A stretch of 64,000 bases of DNA, taken from positions 1 to 64,000 of the forward strand of contig MKWN01000026.1 in the NCBI GenBank assembly GCA_001899775.1, in the 5' to 3' direction. Under the pieces are notes generated by a model. The model worked only from the letters and a program-made list of their open reading frames with translations, was not told the DNA's origin and did not search any database. The translations under genes and the position numbers were made by a program. This stretch comes from Thiobacillus sp. 65-29 (GTDB lineage Bacteria > Pseudomonadota > Gammaproteobacteria > Burkholderiales > Thiobacillaceae). Shown one piece after another: positions 1 through 64,000 of the stretch. Position 1 is the stretch's first letter. Each line of letters opens with the position of its first letter.

Positions 1-646
1 GCTGCGACAGTTCGAGCGCGACGAAATCCTGTTCCGTGCCGGCGATGCGCCCGAATATCTGCATGTGCTGCTCGATGGCACGGTCCAGCTGAGTGCCGCG
101 ACACCGGGAGGGCGCGAAGCGGTGGTGGAATTGCTGCGGCCCGTCGACGTCTTTCTCATGGCCGCCGCACTCGTCTCGCAACCCTACCTGCTGTCCGCGC
201 GCACCGTCGAACCCTCGCAGATTCTGCTCATTCCGCTCGATCGCCTGCTCGGCGAACTCAAGACCAATCCTGAACTCACGCTCGCCCTACTCGGTTCCCT
301 GGCCACGCAATACCGCCAGCTGGTTCGCGAAATCAAGAATCTGCGTCTGCGCACCGCCGCGCAGCGGCTCGCGCTCTATCTGCTGCGCCTGGTCGAGGCC
401 GACGGCGGGGGCCAGGCCGCCCACCTGCCTCACGACAAGAAACTGCTCGCCGACCGTCTCAGCATGACGCCGGAAAGCCTCTCACGCGCCATCGCCGAAC
501 TGCGCCAGCACGGTGTCGACGTGCGCGGCGAGGACGTACGCATTACGGATGCCGCGGAACTGCGCCAGTTCTGCCGTCTCGACCAAATGCTCGACACGCT
601 CGAACAGGACCTGCACGTGCTGGTGCCATCGACCGACGCGCATTGA
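1..646 (+). CDS. Crp/Fnr-family transcriptional regulator (5' end outside window)
   Basis: The gene enters the window already open; the first complete codon is at position 2 and about 214 residues are visible. The N-terminal part is a cyclic-nucleotide-binding (cupin) fold, with the typical FRAGD and EYLHVLLDG segments in the first 30 visible residues. A long dimerisation helix follows (LATQYRQLVREIKNLRLRTAAQ). The C-terminal winged helix-turn-helix contains the recognition segment SMTPESLSRAIAEL. This is the domain order of Crp/Fnr regulators, which bind DNA as dimers. No Fnr-type cysteine cluster is visible in the part present, so an O2-sensing FeS role has no support here. The effector is unknown. 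The true start lies upstream of the window; the GTG at 65 is internal to the domain and is not the start. Confidence 0.88.
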   Translation, partial: LRQFERDEILFRAGDAPEYLHVLLDGTVQLSAATPGGREAVVELLRPVDVFLMAAALVSQPYLLSARTVEPSQILLIPLDRLLGELKTNPELTLALLGSLATQYRQLVREIKNLRLRTAAQRLALYLLRLVEADGGGQAAHLPHDKKLLADRLSMTPESLSRAIAELRQHGVDVRGEDVRITDAAELRQFCRLDQMLDTLEQDLHVLVPSTDAH

Positions 647-678
647 GCGTCGGCGCCGGGCTTCGCTTGCCCGGACCG

Positions 679-1068
679 CTATGCGGCACCGCCCGCCTTG
701 CGCCGCTCGTGCTCGCGCTGGCAATCGATGCAGCGCTTCGCCGTCGGATAGGCAAGCAGGCGCTCGTACGCGATCTCGCCGCCACAGTCGGTGCAGTCGC
801 CATACGTGCCCGCGGCGATTCTCCGGCGCGCCGCGACGATGTCGCGCACGTCCTGCAGGTTCTGCCGGATCAGCGCCTCGTCGACGGCCGACAGCGTGTC
901 GAGCAGCGCTTCGTCGGAGGAGTCGGCGGCCCGTTCCCCCAGGGCGACCCGCTGTCGCTCCTCGCCCAGGTCCGCGAGCAGGCTGCGGATCTCGCTGAAC
1001 TCGCGCACCCAGCGCTCATCCATGAGACCACTCAGGTGGTCGATTTTCTGCTGATCGAGTCTGCTCAT
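679..1068 (-). CDS. DksA/TraR-type zinc-finger protein
   Basis: The product is 129 residues. It has an N-terminal helical region and a C-terminal C4 zinc finger, CTDC-x17-CIDC, the hallmark of the DksA/TraR family. These proteins bind in the secondary channel of RNA polymerase, often together with ppGpp. An acidic residue pair at the coiled-coil tip cannot be placed with certainty, so this could be a shorter paralogue rather than canonical DksA. I chose the ATG at 1068 (MSRLDQQK) because a GGGGAAAGG ribosome-binding site precedes it and the upstream in-frame sequence looks non-coding. The gene converges on the Crp/Fnr gene with a 32-bp gap. Confidence 0.85.
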   Translation of the reverse strand: MSRLDQQKIDHLSGLMDERWVREFSEIRSLLADLGEERQRVALGERAADSSDEALLDTLSAVDEALIRQNLQDVRDIVAARRRIAAGTYGDCTDCGGEIAYERLLAYPTAKRCIDCQREHERRKAGGAA

Positions 1069-1159
1069 GATCTGATCTGCCTTTCCCCATTGGTCGTTGC
1101 AACACCGGAACCCCGCTTGCGCCCCGGACAAGGGCGGGCCACCTGCGGCCCGTCCCGGC

Positions 1160-1306
1160 CCTGACACGGCTATACTAAACACAAATGCGCCGCTACGCAT
1201 GGGTGGGGTGGATCGCGCGGCACAAGGCGTGCGCGCGGCGCGGCGGCCACCGCAATGACTCGATCGAGTCAGGTTGCGCGCGTTTCACGTCAAGGATGAG
1301 AGCCTC
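1160..1306 (+). promoter_or_regulatory. leader and probable promoter region of the universal stress gene
   Basis: A TATACT hexamer at about 1171 resembles a -10 element; no convincing -35 lies 16-18 bp upstream. An AAGGATGAG Shine-Dalgarno sits at 1292-1300, just before the ATG at 1307. The leader would be about 130 nt. It contains no recognisable riboswitch. Confidence 0.3.
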
Positions 1307-1729
1307 ATGTTCAAACTGCTTGTCCCGGTCGATGGTTCGAAACCGGCGGAGCGCGCGGTGCGCCATGCGATCAGGCTTGCCGCCGGCGGGCTGCAGGTCA
1401 GCGTCCTGCTGCTGCATGTCCAGCCGGCGCCCCTGCCGCCCTCCGCCGCGAAATCGAGGCGGCGCGCGGAAATGCTCCAGCGGCTGGAGGAAGGAGAGAA
1501 AGCCACGCGCCCTGCCGCGACGCTTCTGGAGCGCGCGGACGTGCCGCACAAGGTCTACAGCCGCTCCGCTGCGCCAGCCGATGGCATCCTGAAATTCGCC
1601 CGCGAGAAACGCTGCGACGCGATCGTCATGGGCACGCGCGGCATGGGTGCCATCGCCGGGCTGGTGCTGGGGTCCGTCGCCATGAAAGTGATACAGCTCG
1701 CGCCGATCCCGGTGACACTCGTGAAATGA
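1307..1729 (+). CDS. universal stress protein, UspA family
   Basis: This 140-residue single-domain Usp begins MFKLLVPVDGSKPAERAV, the conserved first strand and DGS turn. It ends with the ATP-binding signature G-x2-G-x9-G-S (MGTRGMG...GSVA) followed by the last strand PIPVTLVK. These features indicate the ATP-binding subclass of Usp proteins, cytoplasmic dimers induced under stress or energy limitation. I chose the ATG at 1307 because it places the strand-1 motif at the N terminus and has a good AAGGATGAG site upstream. The gene appears monocistronic. It differs from the two Usp-like proteins near the right end of the window, which lack the ATP motif. Confidence 0.9.
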   Translation: MFKLLVPVDGSKPAERAVRHAIRLAAGGLQVSVLLLHVQPAPLPPSAAKSRRRAEMLQRLEEGEKATRPAATLLERADVPHKVYSRSAAPADGILKFAREKRCDAIVMGTRGMGAIAGLVLGSVAMKVIQLAPIPVTLVK

Positions 1730-1901
1730 GCGTGGAAACCGCCGCTGCACGCGGCCGACGGGACCTCGCCCTGTCGTTTCACGCGTCGCGCCGGCTGCAC
1801 ATCAGCGTCACCTAATGCCACCATCGACATTACTTATTTGGCGACCCTGCCACGGAAGTGGAGAATTGCCCGGTTAAGTTACGTTCATCTGGAGATACCC
1901 C

Positions 1902-3728
1902 ATGGCCACCCGTGACACCCTCGCCCCCGAAGAAGCCAAATGTTCCAGCGGCGCCGACTACGCGGCGCTCGCGCTGCAGGCCTTGCAGGAACCCGCCGAC
2001 GCCGCCTACGCGAAGGAATTGATGGACCGCGTCGCCGACGACTGCCAGTTCACCAGGGACCTCGCCGCCTGTGCGATCGTCTACAAGGCGCTGGGCGAAC
2101 AGGGCCGCGCGGAGGAACTGCTGCAGACCGCCGAGGACTACTGCATGAGCGGCGAGGAGCAGGTCGCGCTGGCGGAAGCCAAATTCAAGGTGCTGGGAGA
2201 CAAGGCGGCGGCGGTGGGCGCGTACGAGAAGGCGCTGAAGGAAACCGCCAACCTCGATCCGCTGATCGAGCTGGCGAAGAACGTGATGAGCGTGATCGCC
2301 GACGGTGCCTTCGCGAAAAAGGTACTGGAAAAGGCCGAAGCGAAGATCGCGCGCGCGGTGGAATACGGCAAGCTCGCTGCGGCCGCCGCCGAGCACGTGC
2401 TCGACAAGGATTATGCGGCGGTGATCTTCAACAAGGCTGGCGAGAAGCTCTCCAGCGTGCCCGATCTGCTGTCGCTGGCCGGCGAAGTCACCCGGACGCT
2501 GGGCGATCCCGCACGCGCCAGGGCGCTGTATGAACGCGCCCTTGCCGGAGCGACCGACTTCACCGCCGCCAGGACCCTGGTCGAATCGGCCAAGCAGGCC
2601 GGCGACGCGGTCTTCCTGCAGGCGGCGCTGAAGAAGGCGGGCGATCTGGCCGGTGCCACCGGCGAATACATCGAGCTGGCCGAAGGCCTCGCCGGTGCCG
2701 GCGACAAGCCGGGCGCTGCGGCGCTGCTGGACAAGGCCGAAGACGCCGTCACCGGTCTCGACGAAATGCAGAAGCTGGTCGCCGCGGTCGAAGCGCATCT
2801 GGCCGACGACACCGAGCGCCTCACCCGCGTGAAGGCCAAGCTGGAAAAGCGTCAGGCGAACCACGCGCGCTACCTCGAATTCCAGCAGCTGGAAAAGGAC
2901 GCGACCAGCGTCAAGCAGCTCCTCGCGCTGGCCGACCGCGTGCAGAGCGAACTGGAAGACCCCTTCTACGCCGCCAAGCTGATCGAGTCGGCGGAAAGCC
3001 TGCTCGATGGCACCGGCTACCAGTTCTCGCGCTACAAGCCCATTCTCGTCGCGGTCGACAGGAACCTCGACGACACCGCCTGGCTTGGCCGCCTGCTCGA
3101 CCGCGGTGCGGAGAATGCCACCGATTTCATCGCGTTCAAGAACCTGGTCGTCACCGCGGCGCAGATGAAGCATCGCGAACTCGGTGTGGCGAAGGCACGC
3201 GCCTACCTCGGTGCGCGCGAAACCGCACTCGCCGGTGACGCCAGCGCAAGTGCGTACGACTTTGCCAAGCTGGCGGAGGCGAGCTTCGCCGCCACGCAGG
3301 ATGCCGCGGAAGCCGGGCGCCTGCTGGACATCGCGCGTGCCCGCGCCAAGGACCACTACGCGCTGACCCACATCGGCCATCTGTACGCCGGCATGGGCAA
3401 CGCCGCCAAGGCCGACGAGCTGTTGGCCGCGGCGGCCGCGGCGTGCGGCACCGGCGACGCCTGCATCCAGTTCATCGACCGCCTGAAGGGTTTCGCCCTG
3501 CCGGCCGCGACGCTGAAGAAGTGGTACGTCGAGTGCGGCAATCACCTCAACACGCCCACTGACAAACTGCGCTGGGCCGAAGGCATCGTCGACGCACTGA
3601 ACGACAAGCCGTGGGCGGTCGAAGCCTATGCGCAGCTGGCGGGGCAGTTCGCCGGCGACGCCCGCTTCGAGCTTTCCCGCCGCTCGCGCGCGGACCTCGG
3701 CTACTACGGCCGCGTCCGCCGCCATTGA
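1902..3728 (+). CDS. large alpha-helical repeat (TPR/SEL1-like) protein of unknown function
   Basis: The product is 608 residues and very rich in Ala, Glu, Leu and Lys. It is built from units of about 30-40 residues with TPR-like spacing, for example AIVYKALGEQGRAEELLQTA, ARALYERALAGATDFTAA and HIGHLYAGMGNAAKADELLA. There is no signal peptide, membrane segment or enzymatic motif, so a cytoplasmic helical-solenoid scaffold is the best structural guess. The ATG at 1902 follows a GGAGA site at about 1891-1895. The gene stands alone between a universal stress gene and an unrelated gene, with a hairpin-rich spacer and terminator downstream. I do not recognise the family. A 724-codon open frame on the opposite strand is a GC-rich shadow. 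Confidence 0.75.
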   Translation: MATRDTLAPEEAKCSSGADYAALALQALQEPADAAYAKELMDRVADDCQFTRDLAACAIVYKALGEQGRAEELLQTAEDYCMSGEEQVALAEAKFKVLGDKAAAVGAYEKALKETANLDPLIELAKNVMSVIADGAFAKKVLEKAEAKIARAVEYGKLAAAAAEHVLDKDYAAVIFNKAGEKLSSVPDLLSLAGEVTRTLGDPARARALYERALAGATDFTAARTLVESAKQAGDAVFLQAALKKAGDLAGATGEYIELAEGLAGAGDKPGAAALLDKAEDAVTGLDEMQKLVAAVEAHLADDTERLTRVKAKLEKRQANHARYLEFQQLEKDATSVKQLLALADRVQSELEDPFYAAKLIESAESLLDGTGYQFSRYKPILVAVDRNLDDTAWLGRLLDRGAENATDFIAFKNLVVTAAQMKHRELGVAKARAYLGARETALAGDASASAYDFAKLAEASFAATQDAAEAGRLLDIARARAKDHYALTHIGHLYAGMGNAAKADELLAAAAAACGTGDACIQFIDRLKGFALPAATLKKWYVECGNHLNTPTDKLRWAEGIVDALNDKPWAVEAYAQLAGQFAGDARFELSRRSRADLGYYGRVRRH

Positions 3729-3732
3729 TCGA

Positions 3733-3808
3733 TTTGGGCGCGCGCAGCGCCCGTTTGCCCCCTCTCCCGCTTGGGGGAGAGGGAGCGAAGCGCCGGTTTG
3801 GGCGCGCG
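3733..3808. repeat. intergenic hairpin with flanking direct repeats
   Basis: A stable hairpin (arms CCCTCTCCC and GGGAGAGGG, 3760-3783, 6-nt loop) lies between two exact copies of TTTGGGCGCGCG at 3733-3744 and 3797-3808. The CCCTCTCCC/GGGAGAGGG core is a motif seen as an intergenic palindrome in many GC-rich bacteria. It may be an REP-like element or processing hairpin downstream of the helical-repeat gene. Confidence 0.6.
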
Positions 3809-3868
3809 TTGCCCCCCGGTCGGCGACGATGGCGAGGCGGGAACCTCCCCGCCCGGACAATGTCCCTG

Positions 3869-3902
3869 AAAACAGCCCGGTTGAACGGGCTGTTTTTGTT
3901 TG
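3869..3902 (+). terminator. rho-independent terminator
   Basis: The inverted repeat AGCCCG-GTTGAA-CGGGCT is followed by GTTTTTGTTT. It ends about 34 bp before the ATG at 3936 and would terminate transcription from the 608-residue repeat protein gene. Confidence 0.85.
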
Positions 3903-3935
3903 TAGACTGGAAGCGCCACGATCCGGGAGTCGTCC

Positions 3936-4991
3936 ATGACCGAGAATTTCTCTGCCCTCATCGACACGGTGCAAAAGAACTGCACCATCGCCGACGCGCG
4001 TCACGCGCGCGACATGACGATGTGCACGTTTCTGCTGGAAATGCGTGAGTATTACCGTTGGGAAATGGAGATTCCCTACGGTGCACGCCTGCCCCGCGAC
4101 GAACTCGGCGACTGGCTGAACGCGCGCGAAAGCCTCTGGGACACCGTGGAGGAAGAAAATTTCCTGAAGCTACCGCTCGGCGACGCGGGCATCGATCCGT
4201 TCGAGACGGATGCAATCAACCGCGCGTTGCTGCCCCACGGGCTGGTATACAGCAGCGGGCTGGGGCAATTCCGCAAGCCGCATTTCGTGCTGGCCGAACT
4301 GAAGCGCGCGGAGGTGCGCGAGGGCGTCGAGGTGCTGGTGGCGGGCTGCGAGTACGCGCGCGATCTCATTGCGCCGCCGGCGACGCTGCGCGACGGCGCG
4401 ATCTTCCTGCGCCTCGACGCGGTGCGGCGCCTGCTGTGGAACAAGTACGAGGAATGGCAGTGGAAGGAGCGCGACAGCGCGCTCGGCCGCGCCTTTACGC
4501 ATTACGGCTTCGAGCACGATATCGAGCGCGGGCTCGACCGCATGGCGGAGGCCGAGAGCGAAGCCATGATCCTGCACGAACTCGGCGAAGCGCGTGCCGG
4601 AATGTTGCTGGGCAACGACTGGCGGACGATGCTGGGGCAGCTGGGCTCCCGCCACGCGGAGTTGCTGGTGCGCGCGGTGCGCGACCTGCTCGCCGACTGC
4701 CTGGTGACGCTGCCCACGCTGCTCGAACGCGACGCGGCCGGTTCCCTGCATTTCTACCTCGCCAACCTCACCGGGCTGCGGCGCGCGCTGTTCCCCGCGC
4801 TGATGAATGCCTACGGCGCCTGGATCGACACCGGCCGGCGCGAACCCCTGGCGGCGTTGGCCCGGCAGGGGGCTGCGCACTGGCTGGAGGTCGGCCAGCG
4901 CCTGCTGGCGATCTGGCGCCAGGATGCGGCGCTCGCCGATGCACGGCTGAAGGCACTGGCGACCGGTGATCTCGGCGGGCTCCGGCTGTAG
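3936..4991 (+). CDS. conserved hypothetical protein (resembles the Sfum_1244 family)
   Basis: This is a soluble protein of 351 residues. It starts MTENFSALIDTVQKNC and has conserved-looking blocks RDMTMCTFLLEMREYYRWE and LGDWLNARESLWD near the N terminus. The rest is mixed alpha/beta to helical. I see no signal peptide or membrane segment. From memory the N-terminal block resembles the uncharacterised family annotated Sfum_1244 in sulfur- and iron-metabolising proteobacteria; I could not check this. A terminator precedes the gene (3869-3902) and another follows it (5005-5042), so it is a single-gene transcription unit. No function can be assigned. Confidence 0.7.
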   Translation: MTENFSALIDTVQKNCTIADARHARDMTMCTFLLEMREYYRWEMEIPYGARLPRDELGDWLNARESLWDTVEEENFLKLPLGDAGIDPFETDAINRALLPHGLVYSSGLGQFRKPHFVLAELKRAEVREGVEVLVAGCEYARDLIAPPATLRDGAIFLRLDAVRRLLWNKYEEWQWKERDSALGRAFTHYGFEHDIERGLDRMAEAESEAMILHELGEARAGMLLGNDWRTMLGQLGSRHAELLVRAVRDLLADCLVTLPTLLERDAAGSLHFYLANLTGLRRALFPALMNAYGAWIDTGRREPLAALARQGAAHWLEVGQRLLAIWRQDAALADARLKALATGDLGGLRL

Positions 4992-5004
4992 GCACGGGTT
5001 TCCG

Positions 5005-5042
5005 GTACACAAAAAACGGGCGGTATCGCCCGTTTTTTGTAC
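5005..5042. terminator. bidirectional rho-independent terminator
   Basis: The GC stem AACGGGCG-GTAT-CGCCCGTT is flanked by an A-run on the left and a T-run on the right. It can terminate the plus-strand gene ending at 4991 and the minus-strand pil-chp operon ending at 5053. Confidence 0.9.
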
Positions 5043-5052
5043 GGGGTAGCGC

Positions 5053-8000
5053 CTACGCGGACACCATCTCCTTCTGGCCGAGCTGCTCGGCGATGTGGTC
5101 GAGCAGTTGCTGTTCCTGATAGGGCTTGCCCAGGTAGACGTCGACGCCGATCTCGAGCGCGTGGTTGCGGTGCTTGTCCGCCGTGCGCGAGGTGATCATG
5201 ATGATCGGCACCGTTTTCAGGCGCGCGTCGCTGCGCATCACGCGTGCCAGTTCGAAGCCGTCCATGCGCGGCATCTCGACGTCGAGCAGCACGATTTCGG
5301 GAACGAGATCGCGCATCTTCTCCAGCGCGTCGACGCCGTCCTTCGCACTGTCGACGCGGAAGCCCTCGCGGGTGAGCAGGCGCGTGGTGATCTTGCGCAC
5401 GGTGAGCGAATCGTCGACTACCAGCACCAATGGCGGTTGCAGCGCGCTGCTGACTTCGACCGACTCCGCAGGCGCGGCCTGTTCCAGTGCGACGCGCGGC
5501 TGGCTGGCCCAGCGCAGCGCCAGCGGCACGGGATTGAGGATGAGAATGACGCGTCCATCACCGCGCACGGTGGCACCCGCCACCCCGGTGATGCGGGCCA
5601 TCTGCGGGCCAATGTTCTTGACCACGATTTCGCGCGTGCCCTCGATGGCATCGACCAGCACCGCGGCGTGGCTGGCGCCGCTGGCGAGCAGGACCACGGA
5701 GTTGTAACGTTGCACCTCGTGTACCGCCTCGGTATCGCCAAGCAGGTGGGGCAGGTAGGCGAACGGGTAGCGCATGCCGCGCCAGCTCACCTCGCCCGCG
5801 GCCATCGCCTGCTCCAGCTCGCCGGGTTTCAGTTCCAGCACCTGCTGCACCAGCGGGGCGGGCAGGGCGTAGTCGTGCTTCGCCGCCTGCACCATCACCG
5901 CCTGCGTCATCGCAAGCGTGAGCGGCAGGTAGATGCTGAAGGTCGTGCCCTGGCCCGGCGCGGAGCCGATGTCGATGCGCCCGCCGAGTGCGGAGATTTC
6001 GCTCTTCACCACGTCCATGCCGACACCACGGCCGGCGACCTGGGTGACGCTCTCGGCGGTGGAGAAGCCGGCGGCAAAGATCATCTGTGCGAGCAGGCTC
6101 TCGGTCACCTCGACCGCGGGTGGCAGCAGGCCGCTGGCCTCCGCCTTCTCGCGAATGCGCGCGTAGTTGAGGCCGGCGCCGTCGTCCCTGACGGTGATGA
6201 GCATTTCGTTGCCGCTCTGGCGCGCGGAGAGGACGATTTCGCCGAACTCCGCCTTGCCGGCTGCACGGCGCACGTCGGGCGTCTCGACGCCGTGCGCGAG
6301 TGCGTTGCGCAGCAGGTGCTCGATCGGTGCGGTGACCTTTTCCAGCACCGAGCGGTCGATTTCGAGCTCGCCACCCTGGATGTCGAGCTGGGCGCGCTTG
6401 CCGACATCGCGCGCGGTCTGGCGCACGGTGCGATAGAGGCGTTCGGCCACCGAGTACAGCGGCACCATGCGCACGCGCAGGAGGTCCTGTTGCAGTTCGC
6501 GGTTGAGGCGGGTCTGCTGGATCAGCGCAGCGTCGGCCTCGCCCAGGCGGGCGAGCAGGATGTGCTGCACGGTGGAAATATCGTTGACGCTTTCGGCAAG
6601 GAAGCGGGTGACTTCCTGGAAGCGGGTGAAGCGGTCGAATTCCAGCGGGTCGAACTGCTCGGCCGCCCCCTGCGCCTGGAAAGTGGCCTGCATCTGCGAC
6701 TCGGCCTGGATCTCGACCTCGCGGATGTGTCCGCGCAGGCGCACCAGCGCTTCCGAGAGTTCGTGCACGTGGCGCTTGAAGGCGAATACTTCGCTTTCGA
6801 TGCGCGAGCGCGCGATCGCCACCTCGCCGGCCTGGTTGACCATGCGGTCGACCCAGTCGGCGCGCACACGCAGGGTCAGGGCAGAGCTGTCGCGGCTGAC
6901 CGGCTGCGTCGGTGCACGGGGCGTATCGGTTGCGGGCAGCGCTGCCGCGACGCTTGACTGCGGCGCGGCCACCTCGGGCAGGACCGGTTCGACCGGCGCG
7001 GCAAGGGGTGTATCCGGTTCGTCGGCGACCGGTGCCAGATCGCCCTGGCGCAGGCGTTCCACCGCGTCGATCAGGCGGTCATACTGCGATTCCAGCGTAT
7101 CGAACATGTGCGCGTCGGCGGCAAGCTGGCCCTCCGCGACGGCGATGACGCGCGTTTCCATCACGTGCGTGAGTTCGCCCAGGCGCATCGCGCCGACCAT
7201 GCGTGCGCTGCCCTTGACGGTGTGCAGCGTACGCTGCAGGGCATTGCGCGCGGCCGCATCGTCCGGTGCCGCCTTCCATTCGCGCAGCTGCGCGCTGCCA
7301 TCGGGAACGAGTGTCTCGGCCTCTTCGAGAAACACCGGCAGGAGCTGTTCGTCGATTTCGTCGGCGATTTCGCGACGCTCGAACACGGGCGCCGGGGCGG
7401 CAGGGCGCACCTCGGGGACGAAGGCACTCACGTCCGGCATGACGGGTTCGGCCGCGACCGGGACGGCCGATGCGTCGGCGTCGGCGTCGGCGTCGGCGTC
7501 CGCAACCACTGCCACGGCCTCCGCCGGCATCTCGGCCAAAGCGGCGGGTGCAGCCTCCGCGAGCAGCGTCGCGGGCTCACCCGCCTGCTCGTCTTCCAGC
7601 TCGCCGAGCGCGACGATGAGATCGGTGGCCGGTTCGGGCAATCTGGAATGGCCGACGGCATCGACCATCTCCTGCACGCGCGCCACCGTGTCCTGCACCA
7701 GCGGCAGGTGGGCGGCGGGCAGGGGAACATGGGCAAAACGGTTCCAGTAGCGTTCGAGCGCGAGCGACAGGTCGGCCAGCGGCACGATGCCGGCGGTGCC
7801 GGCGATACCGGCCAGGGTGTGCACCGCACGGCGTGCGTGTTCGGCAATCGTGCTGTGGGCGACGGCGGCGTGGCGTTCGGCTTCTTCGTGCAGCACCGCC
7901 AGCCGCTGCTGCGCCTCGGCCATGAAGATGTCGTACAGGCCCGCCGACAGGCAGACGGTGCCGATGCAGATTTCGTCCGCTGGCGCAGGCACTTCGTCTA

Positions 8001-10884
8001 CGGGTGACGCGGGCGGCACGGCGACCTCGATGATCGCGCCGAATTGCGGCGCGGCGGCAGCGGGGTCCTCGACCACCGCCGTGCTCGGCTCGACTTCCGC
8101 GACGTGCACCGCAGCGGGCGTCTCCGCCCGGACCGCTTCGGCAGGCATCGACTCGGCCAACGCTTCCGGCGCATGGATCTCGGGCTCGATTTCGGCGGGC
8201 CGCTGCGGCTGCGCCACCTCGATGATCGCCACGTATTCGATGACGGGTGCGGGCGCAGGCGCAGCAAACTCTTCGACCAGCGGCTCGGCGGGTGCCTGCG
8301 CCACGGGCTGGGTACAGCTCGCCAGCGGGCGCCCTTCCGCCACGCACGCCACGGCGGCAAGCAGGGCCGGTACCGGCAACGTCGCCGGCGTGTTGCTGCG
8401 CAGCGCATCGACCCAGTCGTGGAACAGGGCGCGCGCCATACCGATCAGTTCGAGCAGATCGGCAGACGCCGGCAGCGTTTCCGCCAGGCGCGCGTTCATC
8501 AGTTGCTCCAGCGACCACGCGACTTCGCCCAGCTCGTTCAGTCCGACCATGCGGCCGCTGCCCTTGAGCGTATGGAAGCCGCGACGGATGGTCGTAAGGA
8601 TGTTCTGGTCATCGGGATTTTCGCGACTTGCCTCGACGGCTTCACCCTGCGTGACGAGCACCTCGTCCGCTTCCTCGAGAAAGACCTCGAGCAATTCGGG
8701 CTCGGCGTCTTCCGGCACGGTGACAAGCAGGCCCGGTGCGGCCGGGGATTCTGCGAGCACGGTCGCAACGGCTTCGGCGGGCGCATCGTTCGCGGCGAGC
8801 ACGATTTCCTCGACCTCGGCGCCGGCAGGCAGCGTCTCCGCGACATCCTCGACGACACCGGTATCCGACGCAACGGGGGCAATGTCCACGGACGGCGCCG
8901 TCTGCGGGCGCACCGGCAGGGTGGCGCCGGTCAGTGCGGTGACGAGGATATCCTGCCCGCCACCCGGGCAGTCGAGCTCGCGGCAGGCATCGAGGAGAGC
9001 ACGCGACTGCTGCTTGAGCTGAAGATCGTCGATCAGCTCGGCGTCGCGATTCAGCTCGCCGAGGGTGTCAAGAAATTTTTTTTTTGCGGCCTCGCCGGGC
9101 GCGTCGTTCCAACCGAGATAGGCGTCGCGCACGTCCGACTTGCGTGCGGGAATGCCGGCTTCGACGGTTTCGCCGAGAGGATGCGCCGGCTCGTCCGCGT
9201 CGGCGAGTCCGAACTCGATCAGTACCGGACGCAGCATGTTGCCCGCGTCACCGCGGCCCGCACAATATGACTCGATGTACAGACCCAGGCTGGAGAAGGC
9301 GTCGGCCAGGCGCTGGCGCGTGGCATCGTCGGGTTCGCCTTCGCCGATGAAGGGCACGGCGGTGGCGGTGGCGGCTTCCAGCAGGCTGGCAGCGGCGGGC
9401 AATTCGAGCATGGTGAGCGCGCCCTGCGCCTGCTGTGCAAGGGCCGGCAGACTGGCAAGTGCTTCGCGGTCGCCGCTGTCGCGGAAGAAGGCATCGAGCG
9501 CTTCCTCCATCTGACGCAGGTTCTGCCCGACTTCCTGCGCCATGTGCAGCAGCATGTCGCGCTCGGCCTCGCGCTGGGTCGAGGTTTCGATCAGGCTGGC
9601 AGGCATTTCGCGCCCCTCGACCAGCGCGTGCAGGCGTGCCTCCTGGTTTGCCGTGCGTGTCGCGAAGTCATCGTGCAGCACGTCTTCCTTCTCGACGGCA
9701 TTCTGGATGAACAACAGTGTCGAGGCGACTTCGAGGTCGATCTGCTCGCGCGCCGCGCCTTCGCGTCCGGTGGTGGCCAAGGCCGCGGCCGCGAGCGCCT
9801 GCAGCAAAGGCATCAGTCCGCTGTGTTCGAGCATCTGCGCCTGCGGGTGCATGCGCGCGAGCTGCGCCTGGAATGCGTCGAGCTGCGCGGCATCGCCGTC
9901 GACATAGGCGTGCCAGTGATCGCGTGCCGCTTTCAGGCCGTTCTGCAGCGCATCGAGCACCGGGCGCATGCGCGCCATGGTTTCCGGGTCGAGCAGGCCG
10001 CGGCCGGGGAGGTAGCGATCGAGCCCGAAGGTCGCACGCACTTCCGCCGCGCAGCCTTCGGTCGGTTTGCTCTTGGCGACGAAGAACAGGGCGTCGCGCA
10101 GCAGGCGCTCGGCCACCTGCGGCGAGCCTTCGATCAGACGGCGCATCTGCAGGTCGATCCGCGCCAGCAGTTGCTTGACGTGGAAATCCGCCTCGACCCC
10201 ACGGGCGATCAGGCTGTCGACGAAACCCACGCAGGCCCACCAGAAAGTATGGGCGGCCTGCGAGGGCGCGACGCTCTCGATTTGCGCCAGCGCATCGCGC
10301 ATCTGGCCGAGGCCCTGCTCCGCGCCGGCATTGCGCAGGAAGGCCAGCAGGCCGCGCTGGAACTGCGCACGCAGGCGCTTGACGTGCGCGGACAGTTCTT
10401 CCGGAGAGAGGCCACTCGCGGCCGCGTCATTGGCACCGGCGCGGGTACGCAGGTCGGGAAAAAACAATTCACCCTCGAACACCCGCTCGGCACCCTGCAG
10501 TTCGCGCAGTCGCTTGTACAGGGGAAACAGCGCGAGTTCGCCGCTGCCGCGGCCATCGGCGAGGTCCTTGACCCAGCGCTGCAATCCCTCGATGGCATTG
10601 CGCAGAGCGCGCATCAGCTCGTCGCTGGCGGGCTGGCGGTTTTCGTCGATGTCGGCCAGGCTGGTTTCGAGTGCGCCTGCGAGCGTCGCAGCGCCTTCCA
10701 GGCCGACCATGCGCAGCACGCCGGCGACCTGGTGCGCATCGTCGCGCGCCAGACGCATGGCGTTGGTCAGGTCGGCGTCGACGCTGAAGGCCTGCACGCG
10801 CCCGAGGGCGGCCTGCAGCGCGGCGTCGATTTCGCCGCGCACCCAGTTGAGGGGGCCGGTGTCGTAATCAAGTAAGGCGCTCAT
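5053..10884 (-). CDS. chpA: ChpA-type hybrid chemotaxis histidine kinase of the type IV pilus system
   Basis: The 1943-residue product is a CheA-like kinase for the Pil-Chp pathway that controls twitching motility. The N-terminal ~600 residues form the ChpA/FimL-like region with a degenerate Hpt-like segment (HQVAGVLRMVG). Three canonical Hpt modules follow: HTLKGSGRMVG near 770, HTLAGIAGTAG near 1021 and HTVKGSARMVG near 1220. Next come a CheA dimerisation region and an HATPase domain (N-box LLRNALAHGVE near 1525, DDGAGL, GRGVGMDVVKSE near 1618). A CheW-like domain and a C-terminal receiver (VVDDSLTVRK near 1820, phosphoacceptor in LLDVEMP near 1866, K in YLGKPY) complete it. Pseudomonas ChpA has more Hpt modules. 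Low-complexity Ala/Pro/Glu linkers separate the domains. The gene is last in pilG-H-I-J-chpA. It contains an A10 run at codons 600-603 and a hexanucleotide repeat encoding (Asp-Ala)n. Confidence 0.95.
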   Translation of the reverse strand: MSALLDYDTGPLNWVRGEIDAALQAALGRVQAFSVDADLTNAMRLARDDAHQVAGVLRMVGLEGAATLAGALETSLADIDENRQPASDELMRALRNAIEGLQRWVKDLADGRGSGELALFPLYKRLRELQGAERVFEGELFFPDLRTRAGANDAAASGLSPEELSAHVKRLRAQFQRGLLAFLRNAGAEQGLGQMRDALAQIESVAPSQAAHTFWWACVGFVDSLIARGVEADFHVKQLLARIDLQMRRLIEGSPQVAERLLRDALFFVAKSKPTEGCAAEVRATFGLDRYLPGRGLLDPETMARMRPVLDALQNGLKAARDHWHAYVDGDAAQLDAFQAQLARMHPQAQMLEHSGLMPLLQALAAAALATTGREGAAREQIDLEVASTLLFIQNAVEKEDVLHDDFATRTANQEARLHALVEGREMPASLIETSTQREAERDMLLHMAQEVGQNLRQMEEALDAFFRDSGDREALASLPALAQQAQGALTMLELPAAASLLEAATATAVPFIGEGEPDDATRQRLADAFSSLGLYIESYCAGRGDAGNMLRPVLIEFGLADADEPAHPLGETVEAGIPARKSDVRDAYLGWNDAPGEAAKKKFLDTLGELNRDAELIDDLQLKQQSRALLDACRELDCPGGGQDILVTALTGATLPVRPQTAPSVDIAPVASDTGVVEDVAETLPAGAEVEEIVLAANDAPAEAVATVLAESPAAPGLLVTVPEDAEPELLEVFLEEADEVLVTQGEAVEASRENPDDQNILTTIRRGFHTLKGSGRMVGLNELGEVAWSLEQLMNARLAETLPASADLLELIGMARALFHDWVDALRSNTPATLPVPALLAAVACVAEGRPLASCTQPVAQAPAEPLVEEFAAPAPAPVIEYVAIIEVAQPQRPAEIEPEIHAPEALAESMPAEAVRAETPAAVHVAEVEPSTAVVEDPAAAAPQFGAIIEVAVPPASPVDEVPAPADEICIGTVCLSAGLYDIFMAEAQQRLAVLHEEAERHAAVAHSTIAEHARRAVHTLAGIAGTAGIVPLADLSLALERYWNRFAHVPLPAAHLPLVQDTVARVQEMVDAVGHSRLPEPATDLIVALGELEDEQAGEPATLLAEAAPAALAEMPAEAVAVVADADADADADASAVPVAAEPVMPDVSAFVPEVRPAAPAPVFERREIADEIDEQLLPVFLEEAETLVPDGSAQLREWKAAPDDAAARNALQRTLHTVKGSARMVGAMRLGELTHVMETRVIAVAEGQLAADAHMFDTLESQYDRLIDAVERLRQGDLAPVADEPDTPLAAPVEPVLPEVAAPQSSVAAALPATDTPRAPTQPVSRDSSALTLRVRADWVDRMVNQAGEVAIARSRIESEVFAFKRHVHELSEALVRLRGHIREVEIQAESQMQATFQAQGAAEQFDPLEFDRFTRFQEVTRFLAESVNDISTVQHILLARLGEADAALIQQTRLNRELQQDLLRVRMVPLYSVAERLYRTVRQTARDVGKRAQLDIQGGELEIDRSVLEKVTAPIEHLLRNALAHGVETPDVRRAAGKAEFGEIVLSARQSGNEMLITVRDDGAGLNYARIREKAEASGLLPPAVEVTESLLAQMIFAAGFSTAESVTQVAGRGVGMDVVKSEISALGGRIDIGSAPGQGTTFSIYLPLTLAMTQAVMVQAAKHDYALPAPLVQQVLELKPGELEQAMAAGEVSWRGMRYPFAYLPHLLGDTEAVHEVQRYNSVVLLASGASHAAVLVDAIEGTREIVVKNIGPQMARITGVAGATVRGDGRVILILNPVPLALRWASQPRVALEQAAPAESVEVSSALQPPLVLVVDDSLTVRKITTRLLTREGFRVDSAKDGVDALEKMRDLVPEIVLLDVEMPRMDGFELARVMRSDARLKTVPIIMITSRTADKHRNHALEIGVDVYLGKPYQEQQLLDHIAEQLGQKEMVSA
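7472..7501. repeat. hexanucleotide tandem repeat inside chpA
   Basis: About five tandem copies of CGTCGG (the last imperfect) encode an Asp-Ala run in the linker between the second and third Hpt modules. A six-base unit keeps the frame, so copy-number change would only lengthen or shorten the linker. Confidence 0.85.
9037..9085 (-). other. candidate slippage / -1 frameshift cassette in chpA
   Basis: On the coding strand a run of ten A (9085 to 9076, codons GCA AAA AAA AAA) is followed 12 nt later by a perfect 7-bp inverted repeat (CTCGGCG/CGCCGAG, 9063-9057 and 9043-9037, 13-nt loop). In the -1 frame the sequence reads ATT TCT TGA, so translation stops two codons after the run. Losing one A also leads to TGA within about nine codons. 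The layout resembles the A-AAA-AAG site of dnaX. The sequence features are certain; that slippage occurs is a hypothesis. Confidence 0.45.
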
Positions 10885-10938
10885 GTGTGTCGTTCCTGAC
10901 GTTGAGGGCGGGGCCGGGTCGCGCTACACGCTCGCGGA

Positions 10939-13050
10939 TCAGGCCAGCTTGAAGCCGGAGACCGAACTCTTCAGATCCTGCGCCAGTTGCTTGATGCCCT
11001 GGATCGAGTCGGCGGTCTGCTGCGTACCCGCACTGGTCTGCGCAGAAATCGACTTGATGTCCTGCATGGTCTCGGCCACCTTGGCGGTCGACTCCGCCTG
11101 GCTGTGCGTGGCATTGGAAATGTCCGCAATGAGGCTGGCGAGCTTCTTCGACACCGTGCCGATCTCGGCCAGCGTCTGGCCCGCGGCGTCGGACAGCTTG
11201 GCATTCTCGACCACACCCTGGGTCGAAACCTCCATCGCCGCCACGGTGTCGTGGGTGTCGGACTGAATGGTTTTGACGATCGCCGCGATCTGCTTGGTCG
11301 CGTCGGCGGAGCGTTCCGCCAGCCGCTGCACTTCCTCGGCCACCACCGAGAAACCGCGCCCGGCTTCACCCGCGGAGGCGGCCTGGATGGCGGCGTTGAG
11401 CGCCAGCACGTTGGTCTGTTCGGTAATGTCGGAAATCAGTTCCACGATCTCGCCGATCTCCTGCGAGGATTCGCCGAGGCGCTTGATTCGCTTCGAGGTC
11501 TCCTGGATCTGCTCGCGCAGGGTGTTCATGCCAGAGATGGCGTTTGACACCGCCTGCTGACCCTTCTCGGCGGCGGCCAGCGACTGCTCCGCCACACGGG
11601 CGGATTCGGCCGCGTTGCCCGACACCTGCTGCACCGATTGCGCGAGATTGACCACCGCGGCCGACGTCTCCTCGATTTCCGCAGTCTGGCGGCGCGCCGC
11701 CTGTTGCAGCGCGTCGGACACCTGGCTCGCCTGGATGGCGGCGCTGTCCATGTGCTCGGTGGCGTTGTTGATCCCGCGCACCAGGCTGCGCAGCTCTTCC
11801 ACCGTGTAGTTGATCGAGTCGGCCACCGCGCCGGTGATGTCCTCCGTCACGCTGGCGTTGATGGTGAGGTTGCCTTCGGCGAGCTCGCCGAGTTCGTCCA
11901 TCAGGCGCAGGATCGCCTCCTGGTTGCGGGCGTTCTCTTCCTCACTCTTGCGGGCGCGTGACTTGGTCTCGTTGATGGTGATCGAACCCAGCATGATCAG
12001 CGAACCGACCGCCAGCACGCCGAACAGGGCTGCCAGCAGGTAGCTCATGCCGCCGACGTTCCGGTAGTCCTGCGAGAGCTTGTCGGTGTCCGCCATGAGC
12101 GCGTCGCTGCCGGCGAACAGGTTGCTCGCCGCCATTTTGGATTGCAGCAACGCCTGGGTATTGGCGAGCACGGACCCCACCGTCTCCACCATGTCGGCCA
12201 TGTTGGTGCCCAGATCCTCGAGCGTCAGCAGGCTGTTCTCGTTCGTCGCCGCCGTGCCTTCCATCAGGGCCTGCACCGTATCGCGGAAGGCGGTGGTGTC
12301 CTTCTCCAGTTGCAGCACGACCTCGGGGTCGATCAATTCGGACGACAGGAGCAGGTTCGCGTTCTTCGGCAGGCGCTGACTCAACATGACGAGATGGTTG
12401 GCACGCGTGACGTCGCGCACGCCGGCGCCCGAGTCGGCCAGCTGGCTGGCCAGCTGCTCGGCGACCTCCTGCAGATCGGTACTGAGGGCGTTGATGCGCT
12501 TCACGCTCTCGCCCATCGCCACCAGGTTCTTCTGCTGCGAGAGGATCAGGCCGATCTGCGGTTCGAACTTCTTCCAGTGGCCGGTGACGCTCTGCAGGGT
12601 GTCGCGCGCGGCGCCTCCGGATGCCGGGACCTCGTCGTCACCCTCGGTCAGGCCCTTGAGGGTCGTTTCGAATTCCGCCTTGCCGTCGGCAAGTTTCTTG
12701 AACGCCACGGCGTTGCCCAGAACGGACTGCTGGGCCGTCAATGGCAGGCGCTGCGACAGCACCTTGAGCTCGCCGGCACGGCCTTCGTAGCCGGCGCGAT
12801 TGTCCAGTTGCACGAGGCTGTAGATCGTGAAACCCGCCGCAAGCAGCAGCGAGGTGACCAGCGCGCCGCCGGCATAGAGATACTGCTTCTCGACCGGCAG
12901 ATGACCGATGACCGGCGCCTTGCCCGGCTCCTTGTCGGCCAGCTTGCGAACAGTCTGCATGATGAGGGTGGTGTGGTCACTGCCCACCGCCTTGCCCTTG
13001 CCGGTTATACGGCCCGCCAGCCCCTTCAGCCCATTCATCGTGATTGCCAT
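10939..13050 (-). CDS. pilJ: PilJ, methyl-accepting chemoreceptor of the type IV pilus system
   Basis: The protein is about 703 residues. After a cytoplasmic N-terminal stretch it has a first membrane helix near residues 57-80 ([20 protein letters not shown]). A large periplasmic domain with two PilJ-type four-helix modules follows, then a second membrane helix near 335-355, a HAMP-like linker and a long coiled-coil signalling domain. The signalling tip [15 protein letters not shown] near 542 contacts the CheW and CheA homologues encoded next to it. An ATG at 13056 is also in frame, but the GAGG ribosome-binding site is only 2 nt from it and 8 nt from the ATG at 13050, so I chose 13050. The gene lies between pilI and chpA in the minus-strand operon. 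Confidence 0.95.
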
Positions 13051-13129
13051 GTTCATCGCCTCAATCCCTGTTCCATTTGGCGCGCAGGCGCCCTGTGCTC
13101 AAAGTAAAGATCCGTCCGTTGGTGTCCCG

Positions 13130-13639
13130 CTACGCCTCGACCATGAGAAAACCGGCATGGCCGAGCAACTGGCCGAAATCCATGTCGTGCCACTCGGTGC
13201 CCGCGTCGTCGGCATAGCGGTGCGCCACCCACGGCTGTGCCGCTCCGCCTTCGCAGGGGCGGTACTGGCCGATGTTCTTCAGGCCCAGCGTGCCGCCCAC
13301 CAGCAGGGCTGCATTGACGCCGAACCCGTGGTGCGGGATCAGCAGGCGGCAACTGGCTTGCTCGGGTGTCGCGCCCTGCCCCAGAAAATCGGCAAAATCG
13401 CTCACCGCGAAGAGGTTGCCGCGGATGTTCGTCATGCCGCGGAACCAGCGCCGCGCACCCGGCACCTTCACGATGGGCGGGACCGGCAGCACTTCCTCGG
13501 TGTCGGCCAGCCCGACCAGCCAGTTCGTCGCACCCACGCGAAACCCCAGCCGCGAGCCCGCCGTGTCGCGGCTGGCGGCGGCCTGCAACTGCTGGGACAG
13601 CGCGGTCTGGAACTCGCGCAGGTTGAACTTCTTGGCCAT
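13130..13639 (-). CDS. pilI: PilI, CheW-like adaptor
   Basis: This 169-residue protein contains one CheW domain, with GFRVGATNWLVGLADTEEVLPVP near the N terminus and the MTNIRGNLFAVSDFADFLG loop typical of PilI/CheW. It couples the receptor PilJ to the kinase ChpA. The gene starts 10 bp after pilH ends and lies 79 bp upstream of pilJ, consistent with cotranscription. No enzymatic residues are expected in this family. Confidence 0.93.
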   Translation of the reverse strand: MAKKFNLREFQTALSQQLQAAASRDTAGSRLGFRVGATNWLVGLADTEEVLPVPPIVKVPGARRWFRGMTNIRGNLFAVSDFADFLGQGATPEQASCRLLIPHHGFGVNAALLVGGTLGLKNIGQYRPCEGGAAQPWVAHRYADDAGTEWHDMDFGQLLGHAGFLMVEA

Positions 13640-13649
13640 GTACGTCCGC

Positions 13650-14015
13650 TCAGCCCAGCGCCTTGATCTGCGAGAGCAGGTCGTCCGGCTTGATCGGCTT
13701 GACCAGGTAGGCCTTGGCGCCCTGGCGCATGCCCCACACCTTGTCGGTTTCCTGTCCCTTGGTGGTGCACATGATGACCGGGATGTGCTTGGTGGCGTCT
13801 TCCTTGGTGATCATGCGGGTCGCCTGATAGCCGTTCATGCCGGGCATGACGACGTCCATGACGATGAGATCGGGCAGGGTCTGCCTGGCCTGCGCCACGG
13901 CTTCCTCGCCGCTTTCGGCCATGCTGACCAGATAGCCGTTCTTGACCAGCAGTTCGGACAGGAAGAAACGCTCGGTGGGAGAGTCGTCCACGACCAGGAT
14001 GCGGCTGATTGCCAT
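13650..14015 (-). CDS. pilH: PilH, single-domain response regulator
   Basis: The protein is a 121-residue CheY-like receiver with no output domain. The acidic pocket D10-D11, phosphoacceptor D54 (LIVMDVVMPGMNGY) and K106 (YLVKPI) are all intact, so it can accept phosphate from ChpA. PilH is thought to act on pilus retraction or as a phosphate sink opposing PilG. It lies 28 bp downstream of pilG and 10 bp upstream of pilI in the same operon. Its assignment over PilG rests on position and on the ISRILVVDDSPTERF start typical of PilH. Confidence 0.93.
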   Translation of the reverse strand: MAISRILVVDDSPTERFFLSELLVKNGYLVSMAESGEEAVAQARQTLPDLIVMDVVMPGMNGYQATRMITKEDATKHIPVIMCTTKGQETDKVWGMRQGAKAYLVKPIKPDDLLSQIKALG

Positions 14016-14043
14016 GATGATGTGCTCCTTGAAGAAAGATCAG

Positions 14044-14436
14044 TCAGACCCGGGTGGCCGCGTGCTCCCGCACCGCCGACAGCAGGGTGTCCTTGGTGAA
14101 GGGCTTGGTGAGATATTCGTCCGAGCCGACCATGCGCCCGCGCGCGCGGTCGAACAGGCCGTCCTTGGAGGACAGCATGATGACCGGCGTGGTCCGGTAT
14201 TTGGCATTGCGCTTGATGAGCGAACAGGTCTGATAGCCATCCAGGCGCGGCATCATGATGTCGACGAACACCACGTCCGGTTCATGGTCGGTGATCTTGG
14301 ACAGCGCATCGAAGCCGTCCTGGGCCAGAATGACCTCGCAGCCCACCTGATTCAGGAAGATTTCCGCGCTGCGGCGAATGGTGTTGCTGTCGTCAATCAC
14401 CATCACCTTCACACCTTTGAGTGCCTCGTTGTCCAC
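14044..14436 (-). CDS. pilG: PilG, single-domain response regulator
   Basis: This is a CheY-like receiver of 130 residues, first gene of the pil-chp operon. Phosphorylation residues D15-D16, D59 (VVFVDIMMPRLDGY) and K111 (YLTKPF) are present. PilG homologues promote pilus extension and, in Pseudomonas, raise cAMP through CyaB. I chose the GTG at 14436 because a GGTGGAG site lies 8 nt upstream and the product then begins VDNEALKGVKVMVIDDS, matching the family; a longer frame to 14478 would add a non-homologous tail. Confidence 0.93.
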   Translation of the reverse strand: MDNEALKGVKVMVIDDSNTIRRSAEIFLNQVGCEVILAQDGFDALSKITDHEPDVVFVDIMMPRLDGYQTCSLIKRNAKYRTTPVIMLSSKDGLFDRARGRMVGSDEYLTKPFTKDTLLSAVREHAATRV

Positions 14437-14735
14437 GCTGTTTCTCCACCAATACCGTCGGCGAATGGCGCCCGCCATCCGACCCGCGTGCTTAGCATTA
14501 CGGCAACGCCTGCGGGTTCTTTAGCGTCAGGCTCGCGACGCGAAACCTCGCCGCCCTTGCCCGTTTGCGGGCCCGGTGGGTTGCCTGAACACCCTCTCAG
14601 CGCCGGAAAGAGCAAAACGCGCGTGACAAAGGCGTCGTTTCAAGCCCTGGGGCGCAAATCGCCACCAACGGGGAAACCCCTGAGGCGGAAAAGGCGCAGC
14701 CGTGGCGCGCCTTTTCCGTCGCTCAACGGCGAGCC
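14437..14735. other. gene-free spacer upstream of pilG
   Basis: The spacer holds the presumed pilG promoter region, although I cannot point to a convincing -35/-10 pair. It also has a short hairpin (GGGGAAACCCC near 14670) and the longer hairpin at 14686-14718. No coding sequence or RNA gene is recognisable. Confidence 0.5.
14686..14718 (-). terminator. hairpin downstream of the secreted-protein gene
   Basis: A perfect 11-bp inverted repeat (GGAAAAGGCGC / GCGCCTTTTCC, 9-nt loop) begins 17 bp after the stop codon of the minus-strand gene ending at 14736. It has no clean U-run after the stem, so it could be a weak terminator or an mRNA-end stabiliser. Confidence 0.55.
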
Positions 14736-15626
14736 TTATTGCCAGGCTTCGCTGCTGGACGACTTCTCGACCCCCGCCACGGCGTTCATGGTGTCGAGAA
14801 TGTTGTTGGGCAGGGTGGAAATGCGCATGAACTGGCCCATTCCGACGTCGGGGAATGCCAGCGCGATGCGGAAGCGGCCATGCGGCGCGCCGATTTCCTT
14901 GTCGATCACGTAGATCTCGTACGGCAGGCCGGCAATGCTCTCCTGCATGTCGATCTTCTTGATCCACTCGCCGTCGTCGTGCATGGCGACGCCGAACACC
15001 GCCAGCCTGGATTTGGGCAGCACGACCTCGTAGATCATCGAGGTCTTGCCGGCGCCCTTGGCGAGGTTGCCACGCACCGTCTTCACCGCCTCGTCGAAAC
15101 TGCCGACGTCGGCGAGCTTGTTCTTGTACGAGTCGATGCGTTCCATGCCGATCATGTAGCGATAGTTCGCGAGATTCTGCGGATTCTCTTCGCCACCCAC
15201 GCCCTTGACGGCGCCGAGTGCGCGCTCCAGTTTCGTCTGCAGCACCTTGACCGCACCCTCGCGCTTGTCGAAGCCCTTGCGGAAATAGGCGCGATACCAG
15301 TAGTCGGGGTTGCTGTAGGTAACGGTGCCGTCGGCCTTGACGCCCACGCGAATCGCGGCACCGAGCACGGCATGGCCCCCTGCCGCGCCGACTTCGTCGA
15401 GCATGGCGTCGTCGGTGGCCACCACCACGCCGTAACCATTGAGTCCCTTGGGGAAGTATTTGCCGATGACCTTGAAGCCACCGCTCTTCAGCTTGCCCTC
15501 TACCGCGGTCGCCACCGCCTGCACATTGGCGCCCGTCGCCGGGTCGCCCTGAATATAGGGCGTGACCGCCCAGGCCCCGAACGACACGACATACAGCGTC
15601 CACGCAGCCAGCCATTTCATGAACAT
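14736..15626 (-). CDS. exported protein of unknown function
   Basis: The 296-residue product has a classic Sec signal peptide (FMKWLAAWTLYVVSFGAWA, cleavage after about residue 20), so it is probably periplasmic. The mature part has a region (LKSGGFKVIGKYFPKG, GYGVVVATDD) reminiscent of DUF302-type folds, then a charged central part and a C-terminal block DVGMGQFMRISTLPNNIL. I do not recognise a named family. The ATG at 15626 is supported by an AGGAG site 6 nt upstream; a second ATG at 15620 is possible. The gene is divergent from thiD across a 245-bp spacer and followed by a hairpin, so it is probably monocistronic. Confidence 0.7.
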   Translation of the reverse strand: MFMKWLAAWTLYVVSFGAWAVTPYIQGDPATGANVQAVATAVEGKLKSGGFKVIGKYFPKGLNGYGVVVATDDAMLDEVGAAGGHAVLGAAIRVGVKADGTVTYSNPDYWYRAYFRKGFDKREGAVKVLQTKLERALGAVKGVGGEENPQNLANYRYMIGMERIDSYKNKLADVGSFDEAVKTVRGNLAKGAGKTSMIYEVVLPKSRLAVFGVAMHDDGEWIKKIDMQESIAGLPYEIYVIDKEIGAPHGRFRIALAFPDVGMGQFMRISTLPNNILDTMNAVAGVEKSSSSEAWQ

Positions 15627-15871
15627 AGCCTTCTCCTCTTGATATTTGTGTGAAGATTCACTTCGCTTGGGAAGGCCATGCCGGCCTGCCCAGCGAGCGA
15701 TTCTAGGATAAAAAGTTCCAACACAAAACGAATTAGCGGCCGCGCGCGCAAGAACTTGAGCCCGCGCGACGCATTTTCCCGCACACCGCCCGCTGCCCGG
15801 CCCGGCACGCGCCGGGCTCGAAGCAATCGGGAATCGGCTAAAATGCGAGGTTCGGTTCCAGACTGCCTTCC

Positions 15872-16714
15872 ATGCCGCCCATCACGCCCCCCACCCCCAC
15901 CCCCCCGCTGGTGCTGAGCTTCGCCGCGTCCGACCCCACGGGCGGTGCGGGCATCCAGGCCGATCTCCTGACGCTTGCGAGCATGGGCTGTCATCCGTTG
16001 TCGGTCATCACCGCGATCACCGTGCAGGACACTGCCGGGGTCGACGACGTGTTGCCGATCGACGCTGAATGGGTCGGCGACCAGGCGCGCATGCTGCTGG
16101 AAGACGTGCCGGTGGCCGCGTTCAAGCTCGGCATGCTGGGCGGCGCAGAATCGATCGCGGTGATCGCCGAAATCCTCGCCGACTATCCGGACATTCCGGT
16201 CATCTTCGATCCCGTACTGACGTCCGGGCGCGGCGACGAACTCGCCAGCGAGGACATGATCGCCGCGATGCGCGACCTGCTGATCCCGCAGACCAGCATC
16301 CTCACCCCCAACAGCCACGAGGCACGCCGGCTCGCGCTGTTCGAGTCGGACGAGGAGGAACTCGATCTCGCCGGCTGCGCACGTCGCCTCACCGACCTGG
16401 GTTGCGAATACGTGCTCATCACCGGCACCCACGAGAACACCCCGCGCGTGCTCAACACACTGTACGACGCCGAAGGACTGGTGCAGACCGACGCCTGGGA
16501 CCGCCTGCCGGGCAGCTATCACGGCTCCGGCTGCACCCTGGCCTCGGCGATCGCCGCCGTGCTCGCCTATGGCCAGGACATGCCGGCGGCGGTGCGCGAG
16601 GCGCAGCAGTTCACCTACGAGACGCTCAAGGCCGCGTTCCGTCCCGGCATGGGGCAATATCTGCCGGAGCGTTTCTTCTGGGCGCAGACACCGCAGGCGG
16701 AAGGCAACGCGTGA
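15872..16714 (+). CDS. thiD: bifunctional hydroxymethylpyrimidine/phosphomethylpyrimidine kinase
   Basis: ThiD phosphorylates HMP to HMP-P and then HMP-PP for thiamine synthesis. The 280-residue protein has the ribokinase-like core: SFAASDPTGGAGIQADL at the N terminus for substrate and phosphate contacts, TPNSHEA in the middle, and the anion-hole motif GSGCTLASA near residue 219. A Pro/Thr-rich tail precedes the domain; the ATG at 15872 is the only good start upstream of it. The stop codon overlaps the thiE start (GTGA). The three-gene unit thiD-thiE-hemL is common in betaproteobacteria. No THI-box riboswitch is evident upstream. Confidence 0.95.
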   Translation: MPPITPPTPTPPLVLSFAASDPTGGAGIQADLLTLASMGCHPLSVITAITVQDTAGVDDVLPIDAEWVGDQARMLLEDVPVAAFKLGMLGGAESIAVIAEILADYPDIPVIFDPVLTSGRGDELASEDMIAAMRDLLIPQTSILTPNSHEARRLALFESDEEELDLAGCARRLTDLGCEYVLITGTHENTPRVLNTLYDAEGLVQTDAWDRLPGSYHGSGCTLASAIAAVLAYGQDMPAAVREAQQFTYETLKAAFRPGMGQYLPERFFWAQTPQAEGNA

Positions 16715-17351
16715 GTGCGCGATCTACCTTTCCCGGTGGGGTCTACGCCCTCACCCCGGAAACCGCCGACACCGCGCACTTGCTCGCGAGGGTGGAAGCG
16801 GCGCTCGCCGGCGGCGTGGCCGCGGTGCAGTACCGCGACAAGTCCGCGGACGTCGCACGCCGCCACGAGCAGGCGTGCGAACTCGTTGCCCTGTGCCGGC
16901 GCTTCGGCGTGCCGCTCATCGTCAACGATGACTTGCGGCTCGCCGATCTGGCCGGCGCCGATGGCGTACATCTGGGGCGCGACGACGCCGGCGTGCGCGA
17001 AGCGCGCATCATCCTCGGCCCGCAGAAATTCGTCGGTGCCTCGTGCTACCAGAGTCTCGATCTTGCGCGTGCCGCGCAGGCCGCGGGTGCGGACTACGTC
17101 GCCTTCGGCAGCTTTTTCGCCTCGCCGACCAAGCCCGCCGCGCCGCGCGCGTCCCTCGATCTGCTGCGCGCGGCCGGGTCGCTGATTCATCTGCCCATCG
17201 TCGCCATTGGCGGCATCACCCACGCCAATGCGCCCGCGCTCATCGACGCCGGCGCGGACGCGATCGCCGTGTTGTCGGCGCTGTTCGACACGCCTGATGT
17301 GCGCGCCAGCGCGCAGGCTTTCAACCACCTCTTCGCAACGGAACCCGAACA

Positions 17352-17355
<4 letters not shown>
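16711..17355 (+). CDS. thiE: thiamine-phosphate synthase
   Basis: ThiE joins HMP-PP and thiazole phosphate to give thiamine phosphate. The 214-residue TIM-barrel protein shows the family landmarks [10 protein letters not shown] (pyrophosphate lysine), [37 protein letters not shown] and [10 protein letters not shown]. The start is a GTG at 16711 that overlaps the thiD stop, giving translational coupling. The stop overlaps the hemL ATG by four bases. A longer open frame upstream in this phase is only the shadow of thiD. Confidence 0.94.
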
Positions 17356-18629
<1,274 letters not shown>

Positions 18630-18631
18630 AG

Positions 18632-18703
18632 ACTTCATCCGCGAAGGGCGTGAAGTCCGCGAAGTGGGGTTTTCCTTCGCGTTTCTTCGCGTCCTTCGCG
18701 GAC
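18632..18703. repeat. CTTCGCG-rich intergenic repeat
   Basis: The spacer between hemL and the DsrS-like gene is built from CGCGAAG/CTTCGCG words. The clearest inverted repeat is GTCCGCGAAG (18655-18664) with CTTCGCGGAC (18694-18703). Such CTTCGCG arrays occur as intergenic repeats in several proteobacteria. The repeat ends about 16 bp before the next ATG. Confidence 0.65.
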
Positions 18704-18719
18704 AAAAAAGATTTTTCCC

Positions 18720-19784
18720 ATGAACGACGAACTTTCTCCGGAAGACGAACTGCGCCTCAACGTGCTGTTCAACACCGACCTCAAGGCGGTGCGCATCGAC
18801 GAGTCGACCATGACCCTGTGGGCGCTGACGCCGCAGGGCGAGGCGAGCGTACCGTTGAAGCCGAACGAGCGCTCCGACCGCTATCTGAAGAAAGTGCGCG
18901 AACTGCTGTCCGGCCACGTACTGGGTTCACCGGGTGGCTATCCGGTCCATCTCACGCGCTGGACCCGGCAGTCGCAGGCGGGATTGTCGGCACAGCACCT
19001 GGCACAACTGCTGCTGATCGGCGAGGAGGAAGCCGTGGTCGCGGTGGTGCATTCGCCGGCGCTGACCGATGAACTGGCGCGCTACGCCTGGTGGTGCATG
19101 CCGACCATCGAGCACGCCCGCCTGATGCTGACCCGCGGCGTCGTATGTTGTGGCAGCATGGGCCGCACCCTGGTGGAATTTCTGGTCGAGCATCTGGCCT
19201 TCCTGTACGAGGACGACCTCGCCATTCTCGATACCGTCGCCGCACTGCTCCACTCGGACGTACTCACCGAGGAGGAACGTCTCGCGGTGTGGAAGCGCGG
19301 CCTCAGCCGCAATTCGCACTATGTGCCCTTCCTCGAACTGCAACCCGACAGGCTGCCGGCGCCACGCGCCGCACGCAGCGACCACGCCGCAGTCCCTGCG
19401 CTCGCCGGCAACGCCTACGCGACGATGCTGGACAAGGCGCTGTCGGCGCAGGGGCAGACCTTCCTCGCCACCACGGGCAGCGTCCTCGAACGCCCGGAGA
19501 TCCAGGAGGTGGTCAACCACACGCTGAACGCACTGGCCACCTGGTGCGCGCCGCTGCGCGCACTCGACGACGCGGCCCGTGTGGAGGCGCGTGCCGCCCT
19601 GCTTGCGGCCGCGCCGCAGTTCGAAGCCGATTGCGCAGCACTCGACGCACTGGCCGCGGTGGACGCCGACAGCGTGCGACCGATCTTCCTCAAGACCACC
19701 GCCATCGGTTCGCTGATGCGGCGCAAGATTCAGCCGGTGGTCGCCCCGCTGCTCGACGCCATCGGACTGCTGCGACGCGGCTGA
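18720..19784 (+). CDS. dsrS: DsrS-like protein (sulfur-oxidation-associated, cytoplasmic)
   Basis: This is a soluble 354-residue protein starting MNDELSPEDELRLNVLFNTDL. Blocks such as MTLWALTPQGEA, RELLSGHVLGSPGGYPVHL and AVVAVVHSPALTDELARYAWW match my recollection of DsrS, a protein encoded with dissimilatory sulfite reductase genes in sulfur oxidisers. DsrS has been linked to expression of dsr genes and has no known catalytic activity. No cysteine cluster, signal peptide or membrane segment is seen. There are no other dsr genes nearby, so the assignment rests on remembered similarity alone and could be wrong. The gene begins 91 bp after hemL, behind a CTTCGCG repeat. Confidence 0.5.
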   Translation: MNDELSPEDELRLNVLFNTDLKAVRIDESTMTLWALTPQGEASVPLKPNERSDRYLKKVRELLSGHVLGSPGGYPVHLTRWTRQSQAGLSAQHLAQLLLIGEEEAVVAVVHSPALTDELARYAWWCMPTIEHARLMLTRGVVCCGSMGRTLVEFLVEHLAFLYEDDLAILDTVAALLHSDVLTEEERLAVWKRGLSRNSHYVPFLELQPDRLPAPRAARSDHAAVPALAGNAYATMLDKALSAQGQTFLATTGSVLERPEIQEVVNHTLNALATWCAPLRALDDAARVEARAALLAAAPQFEADCAALDALAAVDADSVRPIFLKTTAIGSLMRRKIQPVVAPLLDAIGLLRRG

Positions 19785-19803
19785 GTCGCCGCTACGCGTG
19801 TCA

Positions 19804-20352
19804 TCAGCGGCGCAGCGCGGTGCGCAGCAGCAGCACCGCGGCGACGATGACCGCCATGACCCAGTGCTCGTAACGATGGAGCGTCGCGACGTGCCCCGCC
19901 AGCAGGGCGCCGAAACTCCAGCCGGCACCAGCCACCAGCGGCGCCCACAGCGCAGCGGACAGCGCATTCAGCGCCGCAAAGCGCCACGCTGGCATGCGAC
20001 CCAGACCGATCGCGATGGGCAAGGCCATGCGCAGCCCCCACATGAAACGCATCATCAGGACGATCGTCGCCGGATGCCGTTCGATCAGCCCGAGCGCCGC
20101 GTCGACCCGGCTGCGCAGCGCCGGACGGCGCGCAAGCACGCGCTGGCCGTGGCGTCGACCAAGCCAAAAGAAGAATTCGTCGCCGGCAACGGCGCCCAGC
20201 CACGCCAATCCCGTAACGGCGGCAAAATCAAGATAGCCGCGATGTGCCGAATAGCCCGCCAGCACGAGCACGGTCTCGCCTTCGAACACGGCGCCGGCGA
20301 GCACCGCAGCATAACCGTACTGCGCGATCAGTGCGGAGAGGTCCATCGCCAC
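19804..20352 (-). CDS. DedA-family membrane protein
   Basis: The 182-residue protein has four or five hydrophobic segments. It carries the DedA/SNARE-associated signatures GEFVFEGE-like AVFEGETVLVLAG near residue 20, AWLGAVAGDEFFFWLGRRHG in the first half, and RFMWGLRMALPIAIG with the conserved arginine and glycine. DedA proteins sit in the inner membrane and have been connected to undecaprenyl-phosphate or phospholipid flipping and to membrane-potential maintenance. The start is either 20352 or a second ATG at 20346. The gene converges on the DsrS-like gene and lies 35 bp downstream of dsbD, possibly in its transcription unit. Confidence 0.88.
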   Translation of the reverse strand: MAMDLSALIAQYGYAAVLAGAVFEGETVLVLAGYSAHRGYLDFAAVTGLAWLGAVAGDEFFFWLGRRHGQRVLARRPALRSRVDAALGLIERHPATIVLMMRFMWGLRMALPIAIGLGRMPAWRFAALNALSAALWAPLVAGAGWSFGALLAGHVATLHRYEHWVMAVIVAAVLLLRTALRR

Positions 20353-20387
20353 GCGCCCGTCACGTCAAACGCGGCGACTGTTCACAT

Positions 20388-22661
20388 TCAGGAGCCGAGC
20401 GCGGCCGCGATGCTGGCGAGAAATTTCTCCGGTTTCTCGAAGCCGATCACCTTGTACGCCGACTGCGTGCCGCCCTCGTTCCAGAAAATCAGCCCCGGCG
20501 GGCCGAACAGGCCAAAGCGCTTCAAAAGCCCCTTGTCGGCCTCGGTGTTGGCAGTGACGTCGGCCTTCAGCAGCACGACGTTCGCCAGGCGCGCCTGCAC
20601 CTTGGGGTCGCTGAAGGTGAAGCGTTCCATTTCCTTGCACGACACGCACCAGTCGGCGTAGAAGTCCAGCATCACGGCGCGGCCGTCGGCCTTGGCGGCC
20701 GCCAGCCGCGCGTCGAGTTCGGCGACGTCCTTCACCTTCTCGAACGCGAGCCCCTTCTGCTCGGCCGCGATGGCGGTGCCGCCTGCGCCGCCCTTGAACA
20801 CGTCGAGCGGTTGCAAGAGGTCGCGGCTGCCGGCGAGCATGCCAAGCAGGATCGCCAGGCCGCCGATGAGGAGTGCGACGCCCAGGCCCTTCCACAGCCG
20901 CGCCCAGCCGGAAGCCTGCGGCGGCAGCGGGTCGAGGGCATGCAGATAGATCGCGGAGGCGATCAGCAGCAGCGCCCACAGGAGCATGTTGACCCACGCG
21001 GGAATGATCGGCGAGATGAGGTAGATCGCGATCGCCAGCATGGTCACGCCGAAGAAGTACTTCACCGCGTTCATCCAGCCGCCGGCCCGCGGCAGCAATG
21101 CACCGGCGGACAGGCCGACGAGAAGGAGCGGCACGCCCATGCCGAGCGCGAGGACGAATAGCGCGACCCCGCCCAGCGTGGTGTTGCCGGTCTGCGCGAT
21201 GAACGCGAGCGCGGCGGCGAGGGGCGGTGCGACGCACGGCCCGAGAATCACCGCGGAGAGCGCACCCATGACGAACACGCCGACAAAATTGCCGCCCTTC
21301 ATCCTGTTCGACGCGTCCGAGAAGCGGCTCTGCAACGCGCTCGGCAACTGGATCTCGAAGAAGCCGAACATGGACAGCGCAAGCAGCACGAAAATGGCGG
21401 CACCGATACCGAGCGCCCACGGATTCTGCATGGCGTTCGACAGCAGGGTGCCGGACAGCGCCGCAGCCACGCCGGCGAGCGCATAGGTGATCGCCATGCC
21501 GAGCACGTAGGCGAGCGAGAGCAGGAAGCCGCTGGTCTTGGTGAGATCCTTTTTCTGCCCGGCGATGATGCCCGACAGGATCGGAATCATCGGGAACACG
21601 CAGGGTGTGAGCGAGAGCAGCAGGCCGAGGCCGAAGAAGGTGGCGACCACCCCCCAGAAGCTTCCACCCTTCAATACCTGCTCGATTTTCGAGGTGTCGG
21701 ATTCCCCTGCGGGCTCGGCGAGCGCGGTCGCCACCGCGCTGCCAGCCGCGGCGGTCGCGCTCCCGCCGGTGAGCGTGAAGGCACGGTCGAGCGGCGGATA
21801 GCAGATGCCGACCGCCTCGTTGCAGCCCTGCCAGCCGGCTTGCAGCACCAGGGTTTCCCCTTTGGCTAGCGCGCGCGACAGCGTGACCCTGGCGGCGAAG
21901 TCGGCGTGATACACCTCGGTGCGGCCGAAGTTCGGATCGTCCTTGACCTCGCCCGCCGGCGTGTCGGCCTTCATCACCTGGATATCGGCGGGCGACTTGA
22001 CGACGAAGGCGAGCTTGTCGCGATACAGATAGGTGTCGGGGGTCAGGGTGTAGGCGATCTTCACGGTCTGCGCATCGGCGAGCGCGGCATCGACGAGGAA
22101 GGCCTCTTCGGCCGGCAGCACCTTGGGCATGCCCAAATCGCCGGCGAGACTGCGCAGGCCGTCGAGCACGGACGCCGCGGGTTTCGCCGCAGCAGGGGCC
22201 GTGGGTACGGGCGCGGCCGTGGCGGCTGCCACCGGCGCAGGCAGCTTGATGGTCGCGCTCAGCGTCTGCGGCGTGTAGCACAGCCCCGCCTCGGCACAGC
22301 CCTGCGACACCGTCTTCAGCGTGACCGCGGTGGTGCCCGGCGCGCGCTGGAACGGCAGCACGATGCGCACGTCCTTGACGTAGGCCTCGACCTTGCCGAA
22401 ATACTCGTCTTCCTTGATCTTGCCCGCGGGAAATTTCGGCGCCGCCAGCGTGCCGCCGGCCACCTCGAACCTGAACTTGTCGCGGTACATGTAATAGCCG
22501 TCGGCGATCTGCCAGCGCGCTTCGAGCGTGTCGGCATCGAGTGCGCGCGCCGAGAACTTGAAGGCGACTTCAGGGTCCAGAAAATCTTCGGCATGCGCCG
22601 CTGGAAAAAGCGCCAGCGCGCCCCAAAGTAAGGCGAGGATCTTGAATGTCCAGGTTTTCAT
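20388..22661 (-). CDS. dsbD: DsbD thiol:disulfide interchange protein with a duplicated N-terminal domain
   Basis: DsbD passes electrons from cytoplasmic thioredoxin to periplasmic thiol proteins. After a signal peptide (residues 1-24) this protein carries two copies of the DsbD-alpha domain instead of one. Each has the YY/LYRDK strand and a redox pair: SQGCAEAGLCY near 120-127 and WQGCNEAVGICY near 278-285. The eight-helix core has both buried cysteines (TPCVFPMIP near 353, GPCVAPPLA near 475). The C-terminal thioredoxin domain has DFYADWCVSCKEM near 672. At 757 residues it is well above the usual 560-620, and the second alpha domain accounts for the excess. The ATG overlaps the cutA stop by four bases. 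Confidence 0.95.
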   Translation of the reverse strand: MKTWTFKILALLWGALALFPAAHAEDFLDPEVAFKFSARALDADTLEARWQIADGYYMYRDKFRFEVAGGTLAAPKFPAGKIKEDEYFGKVEAYVKDVRIVLPFQRAPGTTAVTLKTVSQGCAEAGLCYTPQTLSATIKLPAPVAAATAAPVPTAPAAAKPAASVLDGLRSLAGDLGMPKVLPAEEAFLVDAALADAQTVKIAYTLTPDTYLYRDKLAFVVKSPADIQVMKADTPAGEVKDDPNFGRTEVYHADFAARVTLSRALAKGETLVLQAGWQGCNEAVGICYPPLDRAFTLTGGSATAAAGSAVATALAEPAGESDTSKIEQVLKGGSFWGVVATFFGLGLLLSLTPCVFPMIPILSGIIAGQKKDLTKTSGFLLSLAYVLGMAITYALAGVAAALSGTLLSNAMQNPWALGIGAAIFVLLALSMFGFFEIQLPSALQSRFSDASNRMKGGNFVGVFVMGALSAVILGPCVAPPLAAALAFIAQTGNTTLGGVALFVLALGMGVPLLLVGLSAGALLPRAGGWMNAVKYFFGVTMLAIAIYLISPIIPAWVNMLLWALLLIASAIYLHALDPLPPQASGWARLWKGLGVALLIGGLAILLGMLAGSRDLLQPLDVFKGGAGGTAIAAEQKGLAFEKVKDVAELDARLAAAKADGRAVMLDFYADWCVSCKEMERFTFSDPKVQARLANVVLLKADVTANTEADKGLLKRFGLFGPPGLIFWNEGGTQSAYKVIGFEKPEKFLASIAAALGS

Positions 22662-22978
22662 GCTTGTTCGGTCTCCGTGGCCAGCCAGCCAAGATAGGCG
22701 GGCAGGCCCTGTTGAATCGGTACGGCGATCAGTTCCGGCAGCGCGTAAGGATGCTCGGCGCGAACGATTTGTTCAAGCAGCGGGTAGGCCGCCTGCGTGG
22801 TCTTGATCAGCAGCGGGATCTCCGCGGCCGACTCGACCGCACCCTGCCATCGATATATGGAGCGACAGGGTGCCAGAACGTTCACGCATGCGGCCGCACG
22901 CGCATCGACCAGCGCGCGCGCCAGCTTTTCCGCCGTCGCTGCGTCGGGTACATTGGTCAAGACTAACAAAGGTTCCAT
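22658..22978 (-). CDS. cutA: CutA1 divalent-cation tolerance protein
   Basis: The product is 106 residues, a small trimeric PII-like protein. Family landmarks are VLTNVPDAATAEKLARALV at the N terminus, AACVNVLAPCRSIYRWQG, EIPLLIKTTQAAYPLLEQIV and the C-terminal HPYALPELIAVPI. CutA is linked to copper tolerance and metal homeostasis, with unclear mechanism. The gene is translationally coupled to dsbD, an association seen in many proteobacteria. It is divergent from fxsA with only three bases between the two start codons, so each promoter must lie within or across the other gene. Confidence 0.93.
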   Translation of the reverse strand: MEPLLVLTNVPDAATAEKLARALVDARAAACVNVLAPCRSIYRWQGAVESAAEIPLLIKTTQAAYPLLEQIVRAEHPYALPELIAVPIQQGLPAYLGWLATETEQA

Positions 22979-22981
22979 GTC

Positions 22982-23437
22982 ATGCGCTTTGGTTGGATCG
23001 TGCTACTGCTGCTGTCGTTTCCGGTGCTGGAAGCCGTCGGCATCTTCTGGATGGCCGAACGCATCGGCGCCTGGGTGCTGCTGTGGCTGCTCGTCGCCGC
23101 CCTCGCCGGCATCGCGCTGATCCGCTTCGAGCGTGTCGCCTGGGGTGCGCGCCTGCTGTTTTCCGTGCGCGCCGGTGCGCATCCCCTGGCCGCAGTGCTC
23201 GCCAGTGGACGCATGCTGATCGCCGGCGGATTGCTGATCTTTCCCGGCTTCATCAGCGATGTCATTGCGCTCGCCCTGCTGCTCGTTCCCGGCACCTGGC
23301 GCCGCCCGGTGGCGATGCGCCCGCCAGCCAACGACGACGGTGCCACCGTGCCGCGGCCCGGCGACGGTGGCAACACGGGGCGTACCCTCGACGGCGAATA
23401 CCGCCACATTCCCGACGAGCGCCTGCGCGACCGCTAA
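22982..23437 (+). CDS. fxsA: FxsA-family membrane protein
   Basis: The 151-residue protein has an N-terminal membrane helix pair (FGWIVLLLLSFPVLEAVGIFW, WVLLWLLVAALAGIALIRFE) and a third hydrophobic segment around GGLLIFPGFISDVIALALLLVPG. The LIFPGFISD motif is the family signature. The C-terminal tail is polar. FxsA in E. coli interacts with the phage T7 F-exclusion protein PifA when overproduced; its native role is unknown. The gene is divergent from cutA (3-bp gap), and its end overlaps the convergent SDR gene by four bases. Confidence 0.92.
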   Translation: MRFGWIVLLLLSFPVLEAVGIFWMAERIGAWVLLWLLVAALAGIALIRFERVAWGARLLFSVRAGAHPLAAVLASGRMLIAGGLLIFPGFISDVIALALLLVPGTWRRPVAMRPPANDDGATVPRPGDGGNTGRTLDGEYRHIPDERLRDR

Positions 23438-24321
23438 AACAGAGGCATCTGTCCGCGCGCAAGGCGAAGCTCGCGCAGCAGATGGTCCGATGTCGGATAG
23501 CGGTACTTCAGACGCAGTTCGCGCAGGGTACGCACGTTCGACAGGCGGCGCGATTCCCGCAGGAAGGACAGCAGCGCCTCGGACAGCACCTTGTCCGCCT
23601 CGGCGCGCGTGACGCGTGGCGGACGCGGCAGGTCGAAGGCGTCGGCACAACTGTCGAACCAGTCGCCCATTTTCAGCGGCAACGCATCGACCGCATGATA
23701 GATGCGTCCGGCGCGGCCGCGAAACAACGCCGCCCACGCCAGGCGGGCGAGGTCGTCGGCATGGATGTGGTTGGTGTAGCTGTCCGCCTCGCGCACCAGC
23801 GCCGGCGTGCCGCGACGGATGCGTTCCAGCGGCAGGCGGTCGGCGGCGTAAATGCCGGGCGCGCGCAGGACCGTCACCTGCACGCCCTGGCGGCGTCCCC
23901 ACGCACGCAATTGACGCTCGGCATGGACGCGCCGCACCGCGCGGCTGTTGACCGGCGCCACCGGTCGCGTCTCGGCGACCCAGGCGCCGCCGCAATCGCC
24001 ATACACGCCGCTGGTGCTGATGTAAACCAGCGTGTCGGGACGACGCCGGCCGAGGGCCTGCAGGAGATGGGCAGTACGCGGGTCGGTGCGCCCCGCACCG
24101 GGCGGCGGCGGGGCGAAATGAAACACCGCATCGACGCGCGGCAGTTGCCGCAGCGTCGCCGGCACATCGAGATCACCGACGTGCGGAATCACGCCCAACG
24201 CGCGCAGTTCCGCGGCGCGCTCGGGGCGGCGGGTGAGGCCGACGAAAGTGGCCTGGTGCGCATGGCGCCGCACCAGCCGCTCGGCAATGTCACCAAATCC
24301 GACGATCAGGATGGTTTTCAT
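23434..24321 (-). CDS. NAD(P)-dependent epimerase/dehydratase-like SDR protein
   Basis: The 295-residue protein begins with a Rossmann dinucleotide site, MKTILIVGFGDIAERLV. It then has ISTSGVYGDCGGAWV, the catalytic-type Ser/Tyr region of extended or atypical SDRs, and LRAPGIYAADRLPLERI, typical of nucleoside-sugar epimerase relatives such as the YeeZ group. The usual YxxxK lysine is not obvious (SRAVRRVHAE occupies that region), so it may be a binding rather than catalytic protein. The ATG at 24321 is preferred because the Rossmann motif immediately follows; a longer frame upstream is antisense to the next gene. The substrate is unknown. Confidence 0.82.
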   Translation of the reverse strand: MKTILIVGFGDIAERLVRRHAHQATFVGLTRRPERAAELRALGVIPHVGDLDVPATLRQLPRVDAVFHFAPPPPGAGRTDPRTAHLLQALGRRRPDTLVYISTSGVYGDCGGAWVAETRPVAPVNSRAVRRVHAERQLRAWGRRQGVQVTVLRAPGIYAADRLPLERIRRGTPALVREADSYTNHIHADDLARLAWAALFRGRAGRIYHAVDALPLKMGDWFDSCADAFDLPRPPRVTRAEADKVLSEALLSFLRESRRLSNVRTLRELRLKYRYPTSDHLLRELRLARGQMPLF

Positions 24322-24420
24322 GGGCAAGCAGGCTGCAACCCTGATCCGGCAGGGGTGAAATACACGGGTGCGCGGGTGATAATCCCGAGCTTTAAACCTG
24401 CATTGTAAGCGTTTGCCATC

Positions 24421-25458
24421 ATGCCGTATCAGGTCACTCTCCAGCCCAGCGGGCACCAGTTCAACGTCGAAGCCGACGAAACCCTGCTCGAGGCGGCGCT
24501 GCGCGAAGGCTTCGCGCTGCCTTATGGCTGCCGCAACGGCGCCTGCGGCGCGTGCAAGGGCACCGTGCTCGCCGGCACGGTCGACCATGGCGAATACCAG
24601 GCGGGCATCCTGAAGGACGAGGAAAAGGCGCGCGGCCGCGCACTGTTCTGCCGCGCGAGGCCGCTGTCGGACCTCACCCTCGAGGTGAAGGAGATCGGCG
24701 CCGCCCGGGACATCATGGTGAAGACGCTGCCGTGCCGCGTGGAGCAGATGGAACAACGCGCCGACGACGTCATGGTGCTGAAGATCAAGCTGCCGGCCAA
24801 CGAGCGCCTGCAATTCCTCGCCGGCCAGTACATCGACTTCCAGCTGAAGGACGGCCGGTCGCGCAGCTATTCGCTCGCCAATCCGCCGCACGATGACGCG
24901 CTGCTCGAACTGCACATCCGCCACGTGCCGGGCGGGCTGTTCAGCGGGCAGGTGTTTTCCGCCATGAAGGTGCGCGACATCCTGCGCCTGAAGGGCCCGC
25001 TAGGCAGCTTCTTCATCCGCGAGGACTCTGACAAACCGATGATCTTCGTCGCCGGCGGCACCGGTTTCGCGCCGATCAAGGGCATGCTGGAGCACGCCTT
25101 CGCTGCGCACATGGACCGCGAGCTGGTGCTCTACTGGGGCGCGCGTGCGCGCAAGGATCTCTACATGGCCGAGTTGCCGCAGCGCTGGGCGGCCGAGCAC
25201 CCCAACTTCAGCTTCATCCCTGTCCTCTCGGAACCGGCGCCGGACGATGCCTGGCAGGGCCGCACCGGCAACGTACACGCTGCGGTATTGGCCGATTTTT
25301 CCGATCTGTCGGGATATCAGGTCTACGCCAGCGGCGCGCCGGTGATGGTCGACAGTGCGCGCGAAACTTTCACCCGCTCACGCGGCCTGCCGGAAGACCA
25401 GTTCTTCGCCGATTCCTTCGTTTATGCGGCCGACGCGGCGAGCGCGGCGGCGGGCTGA
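24421..25458 (+). CDS. 2Fe-2S ferredoxin/FAD-NAD(P)H oxidoreductase (AscD/CDP-glucoseen-reductase type)
   Basis: The 345-residue electron-transfer protein has a plant-type ferredoxin domain at residues 1-95, with cluster ligands C-x4-C-x2-C in YGCRNGACGACKG and a distal LFCRARP. A ferredoxin-NADP reductase module follows, with FAD motif SRSYSLANPP, KGPLGSFFIRE, and the NAD(P) motif IFVAGGTGFAPIKGML. This arrangement is often annotated CDP-6-deoxy-delta-3,4-glucoseen reductase, but in betaproteobacteria the gene lacks sugar-biosynthesis neighbours and the partner oxygenase or acceptor is unknown. A GATAAT hexamer at about 24380 is a possible -10 element. The gene converges on hemY with a 17-bp gap. 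Confidence 0.88.
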   Translation: MPYQVTLQPSGHQFNVEADETLLEAALREGFALPYGCRNGACGACKGTVLAGTVDHGEYQAGILKDEEKARGRALFCRARPLSDLTLEVKEIGAARDIMVKTLPCRVEQMEQRADDVMVLKIKLPANERLQFLAGQYIDFQLKDGRSRSYSLANPPHDDALLELHIRHVPGGLFSGQVFSAMKVRDILRLKGPLGSFFIREDSDKPMIFVAGGTGFAPIKGMLEHAFAAHMDRELVLYWGARARKDLYMAELPQRWAAEHPNFSFIPVLSEPAPDDAWQGRTGNVHAAVLADFSDLSGYQVYASGAPVMVDSARETFTRSRGLPEDQFFADSFVYAADAASAAAG

Positions 25459-25475
25459 ACGCCCCGCGCGTTCGC

Positions 25476-26648
25476 TCACGCGGAGCGGCAAAGCGCCAGG
25501 GCCTTCTGGTAGTGCTGACAGGCCTCGCCCGGCTGGCCGCTGTGGGTCTTGAGTTCGGCCATGCGGGTGTGTGCCTCCGCACTCGGTGCGATGGCCAGGC
25601 TCGCTTCCAGATAGCTTTGCGCCTTGCCCCACAATGACTCGACGCTGCAAAGCTGCGCCAGCGTCAGCAGCAGCCGGGCATCGCGCGGCTGCGCGCGCAG
25701 CCACTTCTCCGCGCGTTCGATCTGTCGCAGAGGCTTGCTGCCGCGCACCTCGCCATACAGCGCGACCAGATCCTCGTCCCAGGTGTCGTCGAGTGCCGCC
25801 TCCAGGATATCGAGCGCGGTGTCATGCCCACCGCGCTGCATGAAGGCGCGTGCCGCGGCACGCGCAACGAAGGCGTCAACGCGCAGGTCGGCGGGTATTT
25901 TTTTCCAGTATTCGAGCAGCGCGCGATCATCCTCGGCGCGGCGCTTGAGGTTCTCGGCGCAGGCGACGCGCCGCATCTGCGTGGCGATGGCCGGTTCCAG
26001 CGCATTGCTGCGCGCCAGCGCGTCGAGCAGACGGTCGACCTCGTCCCACTGGCCGACGAGCTGCCGCGCCTTCAGCTCGAGACGTTGCAGTGCGGTGTGC
26101 TGCGGCGCGAGCGCACGCGCCGCCTCGATCGCCACAAGCGCACCGGACGCATCCTTGAGGTCGAGCCGTGTTTCCGCTTCCAGCAGTTGCGCCGCGAGCT
26201 CGCTGCCTTCAGCCGTCGCAGCCTGGGCGTGGCGCTCGCGCAGCGCAGGTGCACGCATTTCATTGGCGGCGCGCGCAGCCAGCACGCGCGCGAGTCCGAG
26301 GCGCCCCGCCTCGCCCTGCCAGGCGCCGAGAGTCTGCTCGGCGTCTTTCCAGCGCGCCTCGGTGAAGGCGCGCAGGCCGTCGACGAACTGCTGATCGCGC
26401 TTCTGCGCGGCGCGGCGCGCGCGCTGCTCGCGCACGATGCGCGGCAGGGCCAGGGTGAGCGCCGCCACGCGCAGCAGCACGACGCCGCCGATCACGATGC
26501 CGGCCAGCATCAGCACGAAGCTGATGAAGGAAATCTCCATGCGCCACGGTGGGTACACCAGCACCACGTAGCCGGGGTCGTAGCGCCCCGCCAGCGCGAG
26601 CGCCACCGCCAACACGGCAAGGATCAGCAGCGACACCAGCCAGCGCAT
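25476..26648 (-). CDS. hemY: HemY, TPR membrane protein of the heme operon
   Basis: The 390-residue protein is not the protoporphyrinogen oxidase also called HemY but the gammaproteobacterial-type HemY. It has two N-terminal membrane helices (WLVSLLILAVLAVALALAG and ISFVLMLAGIVIGGVVLL) and a cytoplasmic helical TPR domain to the C terminus. A tail motif is LWGKAQSYLEASLAIAPSAEAHTRMAEL. The first helix pair with GYVVLVYPPWRMEIS between them is diagnostic. It is thought to organise late heme synthesis. The start overlaps the last base of the hemX stop, so it is the last gene of hemC-D-X-Y. Confidence 0.93.
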   Translation of the reverse strand: MRWLVSLLILAVLAVALALAGRYDPGYVVLVYPPWRMEISFISFVLMLAGIVIGGVVLLRVAALTLALPRIVREQRARRAAQKRDQQFVDGLRAFTEARWKDAEQTLGAWQGEAGRLGLARVLAARAANEMRAPALRERHAQAATAEGSELAAQLLEAETRLDLKDASGALVAIEAARALAPQHTALQRLELKARQLVGQWDEVDRLLDALARSNALEPAIATQMRRVACAENLKRRAEDDRALLEYWKKIPADLRVDAFVARAAARAFMQRGGHDTALDILEAALDDTWDEDLVALYGEVRGSKPLRQIERAEKWLRAQPRDARLLLTLAQLCSVESLWGKAQSYLEASLAIAPSAEAHTRMAELKTHSGQPGEACQHYQKALALCRSA

Positions 26649-27670
26649 TACGGTGTGCCCTTCAACGCATCCAGCGCGGCGAGGCTGGCGTCGATGCCGG
26701 GCAGCGTGTGCGCGATCTGCAGGCCCGCCAGGCGGCGCACTTCCTTGAGCGCGGCCACCACGCCCGCGTCGCGCGTGTTGAAATAGCGCGTCAGCATGCC
26801 GTCCACGGCCTCCAGATCGGCCTTGAACGCGGCCTGGTCTTCCGACAGCAAGGCAAGGCGCGCGGCGAGCAGGCGCAGGCGCAGGTTCTCGCGCAGGAAA
26901 TAGGCCTGGTCGGGCGGCAGCAGCACCGCCTCGTTACCTTCGATGCGGCGGATCTGCACCAGACGCTTCATTTCCGCCCACAGTTCCTGGCCAAGGTCGG
27001 CGGCACGCCCGGCACCGCGCGTTGCCGGCACGGTTTCGGACACCTGCGCGCTCGCCAGCGGCCAGCTCGCGTGGCGCGCCACCAGCGCCTCGATGCGTGC
27101 GCTGGCGCCGACTTCGTCGAGCGAGGGCACCGCGCGCAGGTTGGCGAGGTCGGTGGCGATGGCGCGCCGCAGCGGCGTGAACTGCGGCTTGTCGAGCCGC
27201 TGCAGGCGGGTGTCGGCGCCTTCCAGGGCGATGATCGCGGCGCGCACGTTGCCGGCCAGTTGCAGCTGTTGCGCGGCGGTCAACAGCACCTGCTCGATCT
27301 CGGCCAGCGTCCACTGGTCACGTCCCTGCGACAGATCCTTGTACAGCGCTTCGAGCGAGAGCTGCTGCTGCTGCGACGTGGCCAACTGCGCTTCGAGCTG
27401 GGTGAGCTTTTCGCTGGCCTGGCGCATGGCGTCGTCGGCATTGCGCGCGAGCAGCCGGGTTTCGCTCGTCACCTGGCCGGCTTCCGCGAGGCGGCGGCCA
27501 AGCTCGGCCTTGAGATCGCGGATGCGCTCGCGGCTGTCCGACCACGACCAGGCGGCGACGGCGAGCGCCAGCACCGCAAGCATCAATGCGACCCACGCCG
27601 GACCCTGACTGCCCGGCCGCACCGGTGCGGCAGCGGGCGGCGCCGCAGTGGTTTCGGAAATGTCGCTCAT
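26648..27670 (-). CDS. hemX: HemX, membrane-anchored coiled-coil protein of the heme operon
   Basis: This 340-residue protein has an Ala/Pro-rich cytoplasmic N terminus and one membrane helix at about 27-45 (WVALMLAVLALAVAAWSW). A coiled coil spanning about 45-115 and a helical C-terminal domain follow. It matches the HemX family (COG2959), often misannotated as uroporphyrinogen-III C-methyltransferase; no SAM-binding motif is present here. It probably scaffolds the heme enzymes encoded beside it. The ATG at 27670 overlaps the hemD stop by four bases; the longer frame upstream is within hemD and not used. Confidence 0.9.
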   Translation of the reverse strand: MSDISETTAAPPAAAPVRPGSQGPAWVALMLAVLALAVAAWSWSDSRERIRDLKAELGRRLAEAGQVTSETRLLARNADDAMRQASEKLTQLEAQLATSQQQQLSLEALYKDLSQGRDQWTLAEIEQVLLTAAQQLQLAGNVRAAIIALEGADTRLQRLDKPQFTPLRRAIATDLANLRAVPSLDEVGASARIEALVARHASWPLASAQVSETVPATRGAGRAADLGQELWAEMKRLVQIRRIEGNEAVLLPPDQAYFLRENLRLRLLAARLALLSEDQAAFKADLEAVDGMLTRYFNTRDAGVVAALKEVRRLAGLQIAHTLPGIDASLAALDALKGTP

Positions 27671-28434
27671 GTATTGTCCCTGAACCAGTTCACCATGCCT
27701 TCCGTCAGCCCGGCGTCGCCCCCTTCGGTGGTGATCGCGCGTGCGACGCCGAAGCGGCGGGCCGCCTCGGTAATTTTCGCATGCGGCGCGAAAACCGGAG
27801 TATTCACAAGCAACGGCACGCCCGGCTGCCCCAGCATCTGTGCGAGATTGTGCAGCGTCTCGGCGCTGGCGACGGTCACCGCATCGATGCCGCCCGCCTG
27901 CCAGCGCGCCAGCAGCGGCGCAGGATCGTCGTGCGGGCAGCTGCGCCGGTAACATTCCAGGAAGGCGACCAGCGCGCCGCGCGCCGCCAGCGTGTCGGCC
28001 AGGAGCGGCCGCCCGCCGACGCCGCGCACGATCAGCACCTGCCGCCCCGCCACGTCCTGCAGCGCGGGCAGGGCGAGCAGTGCTTCGCTATCCTGCCCGT
28101 CCGGCACGATGACACCGCCGACCCCGGCGTCGGCCAGCGCGCGTGCCGTGCCCGGCCCCACCGCGAACACCTGCACCGAGCGCGGCAGGCCCCCGGCGGC
28201 GCGAATCGCCGCCATGCCGAATTGTGCGGCGTTGGGGCTGACGAAAACCAGCACACTGGCGGTCGGAAGCTGCGTGAGCGAGGCCGCGAGTTCGGCGGGC
28301 GGCACCGCCTCGATGGCGAGCGCAGGGAAGACGAAAGCGTCGCCGCCCACCGCGCGAATCCGCTCGGCCAGCCCCTGCGCCTGGTGCGCGGGACGGGTAA
28401 CCAGCACGGTGCGCCCGGCGAGCGGCCCGGTCAT
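27667..28434 (-). CDS. hemD: uroporphyrinogen-III synthase
   Basis: HemD closes and inverts ring D of hydroxymethylbilane to give uroporphyrinogen III. The 255-residue length is typical. The sequence of this family is weakly conserved, but it shows [16 protein letters not shown] at the N terminus, [28 protein letters not shown], and the C-terminal [16 protein letters not shown] motif. Operon position directly after hemC, with a four-base start/stop overlap, confirms the call. It also overlaps hemX by four bases. Confidence 0.94.
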
Positions 28435-29348
28435 GCGATGGAATCGAGGACCGCGCGTGCGCCCTGCGCGAGCAGGCTGTCGGCAAGAGCCTGACCAACG
28501 GCCTCCGGATCAGCGGCCGCCCCTTCGGCGCGGTCGTGGATGAAGGCGCTGCCGTCGGGACGGGCAACGAAACCGGCGATGCGCAGAATGCCGCCCTCGA
28601 GGACGGCGTGCGCACCGAGTGGCACCTGGCAACTGCCGCCGAGCACGCGGCTGACCTGGCGCTCGGCGCGCACACAGGCCGCGGTCGCGGGATGATCGAG
28701 CGGCGCGAGCAGCGCGGCGACATCGTCCCGGCCGCTGCGGATTTCGATGCCGAGCGCGCCCTGGCCGGCGGCGGGAATGCTGTCTTCCACCGACAGCAGG
28801 CTGCGGATGCGCGCGCCCAGGCCGAGACGCTTGAGGCCGGCGGCCGCCAGCAGGATGGCATCGAACTGGCCTTCGTCGAGTTTTTTCAGGCGTGTGCCGA
28901 CGTTGCCGCGCAGCGGTTTCACCACGAGGTGCGGATAGCGTGCGCGCAGTTGCGCTTCGCGGCGCAGGCTGGAGGTGCCGACGACGCTGCCCGGTGGCAG
29001 GTCGGACAGATGGGCGTAGCGGCCGGAGACGACGGCGTCGCGCGGATCCTCACGCTCGCCGATCACCGCCAGCGTAAAGCCCGGCGGCAATTCCATCGGC
29101 ACGTCCTTCATCGAATGTACCGCGAGATCGGCATGGCCGGCGTCCAACGCCACCTCGAGCTCCTTGACAAACAGGCCCTTGCCGCCGATCTTGGAGAGCG
29201 TGACGTCGAGGATCTGGTCACCGCGCGTGGTCATGCCCAGAATATCGATTGCGCAACCCGGATGCAGCGCGCGCAGGCGATCACGGATATGCTCGGCCTG
29301 CCACATGGCAAGGGCACTTTCACGGGAAGCGATGGTCAGGGTTTGCAT
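28431..29348 (-). CDS. hemC: hydroxymethylbilane synthase (porphobilinogen deaminase)
   Basis: HemC polymerises four porphobilinogen units. The 305-residue protein shows [55 protein letters not shown], and the dipyrromethane cofactor cysteine in [14 protein letters not shown] chose the ATG at 29348 ([11 protein letters not shown]) because it matches the family start; an in-frame extension to 29612 would be antisense to the neighbouring gene. It is the first gene of hemC-D-X-Y and is divergent from a thioredoxin-fold gene across 82 bp. Confidence 0.96.
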
Positions 29349-29430
29349 GTCGACGGGTGAGGCAATCGGGACGGTGGAAACGGGGCGGAGAGATTCGGTG
29401 GGCGGCGCGGAACAAAACACACGCAGCATC

Positions 29431-29904
29431 ATGCGGCGACTTGCGGCATGGGCCCTGATTCTAGCATGGGGCTTGACACTCTCCGTGCGTGCCGACGACG
29501 CGTTGGTACGGGCGACGAACCTGCAGGCCGATGCCCGCGACGCGGCGCGCCGCCAGGTGCCGATCCTGATCATGTACTCCAGCGAACACTGCCATTTCTG
29601 CGCGCGCGTCAAGCGCGAATACCTGATCCCGATGCACAGGGATCGCGCCTACCGCAAGCGCGTCATCATCCGCGAGATCGATATCGGCTCGACCCACCCG
29701 CTCACCGGCTTCGACGGCAAGCCCACGACCGAAGGCGCGTTCGCCGCCGCAAGCAAGGTGTTCATGGTGCCCACGGTGAAGGTCTACGACACGCGCGGCA
29801 ACGAGACCGGCGAACCGCTGGTCGGCCTGCTCACGCCAGACTACTACTTCGGCTACCTGGAAGCGGTCATCGACGAAGGCCTGCGCAAGGTGCGCGCGCG
29901 CTGA
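29431..29904 (+). CDS. exported thioredoxin-fold protein with CHFC active site
   Basis: The 157-residue product has an N-terminal signal peptide ([20 protein letters not shown]). A thioredoxin fold follows, with active-site-like C54-H-F-C57 in [17 protein letters not shown] and the cis-proline segment [11 protein letters not shown]. The spacing fits periplasmic SoxW/DsbC-like or thioredoxin_7 proteins, so it likely reduces or isomerises periplasmic thiols and may depend on DsbD, encoded 7 kb away. It is divergent from hemC. The ATG at 29431 sets the signal peptide at the N terminus. The partner protein is unknown. Confidence 0.8.
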
Positions 29905-29938
29905 AACACCACACGGCCGGACTGGTAAAATCGGCCGC

Positions 29939-30607
29939 ATGAACGCGAGAACGTCACTACCGGGTGTCCCTTTCAAGGCGCTGCTGGCGGACGACCATCC
30001 CCTGATCCGCGAAGGCGTGCGCCACGTCGTCACGCAACTCGCACCGCGCACCGTCATTCTCGACGCACACGACTACCCGAGCCTGTTCGCGCAGACGGCG
30101 CTGCATCCCGATCTCGACCTCGCACTGGTCGACCTCAACATGCCCGGCTTCGTCGGCATCCAGGGCATCGCGCAGTATCGCAGCCGCTTTCCCGACATCC
30201 CGCTGGTCGTGCTGTCGGCTTCCGAAGCACAACAGGACGTGCGCCAGGTGATCGGCGCCGGCGCACTCGGCTACATCCCGAAGTCGTCCTCGACCGAAAT
30301 CATGCTGCGCGCGCTGCGCCAGGTGCTCGCCGGCTACGTTTTCATGCCGCACTTCGGTGCCGACGACGAACCCGCGATGCCGCCGGCCGCGGCGACGATC
30401 CCCGGGCTGCAACACGCGGGGCTGACGGTGCGTCAGTTCGAAGTGGCACGCCTGCTGGCACGCGGATGCACCAACAAGACCATCGCCGAGCTGCTCGCGC
30501 TGTCGGAGGCCACGGTGAAGATCCACGTTGCCGCGATTTTCCGCGCCCTGGGGGTCAGCAACCGCGCCGAGGCGGTTCTGGTCCTGCAGCGCCTCACGCA
30601 GGGGTGA
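29939..30607 (+). CDS. LuxR/NarL-family response regulator
   Basis: This 222-residue regulator has an N-terminal receiver domain with acidic residues D18-D19 (LLADDHPLIREGV), phosphoacceptor D65 (LALVDLNMPG) and lysine in YIPKSSS. It ends in a LuxR-type helix-turn-helix (LTVRQFEVARLLARGCTNKTIAELL, TVKIHVAAIFRALGV). It is followed immediately by the hybrid kinase gene, whose GTG start overlaps its stop (GTGA), so the two form a two-component pair. Target genes are unknown. Confidence 0.93.
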   Translation: MNARTSLPGVPFKALLADDHPLIREGVRHVVTQLAPRTVILDAHDYPSLFAQTALHPDLDLALVDLNMPGFVGIQGIAQYRSRFPDIPLVVLSASEAQQDVRQVIGAGALGYIPKSSSTEIMLRALRQVLAGYVFMPHFGADDEPAMPPAAATIPGLQHAGLTVRQFEVARLLARGCTNKTIAELLALSEATVKIHVAAIFRALGVSNRAEAVLVLQRLTQG

Positions 30608-32514
30608 CGCATATCGTCCCCACGCGGCTGCCCGGCCGGGGCGGCAGCATCCGCAGCCGCATCCTGCTGATCGCGCTGCTGCCGGCGCTGCTCACGGCAT
30701 TCGGCATGGTCGCCCACTTCACCACGCGCACCCTGTCGCAGGCGGAGACGGAACTGCAGGCACGCGCCAGCAACGCCGCGCGCCATCTCGCCGGCGTGCT
30801 ACCTTATGCCCTCGTGGCGGGCGATTTCGCCATGGTACGCAGCCAGCTGGAAGGCGAAATGACGGACAGCCGGCTTGCCTCGGCACGCGTGCTCGACCCG
30901 CACCAGCGTCTGATCGCGGGACTGGGTGCGCCGCCGCAGAACGCGGACGACGACGGGCACCTGCGCCGGCGCGTTCCCATCGTGCTGCCCGCTGCCGACC
31001 TGCCCGACGCCCCGGGTTCGGGAATGTCGGGAAACCGCCTGCTCGGCGAAGTCGAGATCACCGTCTCGCGCGACGAGATCCGGGCCTTCCGCCGCACGAC
31101 GCTGCTGCATGCCGCGCTGCTCCTGGCTGCGGCACTGACCCTGAGTGCCGTGCTCGGCTGGCGCCTATCCAACCGCCTGGCCGGACAGTTGGGACAGATC
31201 GGCGAAGCGGTCGAGCGTCTGGCACAGGGCGATCTTGGCGCGCGTGCGCGCCTCACCACGGCCGGCGAAATCGGCCAGCTGTCGCGCGGCATCGACGGCA
31301 TGGCCGAGGCGCTGCAGGCCCATCGCAGCGAGCTGGAACAGCGCATCCACGAAGCGACCGCCAGTCTCGCCGCGAAGAAGGAAATGGCCGAACGTGCAAA
31401 TCAGGCCAAATCGCGCTTTCTCGCGGCCGCCAGTCACGACCTGCGCCAGCCGCTGCACGCACTCTCGCTGTTCGTCGCCGCGCTGAAAACGCGCCGCCGC
31501 GAGCCCGAGACGCAGACGCTGGTGGAGAACATCGAGTCATCGACCGCGGCCATGGAGCTGCTGTTCAATGCGCTGCTGGACATCTCGCGGCTGGATGCCG
31601 GCGCGATCGAGGCGCACCCCGAGCACTTCCCACTCCAGCCCCTGCTCGATATCCTCGGCAAGCAGTTCGGCGCGCTCGCGGGGGAGAAGCATCTCAGACT
31701 GCGCATCCGCCCCTGCAATGCGGTGATCTACAGTGATCCGCTGCTGATCGAACGCATCCTCGCCAACCTTATCGCCAACGCCATCCGCTACACCGACGAC
31801 GGCGGCGTGCTCGTCGGTTGCCGGCGCCGCGGCCGCATGCTGCACATCGGCGTCATCGACACCGGACGCGGCATCCCGCCGGAGCAGCAGGAAAGCGTGT
31901 TCCAGGAATTCGTGCAGCTCAACAATCCGGCGCGCGACCGCAGCAAGGGGCTCGGCCTCGGGCTCGCCATCGTCTCGCGCCTGGCGCGCCTGCTGGGCCA
32001 CCGCATCGACCTCGTCTCGCACCCGGGCCACGGCTCCAGTTTCAGCATCGACGTACCGCTCGGCGACCCCGCGCGCGTGCGGGCGAACACGGCCATCAGC
32101 GCCAGTGCGGTCGCCGACGTGATTCCGCCCGACACCCTGGTGCTGCTGGTCGACGACGAAAGCGCCATCCTGCATGGCATGGCGGAGCTGTTCGACAACT
32201 GGAACATCGGTCTGGTCACCGCACGCAATGTCGACGAAGCCGAGCAGTGGCTCGACAGCCTCGAATGCGCACCCGACGTCATCGTCTCGGATTACCGCCT
32301 GCCTGGCGACAGCGACGGCATCGCGGTGATCGCGCGCCTGCGCGAGAAATTCGGCCACGGCATCCCCGCCATCCTCATCACCGGCGACACCGCACCCGAA
32401 AGCCTGCAACGCATCGCCCAGGCCGGCCTCCCCCTGCTGCACAAACCGCTGCGCCCCGCCAAGCTGCGCGCGCTGCTCACCCACCTCGTCCACCAGTCCC
32501 GCGCCGTGCCATAA
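30604..32514 (+). CDS. hybrid sensor histidine kinase with C-terminal receiver
   Basis: The 636-residue membrane kinase has a first helix near residue 20 ([16 protein letters not shown]), an extracytoplasmic region of about 120 residues and a second helix ([19 protein letters not shown]). HAMP and coiled-coil segments lead to the HisKA domain with H278 ([16 protein letters not shown]). The ATPase domain has [25 protein letters not shown] and GLGLGLAIV. The C-terminal receiver has D563 in [11 protein letters not shown]. The DLRQPLHAL box is typical of hybrid kinases paired with LuxR regulators. The GTG at 30604 overlaps the regulator stop codon. Signal and target are unknown. Confidence 0.92.
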
Positions 32515-32553
32515 TCGACGCGCTCACCGCTTACCCCTCACCACTCACCCCCC

Positions 32554-33924
32554 ATGCACCTCCACATTCTCGGCATCTGCGGCACCTTCATGGGCGGCAT
32601 TGCCGCCATCGCCCGCGCCGCCGGACATACCGTCACCGGCTGCGATGCCAACGTGTACCCGCCCATGTCGGACCAGCTGCGCGCGCTCGGCATCGAACTC
32701 ATCGAAGGCTGGGATGCCGGCCAGGCCGATATCGGCGCCGACATCTTTGTGGTCGGCAACGTCGTCGCGCGCGGCAGGCAGCCGCTGATGGAAGCCATCC
32801 TCGACCGTGGCCTGCCGTACACTTCCGGTCCGCAGTGGCTCGCCGACACCATGCTCCGCGACAAATGGGTGCTCGCGGTCGCCGGCACCCATGGCAAGAC
32901 CACCACCAGCGCAATGCTGGCGTGGATCCTCGAGGACGCGGGGCTCACGCCGGGTTTTCTCATCGGCGGCATCCCGCAGAACTTCGGCCTGTCGGCGCGG
33001 CTGACCGACAGCCCCTTCTTCGTGATCGAGGCCGACGAGTACGACACCGCGTTCTTCGACAAGCGTTCCAAGTTCGTCCACTACCGCCCGCGCACCGCCA
33101 TCCTCAACAATCTCGAATACGACCACGCCGACATCTTTCCCGACCTCGCGGCGATCGAAACGCAGTTCCATCATCTGGTGCGCACCGTGCCCGGCAACGG
33201 GCTGATCGTCGCCAACGGCCGCGATGCCAACCTCGACCGCGTGCTGGCGCGTGGCGCGTGGACACCGGTAGAGCGATTCGGCAGCGACGCCGGCTGGCAG
33301 GCGGGAACGCCCGACGCGGACGGCGCTTTCGACGTCAGCCTGGGTGGCGTTTTGCAGGGCCGCGTGCACTGGGCTCTGTTCGGCGAACACGAGCGCATGA
33401 ACGCACTCGCCGCCATCGCCGCCGCGCGTCACGCTGGCGTGCCCGCCGCCGCCGCGATCGACGCGCTGGCGCGTTTCGAGAACGTGAAACGGCGCATGGA
33501 AGTGCGCGGCAGCGTCGGCGGCATCACCGTGTACGACGACTTCGCCCACCACCCCACCGCGATCGCCACGACCATCGAGGGCCTGCGCCGCAAGGTCGGC
33601 GCGGCGCGCATTCTCGCCGTGCTGGAACCGCGCTCCAACACGATGAAGCTCGGCGTGATGAAGGCGCAACTGCCGGCCAGCCTCACCGGCGCCGACCAGG
33701 TCTATTGCTATGGCGCCGACCTCGGCTGGGATGCGCACGCGGCGCTCGCCCCGCTGGGCGACAGGGTGCGCGTGTTCGACGACCTCGGCACCCTCGTCGC
33801 AGGGCTCGCACAGGACGCGCAAGCCGGCGATCAGGTGCTGGTGATGAGCAACGGCAGCTTTGGCGGCCTGCATGGCAAGCTGCTGGACGCGCTGCGCCAG
33901 CGCCACGCGGACCAGACCGGCTGA
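32554..33924 (+). CDS. mpl: UDP-N-acetylmuramate:L-alanyl-gamma-D-glutamyl-meso-diaminopimelate ligase
   Basis: Mpl recycles cell-wall tripeptide by ligating it to UDP-MurNAc. The 456-residue protein is a Mur ligase with [17 protein letters not shown] (UDP site, Mpl-specific GTFMGG), P-loop [13 protein letters not shown], the central motif [32 protein letters not shown], and [11 protein letters not shown]. The [13 protein letters not shown] sequence separates Mpl from MurC. The gene lies 39 bp downstream of the hybrid kinase and 77 bp upstream of fbp. Confidence 0.96.
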
Positions 33925-33937
33925 AGGTATGCCGCGC

Positions 33938-34001
33938 GGGGCAAAATTTTTTCGTGTATGATATAAAAATTGTTTATCGACATCGAAAAAGGAGCTTCAC
34001 C
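33938..34001 (+). promoter_or_regulatory. AT-rich promoter and ribosome-binding site of fbp
   Basis: A conspicuous AT island in a GC-rich region contains TATGAT (33957-33962), a good -10 candidate, preceded by an AAAATTTTTT stretch. An AAAAAGGAG ribosome-binding site at about 33986-33993 lies 8 nt before the GTG start. A -35 hexamer is not obvious, which suggests activator dependence. Confidence 0.5.
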
Positions 34002-35015
34002 GTGCACACCGGCACCACCCTTACCCAGTTCATCATCGAGGAGCAGCGTCGCGCCGCCGGCGCCACCGGCGACTTCACCTCGCTGCTCAACGACGTCGTC
34101 ACCGCCTGCAAGGCCATTTCCAATGCCGTGAACAAGGGCGCGCTGCTCGGCGTGATGGGTTCGCTCGATTCCGAGAACGTGCAGGGGGAGACGCAGAAAA
34201 AACTCGACGTCATCACCAACGACATCATGATCCGTTCCAACGCGTGGGCCGGGCACCTCGCCGGCATGGCCTCCGAGGAAATGGACACGGTGTACGACAT
34301 TCCCACCCAATATCCGCTCGGCAAATACCTGCTGGTGTTCGACCCGCTCGACGGCTCGTCCAACGTCGACGTCAACATCTCCGTCGGCACCATCTTTTCC
34401 ATTCTCAAGGCGCCGGTGCCGAACCGTCCGGCGCGGCCGGAGGACTTCCTGCAGCCGGGGACGAAACAGGTGTGCGCGGGCTACGCGATCTACGGTTCCT
34501 CGACCATGCTGGTGCTGACCCTGGGCAACGGCGTGAACGGCTTCACCCTCGACCGCGACGTCGGCGAGTTCGTGCTGACCCATCCCGGCATGACGATCCC
34601 CGCCGACACGCGCGAGTTCGCCATCAATGCGTCGAACCGGCGCTTCTGGGAAGCGCCGGTGCAGCGTTACGTCGAGGAATGCCTCGCCGGCAAGGAAGGG
34701 CCGCGCGGCAAGGACTTCAACATGCGCTGGGTCGCCTCGATGGTGGCCGAAGTGCACCGCATCCTCACCCGCGGCGGCATCTTCATGTACCCGCGCGACA
34801 CCAAGGATCCCGCCAAGGCCGGCAAGCTGCGTCTGCTGTACGAGGCCAATCCGATGGCCTTCATCGTCGAGCAGGCCGGCGGCGCGGCCACCACCGGCTA
34901 CCAGCGTATCCTCGACATCGCGCCCGAAGGCCTGCACCAGCGCGTGCCGGTAATCCTCGGCTCGAAGAACGAGGTCGACACGGTGAGCGGCTACCACCAC
35001 GACAAAGCGGCGTAA
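34002..35015 (+). CDS. fbp: class I fructose-1,6-bisphosphatase
   Basis: FBPase hydrolyses fructose-1,6-bisphosphate in gluconeogenesis and, in autotrophs, in the Calvin cycle. The 337-residue protein has the family block [20 protein letters not shown] (metal-binding DPLDGSS), [28 protein letters not shown] and [20 protein letters not shown]. The start is GTG at 34002 with a strong AAGGAG site; the longer frame upstream runs through mpl and is not used. A terminator hairpin follows at 35033. No cbb genes are nearby. Confidence 0.96.
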
Positions 35016-35032
35016 GCACTTCGATACGGACG

Positions 35033-35066
35033 GAAAGAACCGGGCGCTGCCCGGTTCTTTCGTTTC
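35033..35066. terminator. terminator between fbp and the GGDEF-EAL gene
   Basis: A perfect 13-bp inverted repeat (GAAAGAACCGGGC / GCCCGGTTCTTTC, 3-nt loop) is flanked by A- and T-rich bases. It can serve both fbp (plus) and the convergent gene ending at 35076 (minus). Confidence 0.85.
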
Positions 35067-35075
35067 GTCTCTGCC

Positions 35076-37196
35076 TCAGGCGACGGCCTTGCGCCGACCC
35101 GCACGCAGCAGGCCGAGGCACGCGTCGGGCGGCAGGGGACGGCTGAACAGATAGCCCTGCGCCTGGTCGCAGCGGTTGGCGCGCAGGTAGGCAAGCTGCG
35201 CGTCCGTTTCCACGCCTTCCGCAACCACGGTCAGGTCCAGGTTTTCGGCCAGCGCGATGATGGTGCGCACGATGGCGGCGTCGTCCTCGTCGTCGGGAAT
35301 GTCGCGGATGAACGAACGGTCGATCTTCAGGCAATGGATGGGGAAGGTCTTCAGGTAGCTCAGCGACGAATAGCCGGTGCCGAAGTCATCGACAGCGATG
35401 CGCAGGCCGAGCCGTTCAAGGTCGCCGAGCACGGTGGCCGCCGTTGCCAGGTTGTCCATCAGGGAAGACTCGGTGACCTCGAGTTCGAGATCGGTGGGGG
35501 TAAGCCCCGTGTCATGGAGGACCAGGCTGACTTTCGCGGCGAGGTCCATCTGGCGCAACTGGCGCGCCGAAAGGTTGACCGCCATGGTGCCGGCGGCAAA
35601 CCCGGCATCCTGCCACGCGCGCATCTGGCGGCAGGCTTCGTGCAGCACCCAGTCGCCGATCGACAGGATCAGGCCGCTGCGTTCCGCCAGCGGGATGAAT
35701 TCATCCGGACTGACGTTGCCGAGTTCCGGCGACTGCCAGCGCAGCAGCGCCTCCCAGCCCGTCAGCCGGCCGCTGTCGATCTCGTGCCTGGGCTGGTAAT
35801 GCAGCGCCAGTTCACGCCGCTCGAGCGCCTGCTTGAGACGCGCCTCCAGAAGAACACGGCGCTGCATTTCCTCCGACAATGCACGGTTGAACACGCTCAG
35901 ACAGTTGCGTCCGGTCTGCTTGGCGCGGTGCAGGGCGAGATCCGCATGGCGCATGAGGACACTGGCCGTTTCGTCATCCGACGGATAGAGCACGATACCG
36001 ATGCTGACGCTGATGCCGAGCCGGTCGTTGCCGATGTCGAACTCGCGGGACAGCGCGTGCAGCAGCGTTTCCCCCACCGCCTTCGCACGCTCGATAGAGG
36101 CATTCTCCAGCTGGATCACGAACTCGTCGCCGCTGAAACGGGCGAGGAACGCGTCCGCCGGCAGCATCGACCGGATTCGTTCGGCGACGGCGACCAGCAG
36201 CAGATCACCCTGCTCGTGGCCGAGGGTGTCGTTCACGGTCTGGAAATGGTCGAGATCGAGCAGCAGCACCGCGCCCGCGCTCTGCGTCTCGCGCGCACGC
36301 GTGAGCGACTGCTTGAGCTGTTCGCCGAACGCCGTGCGGTTGGGCAGCCCGGTGAGGTCGTCATGGGTGAGCATGTGGCGCATCTGCCGGAACGGCCGGC
36401 TCACCGCCTCGGCATAGATGGCGCGATAGAGAAAATAGTAGGCCGCCACCTTGTAGGTGTGGCCCAGCATGTTGGCGGTGCTGGTCACCTGGACGTATAC
36501 GGTGAGGAAAAGCTCGCCGGCCGCCATCAGCAGGATGGCGAACATCAGGCTGTCGAAATCGCAGTGGGTGATCTGCCTGCGTCGTAGCGCAAGGAGCACG
36601 GCGGTGCCCAGATAGAGCGCGAACACCCCCCATTCGAGCGCCACCTTGAGCCGTGTCAGCCCGATCCCGCTCTCGTACATCCGCGGAGCGAGGTCGGGGG
36701 CCTTCAACAGCGCCCAGGAGATCGCGCAGACCGCGAGCAACACGCCGAGCCAGGCATGGCGATACAGCGCTGAATGGCGCACGGGCCGCTCCGGAAGCAG
36801 CACGTAGGCCAGCAGGCCCACCCCCGCAGAAAGACGCGCGAGCAGCCAGAACACGATCGACTTGTGCGGCGAATTCTGGCTCACCACATCCGGCATGCCA
36901 ATGTAGGAAAGAAAATGCAGCATGTCGAACACGCCGACGGCAAGAAAGGCGCTTCCCAGTGTCACCGCACGGATCGAACGCTCCGCCTGCGCCGCACCGT
37001 GGCCAGTGAAGAAAACCAGCGCCGCCACGATCACCGCGAAGACTTCCATCAGCGAGTGGATGACCAGGAAATGCGCCTGGGTGACGGTGAACTGGTTGTC
37101 GGGCGTCGTCTGCCACAGCAGCAGGGGCACGCTCAGCGTCAGCAGCAGCGTACCGGCGATCCGGTGTGCGTTCACGTGTGGCGTTTGCATCGACAA
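35076..37196 (-). CDS. membrane GGDEF-EAL protein (MASE-type sensor, degenerate SGDEF)
   Basis: The 706-residue protein has about seven N-terminal membrane helices over residues 1-265 (MASE3-like, with [13 protein letters not shown]) and then a diguanylate-cyclase domain whose active site reads SGDEF instead of GGDEF. No RxxD inhibitory site lies at the usual place before it. The C-terminal EAL domain has an intact [38 protein letters not shown] and [10 protein letters not shown] with the catalytic lysine EGVET block. It most likely acts as a c-di-GMP phosphodiesterase with a regulatory GGDEF. The gene converges on fbp and stands alone, divergent from yqgE. Confidence 0.92.
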
Positions 37197-37433
37197 GACC
37201 CTGATTGCCCCGTGGAGGCCGTCACCCGCGACGCGCCTCGTCCTTTTTGTTCAATTTGGCACAACATCGGCGATTTGCACACCCGATCCGGGGCGCACTA
37301 CTCGTGTATTTACGGCGAGGCGGCGGAGGTCTTGAAGCAGGCCTCGATTGATCCCGGATTATCCAATGGATTTTTTGGGTTGAGAAAAGAACTGTCTGCC
37401 CCGGCCGCAGCGGATTACAATGAACAGGCAATC

Positions 37434-37991
37434 ATGGATACCGTCAACCTCACCCACCATTTTCTGATCGCCATGCCCGGCATGGTCGATCCGAATTTCA
37501 ATGGCACCCTGACCTATATCTGCGACCACAGCGAGCAGGGGGCGCTGGGGGTCGTGGTGAACCGGCCCATCGAGCTCGAGCTGTCGACGCTGTTCGAGCA
37601 ACTGGGCCTGTCGCTGCCCGAACCGCTGCACCACCAGGCCGTGTACTTCGGCGGTCCGGTGCAGACCGAGCGCGGCTTCGTGCTGCACGTGCCGCCGCGC
37701 ACCTTCAGTTCGACCCTCACGGTGAACGACGCGGTCAGCCTCACCACCTCGAAGGACGTGCTCGAGGCGGTGAGCCTGGGTGAGGGACCGGAAAAATTCA
37801 TGGTGTCCCTGGGCTACGCCGGCTGGTCCGCCGGGCAACTGGAAGAAGAAATGAAACAGAACGCCTGGCTGTCGGTGGCGGCGGACCCGCAGGTGATTTT
37901 CGACCTGCCTGCGGAAGCGCGCCTGCCCGCGGCGATGAAGCTTCTGGGCATCGATTTCGCCAACCTCTCCGAAGAAGCCGGACACGCTTGA
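37434..37991 (+). CDS. yqgE: YqgE/AlgH family protein (UPF0301)
   Basis: The 185-residue soluble protein shows the family pattern [40 protein letters not shown], split here by short turns, and later [16 protein letters not shown] and [15 protein letters not shown]. The molecular function is not established; family members are linked to alginate regulation only by name. I chose the ATG at 37434 because the conserved start follows it. A 237-bp spacer separates it from the divergent GGDEF-EAL gene. It leads a tight row yqgE-ruvX-pyrR-pyrB-pyrX. Confidence 0.93.
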
Positions 37992-37997
37992 ACCCGC

Positions 37998-38435
37998 TTG
38001 AATTTCGTTGACACTCACGGCACGGTGCTGGCCTTCGACCTGGGCTTGAAGCGTACCGGCGTCGCCTCGGGCGAGCTGTCGCTCGGCATCGCCCACCCGC
38101 TCACGGTCCTTGCGGCCGAGTCGACGGCCGCGCGGCTTGAGGCGATCGGCGGGCTCGTCGCCGAATGGCGCCCTGTGCTGCTGGTGCTGGGACTGCCCAT
38201 CCACGCCGACGGCAGCGAGCACGAAATGACACGGGTGGCCAAAAACTTCGCGGGCAAACTAGAATCGCGTTTCGGGCTGCCGGTCTTCCTGGTCGACGAG
38301 CGCCATACCAGCACCGCAGCCGCATCCGAACTGCACGCGCGCGGCATCCACGGCAAGAAGAACCGGGCGCTCGCCGACGCCGTCGCCGCGCAACTCATCC
38401 TGCAAGGATTTTTCGATGCCCGCCTCACTGCCTGA
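37998..38435 (+). CDS. ruvX: RuvX/YqgF Holliday-junction-resolvase-like protein
   Basis: This RNase-H-fold protein is up to 145 residues. It has AFDLGLKRTGVASGE (first catalytic Asp), VLGLPIHADGSEHEMT, and VDERHTSTAAASELHARG (second acidic site) plus a final ADAVAAQLILQGFF. YqgF homologues process pre-16S rRNA 5' ends. The start is uncertain: TTG at 37998 is 6 bp after the yqgE stop and a GTG near 38025 would trim nine residues. Its 3' end overlaps pyrR by 20 bp. Confidence 0.9.
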   Translation: MNFVDTHGTVLAFDLGLKRTGVASGELSLGIAHPLTVLAAESTAARLEAIGGLVAEWRPVLLVLGLPIHADGSEHEMTRVAKNFAGKLESRFGLPVFLVDERHTSTAAASELHARGIHGKKNRALADAVAAQLILQGFFDARLTA

Positions 38436-38910
38436 CGCCAATACGCTGATCGCCCGACTGGCGGATGCGATCGCCCCGACGCTCACTCCCGACACCTTCA
38501 TCGTCGGCATCCACACCGGCGGCGCCTGGGTGGCCGAGCGTCTGCACGCGCTGCTCGGCTGCAAGCAGCCGCTCGGTGTGCTCGATATTTCATTTTACCG
38601 CGACGATTTCTCGCGCATCGGCCTGCACCCTCAGGTCAAGCCGTCGAACCTGCCGTTCGAGCTCGAAGGCGGCACCATCCTGCTGGTCGACGACGTGCTG
38701 CATAGCGGCCGCACGGTGCGCGCGGCGATGAACGAACTGTTCGACTACGGCCGCCCCGCATCGATCCGTCTCGCGGTGCTGGTCGACCGCGGTGGCCGCG
38801 AGCTGCCGATCCGTCCCGATTTCGTCGGCCTCACCGTCGACATTCCCGACCACCAGAACGTCAACCTGTCGCGCCTCGACGACGGCCACCTCACCCTGTC
38901 CATCGCATGA
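38416..38910 (+). CDS. pyrR: PyrR bifunctional uracil phosphoribosyltransferase / pyr regulator
   Basis: The 164-residue type I phosphoribosyltransferase has the PRPP loop [18 protein letters not shown] and [16 protein letters not shown] near the N terminus. [13 protein letters not shown] is the PyrR-type flexible hood. In Gram-positives PyrR attenuates pyr mRNA; in proteobacteria it sits next to pyrB and its RNA-binding role is less clear. It overlaps ruvX by 20 bp and pyrB by four (ATGA), so all three are coupled. No separate attenuator can fit between them. Confidence 0.94.
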
Positions 38911-39860
38911 ACCTCCAGCTCACCGAAGACGGCAGGCTGCGCCACCTGCTCACCCTCGACGGCCTGCCGCGCGCCATCGTCACGCAGATTCTCGACACCG
39001 CCGAATCCTTCATGGATGTCGGCGAGCGCGAAGTGAAGAAAGTGCCGCTGCTGCGCGGCAAGTCGATCTTCAACCTGTTCTTCGAGCCCTCGACGCGCAC
39101 CCGCACGACCTTCGAGATCGCCGCCAAGCGCCTGTCCGCCGACGTCGTCAACCTCAACATCGCCACGTCGAGCCAGACCAAGGGTGAAGCCATTCTCGAC
39201 ACGGTGGACAATCTCGCGGCAATGCACGCCGACATGTTCATCGTGCGCCACGCGCAATCCGGTGCGGCGCACTTCATCGCGCGCCACGTCGCGCCGCACA
39301 TCTCGGTGGTCAATGCCGGCGACGGGCGCCATGCGCACCCGACGCAGGGCCTGCTCGACATGTTCACCATCCGCCGCTACAAGGGCGCGTTCCACAACCT
39401 GACGGTGGCCATCGTCGGCGACGTGCTGCACTCGCGCGTGGCGCGCTCGCAGATTCATGCGCTCACCACGCTCGGCGTGCCCGAGGTGCGCGTGATCGGG
39501 CCGAAGACGCTCTTGCCCACGGGGGTCGAACAGATGGGGGTGAAAGTGTTCCACGACATGGAAGCGGGCTTGCGCGGCTGCGATGTCATCATCATGCTGC
39601 GCCTGCAGAACGAGCGCATGAAGGGCGCACTGCTGCCCTCCGCGCAGGAATACTTCAAGTTCTTCGGTCTCACGCCCGAGAAGCTCGCGCTCGCCAAACC
39701 CGACGCCATCGTCATGCATCCGGGTCCGATGAACCGCGGCGTGGAGATCGCCTCCGAAGTCGCGGACGGCCCGCAGTCGGTGATCCTGCCGCAGGTCACC
39801 TACGGCATCGCGGTGCGCATGGCGGTGATGGCAATGCTTGCAGGGGGACCGTCGGCATGA
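38907..39860 (+). CDS. pyrB: aspartate carbamoyltransferase catalytic subunit
   Basis: PyrB makes carbamoyl-aspartate, the first committed step of pyrimidine synthesis. The 317-residue protein has [13 protein letters not shown] (carbamoyl-phosphate site), [27 protein letters not shown] (aspartate domain histidine) and [12 protein letters not shown]. The ATG overlaps the pyrR stop and its stop overlaps the pyrX ATG. Adjacency to a catalytically dead dihydroorotase points to the large class A ATCase complex in which pseudo-DHOase is structural. Confidence 0.97.
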
Positions 39861-41137
39861 AGATCCACATCAGGAACGGCCGCATCATCGACCCGATGAA
39901 CGCGCGCGACGGCGTGGGCGACCTGTACATCGCCGCCGGCAAGATCGTCGGCAATGGCCAGGCGCCGGCGGATTTCCATGCCAACCGCACCCTCGACGCC
40001 ACCGGCCTCATCGTCTGCCCGGGACTGGTCGACCTCTCGGTGCGCCTGCGCGAACCCGGCTACGAGTACCGCGCCACGCTGGAATCGGAGATGCTCGCCG
40101 CGGCGGCGGGCGGTATCACCTCGCTCGCCTGTCCGCCCGACACCGACCCGCCACTCGACGAACCGGGGCTGGTCGAGATGCTGAAATTCCGCGCGAAAAA
40201 TCTGCCCGGACCGCGCGTCTATCCGCTCGGTGCACTGACGCAGAAACTCGAAGGCCGCGCGCTGACCGAAATGGCCGAACTCACCGAGGCCGGCTGCCGC
40301 GCCTTCACCCAGGCCGACGCGCCGCTCACCGATACACTGGTGCTACTGCGCGCGATGGAATACGCCGCCACCTTCGGCTTCAGCCTGTGGCTGCGCCCGC
40401 AGGACGTCGCGCTTGCGCGCGAAGGCGTGGCGCACGACGGCGCCGTGGCCTCGCGCCTGGGGCTGCCCGGCATTCCCGCACTCGCCGAGACGGTGGCGCT
40501 GGCGACCATCCTGCAGCTGGCGCGCGAAACCGGGGCGCGCGTTCACCTCGCCCGCCTGTCGACGCGCGAAGGCATCGCCATGGTGCGCGCCGCCAAGGCA
40601 CAGGGGCTGGCGGTCTCCTGTGATGTCGCGGCGACGCACGTCCACCTGTCGGAAAACGATCTGGTCGGCTTCGATGCGCACATGCATCTGGTGCCCCCGC
40701 TCCGAAGCCTGCGCGACCGCGACGCCATCCGTGAGGCGCTGCGCGACGGCTCACTCGACGCGCTGTGTTCCGACCATACCCCGGTCGACGAGGACGCCAA
40801 GCAGGTGCCCTTCGGCGAATCCGAACCCGGGGCGTCGGGCGTCGAGCTCTTGCTGCCGCTCACCCTGAAATGGGCGCGCGAGATGGGTGTGCCTCTGCTG
40901 CAGGCGCTCGATCTGGTCACCTGGAAACCGGCGCAGATCCTCGGCGTGCCGGGGGGCCATCTGTCGGTCGGCGCTTGCGCGGACGTCTGCATCTTCGACG
41001 CGGCAGCCGAATGGGTGGTCACGCCGCAGGCATTGGCGAGCCAGGGCGACAATACGCCCTTCCTCGGCCATCCGATGCAGGGCCGCGTGCGCTACACGGT
41101 GATCGACGGTCACATCGACTTCGAGGCGCCGCGCTGA
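39857..41137 (+). CDS. pyrX: dihydroorotase-like pseudoenzyme (PyrX/PyrC')
   Basis: The 426-residue protein belongs to the dihydroorotase family, but the metal-binding HxH motif after the first strand is replaced. The conserved DxHxHLREPG reads [13 protein letters not shown], with S61 and R63 in place of the two histidines. Later blocks ([34 protein letters not shown]) keep the family shape. In Pseudomonas and many betaproteobacteria such PyrC' proteins are inactive and needed to assemble ATCase. The four-base overlap with pyrB fits that role. A separate active pyrC must lie outside the window. Confidence 0.92.
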
Positions 41138-41160
41138 TCCGCGTGCCGTCTGCGCGCAAC

Positions 41161-42660
41161 ATGAAGCGTTCCATCCCGCCGCCGCGCACGCTGGCGGCGA
41201 GTCTTGCCGCCGGTGCGCTGGGGGTCGCGGGCTTCGCCCCCCTGGGTGTCTGGCCGCTTGCCGGGGCGAGCCTCGCCCTGCTCTTCGCGCTGCTTCTGCG
41301 CACCGCCTCCACGCGCGCCGGCTTTCTCGTCGGCTTCGCCTGGGGCCTGGGTTTCTTTCTCACCGGCGTAAGCTGGGTGTATGTGAGCCTGTCGGTCTAC
41401 GGTGACATGATGGCGTGGCTGGCGGCGCTGGCGACACTGCTGTTGTGCGCCTTCCTCGCCCTGTTCCCCGCTGCGGTGGGTGCGCTGCAGGCACGCTGGC
41501 CGCTGCCGTTCGCGCTGCGCGCGCTGGTCCTGTTGCCGCTGGCGTGGAGCGCGAGCGAGTGGGTGCGCGGCTGGCTCTTCACCGGCTTTCCCTGGCTGGT
41601 GATCGGTTATTCCCAGGTACCCGCCGGTCCCCTTGCCGGCTATGCGCCCATCTTCGGCGTGTACGGTGTCTCCAGCCTGCTTGCGTTCGCCGCGGCCCTT
41701 GCCGCGTGGGCCTTCACGGTGCGTGGACGCACGGTGCTGGCATGGGCGACGGTCGGCATCGCCGCCACTGGCGTCGCCGGCCAGGCGCTGCGCGGCATCG
41801 CCTGGACCGTGCCGGACGGCGCGCCGACCTCGGTGGCGCTGCTGCAGGGCAACGTGCCGCAGGACATGAAATGGCGCCCGGAAAACATCCGTGCCACGCT
41901 CGACGCGTATTACCGCATGGCGGCCGCCTCGCCCGCGCGCCTGGTGGTCATGCCCGAGACCGCACTGCCGCTGTTCGAGGCCGATCTGCCACGTGCCGAC
42001 CGCACCCTGCTCATCGAGCTGGGTCGCCATCATGGCGGCGATCTGGTCACCGGCATGCCCACGGGTTCGCTCGACGGCGCGTACTACAACAGCGTGATCA
42101 GTCTTGGCGTGGCACCCAGCCAGCGCTATCACAAGGTGCACCTGGTGCCGTTCGGCGAATATCTCCCGCAAAGGGCGTTATGGGGCTGGGTGCTCGACGT
42201 ATTGCACATTCCGCTGTCGGACTTCGCGCGCGGCACCATCGACCAGCGCCCGCTCGCCGTCGGCGGCCAGCGCGTGGCGGCCAACATCTGCTACGAGGAC
42301 GCGTTCGGCGAGGAAATCATCCGTCAGCTGCCGGAAGCGAGTGTGCTCGTCAACGTCAGCAATCTTGCGTGGTTCGGCGATTCGCTCGCACCGTGGCAGC
42401 ACGCGCAGATGTCGCAGATGCGCGCGCTGGAAACCGGCCGCATGATGCTGCGCGCGACCAATACCGGGGTCACCGCGATCATCGACGCGCAAGGCCGCAT
42501 GCTCGCGCACCTACCCCTGTTCACCCCGGGCAGCCTCAGGGGCGAGATCCAGGGTTACGCCGGCAGCACGCCCTACGTACGCTGGGGCAACGTGCCGGTG
42601 CTGGTGCTGTGGGGAGTCCTTGCCGCCGGACTCGGCGTCGTCACGCTCAGGCGGCCCTGA
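41161..42660 (+). CDS. lnt: apolipoprotein N-acyltransferase
   Basis: Lnt N-acylates the lipid-modified cysteine of lipoproteins in the inner membrane. The 499-residue protein has six or seven N-terminal membrane helices followed by a nitrilase domain. The catalytic triad residues appear in VVMPETALPLF (Glu), YHKVHLVPFGEYLP (Lys) and NICYEDAFGEEI (Cys). RATNTGVTAIID is a further family block. The ATG at 41161 gives the usual short N terminus; a GTG near 41144 is an alternative. Its last 14 bp overlap the end of the convergent diguanylate cyclase gene. Confidence 0.95.
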   Translation: MKRSIPPPRTLAASLAAGALGVAGFAPLGVWPLAGASLALLFALLLRTASTRAGFLVGFAWGLGFFLTGVSWVYVSLSVYGDMMAWLAALATLLLCAFLALFPAAVGALQARWPLPFALRALVLLPLAWSASEWVRGWLFTGFPWLVIGYSQVPAGPLAGYAPIFGVYGVSSLLAFAAALAAWAFTVRGRTVLAWATVGIAATGVAGQALRGIAWTVPDGAPTSVALLQGNVPQDMKWRPENIRATLDAYYRMAAASPARLVVMPETALPLFEADLPRADRTLLIELGRHHGGDLVTGMPTGSLDGAYYNSVISLGVAPSQRYHKVHLVPFGEYLPQRALWGWVLDVLHIPLSDFARGTIDQRPLAVGGQRVAANICYEDAFGEEIIRQLPEASVLVNVSNLAWFGDSLAPWQHAQMSQMRALETGRMMLRATNTGVTAIIDAQGRMLAHLPLFTPGSLRGEIQGYAGSTPYVRWGNVPVLVLWGVLAAGLGVVTLRRP

Positions 42661-44092
42661 CGCGGGTGGCGTTGCGCCCGCCGCGCTTGGCTTCCAGGAG
42701 CGCCGCGTCGGCGCGCGCCAGCGCCTCGTTCTCCTCGCGGTCGTCGCGGCTGTATTCGGACATGCCGCCGCTCCACGACAGCTTCTGCGTCACCCCCGGA
42801 ATCAGCTCGACGCTCTCCGGCAGATTGGCGCGCAGGCGGTCGGCGAGCTCCCGCGCGCGGTCGAGCGGCGTGTAGGGAAACAGCACGCAGAATTCGTCAC
42901 CGCCCAGACGGGCGATGAAATCGCTGTTCCTCAGGCTGTTCTTCAGCGCGTTGCCGAACTTGATGATGAGCTGGTCGCCCGCCTCGTGGCCGAAGGTGTC
43001 GTTGACCTGCTTGAAATTGTCGATATCGAGGATCAGCAGGCTGTGGGTCCAGCCGTCCTTCAACGTGGCGAACAGTTCCTTCTGCTTCTCGTCGAAGGCG
43101 CGCCGGTTGTTGACCTGCGACAGGTGATCGAGACGCGCCTGCGAGCTCGCTTCCTTCTGCCGTCCCAGCATCACCTTGCCGAGTTTCAGCATCGTGTCGA
43201 GCGGCGGCTTGAACTCCGCGAGGCTCACCGGGTAATCGCTGCGCAGGCGCTGCTGCCGCACATCGTTGGTCAGCTTGACCAGGGTGCGCAGGTTGTCGGT
43301 GACGCGATTGCGCACCGTCAGCAGCACGCCCAACACCAGAATCGCGATCGTGAGGCTCGCCACCAGCCAGCCCAGCACATAGGGGGCGACGCTTTCGATC
43401 ACCGGCTTCTCGTGGCGCCATACGGCGATGGTCCACGGCGTGCCCGCGAGCGCGATCCAGTTGGGCTCGCTGCGCTGCTTGATCGCCTGGTTGCCGCGCC
43501 GCATCAGCACGGTCACCGCACCGTCCCCCTGGCTTTGCTGCAGTTCCGCGTAGGCGGCGGCATCCGGCAGCGGCAGGGTGTCGAACAGCACCTGCAATTG
43601 CGGCACGCTCTGCTCGACGATGACGAAGCCCAGGCGCCGCCCCGCGGCGTCCTTCACCGGGTGCGACAGCGACAGGCTGAAGCTCGCCGCCGCCGCCGCG
43701 CCCGCACCGGCCGCACCGGCACCGGAGATGAGACGGCGCGTCTCGCCCGGCAGGAAGCCGGGCAATAGCTGGTTCTGTCCGTCGGTGACGAACAGCACGG
43801 TCGCGTCCTGGTTCAGCGCGTAGAGGTTCGCCGCCTGCGCCTGGCACACGTCCGCAGCGCGATGCTCGAAGCACGCCAGCGTCTGCGGGTGCGCGGCGAT
43901 ACGCGCCGCGCTGCGCTGCATGGCATCGGCGAGGAATTCGATCTGGGTGGCCATCACCGGCTTGTCGAGTTCTTCCGCCGCCGGTTGCGCCTGGGGCTGC
44001 GACAGGTAGAATACGGCCGTGACGATGCCCGCCAGCACGACCAGCGTGGCGACGAGCAGCAAACCGAACCGCAATATGGACGTGTGGTGCAT
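42647..44092 (-). CDS. membrane diguanylate cyclase (GGDEF)
   Basis: The protein is about 481 residues. It has an N-terminal membrane helix (LRFGLLLVATLVVLAGIVTAVFY), a periplasmic sensor region of about 220 residues with an Ala/Gly run, a second helix (LGWLVASLTIAILVLGVLL) and a cytoplasmic GGDEF domain. The active site is an intact LGGDEF, and the RNSD inhibitory I-site lies five residues before it, so it should make c-di-GMP with product feedback. There is no EAL domain. A TTG at 44116 is a possible alternative start; the ATG at 44092 was chosen as it places the helix near the N terminus. It overlaps lnt tail to tail. Confidence 0.9.
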   Translation of the reverse strand: MHHTSILRFGLLLVATLVVLAGIVTAVFYLSQPQAQPAAEELDKPVMATQIEFLADAMQRSAARIAAHPQTLACFEHRAADVCQAQAANLYALNQDATVLFVTDGQNQLLPGFLPGETRRLISGAGAAGAGAAAAASFSLSLSHPVKDAAGRRLGFVIVEQSVPQLQVLFDTLPLPDAAAYAELQQSQGDGAVTVLMRRGNQAIKQRSEPNWIALAGTPWTIAVWRHEKPVIESVAPYVLGWLVASLTIAILVLGVLLTVRNRVTDNLRTLVKLTNDVRQQRLRSDYPVSLAEFKPPLDTMLKLGKVMLGRQKEASSQARLDHLSQVNNRRAFDEKQKELFATLKDGWTHSLLILDIDNFKQVNDTFGHEAGDQLIIKFGNALKNSLRNSDFIARLGGDEFCVLFPYTPLDRARELADRLRANLPESVELIPGVTQKLSWSGGMSEYSRDDREENEALARADAALLEAKRGGRNATRVRAA

Positions 44093-44256
44093 GAGCGATG
44101 CGCCAGCCGGCTCCAATCCTCGTAATTGTTGTATCTCCGCAACAGGCGCCGCAACCGGTGCCTGTCAACCCGGTTCAGTACCAGCAAGTTCCATACCTTC
44201 CACCGCACTGGCTGCTTTTCAGCGCTGGCCGCGCGCGAGTGTAAAGAATTCCGACA

Positions 44257-44703
44257 CTACCCGCGGCCGGTGCTGCCGAAGCCGCCTTCGCCCCGCTGGC
44301 TGCCCTCGAACGCCTCCACCACGTTGAATTCCGCCTGCACCACCGGCACGATGACAAGCTGCGCCAGGCGCTCCAGGGGCGCCAGTTCGAAGGATTCGCT
44401 GCCGCGGTTCCATGCCGACACCATGAGCTGGCCCTGGTAGTCCGAATCGATGAGCCCCACCAGATTGCCCAGCACGATGCCGTGCTTGTGGCCGAGTCCC
44501 GAGCGCGGCAGGATCAGCGCCGCGTAGCCGGGGTCAGCGAGATGGATCGCAAGGCCCGTGGGAATCAGCCGTGTTTCGCCCGGCGCGAGCACCAGCGGCG
44601 CGTCGATGCAGGCGCGCAGGTCGAGCCCCGCCGCGCCCGGCGTCGCGTAATGCGGCAACTGCTCGCGCAGGCGGGCATCGAGTATCTTCACATCCATCTT
44701 CAT
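44257..44703 (-). CDS. dut: dUTP diphosphatase
   Basis: Dut hydrolyses dUTP to dUMP, keeping uracil out of DNA and feeding dTMP synthesis. The 148-residue trimeric-type protein shows the five motifs: [44 protein letters not shown] and the C-terminal GEGGFGSTG. The start is the ATG at 44703 or the one at 44697. It lies 15 bp downstream of coaBC on the same strand, an order common in proteobacteria. Confidence 0.96.
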
Positions 44704-44718
44704 TTTGTCGAAATCCCG

Positions 44719-45933
44719 TCAGGTACGTAGAAGCGCCAAGTGGGCAATCAAGGATCGTGCCTGTGCGAGCTTGGCGGCGCGCGGCAGCGGGTGAGCGCCG
44801 TTGTCGTCGAACAGCACCAGCTCGGCGCTGTCCTGTCCGAGCGTGTCCTGCGCCAGGTTGCCGACCAGGAGCGGCAGCTTCTTCTTCAGGCGCTTGGCTT
44901 CGGCATATTCGGCCAGGCGTTCGGTCTCGGCGGCGAAACCCACGCAGAAAGGCGCATCAGGGCGTGCCGCGACCTCGGCGAGAATATCCGGATTGGGGAC
45001 CAGATGCAGGTCGAGGCCGCCCGTGTCCTTCTTGATTTTCTGCGGCGCCGCGCTGTCCGACCGGTAATCCGCCACTGCCGCCACCGCGATGAACACGTCG
45101 CACGGCAGTTCGGCCAACACCGCCGCGTGCATCTGGTGCGCCGTGCGCACGTCGACGCGGCGCACGCCCGGCGGCGTCGCAAGGCAGGTCGGCCCGCTCA
45201 CCAGACACACCGTCGCACCCGCCTCGGCCGCCGCCTGCGCCACCGCGTAGCCCATCCTGCCGGAGCTGAGATTGGTCAGGCCGCGCACCGGATCGACCGG
45301 CTCGTAGGTCGGCCCCGCGGTCACCACCACGCGCGCGCCGGCAAGGAGCCCCGCGCCCAGCAACCCCGGCAGCGCCGCCATCAGTTCGGCCGGCTCCAGC
45401 ATGCGCCCGGGACCGGTTTCGCCGCACGCCTGTTCGCCCGCCGCCGGTCCCAGGACGTGCACGCCGTCGGCACGCAGTTGCACGAGGTTGCGTTGTGTCG
45501 CCGCCGCCGCCCACATTTCACGGTTCATCGCCGGCGCCACGGCCAGCGGACAGGCGCGCGCCAGGCACAGCGCGCTGAGGAGATCGTCGGCGCGCCCCTG
45601 CGCGAGCTTCGCCAGGAAATCGGCGGAAGCGGGCGCCACCAGCACGAGATCGGTGCCGCGCGAGGCATGGATATGGTCCATGCCCGCACCCTCGCCCTGC
45701 CACAGGCCGGTGAGCACGGGTTTCCCGGACAGCGCCTGGAAGGTGAGCGGGCCGACGAAGCGCGTCGCCGCCTCGCTCATCGCCACCTGCACCCGCGCGC
45801 CCGCCTTGACCAGCAGGCGAGCAAGCTCGGCCGCCTTGTAGGCGGCGATCCCGCCAGTCACGCCAAGGAGAATGTTTTTGTCGGTCAGCGACACGCGCTC
45901 GATTCCCTGCCCGGTTTCCGGGAAAATCCCCAT
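44719..45933 (-). CDS. coaBC: bifunctional phosphopantothenoylcysteine decarboxylase / phosphopantothenate-cysteine ligase
   Basis: CoaBC carries out two steps of coenzyme A synthesis. The 404-residue protein has an N-terminal flavin decarboxylase domain (GVTGGIAAYKAAELARLL, APASADFLAKLAQGRADD, APAMNREMW, active cysteine in GEQACGETGPGRM). The C-terminal ligase domain has VTAGPTYEPVDPVRGLTN and SSGRMGYAVAQAA. The start may be 45933 or the GTG at 45894, which would begin VSLTDKNILLG and match the family better. It is divergent from radC with a 56-bp gap and leads dut. Confidence 0.95.
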   Translation of the reverse strand: MGIFPETGQGIERVSLTDKNILLGVTGGIAAYKAAELARLLVKAGARVQVAMSEAATRFVGPLTFQALSGKPVLTGLWQGEGAGMDHIHASRGTDLVLVAPASADFLAKLAQGRADDLLSALCLARACPLAVAPAMNREMWAAAATQRNLVQLRADGVHVLGPAAGEQACGETGPGRMLEPAELMAALPGLLGAGLLAGARVVVTAGPTYEPVDPVRGLTNLSSGRMGYAVAQAAAEAGATVCLVSGPTCLATPPGVRRVDVRTAHQMHAAVLAELPCDVFIAVAAVADYRSDSAAPQKIKKDTGGLDLHLVPNPDILAEVAARPDAPFCVGFAAETERLAEYAEAKRLKKKLPLLVGNLAQDTLGQDSAELVLFDDNGAHPLPRAAKLAQARSLIAHLALLRT

Positions 45934-45989
45934 TCTAACAAGGCACGCGCGCTGCGCGCCGTTCTAAATCGAGGGAGGAGAGACCGACG

Positions 45990-46664
45990 ATGGCGATTTG
46001 TGACTGGCCCGAGGACGCGCGTCCCCGGGAAAAACTCCTGCGCCACGGCGCGGCCGTGCTTACCGACGCCGAACTGGTCGCGGTGTTCCTGCGTACCGGG
46101 CTGCCGGGCAAGAGCGCGGTCGATCTCGGACGCGAACTGATCGAGCGCTTCGGCGGCCTGGGCGGACTGTGTCGCGCGGACCGCAAGGCGGCCTGCGCCG
46201 CACCCGGTGTCGGCGAGGCCAAGTACGCCCTGCTTGCGGCAGTGCTGGAAATGGCGCGGCGCACCCTGGGCGAGTCGGCACGCGCGGGCGACGCCCTCGC
46301 CTCGCCCGACGCGGTGCGCGACTACCTGCGGCTCACTCTGCGCAACCGCGACTACGAGGTATTCTGCTGCGTCTTCCTCGACGCGCAGCACCGCGTCATC
46401 GAAATCGAGGAACTGTTCCGCGGCACGCTCACCCAGACCAGCGTCTACCCGCGCGAGATCGTGCGCCGCGCGCTCGCCCACAACGCCGCCGCGCTGATTC
46501 TCGCGCACAATCATCCGAGCGGAGTGGCCGAGCCCAGCGCCGCGGACCGCCAGCTCACCCGCCACCTCGTGGACGCGCTGGCGCTGGTCGACGTGCGCGT
46601 GCTCGACCATTTCATCGTCGCCGGACCGTCGGCGCTGTCCTTCCGCGAGGCGGGGCACCTTTGA
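45990..46664 (+). CDS. radC: RadC/JAB-domain protein
   Basis: The 224-residue protein has an N-terminal helix-hairpin-helix UPF0758 region ([32 protein letters not shown]-like stretch) and a C-terminal JAMM metalloprotease fold with [14 protein letters not shown] (zinc-binding H-x-H and downstream Asp). Despite the name, a DNA-repair role is not supported in E. coli, and the substrate is unknown. The ATG at 45990 has the GGAGGAG stretch about 10 nt upstream. It lies upstream of rpmB-rpmG as in many betaproteobacteria. Confidence 0.94.
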
Positions 46665-46683
46665 CCCTCGGGCAGGGCAGGGC

Positions 46684-46713
46684 TTGCCTCGCCCGCCAAG
46701 GCTATGGTATAAA
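46684..46713 (+). promoter_or_regulatory. sigma-70 promoter of rpmB-rpmG
   Basis: TTGCCT (46684-46689) and TATAAA (46708-46713) are spaced by 18 bp, and TGG directly before the -10 gives an extended -10 element. Transcription would start near 46720, about 35 nt before the rpmB ATG. Confidence 0.7.
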
Positions 46714-46754
46714 TCTCGGTTTTCCGGTTACCCCAACAATTCTGGAGCAGCATC

Positions 46755-46991
46755 ATGGCTCGCGTATGCGTCGTCACGGGCAAGAAGCCCATGGTCGGGA
46801 ACAACGTTTCCCACGCCAACAACAAAACCAAGCGCCGTTTCCTGCCGAACCTGCAATACCGCCGGTTCTGGGTCGAAAGCGAGAACCGCTGGGTGCGCCT
46901 GCGCCTGTCCAATGCGGCGCTGCGTACCATCGACAAGAATGGCATCGATTCCGTGCTGGCCGACCTGCGCGCGCGCGGCGAAGCGGTCTGA
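46755..46991 (+). CDS. rpmB: 50S ribosomal protein L28
   Basis: The 78-residue protein matches bacterial L28: [24 protein letters not shown] at the start, split by a short loop, then [20 protein letters not shown] and a C-terminal [20 protein letters not shown]. The N-terminal CxxC zinc pair of some L28 proteins is absent; only one cysteine (C5) is seen. A GGAG site lies 9 nt upstream of the ATG. It is cotranscribed with rpmG, which starts 13 bp downstream. Confidence 0.98.
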
Positions 46992-47004
46992 GGGGGACTG
47001 AACC

Positions 47005-47172
47005 ATGGCTAAAGGCGGACGCGAAAAGATCAAGCTGGAGTCCACTGCGGGCACCGGCCATTTCTACACCACCACCAAGAACAAGAAGACCATGCCCGAG
47101 AAAATGGAGATCAGCAAGTTCGATCCCAAGGCGCGCAAGCATGTGATGTACAAGGAAACCAAGCTGAAATAA
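47005..47172 (+). CDS. rpmG: 50S ribosomal protein L33
   Basis: This 55-codon gene encodes a basic protein starting [18 protein letters not shown] and continuing [18 protein letters not shown], then [17 protein letters not shown]. This is the zinc-free L33 type: the cysteine pairs of the C+ form are replaced. It follows rpmB by 13 bp with a GGGGGA site upstream, and a strong terminator follows at 47213. Its small size makes it easy to miss. Confidence 0.97.
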
Positions 47173-47212
47173 GCCGCTGTTTCCGGCGTGTCGTCGAGAC
47201 ATGCCCAGCGAG

Positions 47213-47243
47213 GAACCCGCCCGTCCCGGCGGGTTTTTTGTTG
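47213..47243 (+). terminator. rho-independent terminator of rpmB-rpmG
   Basis: The stem AACCCGCC / GGCGGGTT (with a short CGTCCC loop) is followed directly by TTTTTTGTTG. It separates rpmG from the convergent MscS gene ending at 47256. Confidence 0.92.
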
Positions 47244-47255
47244 CCTGCGAAAGGC

Positions 47256-48542
47256 TCAGCCCGCGGGGGGCGCGGCCATGTGCACCACCCGCTGCGGGAA
47301 GGGAATGTCGATGCCGGCAGCCTTGAAACGGCGCCAGATCGCCCAGTTGATATCGGAACGCAGGCTGCCCTGGCCCGCGCCGGGGTCGCGTATCCACACC
47401 CCCAGTTCGAGCACGATGCCGTTGTCGGCGAAATCCTTGAGGTACACGCGCGGCAGACGATCCGGCTCGTCGACAATGACGCGCGCCTGGCTGCGGGCGG
47501 CTTCGAGCATCAACGCCTCGGCGCGTTCGAGGTCGGTATCGTAGGCCACCTGCACCGCCATCGCGATGCGCACGTGCGGCTGGGTGAGCGAATGGTTGAT
47601 CACCGCCTGCGCGATCAGCATCTCGTTCGGTATGATGCTCTCGGTGCCGTCGGGCGAGCGCAGGAGGGTATAGCGCGTATTGATCTGGCTCACCTCGCCG
47701 TACTTGTTGTCGATGGTGACGAGGTCACCGATGCGCACCGAGCGGTCGAGCAGGATGATGAAACCGGAAATGTAGTTGCTCGCCACCTTCTGCAGGCCGA
47801 AGCCGATGCCCACGCCGAGCGCGCCGCCGAACACCGACAGCACGGTGAGATCGATGCCGACGGCCGGCAAGGCCACCAGCACCGCAACGATGAGCAGCAC
47901 CGTGCGCACCGCCTTGGACAGCGCCATGCGCAGCGAGAGGTTCATCTGCGTGACGCCCATCAGCCGGCGTTCGACCAGGCGCGCGAGAATCAGCGCGGCG
48001 ATCACCGCCGTCACGATCACCGCGGCCGCCTGGAACAGCAGCCACAGCGAGAAGCGATGACTGCCCGACTGGAACGACAACGCCTCCATCGCCGCCTGGA
48101 TGCGCGGCAGCAGCGCGGTGACGTGCAATGCGAACGCGCCCCAGATCAGCCACGCCGCGCTGCGTTCCCAGGCCCTGAGCGAGGCGTGCGGCTCGAACAC
48201 GTAGCGCAGCGCGTACACCACCAGCCGCACCCCGGCAAGCGAGAGCAGCAGCGGCACGGCAAGATTGAGCAAATGGGTGTTGACGAGCCAGTTCTCGACA
48301 ATCGCCCGCCCGATCAGCACGCCCAGCAGCATGACGAGCGGGAAGCCGACGCGGCGGATCCCGGCGCGCCCGGCCGACCACAGGGGATCCGGGCGTTCGA
48401 GATACGGCGTGATGAAGCGCATCGCCCCCCACGCGGCGAGCGCCGCCATAAGCAGCACGCCCGTCTGCCACATCAGGACGACGTCCTGGCTGTCGGCGAC
48501 GAGACGCGTCAGGAGGTTGTCGAAGGGAACGGGGTTCGCCAA
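47256..48542 (-). CDS. MscS-family mechanosensitive channel
   Basis: The 428-residue inner-membrane protein has five or six N-terminal helices and then the pore helix and beta domain typical of MscS: GIDLTVLSVFGGALGVGIGFGLQKVASNYISGF is present in pieces, with the YGEVSQINTRYTLLRSPDG strand region after it. The C-terminal alpha/beta domain is intact to IPFPQRVVHM. It is longer than E. coli MscS (286) because of the extra N-terminal helices. The start is 2 bp after the fadL stop, so it is likely in the same transcript; its function there is unclear. Confidence 0.92.
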   Translation of the reverse strand: MANPVPFDNLLTRLVADSQDVVLMWQTGVLLMAALAAWGAMRFITPYLERPDPLWSAGRAGIRRVGFPLVMLLGVLIGRAIVENWLVNTHLLNLAVPLLLSLAGVRLVVYALRYVFEPHASLRAWERSAAWLIWGAFALHVTALLPRIQAAMEALSFQSGSHRFSLWLLFQAAAVIVTAVIAALILARLVERRLMGVTQMNLSLRMALSKAVRTVLLIVAVLVALPAVGIDLTVLSVFGGALGVGIGFGLQKVASNYISGFIILLDRSVRIGDLVTIDNKYGEVSQINTRYTLLRSPDGTESIIPNEMLIAQAVINHSLTQPHVRIAMAVQVAYDTDLERAEALMLEAARSQARVIVDEPDRLPRVYLKDFADNGIVLELGVWIRDPGAGQGSLRSDINWAIWRRFKAAGIDIPFPQRVVHMAAPPAG

Positions 48543-48544
48543 GT

Positions 48545-49747
48545 TCAGAAGTTCAGCGTGAGTTGCGCGGAAAGAATGTCGACCGACGCGTCGTAACGAC
48601 CCGCAAGGAGGACACCACTTTCGGTTTTGTTGATGCGTGCATCCTTGACGAAGAGGTGCGCATAGCCGACGTCAAGCAGGGCCTTCGGCGACACCCGGTA
48701 TTGCACACCGAGAGACAGCCAGGTGCGGTCCTCGTCGGGAATGCGCGCGGTGCGGTAGGCATCCGGCACCGGGGTTTCGTCGAATGCGATGCCGCCACGC
48801 AAGGTCAGCGTATCGTTCCAGCGGTAATTGGCACCCAGGGAGAAGCGCCAGGTATCCTTCCAGCGCTCCTCGGTAAGCGATGCGAGGACACCGTTGGTCC
48901 GTACGATGCGCAGTTCGTCGAAATCGCTCCAGCCGGTCCAGGTGAGGTCCGCCAGCAGATCCCAGCGGTCGTTCAACGTGTGAAACAGTGACAGCGACGC
49001 CGAATCCGGCAGTGTGGTATCCGCCGTTACGGGTCCGTTGCCGGCGGGAAATGCCGACAGGGTGAGGGTGCCTTCCAGGGTGTAGTCCACCTCGGATCGG
49101 TAGGCAAGGCCGATGCGGGTCGCCGCGTCCACCTGCCACAAGGCGCCCAGATTGAAGCCCCAGCCGTAGTCGTCGCCTTTCACCGTGGCGAGCCCCGGCG
49201 CACCGGCCAGGTTGGTCAGCGTCGCCTCGGCATACTGGATGCTCACGCCGGCGCCCAGCGAGACCGCGTCGCTTGCCTTCCAGGCAATCGACGGGTTGAT
49301 GTTGACAGTCTTCAGTTCCGACTTGATCGCCTGTGTGCGGCCCGCCCAGGTCTTGTCATACTCGGTGGCAAGACCGAACGGCGCGTTCACGCCGACGCCC
49401 AGATGCACGTCGGGCGTCAGGCGGAAGGCATAGTAAGCGTTCGGCACCGCAGCAAGGCCGCCCGCATCGCCGCCATTGCCGCCGCCAATATTCGAACTTC
49501 CGGAAAACTCTGCCTTCGGCTTGATCAGATGACCCGCCACCACCACCTGTCGGTCCGGCAAGCGCGTCATACCGGCCGGGTTGAAGAAGAGGGTACTCGC
49601 ATCCTGTGCCACGGCCGCGGCGCCCGCATAGGCGTTGCCCAGGCCGCTGGCGTTCTGTTCGATGAGTGCAAACCCCGCCGCATGGGTGAGCGAAGCCGTA
49701 CCCGCCAGCACGAGGCCGGCGGCGAGGCGAGTGAGGCGAAAATGCAT
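48545..49747 (-). CDS. FadL-family outer-membrane transport protein
   Basis: This is a 400-residue beta-barrel with a signal peptide (RLAAGLVLAGTASLTHA). The FadL/TodX N-terminal hatch signature is GFALIEQNASGLGNAYAGAAA...LFFNPAGMTRL. The C terminus is a barrel-closing strand SAQLTLNF ending in phenylalanine, as expected for BAM recognition. Such proteins import long-chain fatty acids or hydrophobic compounds. The ATG at 49747 is preceded by a GGGAGAAC site. It lies 29 bp downstream of an acyl-CoA synthetase gene, which suggests uptake coupled to CoA activation. Confidence 0.93.
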   Translation of the reverse strand: MHFRLTRLAAGLVLAGTASLTHAAGFALIEQNASGLGNAYAGAAAVAQDASTLFFNPAGMTRLPDRQVVVAGHLIKPKAEFSGSSNIGGGNGGDAGGLAAVPNAYYAFRLTPDVHLGVGVNAPFGLATEYDKTWAGRTQAIKSELKTVNINPSIAWKASDAVSLGAGVSIQYAEATLTNLAGAPGLATVKGDDYGWGFNLGALWQVDAATRIGLAYRSEVDYTLEGTLTLSAFPAGNGPVTADTTLPDSASLSLFHTLNDRWDLLADLTWTGWSDFDELRIVRTNGVLASLTEERWKDTWRFSLGANYRWNDTLTLRGGIAFDETPVPDAYRTARIPDEDRTWLSLGVQYRVSPKALLDVGYAHLFVKDARINKTESGVLLAGRYDASVDILSAQLTLNF

Positions 49748-49776
49748 GGATTGTTCTCCCTGAATGGTGATTGAAA

Positions 49777-51594
49777 TCATGAGCGCGCGAAGTCGGCGTA
49801 CATCGCCTCGATCGCGCCGCGGTAGCGGTCCTGCACCTGGTTGCGCCTGACCTTGAGGGTGGGGGTGAGCAGGCCGTCGTCGACGGTCCACGGCGTGAGT
49901 TCGGGATGCAGGCGGCGCACCTGGGCGTAGCCGGGAAAGTGTTTCAGGTGGTGGGCGATGCGGTGCATCAGCGCCTTCGTCACCCTGGGATCCTTCAGCG
50001 AAGCGGGCTGCGTCGGGTCGACGTGGTGACTGGCGGCGAAGGTTTCCCAGTGCTCCGCGTTCAGCACGGTGACTGCGGCGAGATAGGGCTTGCCCTCGCC
50101 GACCACCATCACCTGCTCGAACAGCGGGTCGAGGAGGATGGCGGATTCCATGTCGATGGGCGGCACCTTCTCGCCGTTGTTGAGCACGATGATGTCCTTG
50201 ATGCGGCCGATGATGGTGTAGTGGCCCTCGGCGTCGACGCGCGCCTGGTCGCCGGTGTGCAGCCAGCCTTCGGCATCGATCACGGCACGGGTGGCTTCCT
50301 CGTTCTTCCAGTAGCCGCGCATGAGGCAACGGCTGCGGGTAAGCAGCTCGTCGTTATCGCCGATCTTCACCTCGATGCCGGGCAGGGCCTGGCCGATGCT
50401 CGACGGCACGTTGGAATCGGGGCGGTTCACCGTCACCACGGGGCTTGATTCGGTGAGGCCGTAGCCCTGGAAAATCGGCACGCCCAGGCCGATGAACACG
50501 CGGGCGATCTCGGGACACAGCGCAGCACCGCCGGAGATGGCGAGCTTCAGGCGCCCGCCGAGCTTTTCGGTGACGTTGCCCGCGACCAGCTTGTCGAGTA
50601 GCGGCCACAGCAACTGCTCCGGCGTCCACCCCGCGCGCCCCTGGCCGTGCTGGAAGCGGCGCCAGCCGACCCACACGGCGAGACGGAACAAGGCGCGCGC
50701 CACTGCGCCCTTCTTTGCCAGACTGTCCTGGATGCGCGCATACACGCGCTCGTAGATACGCGGCACCGACACCAGCACGGTCGGGCGGATGTCCTGCAAG
50801 TCCTGGGCGAGCTGGGCGATCGAGCGCGCATAGGCGACTTCGGCACCGATCAGCATCGGCAGATAGTAGCCTGCGGTGCGCTCCAGCGTGTGCGACAGCG
50901 GCAGGAAGGAAAGAAAGCGCTCGTGCGCGCCGAAGTCGGCGCATTGCGAGGCGTAGAAAGCATTCCACAACATGTTGTCGTGCGTCAGCATCACGCCCTT
51001 GGGACGCCCGGTGGTGCCGGAGGTGTAGACCAGGCTGACCAGCAGGTCGGCGCTCAGGTGACGTTGCGGCAGCGGGGTGCCGGCGGCGGCATCGAGCCAG
51101 TCGGCGGCGACGACGAAGCGCGAGCTCCAGTCGGCCAGACCGCTTTCCGGCGCCACCAGGCTGACGATGCGGCGCAGCGCTTTCACCGAGCCGGCGATTT
51201 CCGCGAGTTTCTTCAACTGGAAGCGGCCTTCGACCAGCAGCAGTTGCGCGTCGGAATGGTCGAGCACGTAGGCGGCGTTCTCCGGACGGTCGTCCAGGTA
51301 CAGCGGCACGGTGACGAGCCCCAGGCCGAGTGCGGCCTGGTCGAAGATCACCCATTCGACGCAGTTTCTCAGCATCACCGCGACGCGGTCGCCGGGCGCC
51401 AGGCCTTCCTTCACCAGCGCCGCCTGCCAGCGCGCCACCTGCGCGGCGACCTCGGCCCAGGTGAAAGTCACCCACGCACCCGCTGCCTCGTCGAACTGCC
51501 GGTAGGCGACCTGCTCGGGCGTCGCGGCCACGCGGGCCTCGAACAGGCCGGTCAGCGTGACGAGTCGGTCGGGATGGAGCGGTTGGGCGGTCAT
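49777..51594 (-). CDS. long-chain acyl-CoA synthetase (AMP-forming)
   Basis: The 605-residue adenylating enzyme has the P-loop-like motif YTSGTTGRPKGVMLTH, FLPLSHTLERTAGYY, ISGGAALCPEIARVF, FQGYGLTESSPVVTVN, and the adenylate-binding WLHTGDQARVDAEGHYTIIGR plus the GEKVPPIDME hinge. The size and the LERTAGYY region match long-chain fatty-acid ligases (FadD15/FAA type). The start is the ATG at 51594 (MTAQPLHPDRL); the longer in-phase frame upstream is within the methyltransferase gene. It pairs with FadL downstream. Confidence 0.94.
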   Translation of the reverse strand: MTAQPLHPDRLVTLTGLFEARVAATPEQVAYRQFDEAAGAWVTFTWAEVAAQVARWQAALVKEGLAPGDRVAVMLRNCVEWVIFDQAALGLGLVTVPLYLDDRPENAAYVLDHSDAQLLLVEGRFQLKKLAEIAGSVKALRRIVSLVAPESGLADWSSRFVVAADWLDAAAGTPLPQRHLSADLLVSLVYTSGTTGRPKGVMLTHDNMLWNAFYASQCADFGAHERFLSFLPLSHTLERTAGYYLPMLIGAEVAYARSIAQLAQDLQDIRPTVLVSVPRIYERVYARIQDSLAKKGAVARALFRLAVWVGWRRFQHGQGRAGWTPEQLLWPLLDKLVAGNVTEKLGGRLKLAISGGAALCPEIARVFIGLGVPIFQGYGLTESSPVVTVNRPDSNVPSSIGQALPGIEVKIGDNDELLTRSRCLMRGYWKNEEATRAVIDAEGWLHTGDQARVDAEGHYTIIGRIKDIIVLNNGEKVPPIDMESAILLDPLFEQVMVVGEGKPYLAAVTVLNAEHWETFAASHHVDPTQPASLKDPRVTKALMHRIAHHLKHFPGYAQVRRLHPELTPWTVDDGLLTPTLKVRRNQVQDRYRGAIEAMYADFARS

Positions 51595-51647
51595 CGCGGG
51601 CGGGGTGTGGGCAAACGTCGCATTGATAACTGCAACGCCCGCATGGG

Positions 51648-52895
51648 TCAAGCGTCGCGACGTACCAGCACGGCGGCGAAGAAACCGTCGGTGCCGTGCG
51701 CGACCGGCGACAGGCGCAGGAATTCGCCGGTGTCGAGGGCAATGCCCTGTTGCGCGAGCAGGGCATTCGCAGGCGACAGATCGAAGCCGCCTGCGGCGAG
51801 GAAACCTTCGACGATGGCCTCGTTTTCCTCGGTCAGCAGGCTGCACGTGGCGTACACCAGCCGCCCGCCCGGTTTCACGAGTTTCGCCGCGGCGCGCAGG
51901 ATGGCCGCCTGCTTGCGGCTCAGCTCGGCCACGCCCTCCGGGGTCTGGCGGAATTTCAGGTCCGGGTTGCGGCGCAGCGTGCCCAGCCCCGAGCACGGCG
52001 CGTCGACCAGCACGCGGTCGAGCTTGCCGGCGAGGCGTTTCACCCGTGTGTCGGTTTCCGCGGCGATGCGCTGCGGCATCACGTTCGACAACCCGGAACG
52101 TGCGAGCCGCGGCTTCAGGTTCGCCAGCCGCTTCTCGGCCACATCGAAAGCATACAGACGCCCGGTCGAAGCCATCGTCGCGCCGAGGGCAAGCGTCTTC
52201 CCGCCCGCGCCGGCGCAGAAGTCGCACACCATTTCACCACGCCGTGCGCCGACGAGCAGCGCGAGCAGCTGGCTGCCCTCGTCCTGCACCTCGATGCTGC
52301 CGTCGAGAAACAGCGGGTGGCGGTTGATCGCCGGATGGCCCGTGAGGCGGATACCCCATGGCGACCAGGGCGTCGCTTCCCCCGCGATGCCATCGGCCGC
52401 CAGGTGTGTCAAAACGCGCTCGCGGTCCGTCCTGAAGACGTTCACCCTGAGGTCGAGCGGCGCCGGCTGCTGCAGCGCGCGCCCGAGCGCGAGGATGTCG
52501 GCATCGCTCATCGTCGCCTGGAGTTTTTCCACCACCCAGTCGGGCAGCTCGGCCGCCACGCCGAGCGGCAGGTTGTCGGTCGCGGCTTCGCGAATATGCT
52601 GGATCAGCTCGGGGCGGGCGAATTTTTCCAGCGCCGCGCCGCTCATGCCGCGCACCTTGATCAGCCAGGCGACGACGAGCGTGCGCGCATTGGCCGCCGG
52701 CACCAGCGCCGACAGATAACGGTAGCGTCGCAGCACGCCGAACACCGCCTCGGCGATGAAACTGCGATCACGCGCGCCGAGTTTGCCGTGCTCGCGGAAA
52801 AAAGCCGACAGCACCGCGTCGGCCGGACGCTCGAAGTCCAGCACGCGATCGAGCGCCTGAATGGCCGATTGCAGGAGGGCGGGGGTCAGATCCAT
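51648..52895 (-). CDS. RsmB/NOP-family RNA (cytosine-5) methyltransferase
   Basis: The 415-residue protein has an N-terminal helical RNA-binding region (residues 1-140) and a SAM-dependent methyltransferase domain. Motif I is VCDFCAGAGGKTLALG, motif IV VDAPCSGLGTLRRNPD (catalytic-cycle cysteine) and motif VI YATCSLLTEENEAIV (nucleophilic cysteine). The two-cysteine arrangement identifies m5C RNA methyltransferases. It lacks a clear NusB-type N-terminal domain, so it may not be RsmB itself. It heads the minus-strand row with the acyl-CoA synthetase 53 bp downstream. Confidence 0.93.
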   Translation of the reverse strand: MDLTPALLQSAIQALDRVLDFERPADAVLSAFFREHGKLGARDRSFIAEAVFGVLRRYRYLSALVPAANARTLVVAWLIKVRGMSGAALEKFARPELIQHIREAATDNLPLGVAAELPDWVVEKLQATMSDADILALGRALQQPAPLDLRVNVFRTDRERVLTHLAADGIAGEATPWSPWGIRLTGHPAINRHPLFLDGSIEVQDEGSQLLALLVGARRGEMVCDFCAGAGGKTLALGATMASTGRLYAFDVAEKRLANLKPRLARSGLSNVMPQRIAAETDTRVKRLAGKLDRVLVDAPCSGLGTLRRNPDLKFRQTPEGVAELSRKQAAILRAAAKLVKPGGRLVYATCSLLTEENEAIVEGFLAAGGFDLSPANALLAQQGIALDTGEFLRLSPVAHGTDGFFAAVLVRRDA

Positions 52896-52952
52896 GACGG
52901 GCGGGTCGGCGACAAAGCGCCATTATCCCCCATGCGCGTAGCGGCGACGGGA

Positions 52953-53915
52953 TCACGCTCGCCGCGCGCGCGTCACCCACAGACTCGCGAACATGAAGCT
53001 GGCGATGATGAGGCCAACGATGCCGAGCGAAAGACCGATGGGTATCTTGTAGAAATCGACGATGAGCATCTTCACGCCGACGAACACCAGCACCATGGCC
53101 AGCCCGTATTTGAGCAGATGGAAACGGTCGGCCACGCCAGCGAGCAGGAAATACATCGCGCGCAGCCCGAGGATGGCGAAGATGTTCGAGGTGAACACGA
53201 TGAAGGGATCGGTGGTGATGGCGAAAATCGCCGGAATCGAGTCGACCGCGAAAATCAGGTCGGACAGCTCGATCATCACCAGCACCAGGAACAGTGGCGT
53301 GAACACGCGCACGCCGTTCTCGAGCACCCAGAATTTCTCGCCCCGGTAGTCCGGAGTGAGGCGCATGTGGCCCTTGATCCAGCCGAGCAGGCGGTTCTTG
53401 TTCAGGTCCGGCTCGACTTCGGCGAACATCAGCATCTTCACACCGGTGACGACGAGGAAGGCACCGAAGAGATAGAGCACCCAGTGGAATTCCCGCACCA
53501 GCCAGGCGCCGGCGAGGATCATGATCGCGCGCATGACGATCGCGCCGAGCACGCCGTAGATCAGCACGCGACGCTGATACTCCGCCGGCACGGCGAAAAA
53601 GCCGAAGATCATCAGGAAGACGAAGATGTTGTCGACCGCGAGCGACTTCTCGATGAGATAGCCGGTGAGGAACTCCATCGCCTTGTCGTCGGCGACCGCG
53701 CTGCCGTAATTCCCCTTCAGGTACCACCATAGCCCGAAGTTGAACAGCATGGCCAGCGTGAACCACACGGCGGACCACGCCGCCGCTTCCCGGAAACCGA
53801 CCTTGTGCGCCTTGTTGCCGCCGGCGAGGAACAGGTCGACGGCAAGCATTACCAGCACGAAGCCGGTGAACACCGCCCACATCCAGGGTTCGCCGACAGT
53901 GAGGGGCTCGTTCAT
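52953..53915 (-). CDS. TerC/Alx-family membrane protein
   Basis: This is a 320-residue protein with about nine hydrophobic helices. Family motifs are EKSLAVDNIFVFLMIFGFF near residue 90 and LSDLIFAVDSIPAIFAITTDPFIVFTSN in the second half, each containing the conserved acidic residues in a helix. TerC/Alx proteins export manganese or insert metals into secreted enzymes. A yybP-ykoY manganese riboswitch often precedes them, but only 44 bp separate this gene from yqhA and no such element fits. It is probably cotranscribed with yqhA. Confidence 0.92.
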   Translation of the reverse strand: MNEPLTVGEPWMWAVFTGFVLVMLAVDLFLAGGNKAHKVGFREAAAWSAVWFTLAMLFNFGLWWYLKGNYGSAVADDKAMEFLTGYLIEKSLAVDNIFVFLMIFGFFAVPAEYQRRVLIYGVLGAIVMRAIMILAGAWLVREFHWVLYLFGAFLVVTGVKMLMFAEVEPDLNKNRLLGWIKGHMRLTPDYRGEKFWVLENGVRVFTPLFLVLVMIELSDLIFAVDSIPAIFAITTDPFIVFTSNIFAILGLRAMYFLLAGVADRFHLLKYGLAMVLVFVGVKMLIVDFYKIPIGLSLGIVGLIIASFMFASLWVTRARRA

Positions 53916-53959
53916 TTTTGTTTTTCCGCGTCAGCGGTGGCTGGATAAAAACAGGCTCG

Positions 53960-54463
53960 TCAATGGTTCTTCGACGAGAGCCGGTCCATGACCGCGAACA
54001 ACACGCCCGAAACCACGAAGGTCAAATGCAGTCCGACCTTCCACGCAAGCTGTTCGTTGGTGTAGGCGTCGACATTGACGAAGGCTTTCAGCAGCTCGAT
54101 CCCCGAAATCGCGACGATGGAGCCGATGAGTTTGATCTTCAGATCCGAGAAACCGACGTGTCCCATCCACTCCGGCCGGTCCTCGCTGCCGCGCGTGTTG
54201 ATTTTCGAGACGAAGTTCTCGTAGCCGGCGAAGACGATGATGAGCAGGAGATTCGCCACCAGCACCACGTCCACCAGCGTGAGCACGCCCACCATCAGGT
54301 TGCCGCTGTCCCCGCTCGCCAGCACCTGGAAGAGCGCATAGAACTCTTTTGCGAACTTGACCAGAAGCAGGCCGATCGCCAGCACCAGCCCGACATAGAA
54401 CGGCGCCAGCAGCCAGCGGCTGGCGAACATGAAACGTTCGAGGATACGTTCCAGGTGTTGCAT
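53960..54463 (-). CDS. yqhA: YqhA-family membrane protein (UPF0114)
   Basis: The 167-residue inner-membrane protein has three or four helices (WLLAPFYVGLVLAIGLLLVKF, VVLVANLLLIIVFAGYENFVS, VGLHLTFVVSGVLFAVMDRL). The central GYENFVSKI and WMGHVGFSDLKIKLIGSIVAISGI blocks are the UPF0114/TIGR00645 signature. Function is unknown. It sits between htpX (46 bp upstream on the same strand) and the TerC gene, forming a membrane-protein row that may respond to envelope stress. Confidence 0.9.
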   Translation of the reverse strand: MQHLERILERFMFASRWLLAPFYVGLVLAIGLLLVKFAKEFYALFQVLASGDSGNLMVGVLTLVDVVLVANLLLIIVFAGYENFVSKINTRGSEDRPEWMGHVGFSDLKIKLIGSIVAISGIELLKAFVNVDAYTNEQLAWKVGLHLTFVVSGVLFAVMDRLSSKNH

Positions 54464-54509
54464 AGTGTCTCCGAATCGAAATGGGGGGCGTCCTGCGCCC
54501 CCCGTGTTT

Positions 54510-55388
54510 TCAGCCCTTGATCGCGCGCAGCGCGGCGATACGCTCGGCCAGCGGCGGGTGCGTCATGAACAGGCGCTTCCAGCCCTGCGGCGTGCCGCCA
54601 TTGATGCCGAAGGCCGCCATCTTGTCCGGCAGCGGCTGCCCGTGCACGCTCGCCAGGCGTTCCAGCGCGGCGATCATCGCGCCGCGGCCGGCAAGGCTTG
54701 CGCCGCCGCGATCGGCACGGAATTCACGCTGGCGCGAGAACCACATGACGATGATCGAGGCGAGGATGCCGAGCACCAGTTCGGCGACGATCATGGTGAC
54801 GAAAAAGGCGGGGCCCTGTCCCTCCTCGTTCTTGAACACCACACGGTCGACGGTGTGGCCGATGACGCGCGACAGGAACATGACGAAGGTGTTGACCACA
54901 CCCTGGATCAGCGCCAGGGTCACCATGTCGCCGTTGGCGACGTGGGCGATCTCGTGGCCGATCACCGCCTCCGCCTCCTCGCGCGTCATGCTGTGCAGCA
55001 GCCCCGCCGACACCGCGACGAGGGCGTTGTTGCGGTTCGCGCCGGTGGCAAAGGCGTTGACCTCGGGCGAGGGGAAGATGCCGACCTCGGGCATGCCGAT
55101 ACCGGCTTCCTTGGCGTATTTGCGCACGGTGTCGACCAGCCACACCTCGGTCGAACTCGACGGCGTTTCGATCACCTGCACGCCCATCGACTTCTTGGCC
55201 ATCCACTTCGAGATTGCCAGCGAGATGAGCGAGCCGCCGAAGCCCATCACCGCGGCGAAAACCAGCAGCGAGCCGAAATTGAGGCCGTTGGCGGTCAGGT
55301 AGGGCTCGACGCCGAGCAGGCGCATGGTGATCGAGAGCACCAGCACGATGGCCAGGTTGGTGGCGAGGAACAGAACGATACGTTTCAT
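54510..55388 (-). CDS. htpX: HtpX membrane metalloprotease
   Basis: The 292-residue protein has two N-terminal membrane helices ([41 protein letters not shown]) and the zinc motif [13 protein letters not shown] (HExxH near residue 140) with downstream glutamate in [13 protein letters not shown]. Two more helices follow the motif. HtpX degrades damaged membrane proteins together with FtsH. The divergent nhaR gene shares a 120-bp intergenic region with TTCGAA repeats, so both may be controlled from it. Confidence 0.96.
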
Positions 55389-55454
55389 GAGACAGGGACT
55401 CCTTGGACGAACGACGTCGCGATAGACACAGGATACGCCCGAATCTATCCCGAC

Positions 55455-55500
55455 AAAATTCGAATTTTATGCAAATATGATTCGAGTTTTTCGAATATTT
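55455..55500. promoter_or_regulatory. htpX-nhaR intergenic region with TTCGAA/TTCGAG repeats
   Basis: An AT-rich stretch carries three related words: TTCGAA at 55459, TTCGAG at 55481 and TTCGAA at 55490. The first and third are self-complementary. LysR regulators usually bind inverted repeats in their own divergent promoter region, so this is the likely NhaR operator. Exact promoters are not resolved. Confidence 0.45.
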
Positions 55501-55508
55501 ATGCCGCC

Positions 55509-56420
55509 ATGCTCAACTTCAAGCATCTGCTCTATTTCCGTACCGTCGCGAAAACCGGCGCCGTCAACCGCGCCGCGGAAAAGCTGCACTTGACGCCGCA
55601 GACACTGTCCGGGCAGATCGGCGCGCTCGAGGCGCGTCTGGGCACACCGCTGTTTCGCCGCAGCGGGCGGCGGCTGGAGCTGACCGACGCCGGGCGCATG
55701 GCGCTCGCCTACGCCGACGAGATATTCCAGGTCGGCGCCGAGCTCGAGGATGCGCTCGCCAACCGTGCCGGCACGCTGCGCGCACCGTTTCGCGTGGGCG
55801 TCGCCGACGCCGTGCCCAAGAGCATCGCCCATCAGTTGATCGCACCCGGGCTCACGCTCGACGAGCCGGTCCGCCTGGTGTGCCGGGAAAACCGCCTGGA
55901 GCGTCTGGTCGCCGATCTGGCGATCCACCGTCTCGACATGGTGCTGGCCGACCGCCCGCTGCCGCCCAACACGGACGTGCGCGGCTACAGCCACCTGCTC
56001 GGCGAGTGCGGAATCGGCTTTTTCGCCGTACCGACGCTTGCCGAGCAGTGGCCGGGGGGCTTTCCACGCTGCCTCGACGCGGCGCCGCTGTTGCTGCCGG
56101 GCGAGGAGAGCGCACTGCGCGCACCCTTGCTGCGCTGGCTGGAACGCCAGGGCGTGACGCCAACGGTGGTCGGCGAGTTCGACGACAGCGCCCTGATGCA
56201 TGCCTTTGGCGCCGCGGGCGCCGGGGTGTTCCCGGTGCCGATGACGCACGAGGTGGCGGCGGCCCTGCCGCCCGGTCTGGTGCTGTTGGGCGAGACGCAG
56301 GAGGTGCGCGAGCGCTTCTTCGCCATCTCGGTGGAGCGCCGTCTGCGCCACCCCGCCGTACGGGCGATCAGCGAAGCGGCGCGGCTGACGCTGTTCGGGC
56401 GTCCGCCCGCCAGAATCTGA
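55509..56420 (+). CDS. nhaR: NhaR-type LysR-family transcriptional regulator
   Basis: The 303-residue LysR protein starts MLNFKHLLYFRTVAKTGAVNRAAEKLHLTPQTLSGQI in pieces, with the helix-turn-helix at residues 18-37. The substrate-binding domain carries FRVGVADAVPKSIAHQLI and NRLERLVADLAIHRLDMVLADRPLPP, matching NhaR, the Na+-responsive activator of the NhaA antiporter and of osmotic genes. The family assignment is firm; the ligand is inferred. No nhaA gene is in the window. The ATG at 55509 has no clear Shine-Dalgarno. The gene converges on the PIN gene (13-bp gap). Confidence 0.88.
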   Translation: MLNFKHLLYFRTVAKTGAVNRAAEKLHLTPQTLSGQIGALEARLGTPLFRRSGRRLELTDAGRMALAYADEIFQVGAELEDALANRAGTLRAPFRVGVADAVPKSIAHQLIAPGLTLDEPVRLVCRENRLERLVADLAIHRLDMVLADRPLPPNTDVRGYSHLLGECGIGFFAVPTLAEQWPGGFPRCLDAAPLLLPGEESALRAPLLRWLERQGVTPTVVGEFDDSALMHAFGAAGAGVFPVPMTHEVAAALPPGLVLLGETQEVRERFFAISVERRLRHPAVRAISEAARLTLFGRPPARI

Positions 56421-56433
56421 GCGGATGCACCGG

Positions 56434-56877
56434 TCATGCGTCGGGACGTTGCGCGGCGCGGGCGCGTTCGGCCGCGTGTTGCGGGGACAGGATGCGAAAG
56501 GGCAGGCGGCCACGCCCCGCGAGTTTCAGCAGGGCGCGATCCTTGCTCACCAGCACGCGCGCACCCGCGTGGACCGCGAGGTCGAGGAATTTCTGGTCGT
56601 CGGCGTCGCGGCAGTGCGGCAGGTCCACGACCGGCGGCGCTTCGATACACGGCGCCAGCGCGCGGTAGCGCGCCAGCAGCGCCTGCTGCGACGGCAGCGT
56701 GAGGCCGAATTCCGGATAGCCGAGCACGCGCTGCAACTCCTCCAGCGTCGCCGCACTCGCGCGGCACTCGATGCGTCCCGTCTCCAGGGCGTGCCGGATC
56801 GGCAGTGCCCGCGGATCGGCAAAATGCAGCAGGTCGAGGACGACGTTGGTGTCGAGCACCCACACCGGTTTAGTCAA
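56434..56877 (-). CDS. PIN-domain protein (putative ribonuclease)
   Basis: The protein is up to 147 residues of PIN fold: VWVLDTNVVLDLLHF at the N terminus (first Asp), EELQRVLGYPEF, DADDQKFLDLAV (acidic site) and ARVLVSKDRALLKL (third acidic site). These are the metal-binding acidic residues of PIN nucleases, often annotated as putative toxins of the COG1569 type. No antitoxin gene is adjacent. The start is uncertain: TTG at 56877 lies inside the terminal inverted repeat of the MITE-like element, and GTG at 56865 lies just outside it. The element may have replaced the original start region. Confidence 0.8.
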   Translation of the reverse strand: MTKPVWVLDTNVVLDLLHFADPRALPIRHALETGRIECRASAATLEELQRVLGYPEFGLTLPSQQALLARYRALAPCIEAPPVVDLPHCRDADDQKFLDLAVHAGARVLVSKDRALLKLAGRGRLPFRILSPQHAAERARAAQRPDA

Positions 56878-57113
56878 CCTAAAAACCGCAGTTGGACGCG
56901 CCCGATGGTGCGTCGGATCGCGTGCCTGCCGCGAAGCAACGACGCCGCAGACCGGGGTCTGCAAGGAGGCGCGACAAAGGCAGGTGCGTGAGCCGGCGTG
57001 CCAGCGGGTGCGTAGCGGTCTCACCCAACAGGTGAAGGTGAATGAAGCCTGAAGGTTCAGCGTTCATGCGATGTTCGCAAGGGAATGGAGCGGTCAACTG
57101 CGGTTTTTAGGTT
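56876..57113. mobile_element. MITE-like element with perfect 19-bp terminal inverted repeats
   Basis: The sequence AACCTAAAAACCGCAGTTG at 56876-56894 is repeated in inverse orientation at 57095-57113 without mismatch. They bound 238 bp of non-coding DNA between a thioredoxin gene and a PIN gene on the minus strand. There is no transposase. A 72-codon frame runs between the repeats on the minus strand but resembles no known protein. The right repeat encodes the last residues (EPKNRS) and stop of the thioredoxin; the left repeat contains a candidate start of the PIN gene. A clear target-site duplication is not visible. Confidence 0.7.
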
Positions 57114-57474
57114 CAATATGCGTATGCTCGGCGATGAACTCGCGTACCCAGTGTTCCGGCTTGGCGCTGGCGAAACGGCCGACGATCTCGCCGTCGACGA
57201 ACAGCAGCACCGTGGGGAAGCCGCGCAGGTTGTAGCGCCCGGCCAGCTTCATGTTGTCGCCTTCGTCGACCTCGACCTTGGCCATGCGGATGCGCCCGGC
57301 GTGGTGCGCGATGACGCGTTCGAGCACGGGGGTGAGCGCCTTGCACGGCGGGCACCAGTCGGCCCAGAAATCGACCAGGATAGGCTGCGTGCGCGAGGCC
57401 TCGATGACGTCGCGGTCGAAGTGCTCGAGGTGGGTGTCGAAAATGAGGTCGGAAGCGGCGTACAACGGAGTCAT
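57094..57474 (-). CDS. thioredoxin-family protein
   Basis: The 126-residue cytoplasmic protein has the classic active site FWADWCPPCK (C41, C44) and cis-proline segment LRGFPTVLLFVDGEIVGRF. The domain is complete by about residue 116. The final residues, HTHIEPKNRS, are read from the terminal repeat of the MITE-like element, so the original C terminus has been replaced by element sequence. Because the fold is complete upstream, activity is probably kept. It is a second thioredoxin rather than certainly the housekeeping TrxA. Confidence 0.9.
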   Translation of the reverse strand: MTPLYAASDLIFDTHLEHFDRDVIEASRTQPILVDFWADWCPPCKALTPVLERVIAHHAGRIRMAKVEVDEGDNMKLAGRYNLRGFPTVLLFVDGEIVGRFASAKPEHWVREFIAEHTHIEPKNRS

Positions 57475-57567
57475 GGCGAAGCGGTAACGACGGAAACAAC
57501 CTTCTATTGTGCCTCAAGCCGGCTATCCTGAAGTGGATCGAGTATTGGGTTTGAGCCTGGACCAAAG

Positions 57568-58002
57568 ATGGAAGAACGTTTTTATCGCGTACACCCCATC
57601 GCGCGCCTGCCGGGCACGCTGCCGGCAACGACCTACAATCTCGCGCACACGCTGCGGGTTCATGCCGGTAAATGCCTGTTCGTGCCGATCCGCAGCATGC
57701 AGTACATGGCGGTGCTCGATGCCGAGGAATTCATTTTCGTCGACAGCCAGAACCGCGCATGGGTCGAACTGGCGTGGCAGCATTTCCGTCCGCAGGCGCG
57801 CGCCGCGCTCGACGATTCGGTGCCCTTCGAAGTGGTGCACTATCTGCCGCGGGCGGCGGAAACCATGCGGCGCCTGCCGGGTGAGTTCCTCAAGGCCTTG
57901 CGCCTGCTCGATCAGCGCCTGAAGCCGGACACCCCTGCCAGCGTGCTCGATCTGAGCGGTCGCCTGCCGCATCCGGACCCCGGCGCGGGATCGGGGACGT
58001 GA
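57568..58002 (+). CDS. conserved hypothetical protein
   Basis: The 144-residue soluble protein starts MEERFYRVHPIARLPGTLPA. It has a central block GKCLFVPIRSMQYMAVLDAEEFIFVDSQ and AWVELAWQHFRPQARAALDD. It has no signal peptide, membrane helix or known catalytic motif. Strand-rich in the middle, it could be a small binding protein. It is divergent from the thioredoxin gene across 93 bp and followed by a 102-bp spacer before the convergent Usp1 gene. I do not recognise the family. Confidence 0.65.
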   Translation: MEERFYRVHPIARLPGTLPATTYNLAHTLRVHAGKCLFVPIRSMQYMAVLDAEEFIFVDSQNRAWVELAWQHFRPQARAALDDSVPFEVVHYLPRAAETMRRLPGEFLKALRLLDQRLKPDTPASVLDLSGRLPHPDPGAGSGT

Positions 58003-58104
58003 ACATTTGCCACGTCGGACTCCCGTAGGTCGGGCTTCAGCCCGACATGCATCCCGTTGCGTGCAGAGACGGTCGAGAGATACCGGGAAAATCCAGGATC
58101 TGGA

Positions 58105-58611
58105 TCAATCAACGCATCGTTGGACGCGTCCCGCCGACACCCGCATCCCGCGCCCCGCCAGCAGCCCGAAGACGCCGGCCAGCCAGGTGTGCCATCCACG
58201 CCCGCCGTGACGCCGGCCTGCCGACAATACGAGTACGTCGTGCGGGCCGTCCACGCCGGCCGGTTCCTCGCCAGTCACGACGAGGTCGGGCGGCAGTCGC
58301 CGGATGTGCCGGGTGAAACCCTGTCTGTGCGGGCCGTAGCGGGTATGGCAGCACGCTTCACCCGCGCCCAGGCTGGCGGCGAGAAATTCCAGACGGCGCA
58401 GCGCGGCGGCTTCCAGGGTGCGCGCTGCCTCGGCGCTGCTGTGGCGTGAATAGCCGCCATCGAGTGCACCGTCCGGCTCGATGAGATGGAGCAAATCCAG
58501 TTGCGCGCGGTTGAGGCGCGCAAGGAGAAGCGCCTTCTCGACGACGATGCTGTCGCGGGCGTCGAAGCGCACCAGGGCAAGGATGCGGCGGTAAGGGTGC
58601 AGTTCAGGCAT
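58105..58611 (-). CDS. Usp-like protein associated with SulP1 (Usp1)
   Basis: The 168-residue protein starts MPELHPYRRILALVRFDARDS and resembles a universal stress protein in its first strand and helix (VEKALLLARLNRAQLDLLHLIEP). The later strands are PPDLVVTGEEP and HDVLVLSAGR. It lacks the G-x2-G-x9-G-S/T ATP motif. Its start overlaps the SulP1 stop by eight bases, so the two are translationally coupled. A close paralogue (Usp2, 62565-63056) follows the second SulP gene; the two share blocks such as ALLLARLNRAQLD and LIEPDGALDGGY. The C-terminal ends differ. Role unknown; probably a cytoplasmic partner of the transporter. Confidence 0.8.
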   Translation of the reverse strand: MPELHPYRRILALVRFDARDSIVVEKALLLARLNRAQLDLLHLIEPDGALDGGYSRHSSAEAARTLEAAALRRLEFLAASLGAGEACCHTRYGPHRQGFTRHIRRLPPDLVVTGEEPAGVDGPHDVLVLSAGRRHGGRGWHTWLAGVFGLLAGRGMRVSAGRVQRCVD

Positions 58612-60418
58612 GGGACAGGGGCCTTAGCAGGATGTCGGGAACAGGAGTCTGCGGCGCGGCGACGCCCTGACATTCGCGGAAGATGCGCGCCTGACAGGTG
58701 CGGCAGACGGCCGGATCGAGTCGCTTGTGAATTGCCGCGATCGCCTCGGTCTTGGAGTCGAAGATGTTGGCGCCACCGATGTGTTTGAGTGCGCCGCTTT
58801 CCGCAAGCTGCTCCTGCACCGTGTCCTTCATCCGGATGAAATACAGGCCGCCGCCTTCGTTGCGCCGGCGGTCGGCCTCCTCGGCGAGGTAGTGGGCGCC
58901 GGCGAGATCGACGAAGTTGATCGCGTGCGCGACCACCGCCACGTGCTTCTGACCGGGCGCGGCCTGATCCTGCTGGGCCAGGGTTTCGCGAATGTGCGAG
59001 GTGGCGCCGAAGAACAGCGAGCCGTCGATGCGTACGAAACGCAGTTGCGGGCATTGCGCCACGCCCTGCGCATCGGTGAAATGGCGCTTGCGGTGATGCG
59101 GGTCGGGCGCGCGTACGCGCACCTGCGGCTTGGAGGTGCGCGACAGGTAGATCGCCAGCGAGGCCAGCACGCCGATGATGATGGCTTCCTCCAGGGTGAG
59201 GAACAGCGTCGCCGCGAAGGTGGCGGCCATGATCGCCGTTTCCTGGCGGCTGCTGCGGATGGTGTGGATGATTTCTTCGAAGTCGATCAGGCCCCACGCC
59301 ACCAGGAACAGAATGCCCGCCATCGCGGCGTTCGGCAGGTACTGCGCCCAGGGCGCGACGAACAACACCAGCACCACCAGGAATACCCCGGCGAGCATGG
59401 CCGCCACCGGCGTCTTCGCCCCGGCGGCGTAGTTGACGCCGCTGCGGTTGAACGAACCGGTGGCGACGTAACCGGAGAAGAATGCACCGGCAAGATTGGA
59501 CAGGCCCTGACCGACGAATTCCTGGTTGCCGTCGACGTGCTGCCCCGAACGCGCGGCGAGCGCCCGCGCGATGGACACCGCTTCGGTCAGCGCCAGCAGG
59601 GTGACGGCGATCACGCCGGAGGCGACCGCGCGGATGCTTTCCGCGTCGAGGGCCGGCATGGACAGCGGCGGCAGGCTCGCGGGCAGTGCGCCAACCGCCG
59701 GCAGCTCGACGCCCAGCCAGGCGGCGAGCACGGCACCGCCGATCGCACCACCCAGCATGGCGACGATCATGTAGGGCAGCCTCGGTGCCCAGCGCTTGAC
59801 GGCGATACCGAGCAGCAGCGTGAACAGGCCGGTGGCGACGATCGCGACGTTGATCTCGTCCATGCGCGTGAAGGCATGCGTCCAGGTGTCGGCGAAGGAC
59901 GCCCCGCGCGGGATCGCCTGACCGGTGAAATGCTTGACCTGGTTGGTGGCGATGAGAATGGCCGCGCCGGCAGTGAAGCCGGTCACCACCGAGTGCGAGA
60001 TGAAATTCACCAGGGTGCCGAGCTTGGCGAGCCCCATGACGATCTGGATCGCGCCGACCATGAAGGTCAGCGTCAGCGCGAGGCGCACGTATTCCGCGCT
60101 GCCGGGCTCGGCGTGCGGCGAAAGGACGGAAAAGAGCACGATCGACGCCGCGGTGGTCGGTCCGGACACGAGGTGCCAGCTCGAACCGAACAGGGCGGCG
60201 ATGATGGCCGGCACCATGCCGGCGTAGAGGCCGTATTCCGGCGGCATGCCGGCGATGGTGGCGAATGCCACCCCCTGCGGCAACGCGACCAGCGCGCCGG
60301 TGAGACCGGCCATGGCGTCGACGCGCAGGGTGTCGCGATTGACCCGTGGCCACCACAGGAGAAAGGCAGTGAAGGGGCGAAGCCAGGTGGGCAGGTTGAC
60401 GGAAGCAGGTTGGGACAT
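58604..60418 (-). CDS. SulP-family inorganic anion transporter with STAS domain (SulP1)
   Basis: The 604-residue transporter has about 12-14 membrane helices. It shows the SulP signatures LPQGVAFATIAGMPPEYGLYAGMVP near residue 47 and GNQEFVGQGLSNLAGAFFSGYVATGSFNRSGVN in pieces near 310. The cytoplasmic STAS domain follows at about 460-560 (LRFVRIDGSLFFGATSHI, FVDLAGAHYL). SulP proteins carry sulfate, bicarbonate or other anions; the substrate here is unknown. The C terminus has an unusual cysteine cluster C-x2-C-x8-C (VCRTCQARIFRECQ). It follows the kinase gene by 83 bp, behind a triple CTTGAC-type repeat, and is coupled to Usp1. Confidence 0.9.
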   Translation of the reverse strand: MSQPASVNLPTWLRPFTAFLLWWPRVNRDTLRVDAMAGLTGALVALPQGVAFATIAGMPPEYGLYAGMVPAIIAALFGSSWHLVSGPTTAASIVLFSVLSPHAEPGSAEYVRLALTLTFMVGAIQIVMGLAKLGTLVNFISHSVVTGFTAGAAILIATNQVKHFTGQAIPRGASFADTWTHAFTRMDEINVAIVATGLFTLLLGIAVKRWAPRLPYMIVAMLGGAIGGAVLAAWLGVELPAVGALPASLPPLSMPALDAESIRAVASGVIAVTLLALTEAVSIARALAARSGQHVDGNQEFVGQGLSNLAGAFFSGYVATGSFNRSGVNYAAGAKTPVAAMLAGVFLVVLVLFVAPWAQYLPNAAMAGILFLVAWGLIDFEEIIHTIRSSRQETAIMAATFAATLFLTLEEAIIIGVLASLAIYLSRTSKPQVRVRAPDPHHRKRHFTDAQGVAQCPQLRFVRIDGSLFFGATSHIRETLAQQDQAAPGQKHVAVVAHAINFVDLAGAHYLAEEADRRRNEGGGLYFIRMKDTVQEQLAESGALKHIGGANIFDSKTEAIAAIHKRLDPAVCRTCQARIFRECQGVAAPQTPVPDILLRPLSHA

Positions 60419-60450
60419 CGCGGATCGGGCTGGTCAGGGAAACACTGACC

Positions 60451-60506
60451 TATATATCCCGAACCGCGTGATCGGCGCGTCAAGCACGCGTCAGAATAAC
60501 GTCAAG
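60451..60506 (-). promoter_or_regulatory. operator and promoter of SulP1: three CTTGAC-type half-sites 11 bp apart
   Basis: Reading the coding strand (minus), half-sites CTTGAC, TCTGAC and CTTGAC start at 60506, 60495 and 60484, exactly one helical turn apart. The third includes TTGACG, which with GATATA (60459-60454, 18-bp spacing) makes a plausible sigma-70 promoter. The first half-site overlaps the kinase stop codon. The same arrangement stands before the regulator gene at 62507-62523. Confidence 0.55.
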
Positions 60507-61767
60507 GTTTGTCGAACTTCAGGACTGCGCGGGTACCCTGCCCCTCGGTGCTGTCGAGCGTGACCGACCAGCCGTAGCGGTCGCAGATCTTGCGTACCAG
60601 CGACAAGCCGATGCCGGCGCCCTCGCTGTGCGCACCCTTGTAGTGACGCTGGAACACCTTGTCGAGCGCCTCGCGCGGGATGCCAAGGCCGGTATCCTCG
60701 ATGGCGAGCGTGCCGGCGGCAAGGTGCACGCGCACATGGCCCTGTTCGGTATAGGTGAAACTGTTGCGCAGCAGGTTGGCGACGACGATGGCGAGCAGAT
60801 TGGCGTCGGCGGCGACGCGCGGGTGCGCGTCGAATTCCAGGCGCACATCGACCGGGCGTGTGCCCAGCAGATGCCGGTGTTTATCCACCGACTCTTCGAG
60901 GAGTGCGGCGAGATCGACCGGTTCGCGTCGCTCGTCGTCGCGCTCGCGCGCCATCGCCAGCAATGCGGTGGACAGGTCGGCCATGTCCGCCGCGCCGCGC
61001 TCGATGCGCTCGATGCGCTGGCGGTCCTTCGGCGGGCGCGTGGCGTCGGCGAGCAGCACTTCCGCCGCGCCGCGAATCACCGCGATGGGTGTGCGCAATT
61101 CGTGCGAGACGTCGGCGGTGAAGGCGCGCTCGCGGTCGATGAAGCTCGCCAGGCGCTCGAACGCCTGTTCGAAGGCGTGCGCCAGCTCGCCCACCTCGTC
61201 GTGCGGGAAATCCCCGGTGAACGGCTCGGGGTGCGCGTCCGGCCGCACGGTGCGCACCCGCCGCGCCAGTTCCTTCACCGGTTCGATCACCCGCTCGGCG
61301 AGCCACAGCGCCAGGGCGCCGGACAGCAGCGTCATCAGCGTGACGAAGGTAGCGAGATAGAGAATGAGACCGGCCTGCTTCTTGCGGAAATAGGTTTCGT
61401 TGTAGAGCAGGAAATAGCGGCTGCCGTCGCGCTCGGCGATGGCGACACGGTAGAACACATCGTCGAGGCGGATTTCGTGCATGCCCTGCGGCAATCGGGT
61501 GATTGCTGCGGGCGGCGGCGCTTCGCCGGCGCGCCCCGGCAGCGCATAGCCGAGCAGTGTGGCGGTCGACGGCGGGTGCGAGTCCGGATTGCGGCTGCGA
61601 CGCGCCAGATAGTCCTGGATTTCCGCTTTCAGCGTTTCGTCGATGAGGCGCTCGCCGGCGTCGCGCACTCCGAGATAGAGGCCGAAGGCCGCGACCAGGC
61701 TGATGATGCCGCCGGTCACGGCGAACGCCGTGGCGACGCGAAAACGCAGGCTGCGGCTAAAGCGCAT
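60502..61767 (-). CDS. sensor histidine kinase of the SulP-linked two-component system
   Basis: The 421-residue kinase has a first membrane helix at about 10-30 (VATAFAVTGGIISLVAAFGLYL), a periplasmic loop of about 120 residues with an Ala/Pro stretch, a second helix (GLILYLATFVTLMTLLSGALALWL) and a HAMP domain. The phosphorylated His box is FTADVSHELRTPIAVIRG. The ATPase domain has VANLLRNSFTYTEQG, IEDTGLGIPREAL and GAGIGLSLVRKIC. The ATG at 61767 overlaps the regulator stop by 11 bp; the longer frame upstream is inside the regulator gene. The periplasmic loop has no recognised sensor fold. Confidence 0.93.
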   Translation of the reverse strand: MRFSRSLRFRVATAFAVTGGIISLVAAFGLYLGVRDAGERLIDETLKAEIQDYLARRSRNPDSHPPSTATLLGYALPGRAGEAPPPAAITRLPQGMHEIRLDDVFYRVAIAERDGSRYFLLYNETYFRKKQAGLILYLATFVTLMTLLSGALALWLAERVIEPVKELARRVRTVRPDAHPEPFTGDFPHDEVGELAHAFEQAFERLASFIDRERAFTADVSHELRTPIAVIRGAAEVLLADATRPPKDRQRIERIERGAADMADLSTALLAMARERDDERREPVDLAALLEESVDKHRHLLGTRPVDVRLEFDAHPRVAADANLLAIVVANLLRNSFTYTEQGHVRVHLAAGTLAIEDTGLGIPREALDKVFQRHYKGAHSEGAGIGLSLVRKICDRYGWSVTLDSTEGQGTRAVLKFDKP

Positions 61768-62458
61768 CGGGTGCGGCGATGCGGTAACCGATGCCGCGCA
61801 CGGTGTGGATGAGCGGTGCCTCGTGTGCGCCGTCCACCGCCGCGCGCAGCGTGTGCATGTGCGAACGCAGGGCGTCCGAATCGGGCGGCGCCTCGCCCCA
61901 TACCGCGCGTTCCAGCTCGTCGCGTCGAACCACGCGCGGCGCGGCACGCATCAGGGTTTCCAGCAGCTTGAGCGGGGTGGGCGAGAGCGCGATGACGCGG
62001 CTGCCGCGGCGCGCGCGCACCAGCGCCGGGTCGAATTCCAGATCGCCCACCCGCAGCACGGACGGGGTCATCGCGCTTTTCGAGCGGCGCACCAGCGCCT
62101 GCAGACGCGCTTCGAGTTCGCGCAGCGCGAAGGGCTTGAGCACGTAGTCGTCGGCGCCGCATTCGAGGCCCGCCACGCGGTCGTCGAGCGCGTCGCGCGC
62201 GGTGAGCATGAGGACCGGCGTGCTGCGCCGCGCCTCTTCACGATACTTGCGGCACAGCGTGAAGCCATCCATCCCCGGCAGCACGATGTCGAGCACGATG
62301 GCATCGTAGTCGTGGGTGACCGCCAGGTGCAGCCCGGTGATGCCGTCGCCCGCGACATCGGCGACATGACCCTTGGCCTCGAGAAAGTCGCACACGTTGG
62401 CGGCGAGGTCGGGGTTGTCCTCGATGACGAGGATGTGCAGGGGGCCTTGCAAGGTCAT
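61757..62458 (-). CDS. OmpR/PmrA-like response regulator of the SulP-linked two-component system
   Basis: The 233-residue regulator has a receiver domain with VIEDNPDLAANV (acidic pair), phosphoacceptor Asp in AIVLDIVLPGMDG and Lys in YVLKPFALRELEARL. The winged-helix output domain has LSPTPLKLLETLM and SHMHTLRAAVD. ALRELEARLQALVRR is typical of the QseB/PmrA group, whose operators are CTTAA-like repeats spaced 11 bp. The same geometry is seen upstream here. An 8-bp GC-rich hairpin lies directly before the ATG. Coupled to the kinase gene by an 11-bp overlap. Confidence 0.93.
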   Translation of the reverse strand: MTLQGPLHILVIEDNPDLAANVCDFLEAKGHVADVAGDGITGLHLAVTHDYDAIVLDIVLPGMDGFTLCRKYREEARRSTPVLMLTARDALDDRVAGLECGADDYVLKPFALRELEARLQALVRRSKSAMTPSVLRVGDLEFDPALVRARRGSRVIALSPTPLKLLETLMRAAPRVVRRDELERAVWGEAPPDSDALRSHMHTLRAAVDGAHEAPLIHTVRGIGYRIAAPDAL

Positions 62459-62523
62459 GACGGCGGCAAAAAGTCGTGAAACCGCCGTCAGTGTAGGCCA
62501 TCCTCCGTCAAGAAAACGTCAAG
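62459..62523 (-). promoter_or_regulatory. operator, promoter and leader hairpin of the response regulator gene
   Basis: Half-sites CTTGAC at 62523-62518 and 62512-62507 are 11 bp apart. TACACT (62495-62490) lies 11 bp beyond the second half-site, as in promoters where a PhoB/PmrA-type activator replaces the -35. The inverted repeat GACGGCGG/CCGCCGTC (62489-62482 and 62466-62459) abuts the ATG at 62458 and could mask ribosome entry. No separate Shine-Dalgarno is visible. Confidence 0.55.
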
Positions 62524-62564
62524 ACCGAAATCCCAGGCCGCTCCCGGCCCCTGATCCCTGATCC

Positions 62565-63056
62565 CTACCCCCGCCAGAACAGGGTGTGCGCCCGCAACAG
62601 GGGACGCGTGCCGAACAGCCCCATCAGCAGGTCCCGCAGCCGCCCGCCGCGCGGCGGCCTGGGGGCCGAGAGCACCAGCACGTCGTGCGGCCCGTCGACA
62701 TAGTCCGACGGCTCGCCGACCACGACGAGGTCGGGTTGCGCGGCCGCGACATGGCGCTGGAAGGCCTGCCGGGGCGGGCCGTACACGGCGGTACAGCGCG
62801 CTTCCCCGGCACCGAGATGCGCCGCGAGGAAATCCAGCCGCCGCAGCGCGGCGGCTTCGAGCGCCCGCGCGGCGACCTCGGTGCCGCCCCGGGTATAGCC
62901 GCCGTCGAGCGCGCCATCGGGTTCGATCAGGTGTAGAAAATCGAGCTGGGCGCGATTCAGGCGTGCCAGCAGCAGGGCCTTCTCGGCTGTGACGCCGTCC
63001 GTCGCGTCGAAGCGGATCAGGGCAAGTATCCGTCGGTAAGGCTTTAGCTCAGGCAT
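62565..63056 (-). CDS. Usp-like protein associated with SulP2 (Usp2)
   Basis: The 163-residue paralogue of Usp1 starts MPELKPYRRILALIRFDATDG. It shares ALLLARLNRAQLDFLHLIEP and DGALDGGY with Usp1 and has strands QPDLVVVGEP and HDVLVLSAPRPP. The ATP-binding Usp motif is absent. The ATG at 63056 has GGAGG 5 nt upstream; a GTG at 63062 is too close to it. It lies 93 bp downstream of SulP2 and upstream of the two-component genes. The C-terminal third is variable between the paralogues and rich in Pro, Arg and Gly. Confidence 0.8.
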   Translation of the reverse strand: MPELKPYRRILALIRFDATDGVTAEKALLLARLNRAQLDFLHLIEPDGALDGGYTRGGTEVAARALEAAALRRLDFLAAHLGAGEARCTAVYGPPRQAFQRHVAAAQPDLVVVGEPSDYVDGPHDVLVLSAPRPPRGGRLRDLLMGLFGTRPLLRAHTLFWRG

Positions 63057-63149
63057 GGGCACCTCCGCGTCAGTACGTCAGGATCGTTCATTCTGGCACA
63101 CGCCGGCCGGGCCTTCACGCTGGGCGTGCGGACCCCGGCAGGACTGCGC

Positions 63150-64000
63150 CTACACCTTGACCGCCAGCGCCGGCTCGGCCGCGCTGGTCGCCGCCGGACG
63201 GTCTGCCGGCTTCACCGGGCAGAACAGGTCGCCCTTGCCGGCATCGCCCAGCCACTCGTAGATCGCGGCGAGCGCGAAATCCTCGTTCGGGAACACGTGC
63301 CTTTCGCCGATCTCGTCGAGCAGGCCGGTGTTACGCATGACGTCGAGCACCTGACGCTTGAGGCCGGAGAACACCAGGGTGACGCCGTTTTCGTGGAGAC
63401 GCTCATAGATCTGGCGCAAGGCTTCCTCACCGGTGGCATCGAGCTGGTTGATGCCGTCGGCGACCACCAGCAGATACTTCGCTTTTGGGTGGGCGGCCAT
63501 GGTTTCCAGCACCGTCTCCTCGAAGTAGGCCACGTTGGCGAAATAGAGCTGGCCGTCGAAGCGCATCGCGACGACGTGCTCGCTGGTCGGCAGGTCGGGA
63601 TTGACCTTGACGTCGCGCAGGGTGCCGTCGGCGTAGCGGCCAAGCTGGGCGACGCGGGGCTTCATCGTGCGGTACAGATAGAGCGCCAGCGCCAGCGCCG
63701 CGCCGATGAGGATGCCCTTGTCGAGGTGCGGTGCGGCGAGCAGCGTGACGGCAAAGGTCACGCCGGCGACCACGCCGTCGGCCTTGTTGGCCTTCCAGGT
63801 GTGCTTGAGCGCCGCCGGGGTGACGAGACTCGCCACCGCGAGCAGGATGATGACACCCAGGGTGGCCTTGGGCAGGTGGTAGAGATAGGGCGTGAGGAAC
63901 AGCAGCGTCAGACCGACGAACAGGCCGTTGAACACCATGGCGAAGCCGGTCTGGGCGCCGGCCTGCAGGTTGATCGCCGAGCCCGTGAAGGAGCCGGTCG
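63150..64000 (-). CDS. SulP-family anion transporter (SulP2, 5' end outside window)
   Basis: The visible 283 residues begin inside the membrane domain with the SulP signature VTGSFTGSAINLQAGAQTG. Several helices follow (VFNGLFVGLTLLFLTPYLYHL, LGVIILLAVASLVTPAAL), then a STAS domain (VVAMRFDGQLYFANVAYFEE, ATGEEALRQIYERL) and a short tail. An apparent ATG at 63938 is internal. It is a paralogue of SulP1 but lacks that protein's cysteine tail; only one cysteine is near the end (DLFCPVKP). The gene is followed by Usp2, repeating the SulP-Usp order of the other copy. Confidence 0.88.
   Translation of the reverse strand, partial: TGSFTGSAINLQAGAQTGFAMVFNGLFVGLTLLFLTPYLYHLPKATLGVIILLAVASLVTPAALKHTWKANKADGVVAGVTFAVTLLAAPHLDKGILIGAALALALYLYRTMKPRVAQLGRYADGTLRDVKVNPDLPTSEHVVAMRFDGQLYFANVAYFEETVLETMAAHPKAKYLLVVADGINQLDATGEEALRQIYERLHENGVTLVFSGLKRQVLDVMRNTGLLDEIGERHVFPNEDFALAAIYEWLGDAGKGDLFCPVKPADRPAATSAAEPALAVKV

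What the first reader, a model, noticed from the sequence alone, without database searches (positions are those of the whole stretch)
9037..9085. dnaX-like slippage cassette in chpA that would release a stand-alone FimL-like protein
Seen: ten consecutive A residues (codons 600-603, GCA AAA AAA AAA) in a gene of very high GC. In the -1 frame the next codons are ATT TCT TGA, so a slip gives a product of about 605 residues. Twelve nt after the run there is a perfect 7-bp inverted repeat. Known: dnaX makes its short subunit with an A-rich slip site, a downstream hairpin and an immediate stop in the -1 frame; FimL of Pseudomonas is a free homologue of the ChpA N-terminal region. Inferred: the truncated ChpA would contain only the region before the first canonical Hpt module, so one gene could supply both the kinase and a FimL-like regulator. 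Alternatives are transcriptional slippage, phase variation by run-length change, or a sequencing error.
Basis: partly seen in the sequence, partly recalled or inferred. Interest (0 to 1): 0.72.

Follow-up and report, generated by a model that had tools for sequence, protein, structure and literature searches.

The report
Conserved frameshift site splitting pilus-signalling kinase
A run of ten adenines inside a large kinase gene that controls bacterial surface pili is kept, together with a stop signal in the shifted reading frame, in its relatives, so the gene very probably makes two proteins: the full kinase and a short front piece that some other bacteria encode as a separate gene.

Summary
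The cassette NCA AAA AAA AA(A/G), with a -1-frame TGA two codons on, is kept in 54 of 54 genomes of the genus (Thiobacillus) that have chpA, including three whose protein has diverged directly after it. Of 1740 chpA alignment columns exactly one has a -1-frame stop in every row: this one. Lys601-603 are AAA in an AAG-preferring gene; Leu605 is the rare CTT. Sequencing error and phase variation are effectively excluded.

A second family (14 of 17 genomes) and three further relatives have a slip site at the aligned place, in some shortened to the in-phase dnaX heptamer A AAA AAG. In another gammaproteobacterial family (18 of 19 genomes) the arrangement is mirrored: the short protein is in frame and the kinase lies in the -1 frame.

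I conclude that chpA makes a ~605-residue FimL-like short form by programmed -1 slippage, probably mainly ribosomal, with RNA-polymerase slippage possibly adding at A9-A10. Corrections: the hairpin is not conserved, and the short form keeps one Hpt domain with its histidine. Expression and function are untested.

The parts
5053..10884 (-). chpA, 1943 codons: Hpt modules, HATPase_c, CheW, receiver
   Evidence: ORF, Pfam
9076..9085 (-). slip run A10 (third base of codon 600 plus codons 601-603); holds the in-phase heptamer A AAA AAA twice
   Evidence: kept in 54 of 54 genus genomes with chpA, as A10 in 52 and A9G in 2
9068..9070 (-). -1-frame stop TGA two codons after the run
   Evidence: the only invariant -1-stop column among 1740 columns of 52 rows
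9068..10884 (-). coding extent of the predicted 605-residue short form, stop included
   Evidence: inferred from frame; matches FimL-like stand-alone ORFs over nearly their whole length
10573..10815 (-). Hpt domain, residues 24-104, inside the short form; His51
   Evidence: Pfam 31.8 bits, cut-off 24.6; His51 invariant in 16 of 16 rows of A1
8395..8697 (-). best-scoring Hpt stretch, residues 730-830, after the slip site
9037..9063 (-). 7-bp inverted repeat (arms 9057-9063 and 9037-9043); probably incidental
   Evidence: at least 6 of 7 pairs in 4 of 54; z -1.35
10939..14478 (-). upstream genes of the cluster: two receiver proteins (14044-14478, 13650-14015; pilG and pilH by order), a CheW protein (13130-13639; pilI), PilJ (10939-13056)
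   Evidence: Pfam, ORFs; the names pilG, pilH and pilI are recalled from the P. aeruginosa order, PilJ is a Pfam match

Best explanation
chpA carries a programmed -1 slip site that makes two proteins from one gene. Synthesis that stays in frame gives the 1943-residue ChpA kinase. A fraction slips back one base on the A run and stops two codons later, releasing residues 1-603 plus two more as a free FimL-like protein. Shown: the run, its third-base A's and the -1 stop are under strong selection at the nucleotide level in Thiobacillus; related lineages keep a slip site at the aligned place; an unrelated family has the mirrored arrangement. Inferred: that slippage happens; that it is mainly ribosomal, because variants as short as A6G keep the in-phase heptamer A AAA AAG; that RNA-polymerase slippage may add to it where the run is A9-A10. 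Inferred with less certainty: that the short product acts like FimL, as an adaptor between the Chp system and the pilus machinery, and that the slip rate sets its ratio to the kinase.
For: 54 of 54 genus genomes with chpA keep run and -1 TGA (56 searched). Lys601 and Lys602 AAA in 52 of 52 rows, Lys603 in 50 of 52, gene-wide 611 of 1669; Leu605 CTT in 48 of 48 Leu rows, gene-wide 663 of 10,985, the least likely codon choice of 960 columns. Codon 600 is GCA, ACA or TCA (24, 24, 6 of 54), always ending in A; one invariant -1-stop column of 1740. f34: 14 of 17, with A7G to A10; L113-L115: 3 of 3, A6G; the runs of eight A or fewer all end in an in-phase AAG. None of the rows shown outside these lineages has Lys-Lys-Lys at the aligned place. 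Mirrored family f107: 18 of 19. In-phase A AAA AA words outside the region: 31 in 104,943 codons of 130 loci. One tRNA-Lys, UUU, found among 37 tRNA matches. The site lies in a low-confidence linker after the last predicted helical bundle.
Against: No expression data. No conserved hairpin or Shine-Dalgarno-like element. Within Thiobacillus the run is never below nine A and the base before the lysine codons is fixed, more than a ribosomal heptamer needs, which points to RNA-polymerase slippage there. The tRNA list is incomplete (no Trp or Ile tRNA was found), so a second tRNA-Lys is not excluded. Same-family genus f1g3 and three of 17 f34 genomes lack the site, so it is not indispensable. His51 is kept in Thiobacillus, unlike FimL.
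Confidence: 0.8

Rival explanations
1. The slip is made by RNA polymerase alone: mRNAs with more or fewer A are made and ordinary translation of them ends at nearby stops, as in Thermus thermophilus dnaX. The short protein is the same.
For: A10 in 52 and A9G in 2 of 54 genomes; the free third base of codon 600 always A. A +1-frame stop also lies near (after 7 codons in the window). The review passages describe efficient slippage on runs of nine (PMC5009743, passages).
Against: Short variants at the aligned place: A6G in L113-L115, A7G and A8G in 5 of 14 f34 carriers, A6G or A7 in 5 of 18 in f107, each in the phase a ribosome needs.
Confidence: 0.3
2. The slip happens, but the short protein is a by-product; the site serves to lower the amount of full kinase.
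For: A truncating site always lowers the full product; no function of the short form is shown.
Against: The break lies in a linker after the last predicted bundle, at the border where FimL ends, and a mirrored family keeps the short form as the in-frame product.
Confidence: 0.15
3. The lysines are needed by the protein and the codons follow by accident.
For: Lys-Lys-Lys is present in 54 of 54 genus rows.
Against: Codon choice at 600-603 and 605, and the -1 stop, are fixed although synonymous sites just downstream drift. Rows outside these lineages have other residues there. Three genomes with diverged downstream protein keep run and stop.
Confidence: 0.02
4. Sequencing error or phase variation by change of run length.
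For: Long homopolymers are prone to both in general (recalled).
Against: 54 of 54 assemblies keep a frame-preserving run; strains T. denitrificans RG and T. thioparus DSM 505 are among the named loci.
Confidence: 0.01

Closest known systems
E. coli dnaX -1 ribosomal frameshift (tau and gamma)
   Same: In-phase A AAA AA(A/G), -1 stop directly after, N-terminal short form; the reversed arrangement, as in f107, is described for dnaX of a few bacteria (PMC5009743, passages).
   Different: Different gene; no conserved downstream stem or upstream Shine-Dalgarno-like element; in Thiobacillus a longer run.
Thermus thermophilus dnaX transcriptional slippage
   Same: Nine or more A in a single ORF, with stops near in the other frames (PMC5009743, passages).
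   Different: Related lineages have runs of 6-8 A in ribosomal phase.
E. coli copA -1 frameshift releasing a free N-terminal domain
   Same: A slip frees an N-terminal domain that other bacteria encode as a separate gene (PMC5009743, passages).
   Different: Copper pump and chaperone; the product there is about 70 residues.
FimL of Pseudomonas and Acinetobacter
   Same: Homologous to the N-terminal 563 residues of P. aeruginosa ChpA (PMC3019171, passages); the FimL-like ORFs found here match the short form over nearly their whole length.
   Different: FimL is a separate gene with glutamine at both putative acceptor sites; here the region is made from chpA and keeps His51.

Membership tests
Programmed -1 ribosomal frameshift site | in-phase slippery heptamer X XXY YYZ | tested here: met
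   A AAA AAA in the window; in-phase A AAA AA(A/G) in 54 of 54 genus genomes
Programmed -1 ribosomal frameshift site | short -1 extension ending at a stop, conserved beyond protein need | tested here: met
   TGA in 54 of 54; the one invariant -1-stop column of 1740
Programmed -1 ribosomal frameshift site | frameshifted product made in cells | not testable with these tools
   no proteomics or ribosome profiling at hand
E. coli dnaX three-part cassette | downstream stem-loop stimulator | tested here: not met
   at least 6 of 7 pairs in 4 of 54; mean z of the downstream 60 nt -1.26
E. coli dnaX three-part cassette | upstream Shine-Dalgarno-like stimulator | tested here: not met
   SD-like 4-mer in 13 of 54
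E. coli dnaX three-part cassette | sole tRNA-Lys with anticodon UUU | tested here: inconclusive
   one tRNA-Lys, UUU, among 37 matches, but the list lacks Trp and Ile tRNAs
Transcriptional slippage of T. thermophilus dnaX type | run of nine or more A | tested here: met
   54 of 54 in the genus; not met in 5 of 14 f34 carriers, 3 of 3 of L113-L115 and 5 of 18 in f107
Transcriptional slippage of T. thermophilus dnaX type | mRNAs of varying run length | not testable with these tools
   needs cDNA reads
FimL | homologous to the N-terminal region of ChpA over its whole length | tested here: met
   L230 and L232 match profile positions 11-555 and 4-561; definition from PMC3019171 passages
FimL | acceptor histidine replaced | tested here: not met
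   His51 in 16 of 16 Thiobacillus rows; replaced in L230, L232 and 16 of 16 f107 rows aligned
FimL | separate gene | tested here: not met
   no separate copy found in this genome

The most novel reading that the evidence does not exclude
Type IV pilus chemosensory systems have evolved programmed frameshifting more than once at the border between the FimL-like region and the kinase part of ChpA, in both polarities: the short form by slipping (Thiobacillus, f34, L113-L115) and the kinase by slipping (f107). The slip rate, not two promoters, sets the ratio of a free FimL-like adaptor to the kinase, and a separate fimL gene is the gene-level equivalent. In the mirrored family the short form has lost the acceptor histidine, as FimL has.
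Probability: 0.5. Interest if true: 0.9.

Novelty: new variant of a known kind. Interest (0 to 1): 0.82.

Why it matters
Well-supported programmed frameshifts in bacterial chromosomal genes are few (dnaX, copA and cso2 appear in the passages read; prfB is recalled). This one sits in a chemosensory histidine kinase and would make a free regulator that other bacteria keep as a separate gene, so it ties fimL to an isoform of its parent. It occurs in both polarities, which gives natural pairs for asking what the short form does. Automatic annotation could call the f107 chpA two genes or a pseudogene, and a chpA knock-out in Thiobacillus would remove two proteins at once.

Tried and rejected
Hairpin as stimulator: tested on 54 sequences, rejected as a conserved part. 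Shine-Dalgarno-like element: 13 of 54, rejected as general.

Restart at an ATG overlapping the -1 TGA: TGATG occurs in many genus rows, but where I looked that ATG frame ends at once (for example ATG CCC TGA). By eye, not counted.

dnaX of this genome as a positive control: the longest A run on the coding strand of its locus is six; I did not analyse it further.

[quoted passage not shown] the gene context of the other two was not settled.

Other lineages: in-region A AAA AA words in 2 of 64 class-level and 7 of 66 order-level loci (4 of the 7 are f34), about what the background rate gives apart from f34. L138 (A7, -1 TGA after one codon), L288 (A9C) and L291 are left open.

Short ORFs not counted for the case: L235 (frame change inside a repeat), ORFs at contig ends (among them L132/L186, L184 and G004's), L166 and L364 (not followed), L305 (interrupted chpA, described only).

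Structure: AlphaFold on 17 rows gave pLDDT 74 and pTM 0.36, so the domain arrangement is unsure. Foldseek matches to CheA P1 domains have probability 1.00 but E of 0.2 or more.

Literature: no report of frameshifting in chpA or fimL in the searches (listings seen), nor for the terms looked up in PMC5009743 (first 300,000 of 475,107 characters held) and PMC3711429 (main text). One paper that I recall as relevant (10.1093/molbev/msr155) is not held, and supplements could not be searched, so earlier notice in print is not excluded.
Full report
What is there. On the minus strand a 1943-codon ORF (5053-10884) has the domains of ChpA: four Hpt stretches, HATPase_c, CheW and a receiver. Upstream lie PilJ, a CheW protein and two receiver proteins, so this is a pil-chp cluster. 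Codons 600-606 read GCA AAA AAA AAA TTT CTT GAC. After a -1 slip the reading is ATT TCT TGA, a 605-residue product. Only four places of the genome have nine A or more, and only this one has ten.

More than chance. The genus search gave chpA in 54 of 56 genomes (G001 and G041 had no match). I read the site in all 54: NCA AAA AAA AA(A/G), A10 in 52 and A9G in 2, with a -1-frame TGA two codons after the run in 54 of 54. Three genomes (L059, L060, L061) have different or shortened sequence directly after the run and still keep run and stop. The genus is Thiobacillus by inference: 31 of the 51 named loci at 71 percent identity or more bear that name, the rest broader or other names. In 52 aligned chpA rows, which overlap the same species, Lys601 and Lys602 are AAA in 52 of 52 and Lys603 in 50 of 52, against 611 of 1669 Lys codons overall; Leu605 is CTT in 48 of 48 Leu rows, against 663 of 10,985, the least likely codon choice of 960 scored columns. 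Codon 600 is GCA, ACA or TCA (24, 24 and 6 of 54). Of 1740 columns one has a -1 stop in every row, this one; the mean is 2.2 percent. Synonymous sites just downstream vary. The constraint is on the run and the -1 stop. The rows are related, so these counts are not independent events.

No stimulator. The 7-bp stem keeps at least 6 of 7 pairs in 4 of 54, the mean folding z of the downstream 60 nt is -1.26, and an SD-like 4-mer lies upstream in 13 of 54.

Other carriers. In the order, 100 of 200 genomes matched; I scanned 66 of these loci besides the f34 set. Family f34 has chpA matches in 17 of 18 genomes and a slip site at the aligned place in 14: A10 in five, A9G in three, A9C in one, A8G in one, A7G in four, with the -1 stop within 3 codons of the heptamer, or 6 in two. 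The three without are G088, G260 and G257; the first two read Lys-Gln-Lys there. Three named but unclassified relatives, L113-L115 (50-53 percent identical), have GCA AAA AAG CTT GAA with a -1 TGA one codon on. The rows shown outside these lineages have no Lys-Lys-Lys there. In a tree of 61 N-terminal regions the carriers group with the non-carrier genus f1g3 (ultrafast bootstrap 91, SH-aLRT 95, not starred) and the label needs three changes, so one old gain with losses is possible, not shown.

Background. Outside the region, in-phase A AAA AA words number 31 in 104,943 codons of 130 loci; inside it they occur in 2 of 64 class-level and 7 of 66 order-level loci, 4 of them f34. The cassette is a trait of certain lineages, not of chpA in general.

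The mirrored family. A class-wide search (78 of 140 genomes matched) led to family f107, where 19 of 40 genomes matched, each in an ORF of 597-650 codons. In 18 of 19 an in-phase A AAA AA(A/G) lies 15-30 codons before the end of that ORF (A10G in eight, A9G in four, A10 in one, A7 in one, A6G in four), and the -1 frame is open for 220 codons or more, to the edge of the DNA read in 17. Elsewhere in these ORFs such words number 8 in 9225 codons. In G323 the -1 frame is a 1169-codon ORF. In five of the 18 the -1 frame opens at the slip itself. Among the first six possible starts listed per locus, one with an SD-like 4-mer occurs in 5 of 18 loci, so separate initiation of the kinase is not excluded. 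G429 (L257) is the exception: no in-phase site, -1 frame of 42 codons. So the short form is in frame there and the kinase needs the slip, or its own start. The review describes the same reversal for dnaX (PMC5009743, passages).

The short product. It matches stand-alone FimL-like ORFs nearly from end to end (L230, 582 codons, E 2.9e-53; L232, 559 codons, E 2.8e-37, both against profile A2). FimL is published as homologous to the N-terminal 563 residues of ChpA with glutamine at both putative acceptor sites (PMC3019171, passages) and as an interactor of FimV that recruits PilG (PMC9596432, passages). Against the finding, residues 24-104 score as Hpt above Pfam's cut-off and His51 is present in 16 of 16 Thiobacillus rows. 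In the wider profile it is His in 22 of 24, with Tyr in L175 and Asn in L189, an f34 carrier. In 16 of 16 f107 rows aligned (of 18 with a site) and in L230 and L232 it is not His. In G292 the region is a 563-codon ORF, 360 bases before the kinase ORF. The AlphaFold model (pLDDT 74, pTM 0.36) shows helices to residue 557 and a last helix at 574-592, with confidence under 50 at 568-583 and 588-600.

Mechanism. What the sites share is an in-phase A AAA AA heptamer, and the runs of eight A or fewer in f34 and L113-L115 all end in AAG in that phase. This favours ribosomal slippage as the common mechanism. One tRNA-Lys gene, UUU, was found among 37 tRNA matches, as in E. coli, where the review gives the sole tRNA-Lys as a reason for slipperiness; the list lacks Trp and Ile tRNAs, so this is weak. 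In Thiobacillus the run is never below nine and the free base before it is fixed, which fits an added part for RNA polymerase. Shown: selection on run and stop. Inferred: slippage, its main agent, and FimL-like action.

Known or new. The mechanism class is known; the gene, the product and the two polarities in a chemosensory kinase were not found in the searches listed under Tried and rejected, which do not exclude earlier notice.

Noticed in passing
L171 and L347 (G112), L349 (G453): chpA, profile position about 866-876: In two high-GC genomes of genus g56 (GC3 about 0.9) chpA holds an in-phase run of nine T with a -1 TGA two codons on: another possible slip site at a different place; seen in 2 of 30 loci of that family.
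   Followed up: partly
L234 (G292): chpA appears as a 563-codon FimL-like ORF and, 360 bases later, a separate kinase ORF.
   Followed up: partly
window 5614-5637 (ChpA residues 1750-1757): The lowest stretch of synonymous variation in chpA, slightly lower than the slip region; Glu1752 is GAA in 42 of 44 rows. Cause unknown.
   Followed up: no
L031 (G000:C14:5500-12500): A second chemotaxis cluster in which CheA lies in two frames (143 and 625 codons) and a CheW match is split beside a stretch of N.
   Followed up: partly
[quoted passage not shown]
   Followed up: no
L138 (G106), L288 (G366): Single chpA loci with A7 and A9C and a -1 TGA within 1 and 6 codons; chance or further slip sites.
   Followed up: no
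window 3936-4991 (+): A gene next to chpA, on the other strand, matches the two domains of DUF6866.
   Followed up: no
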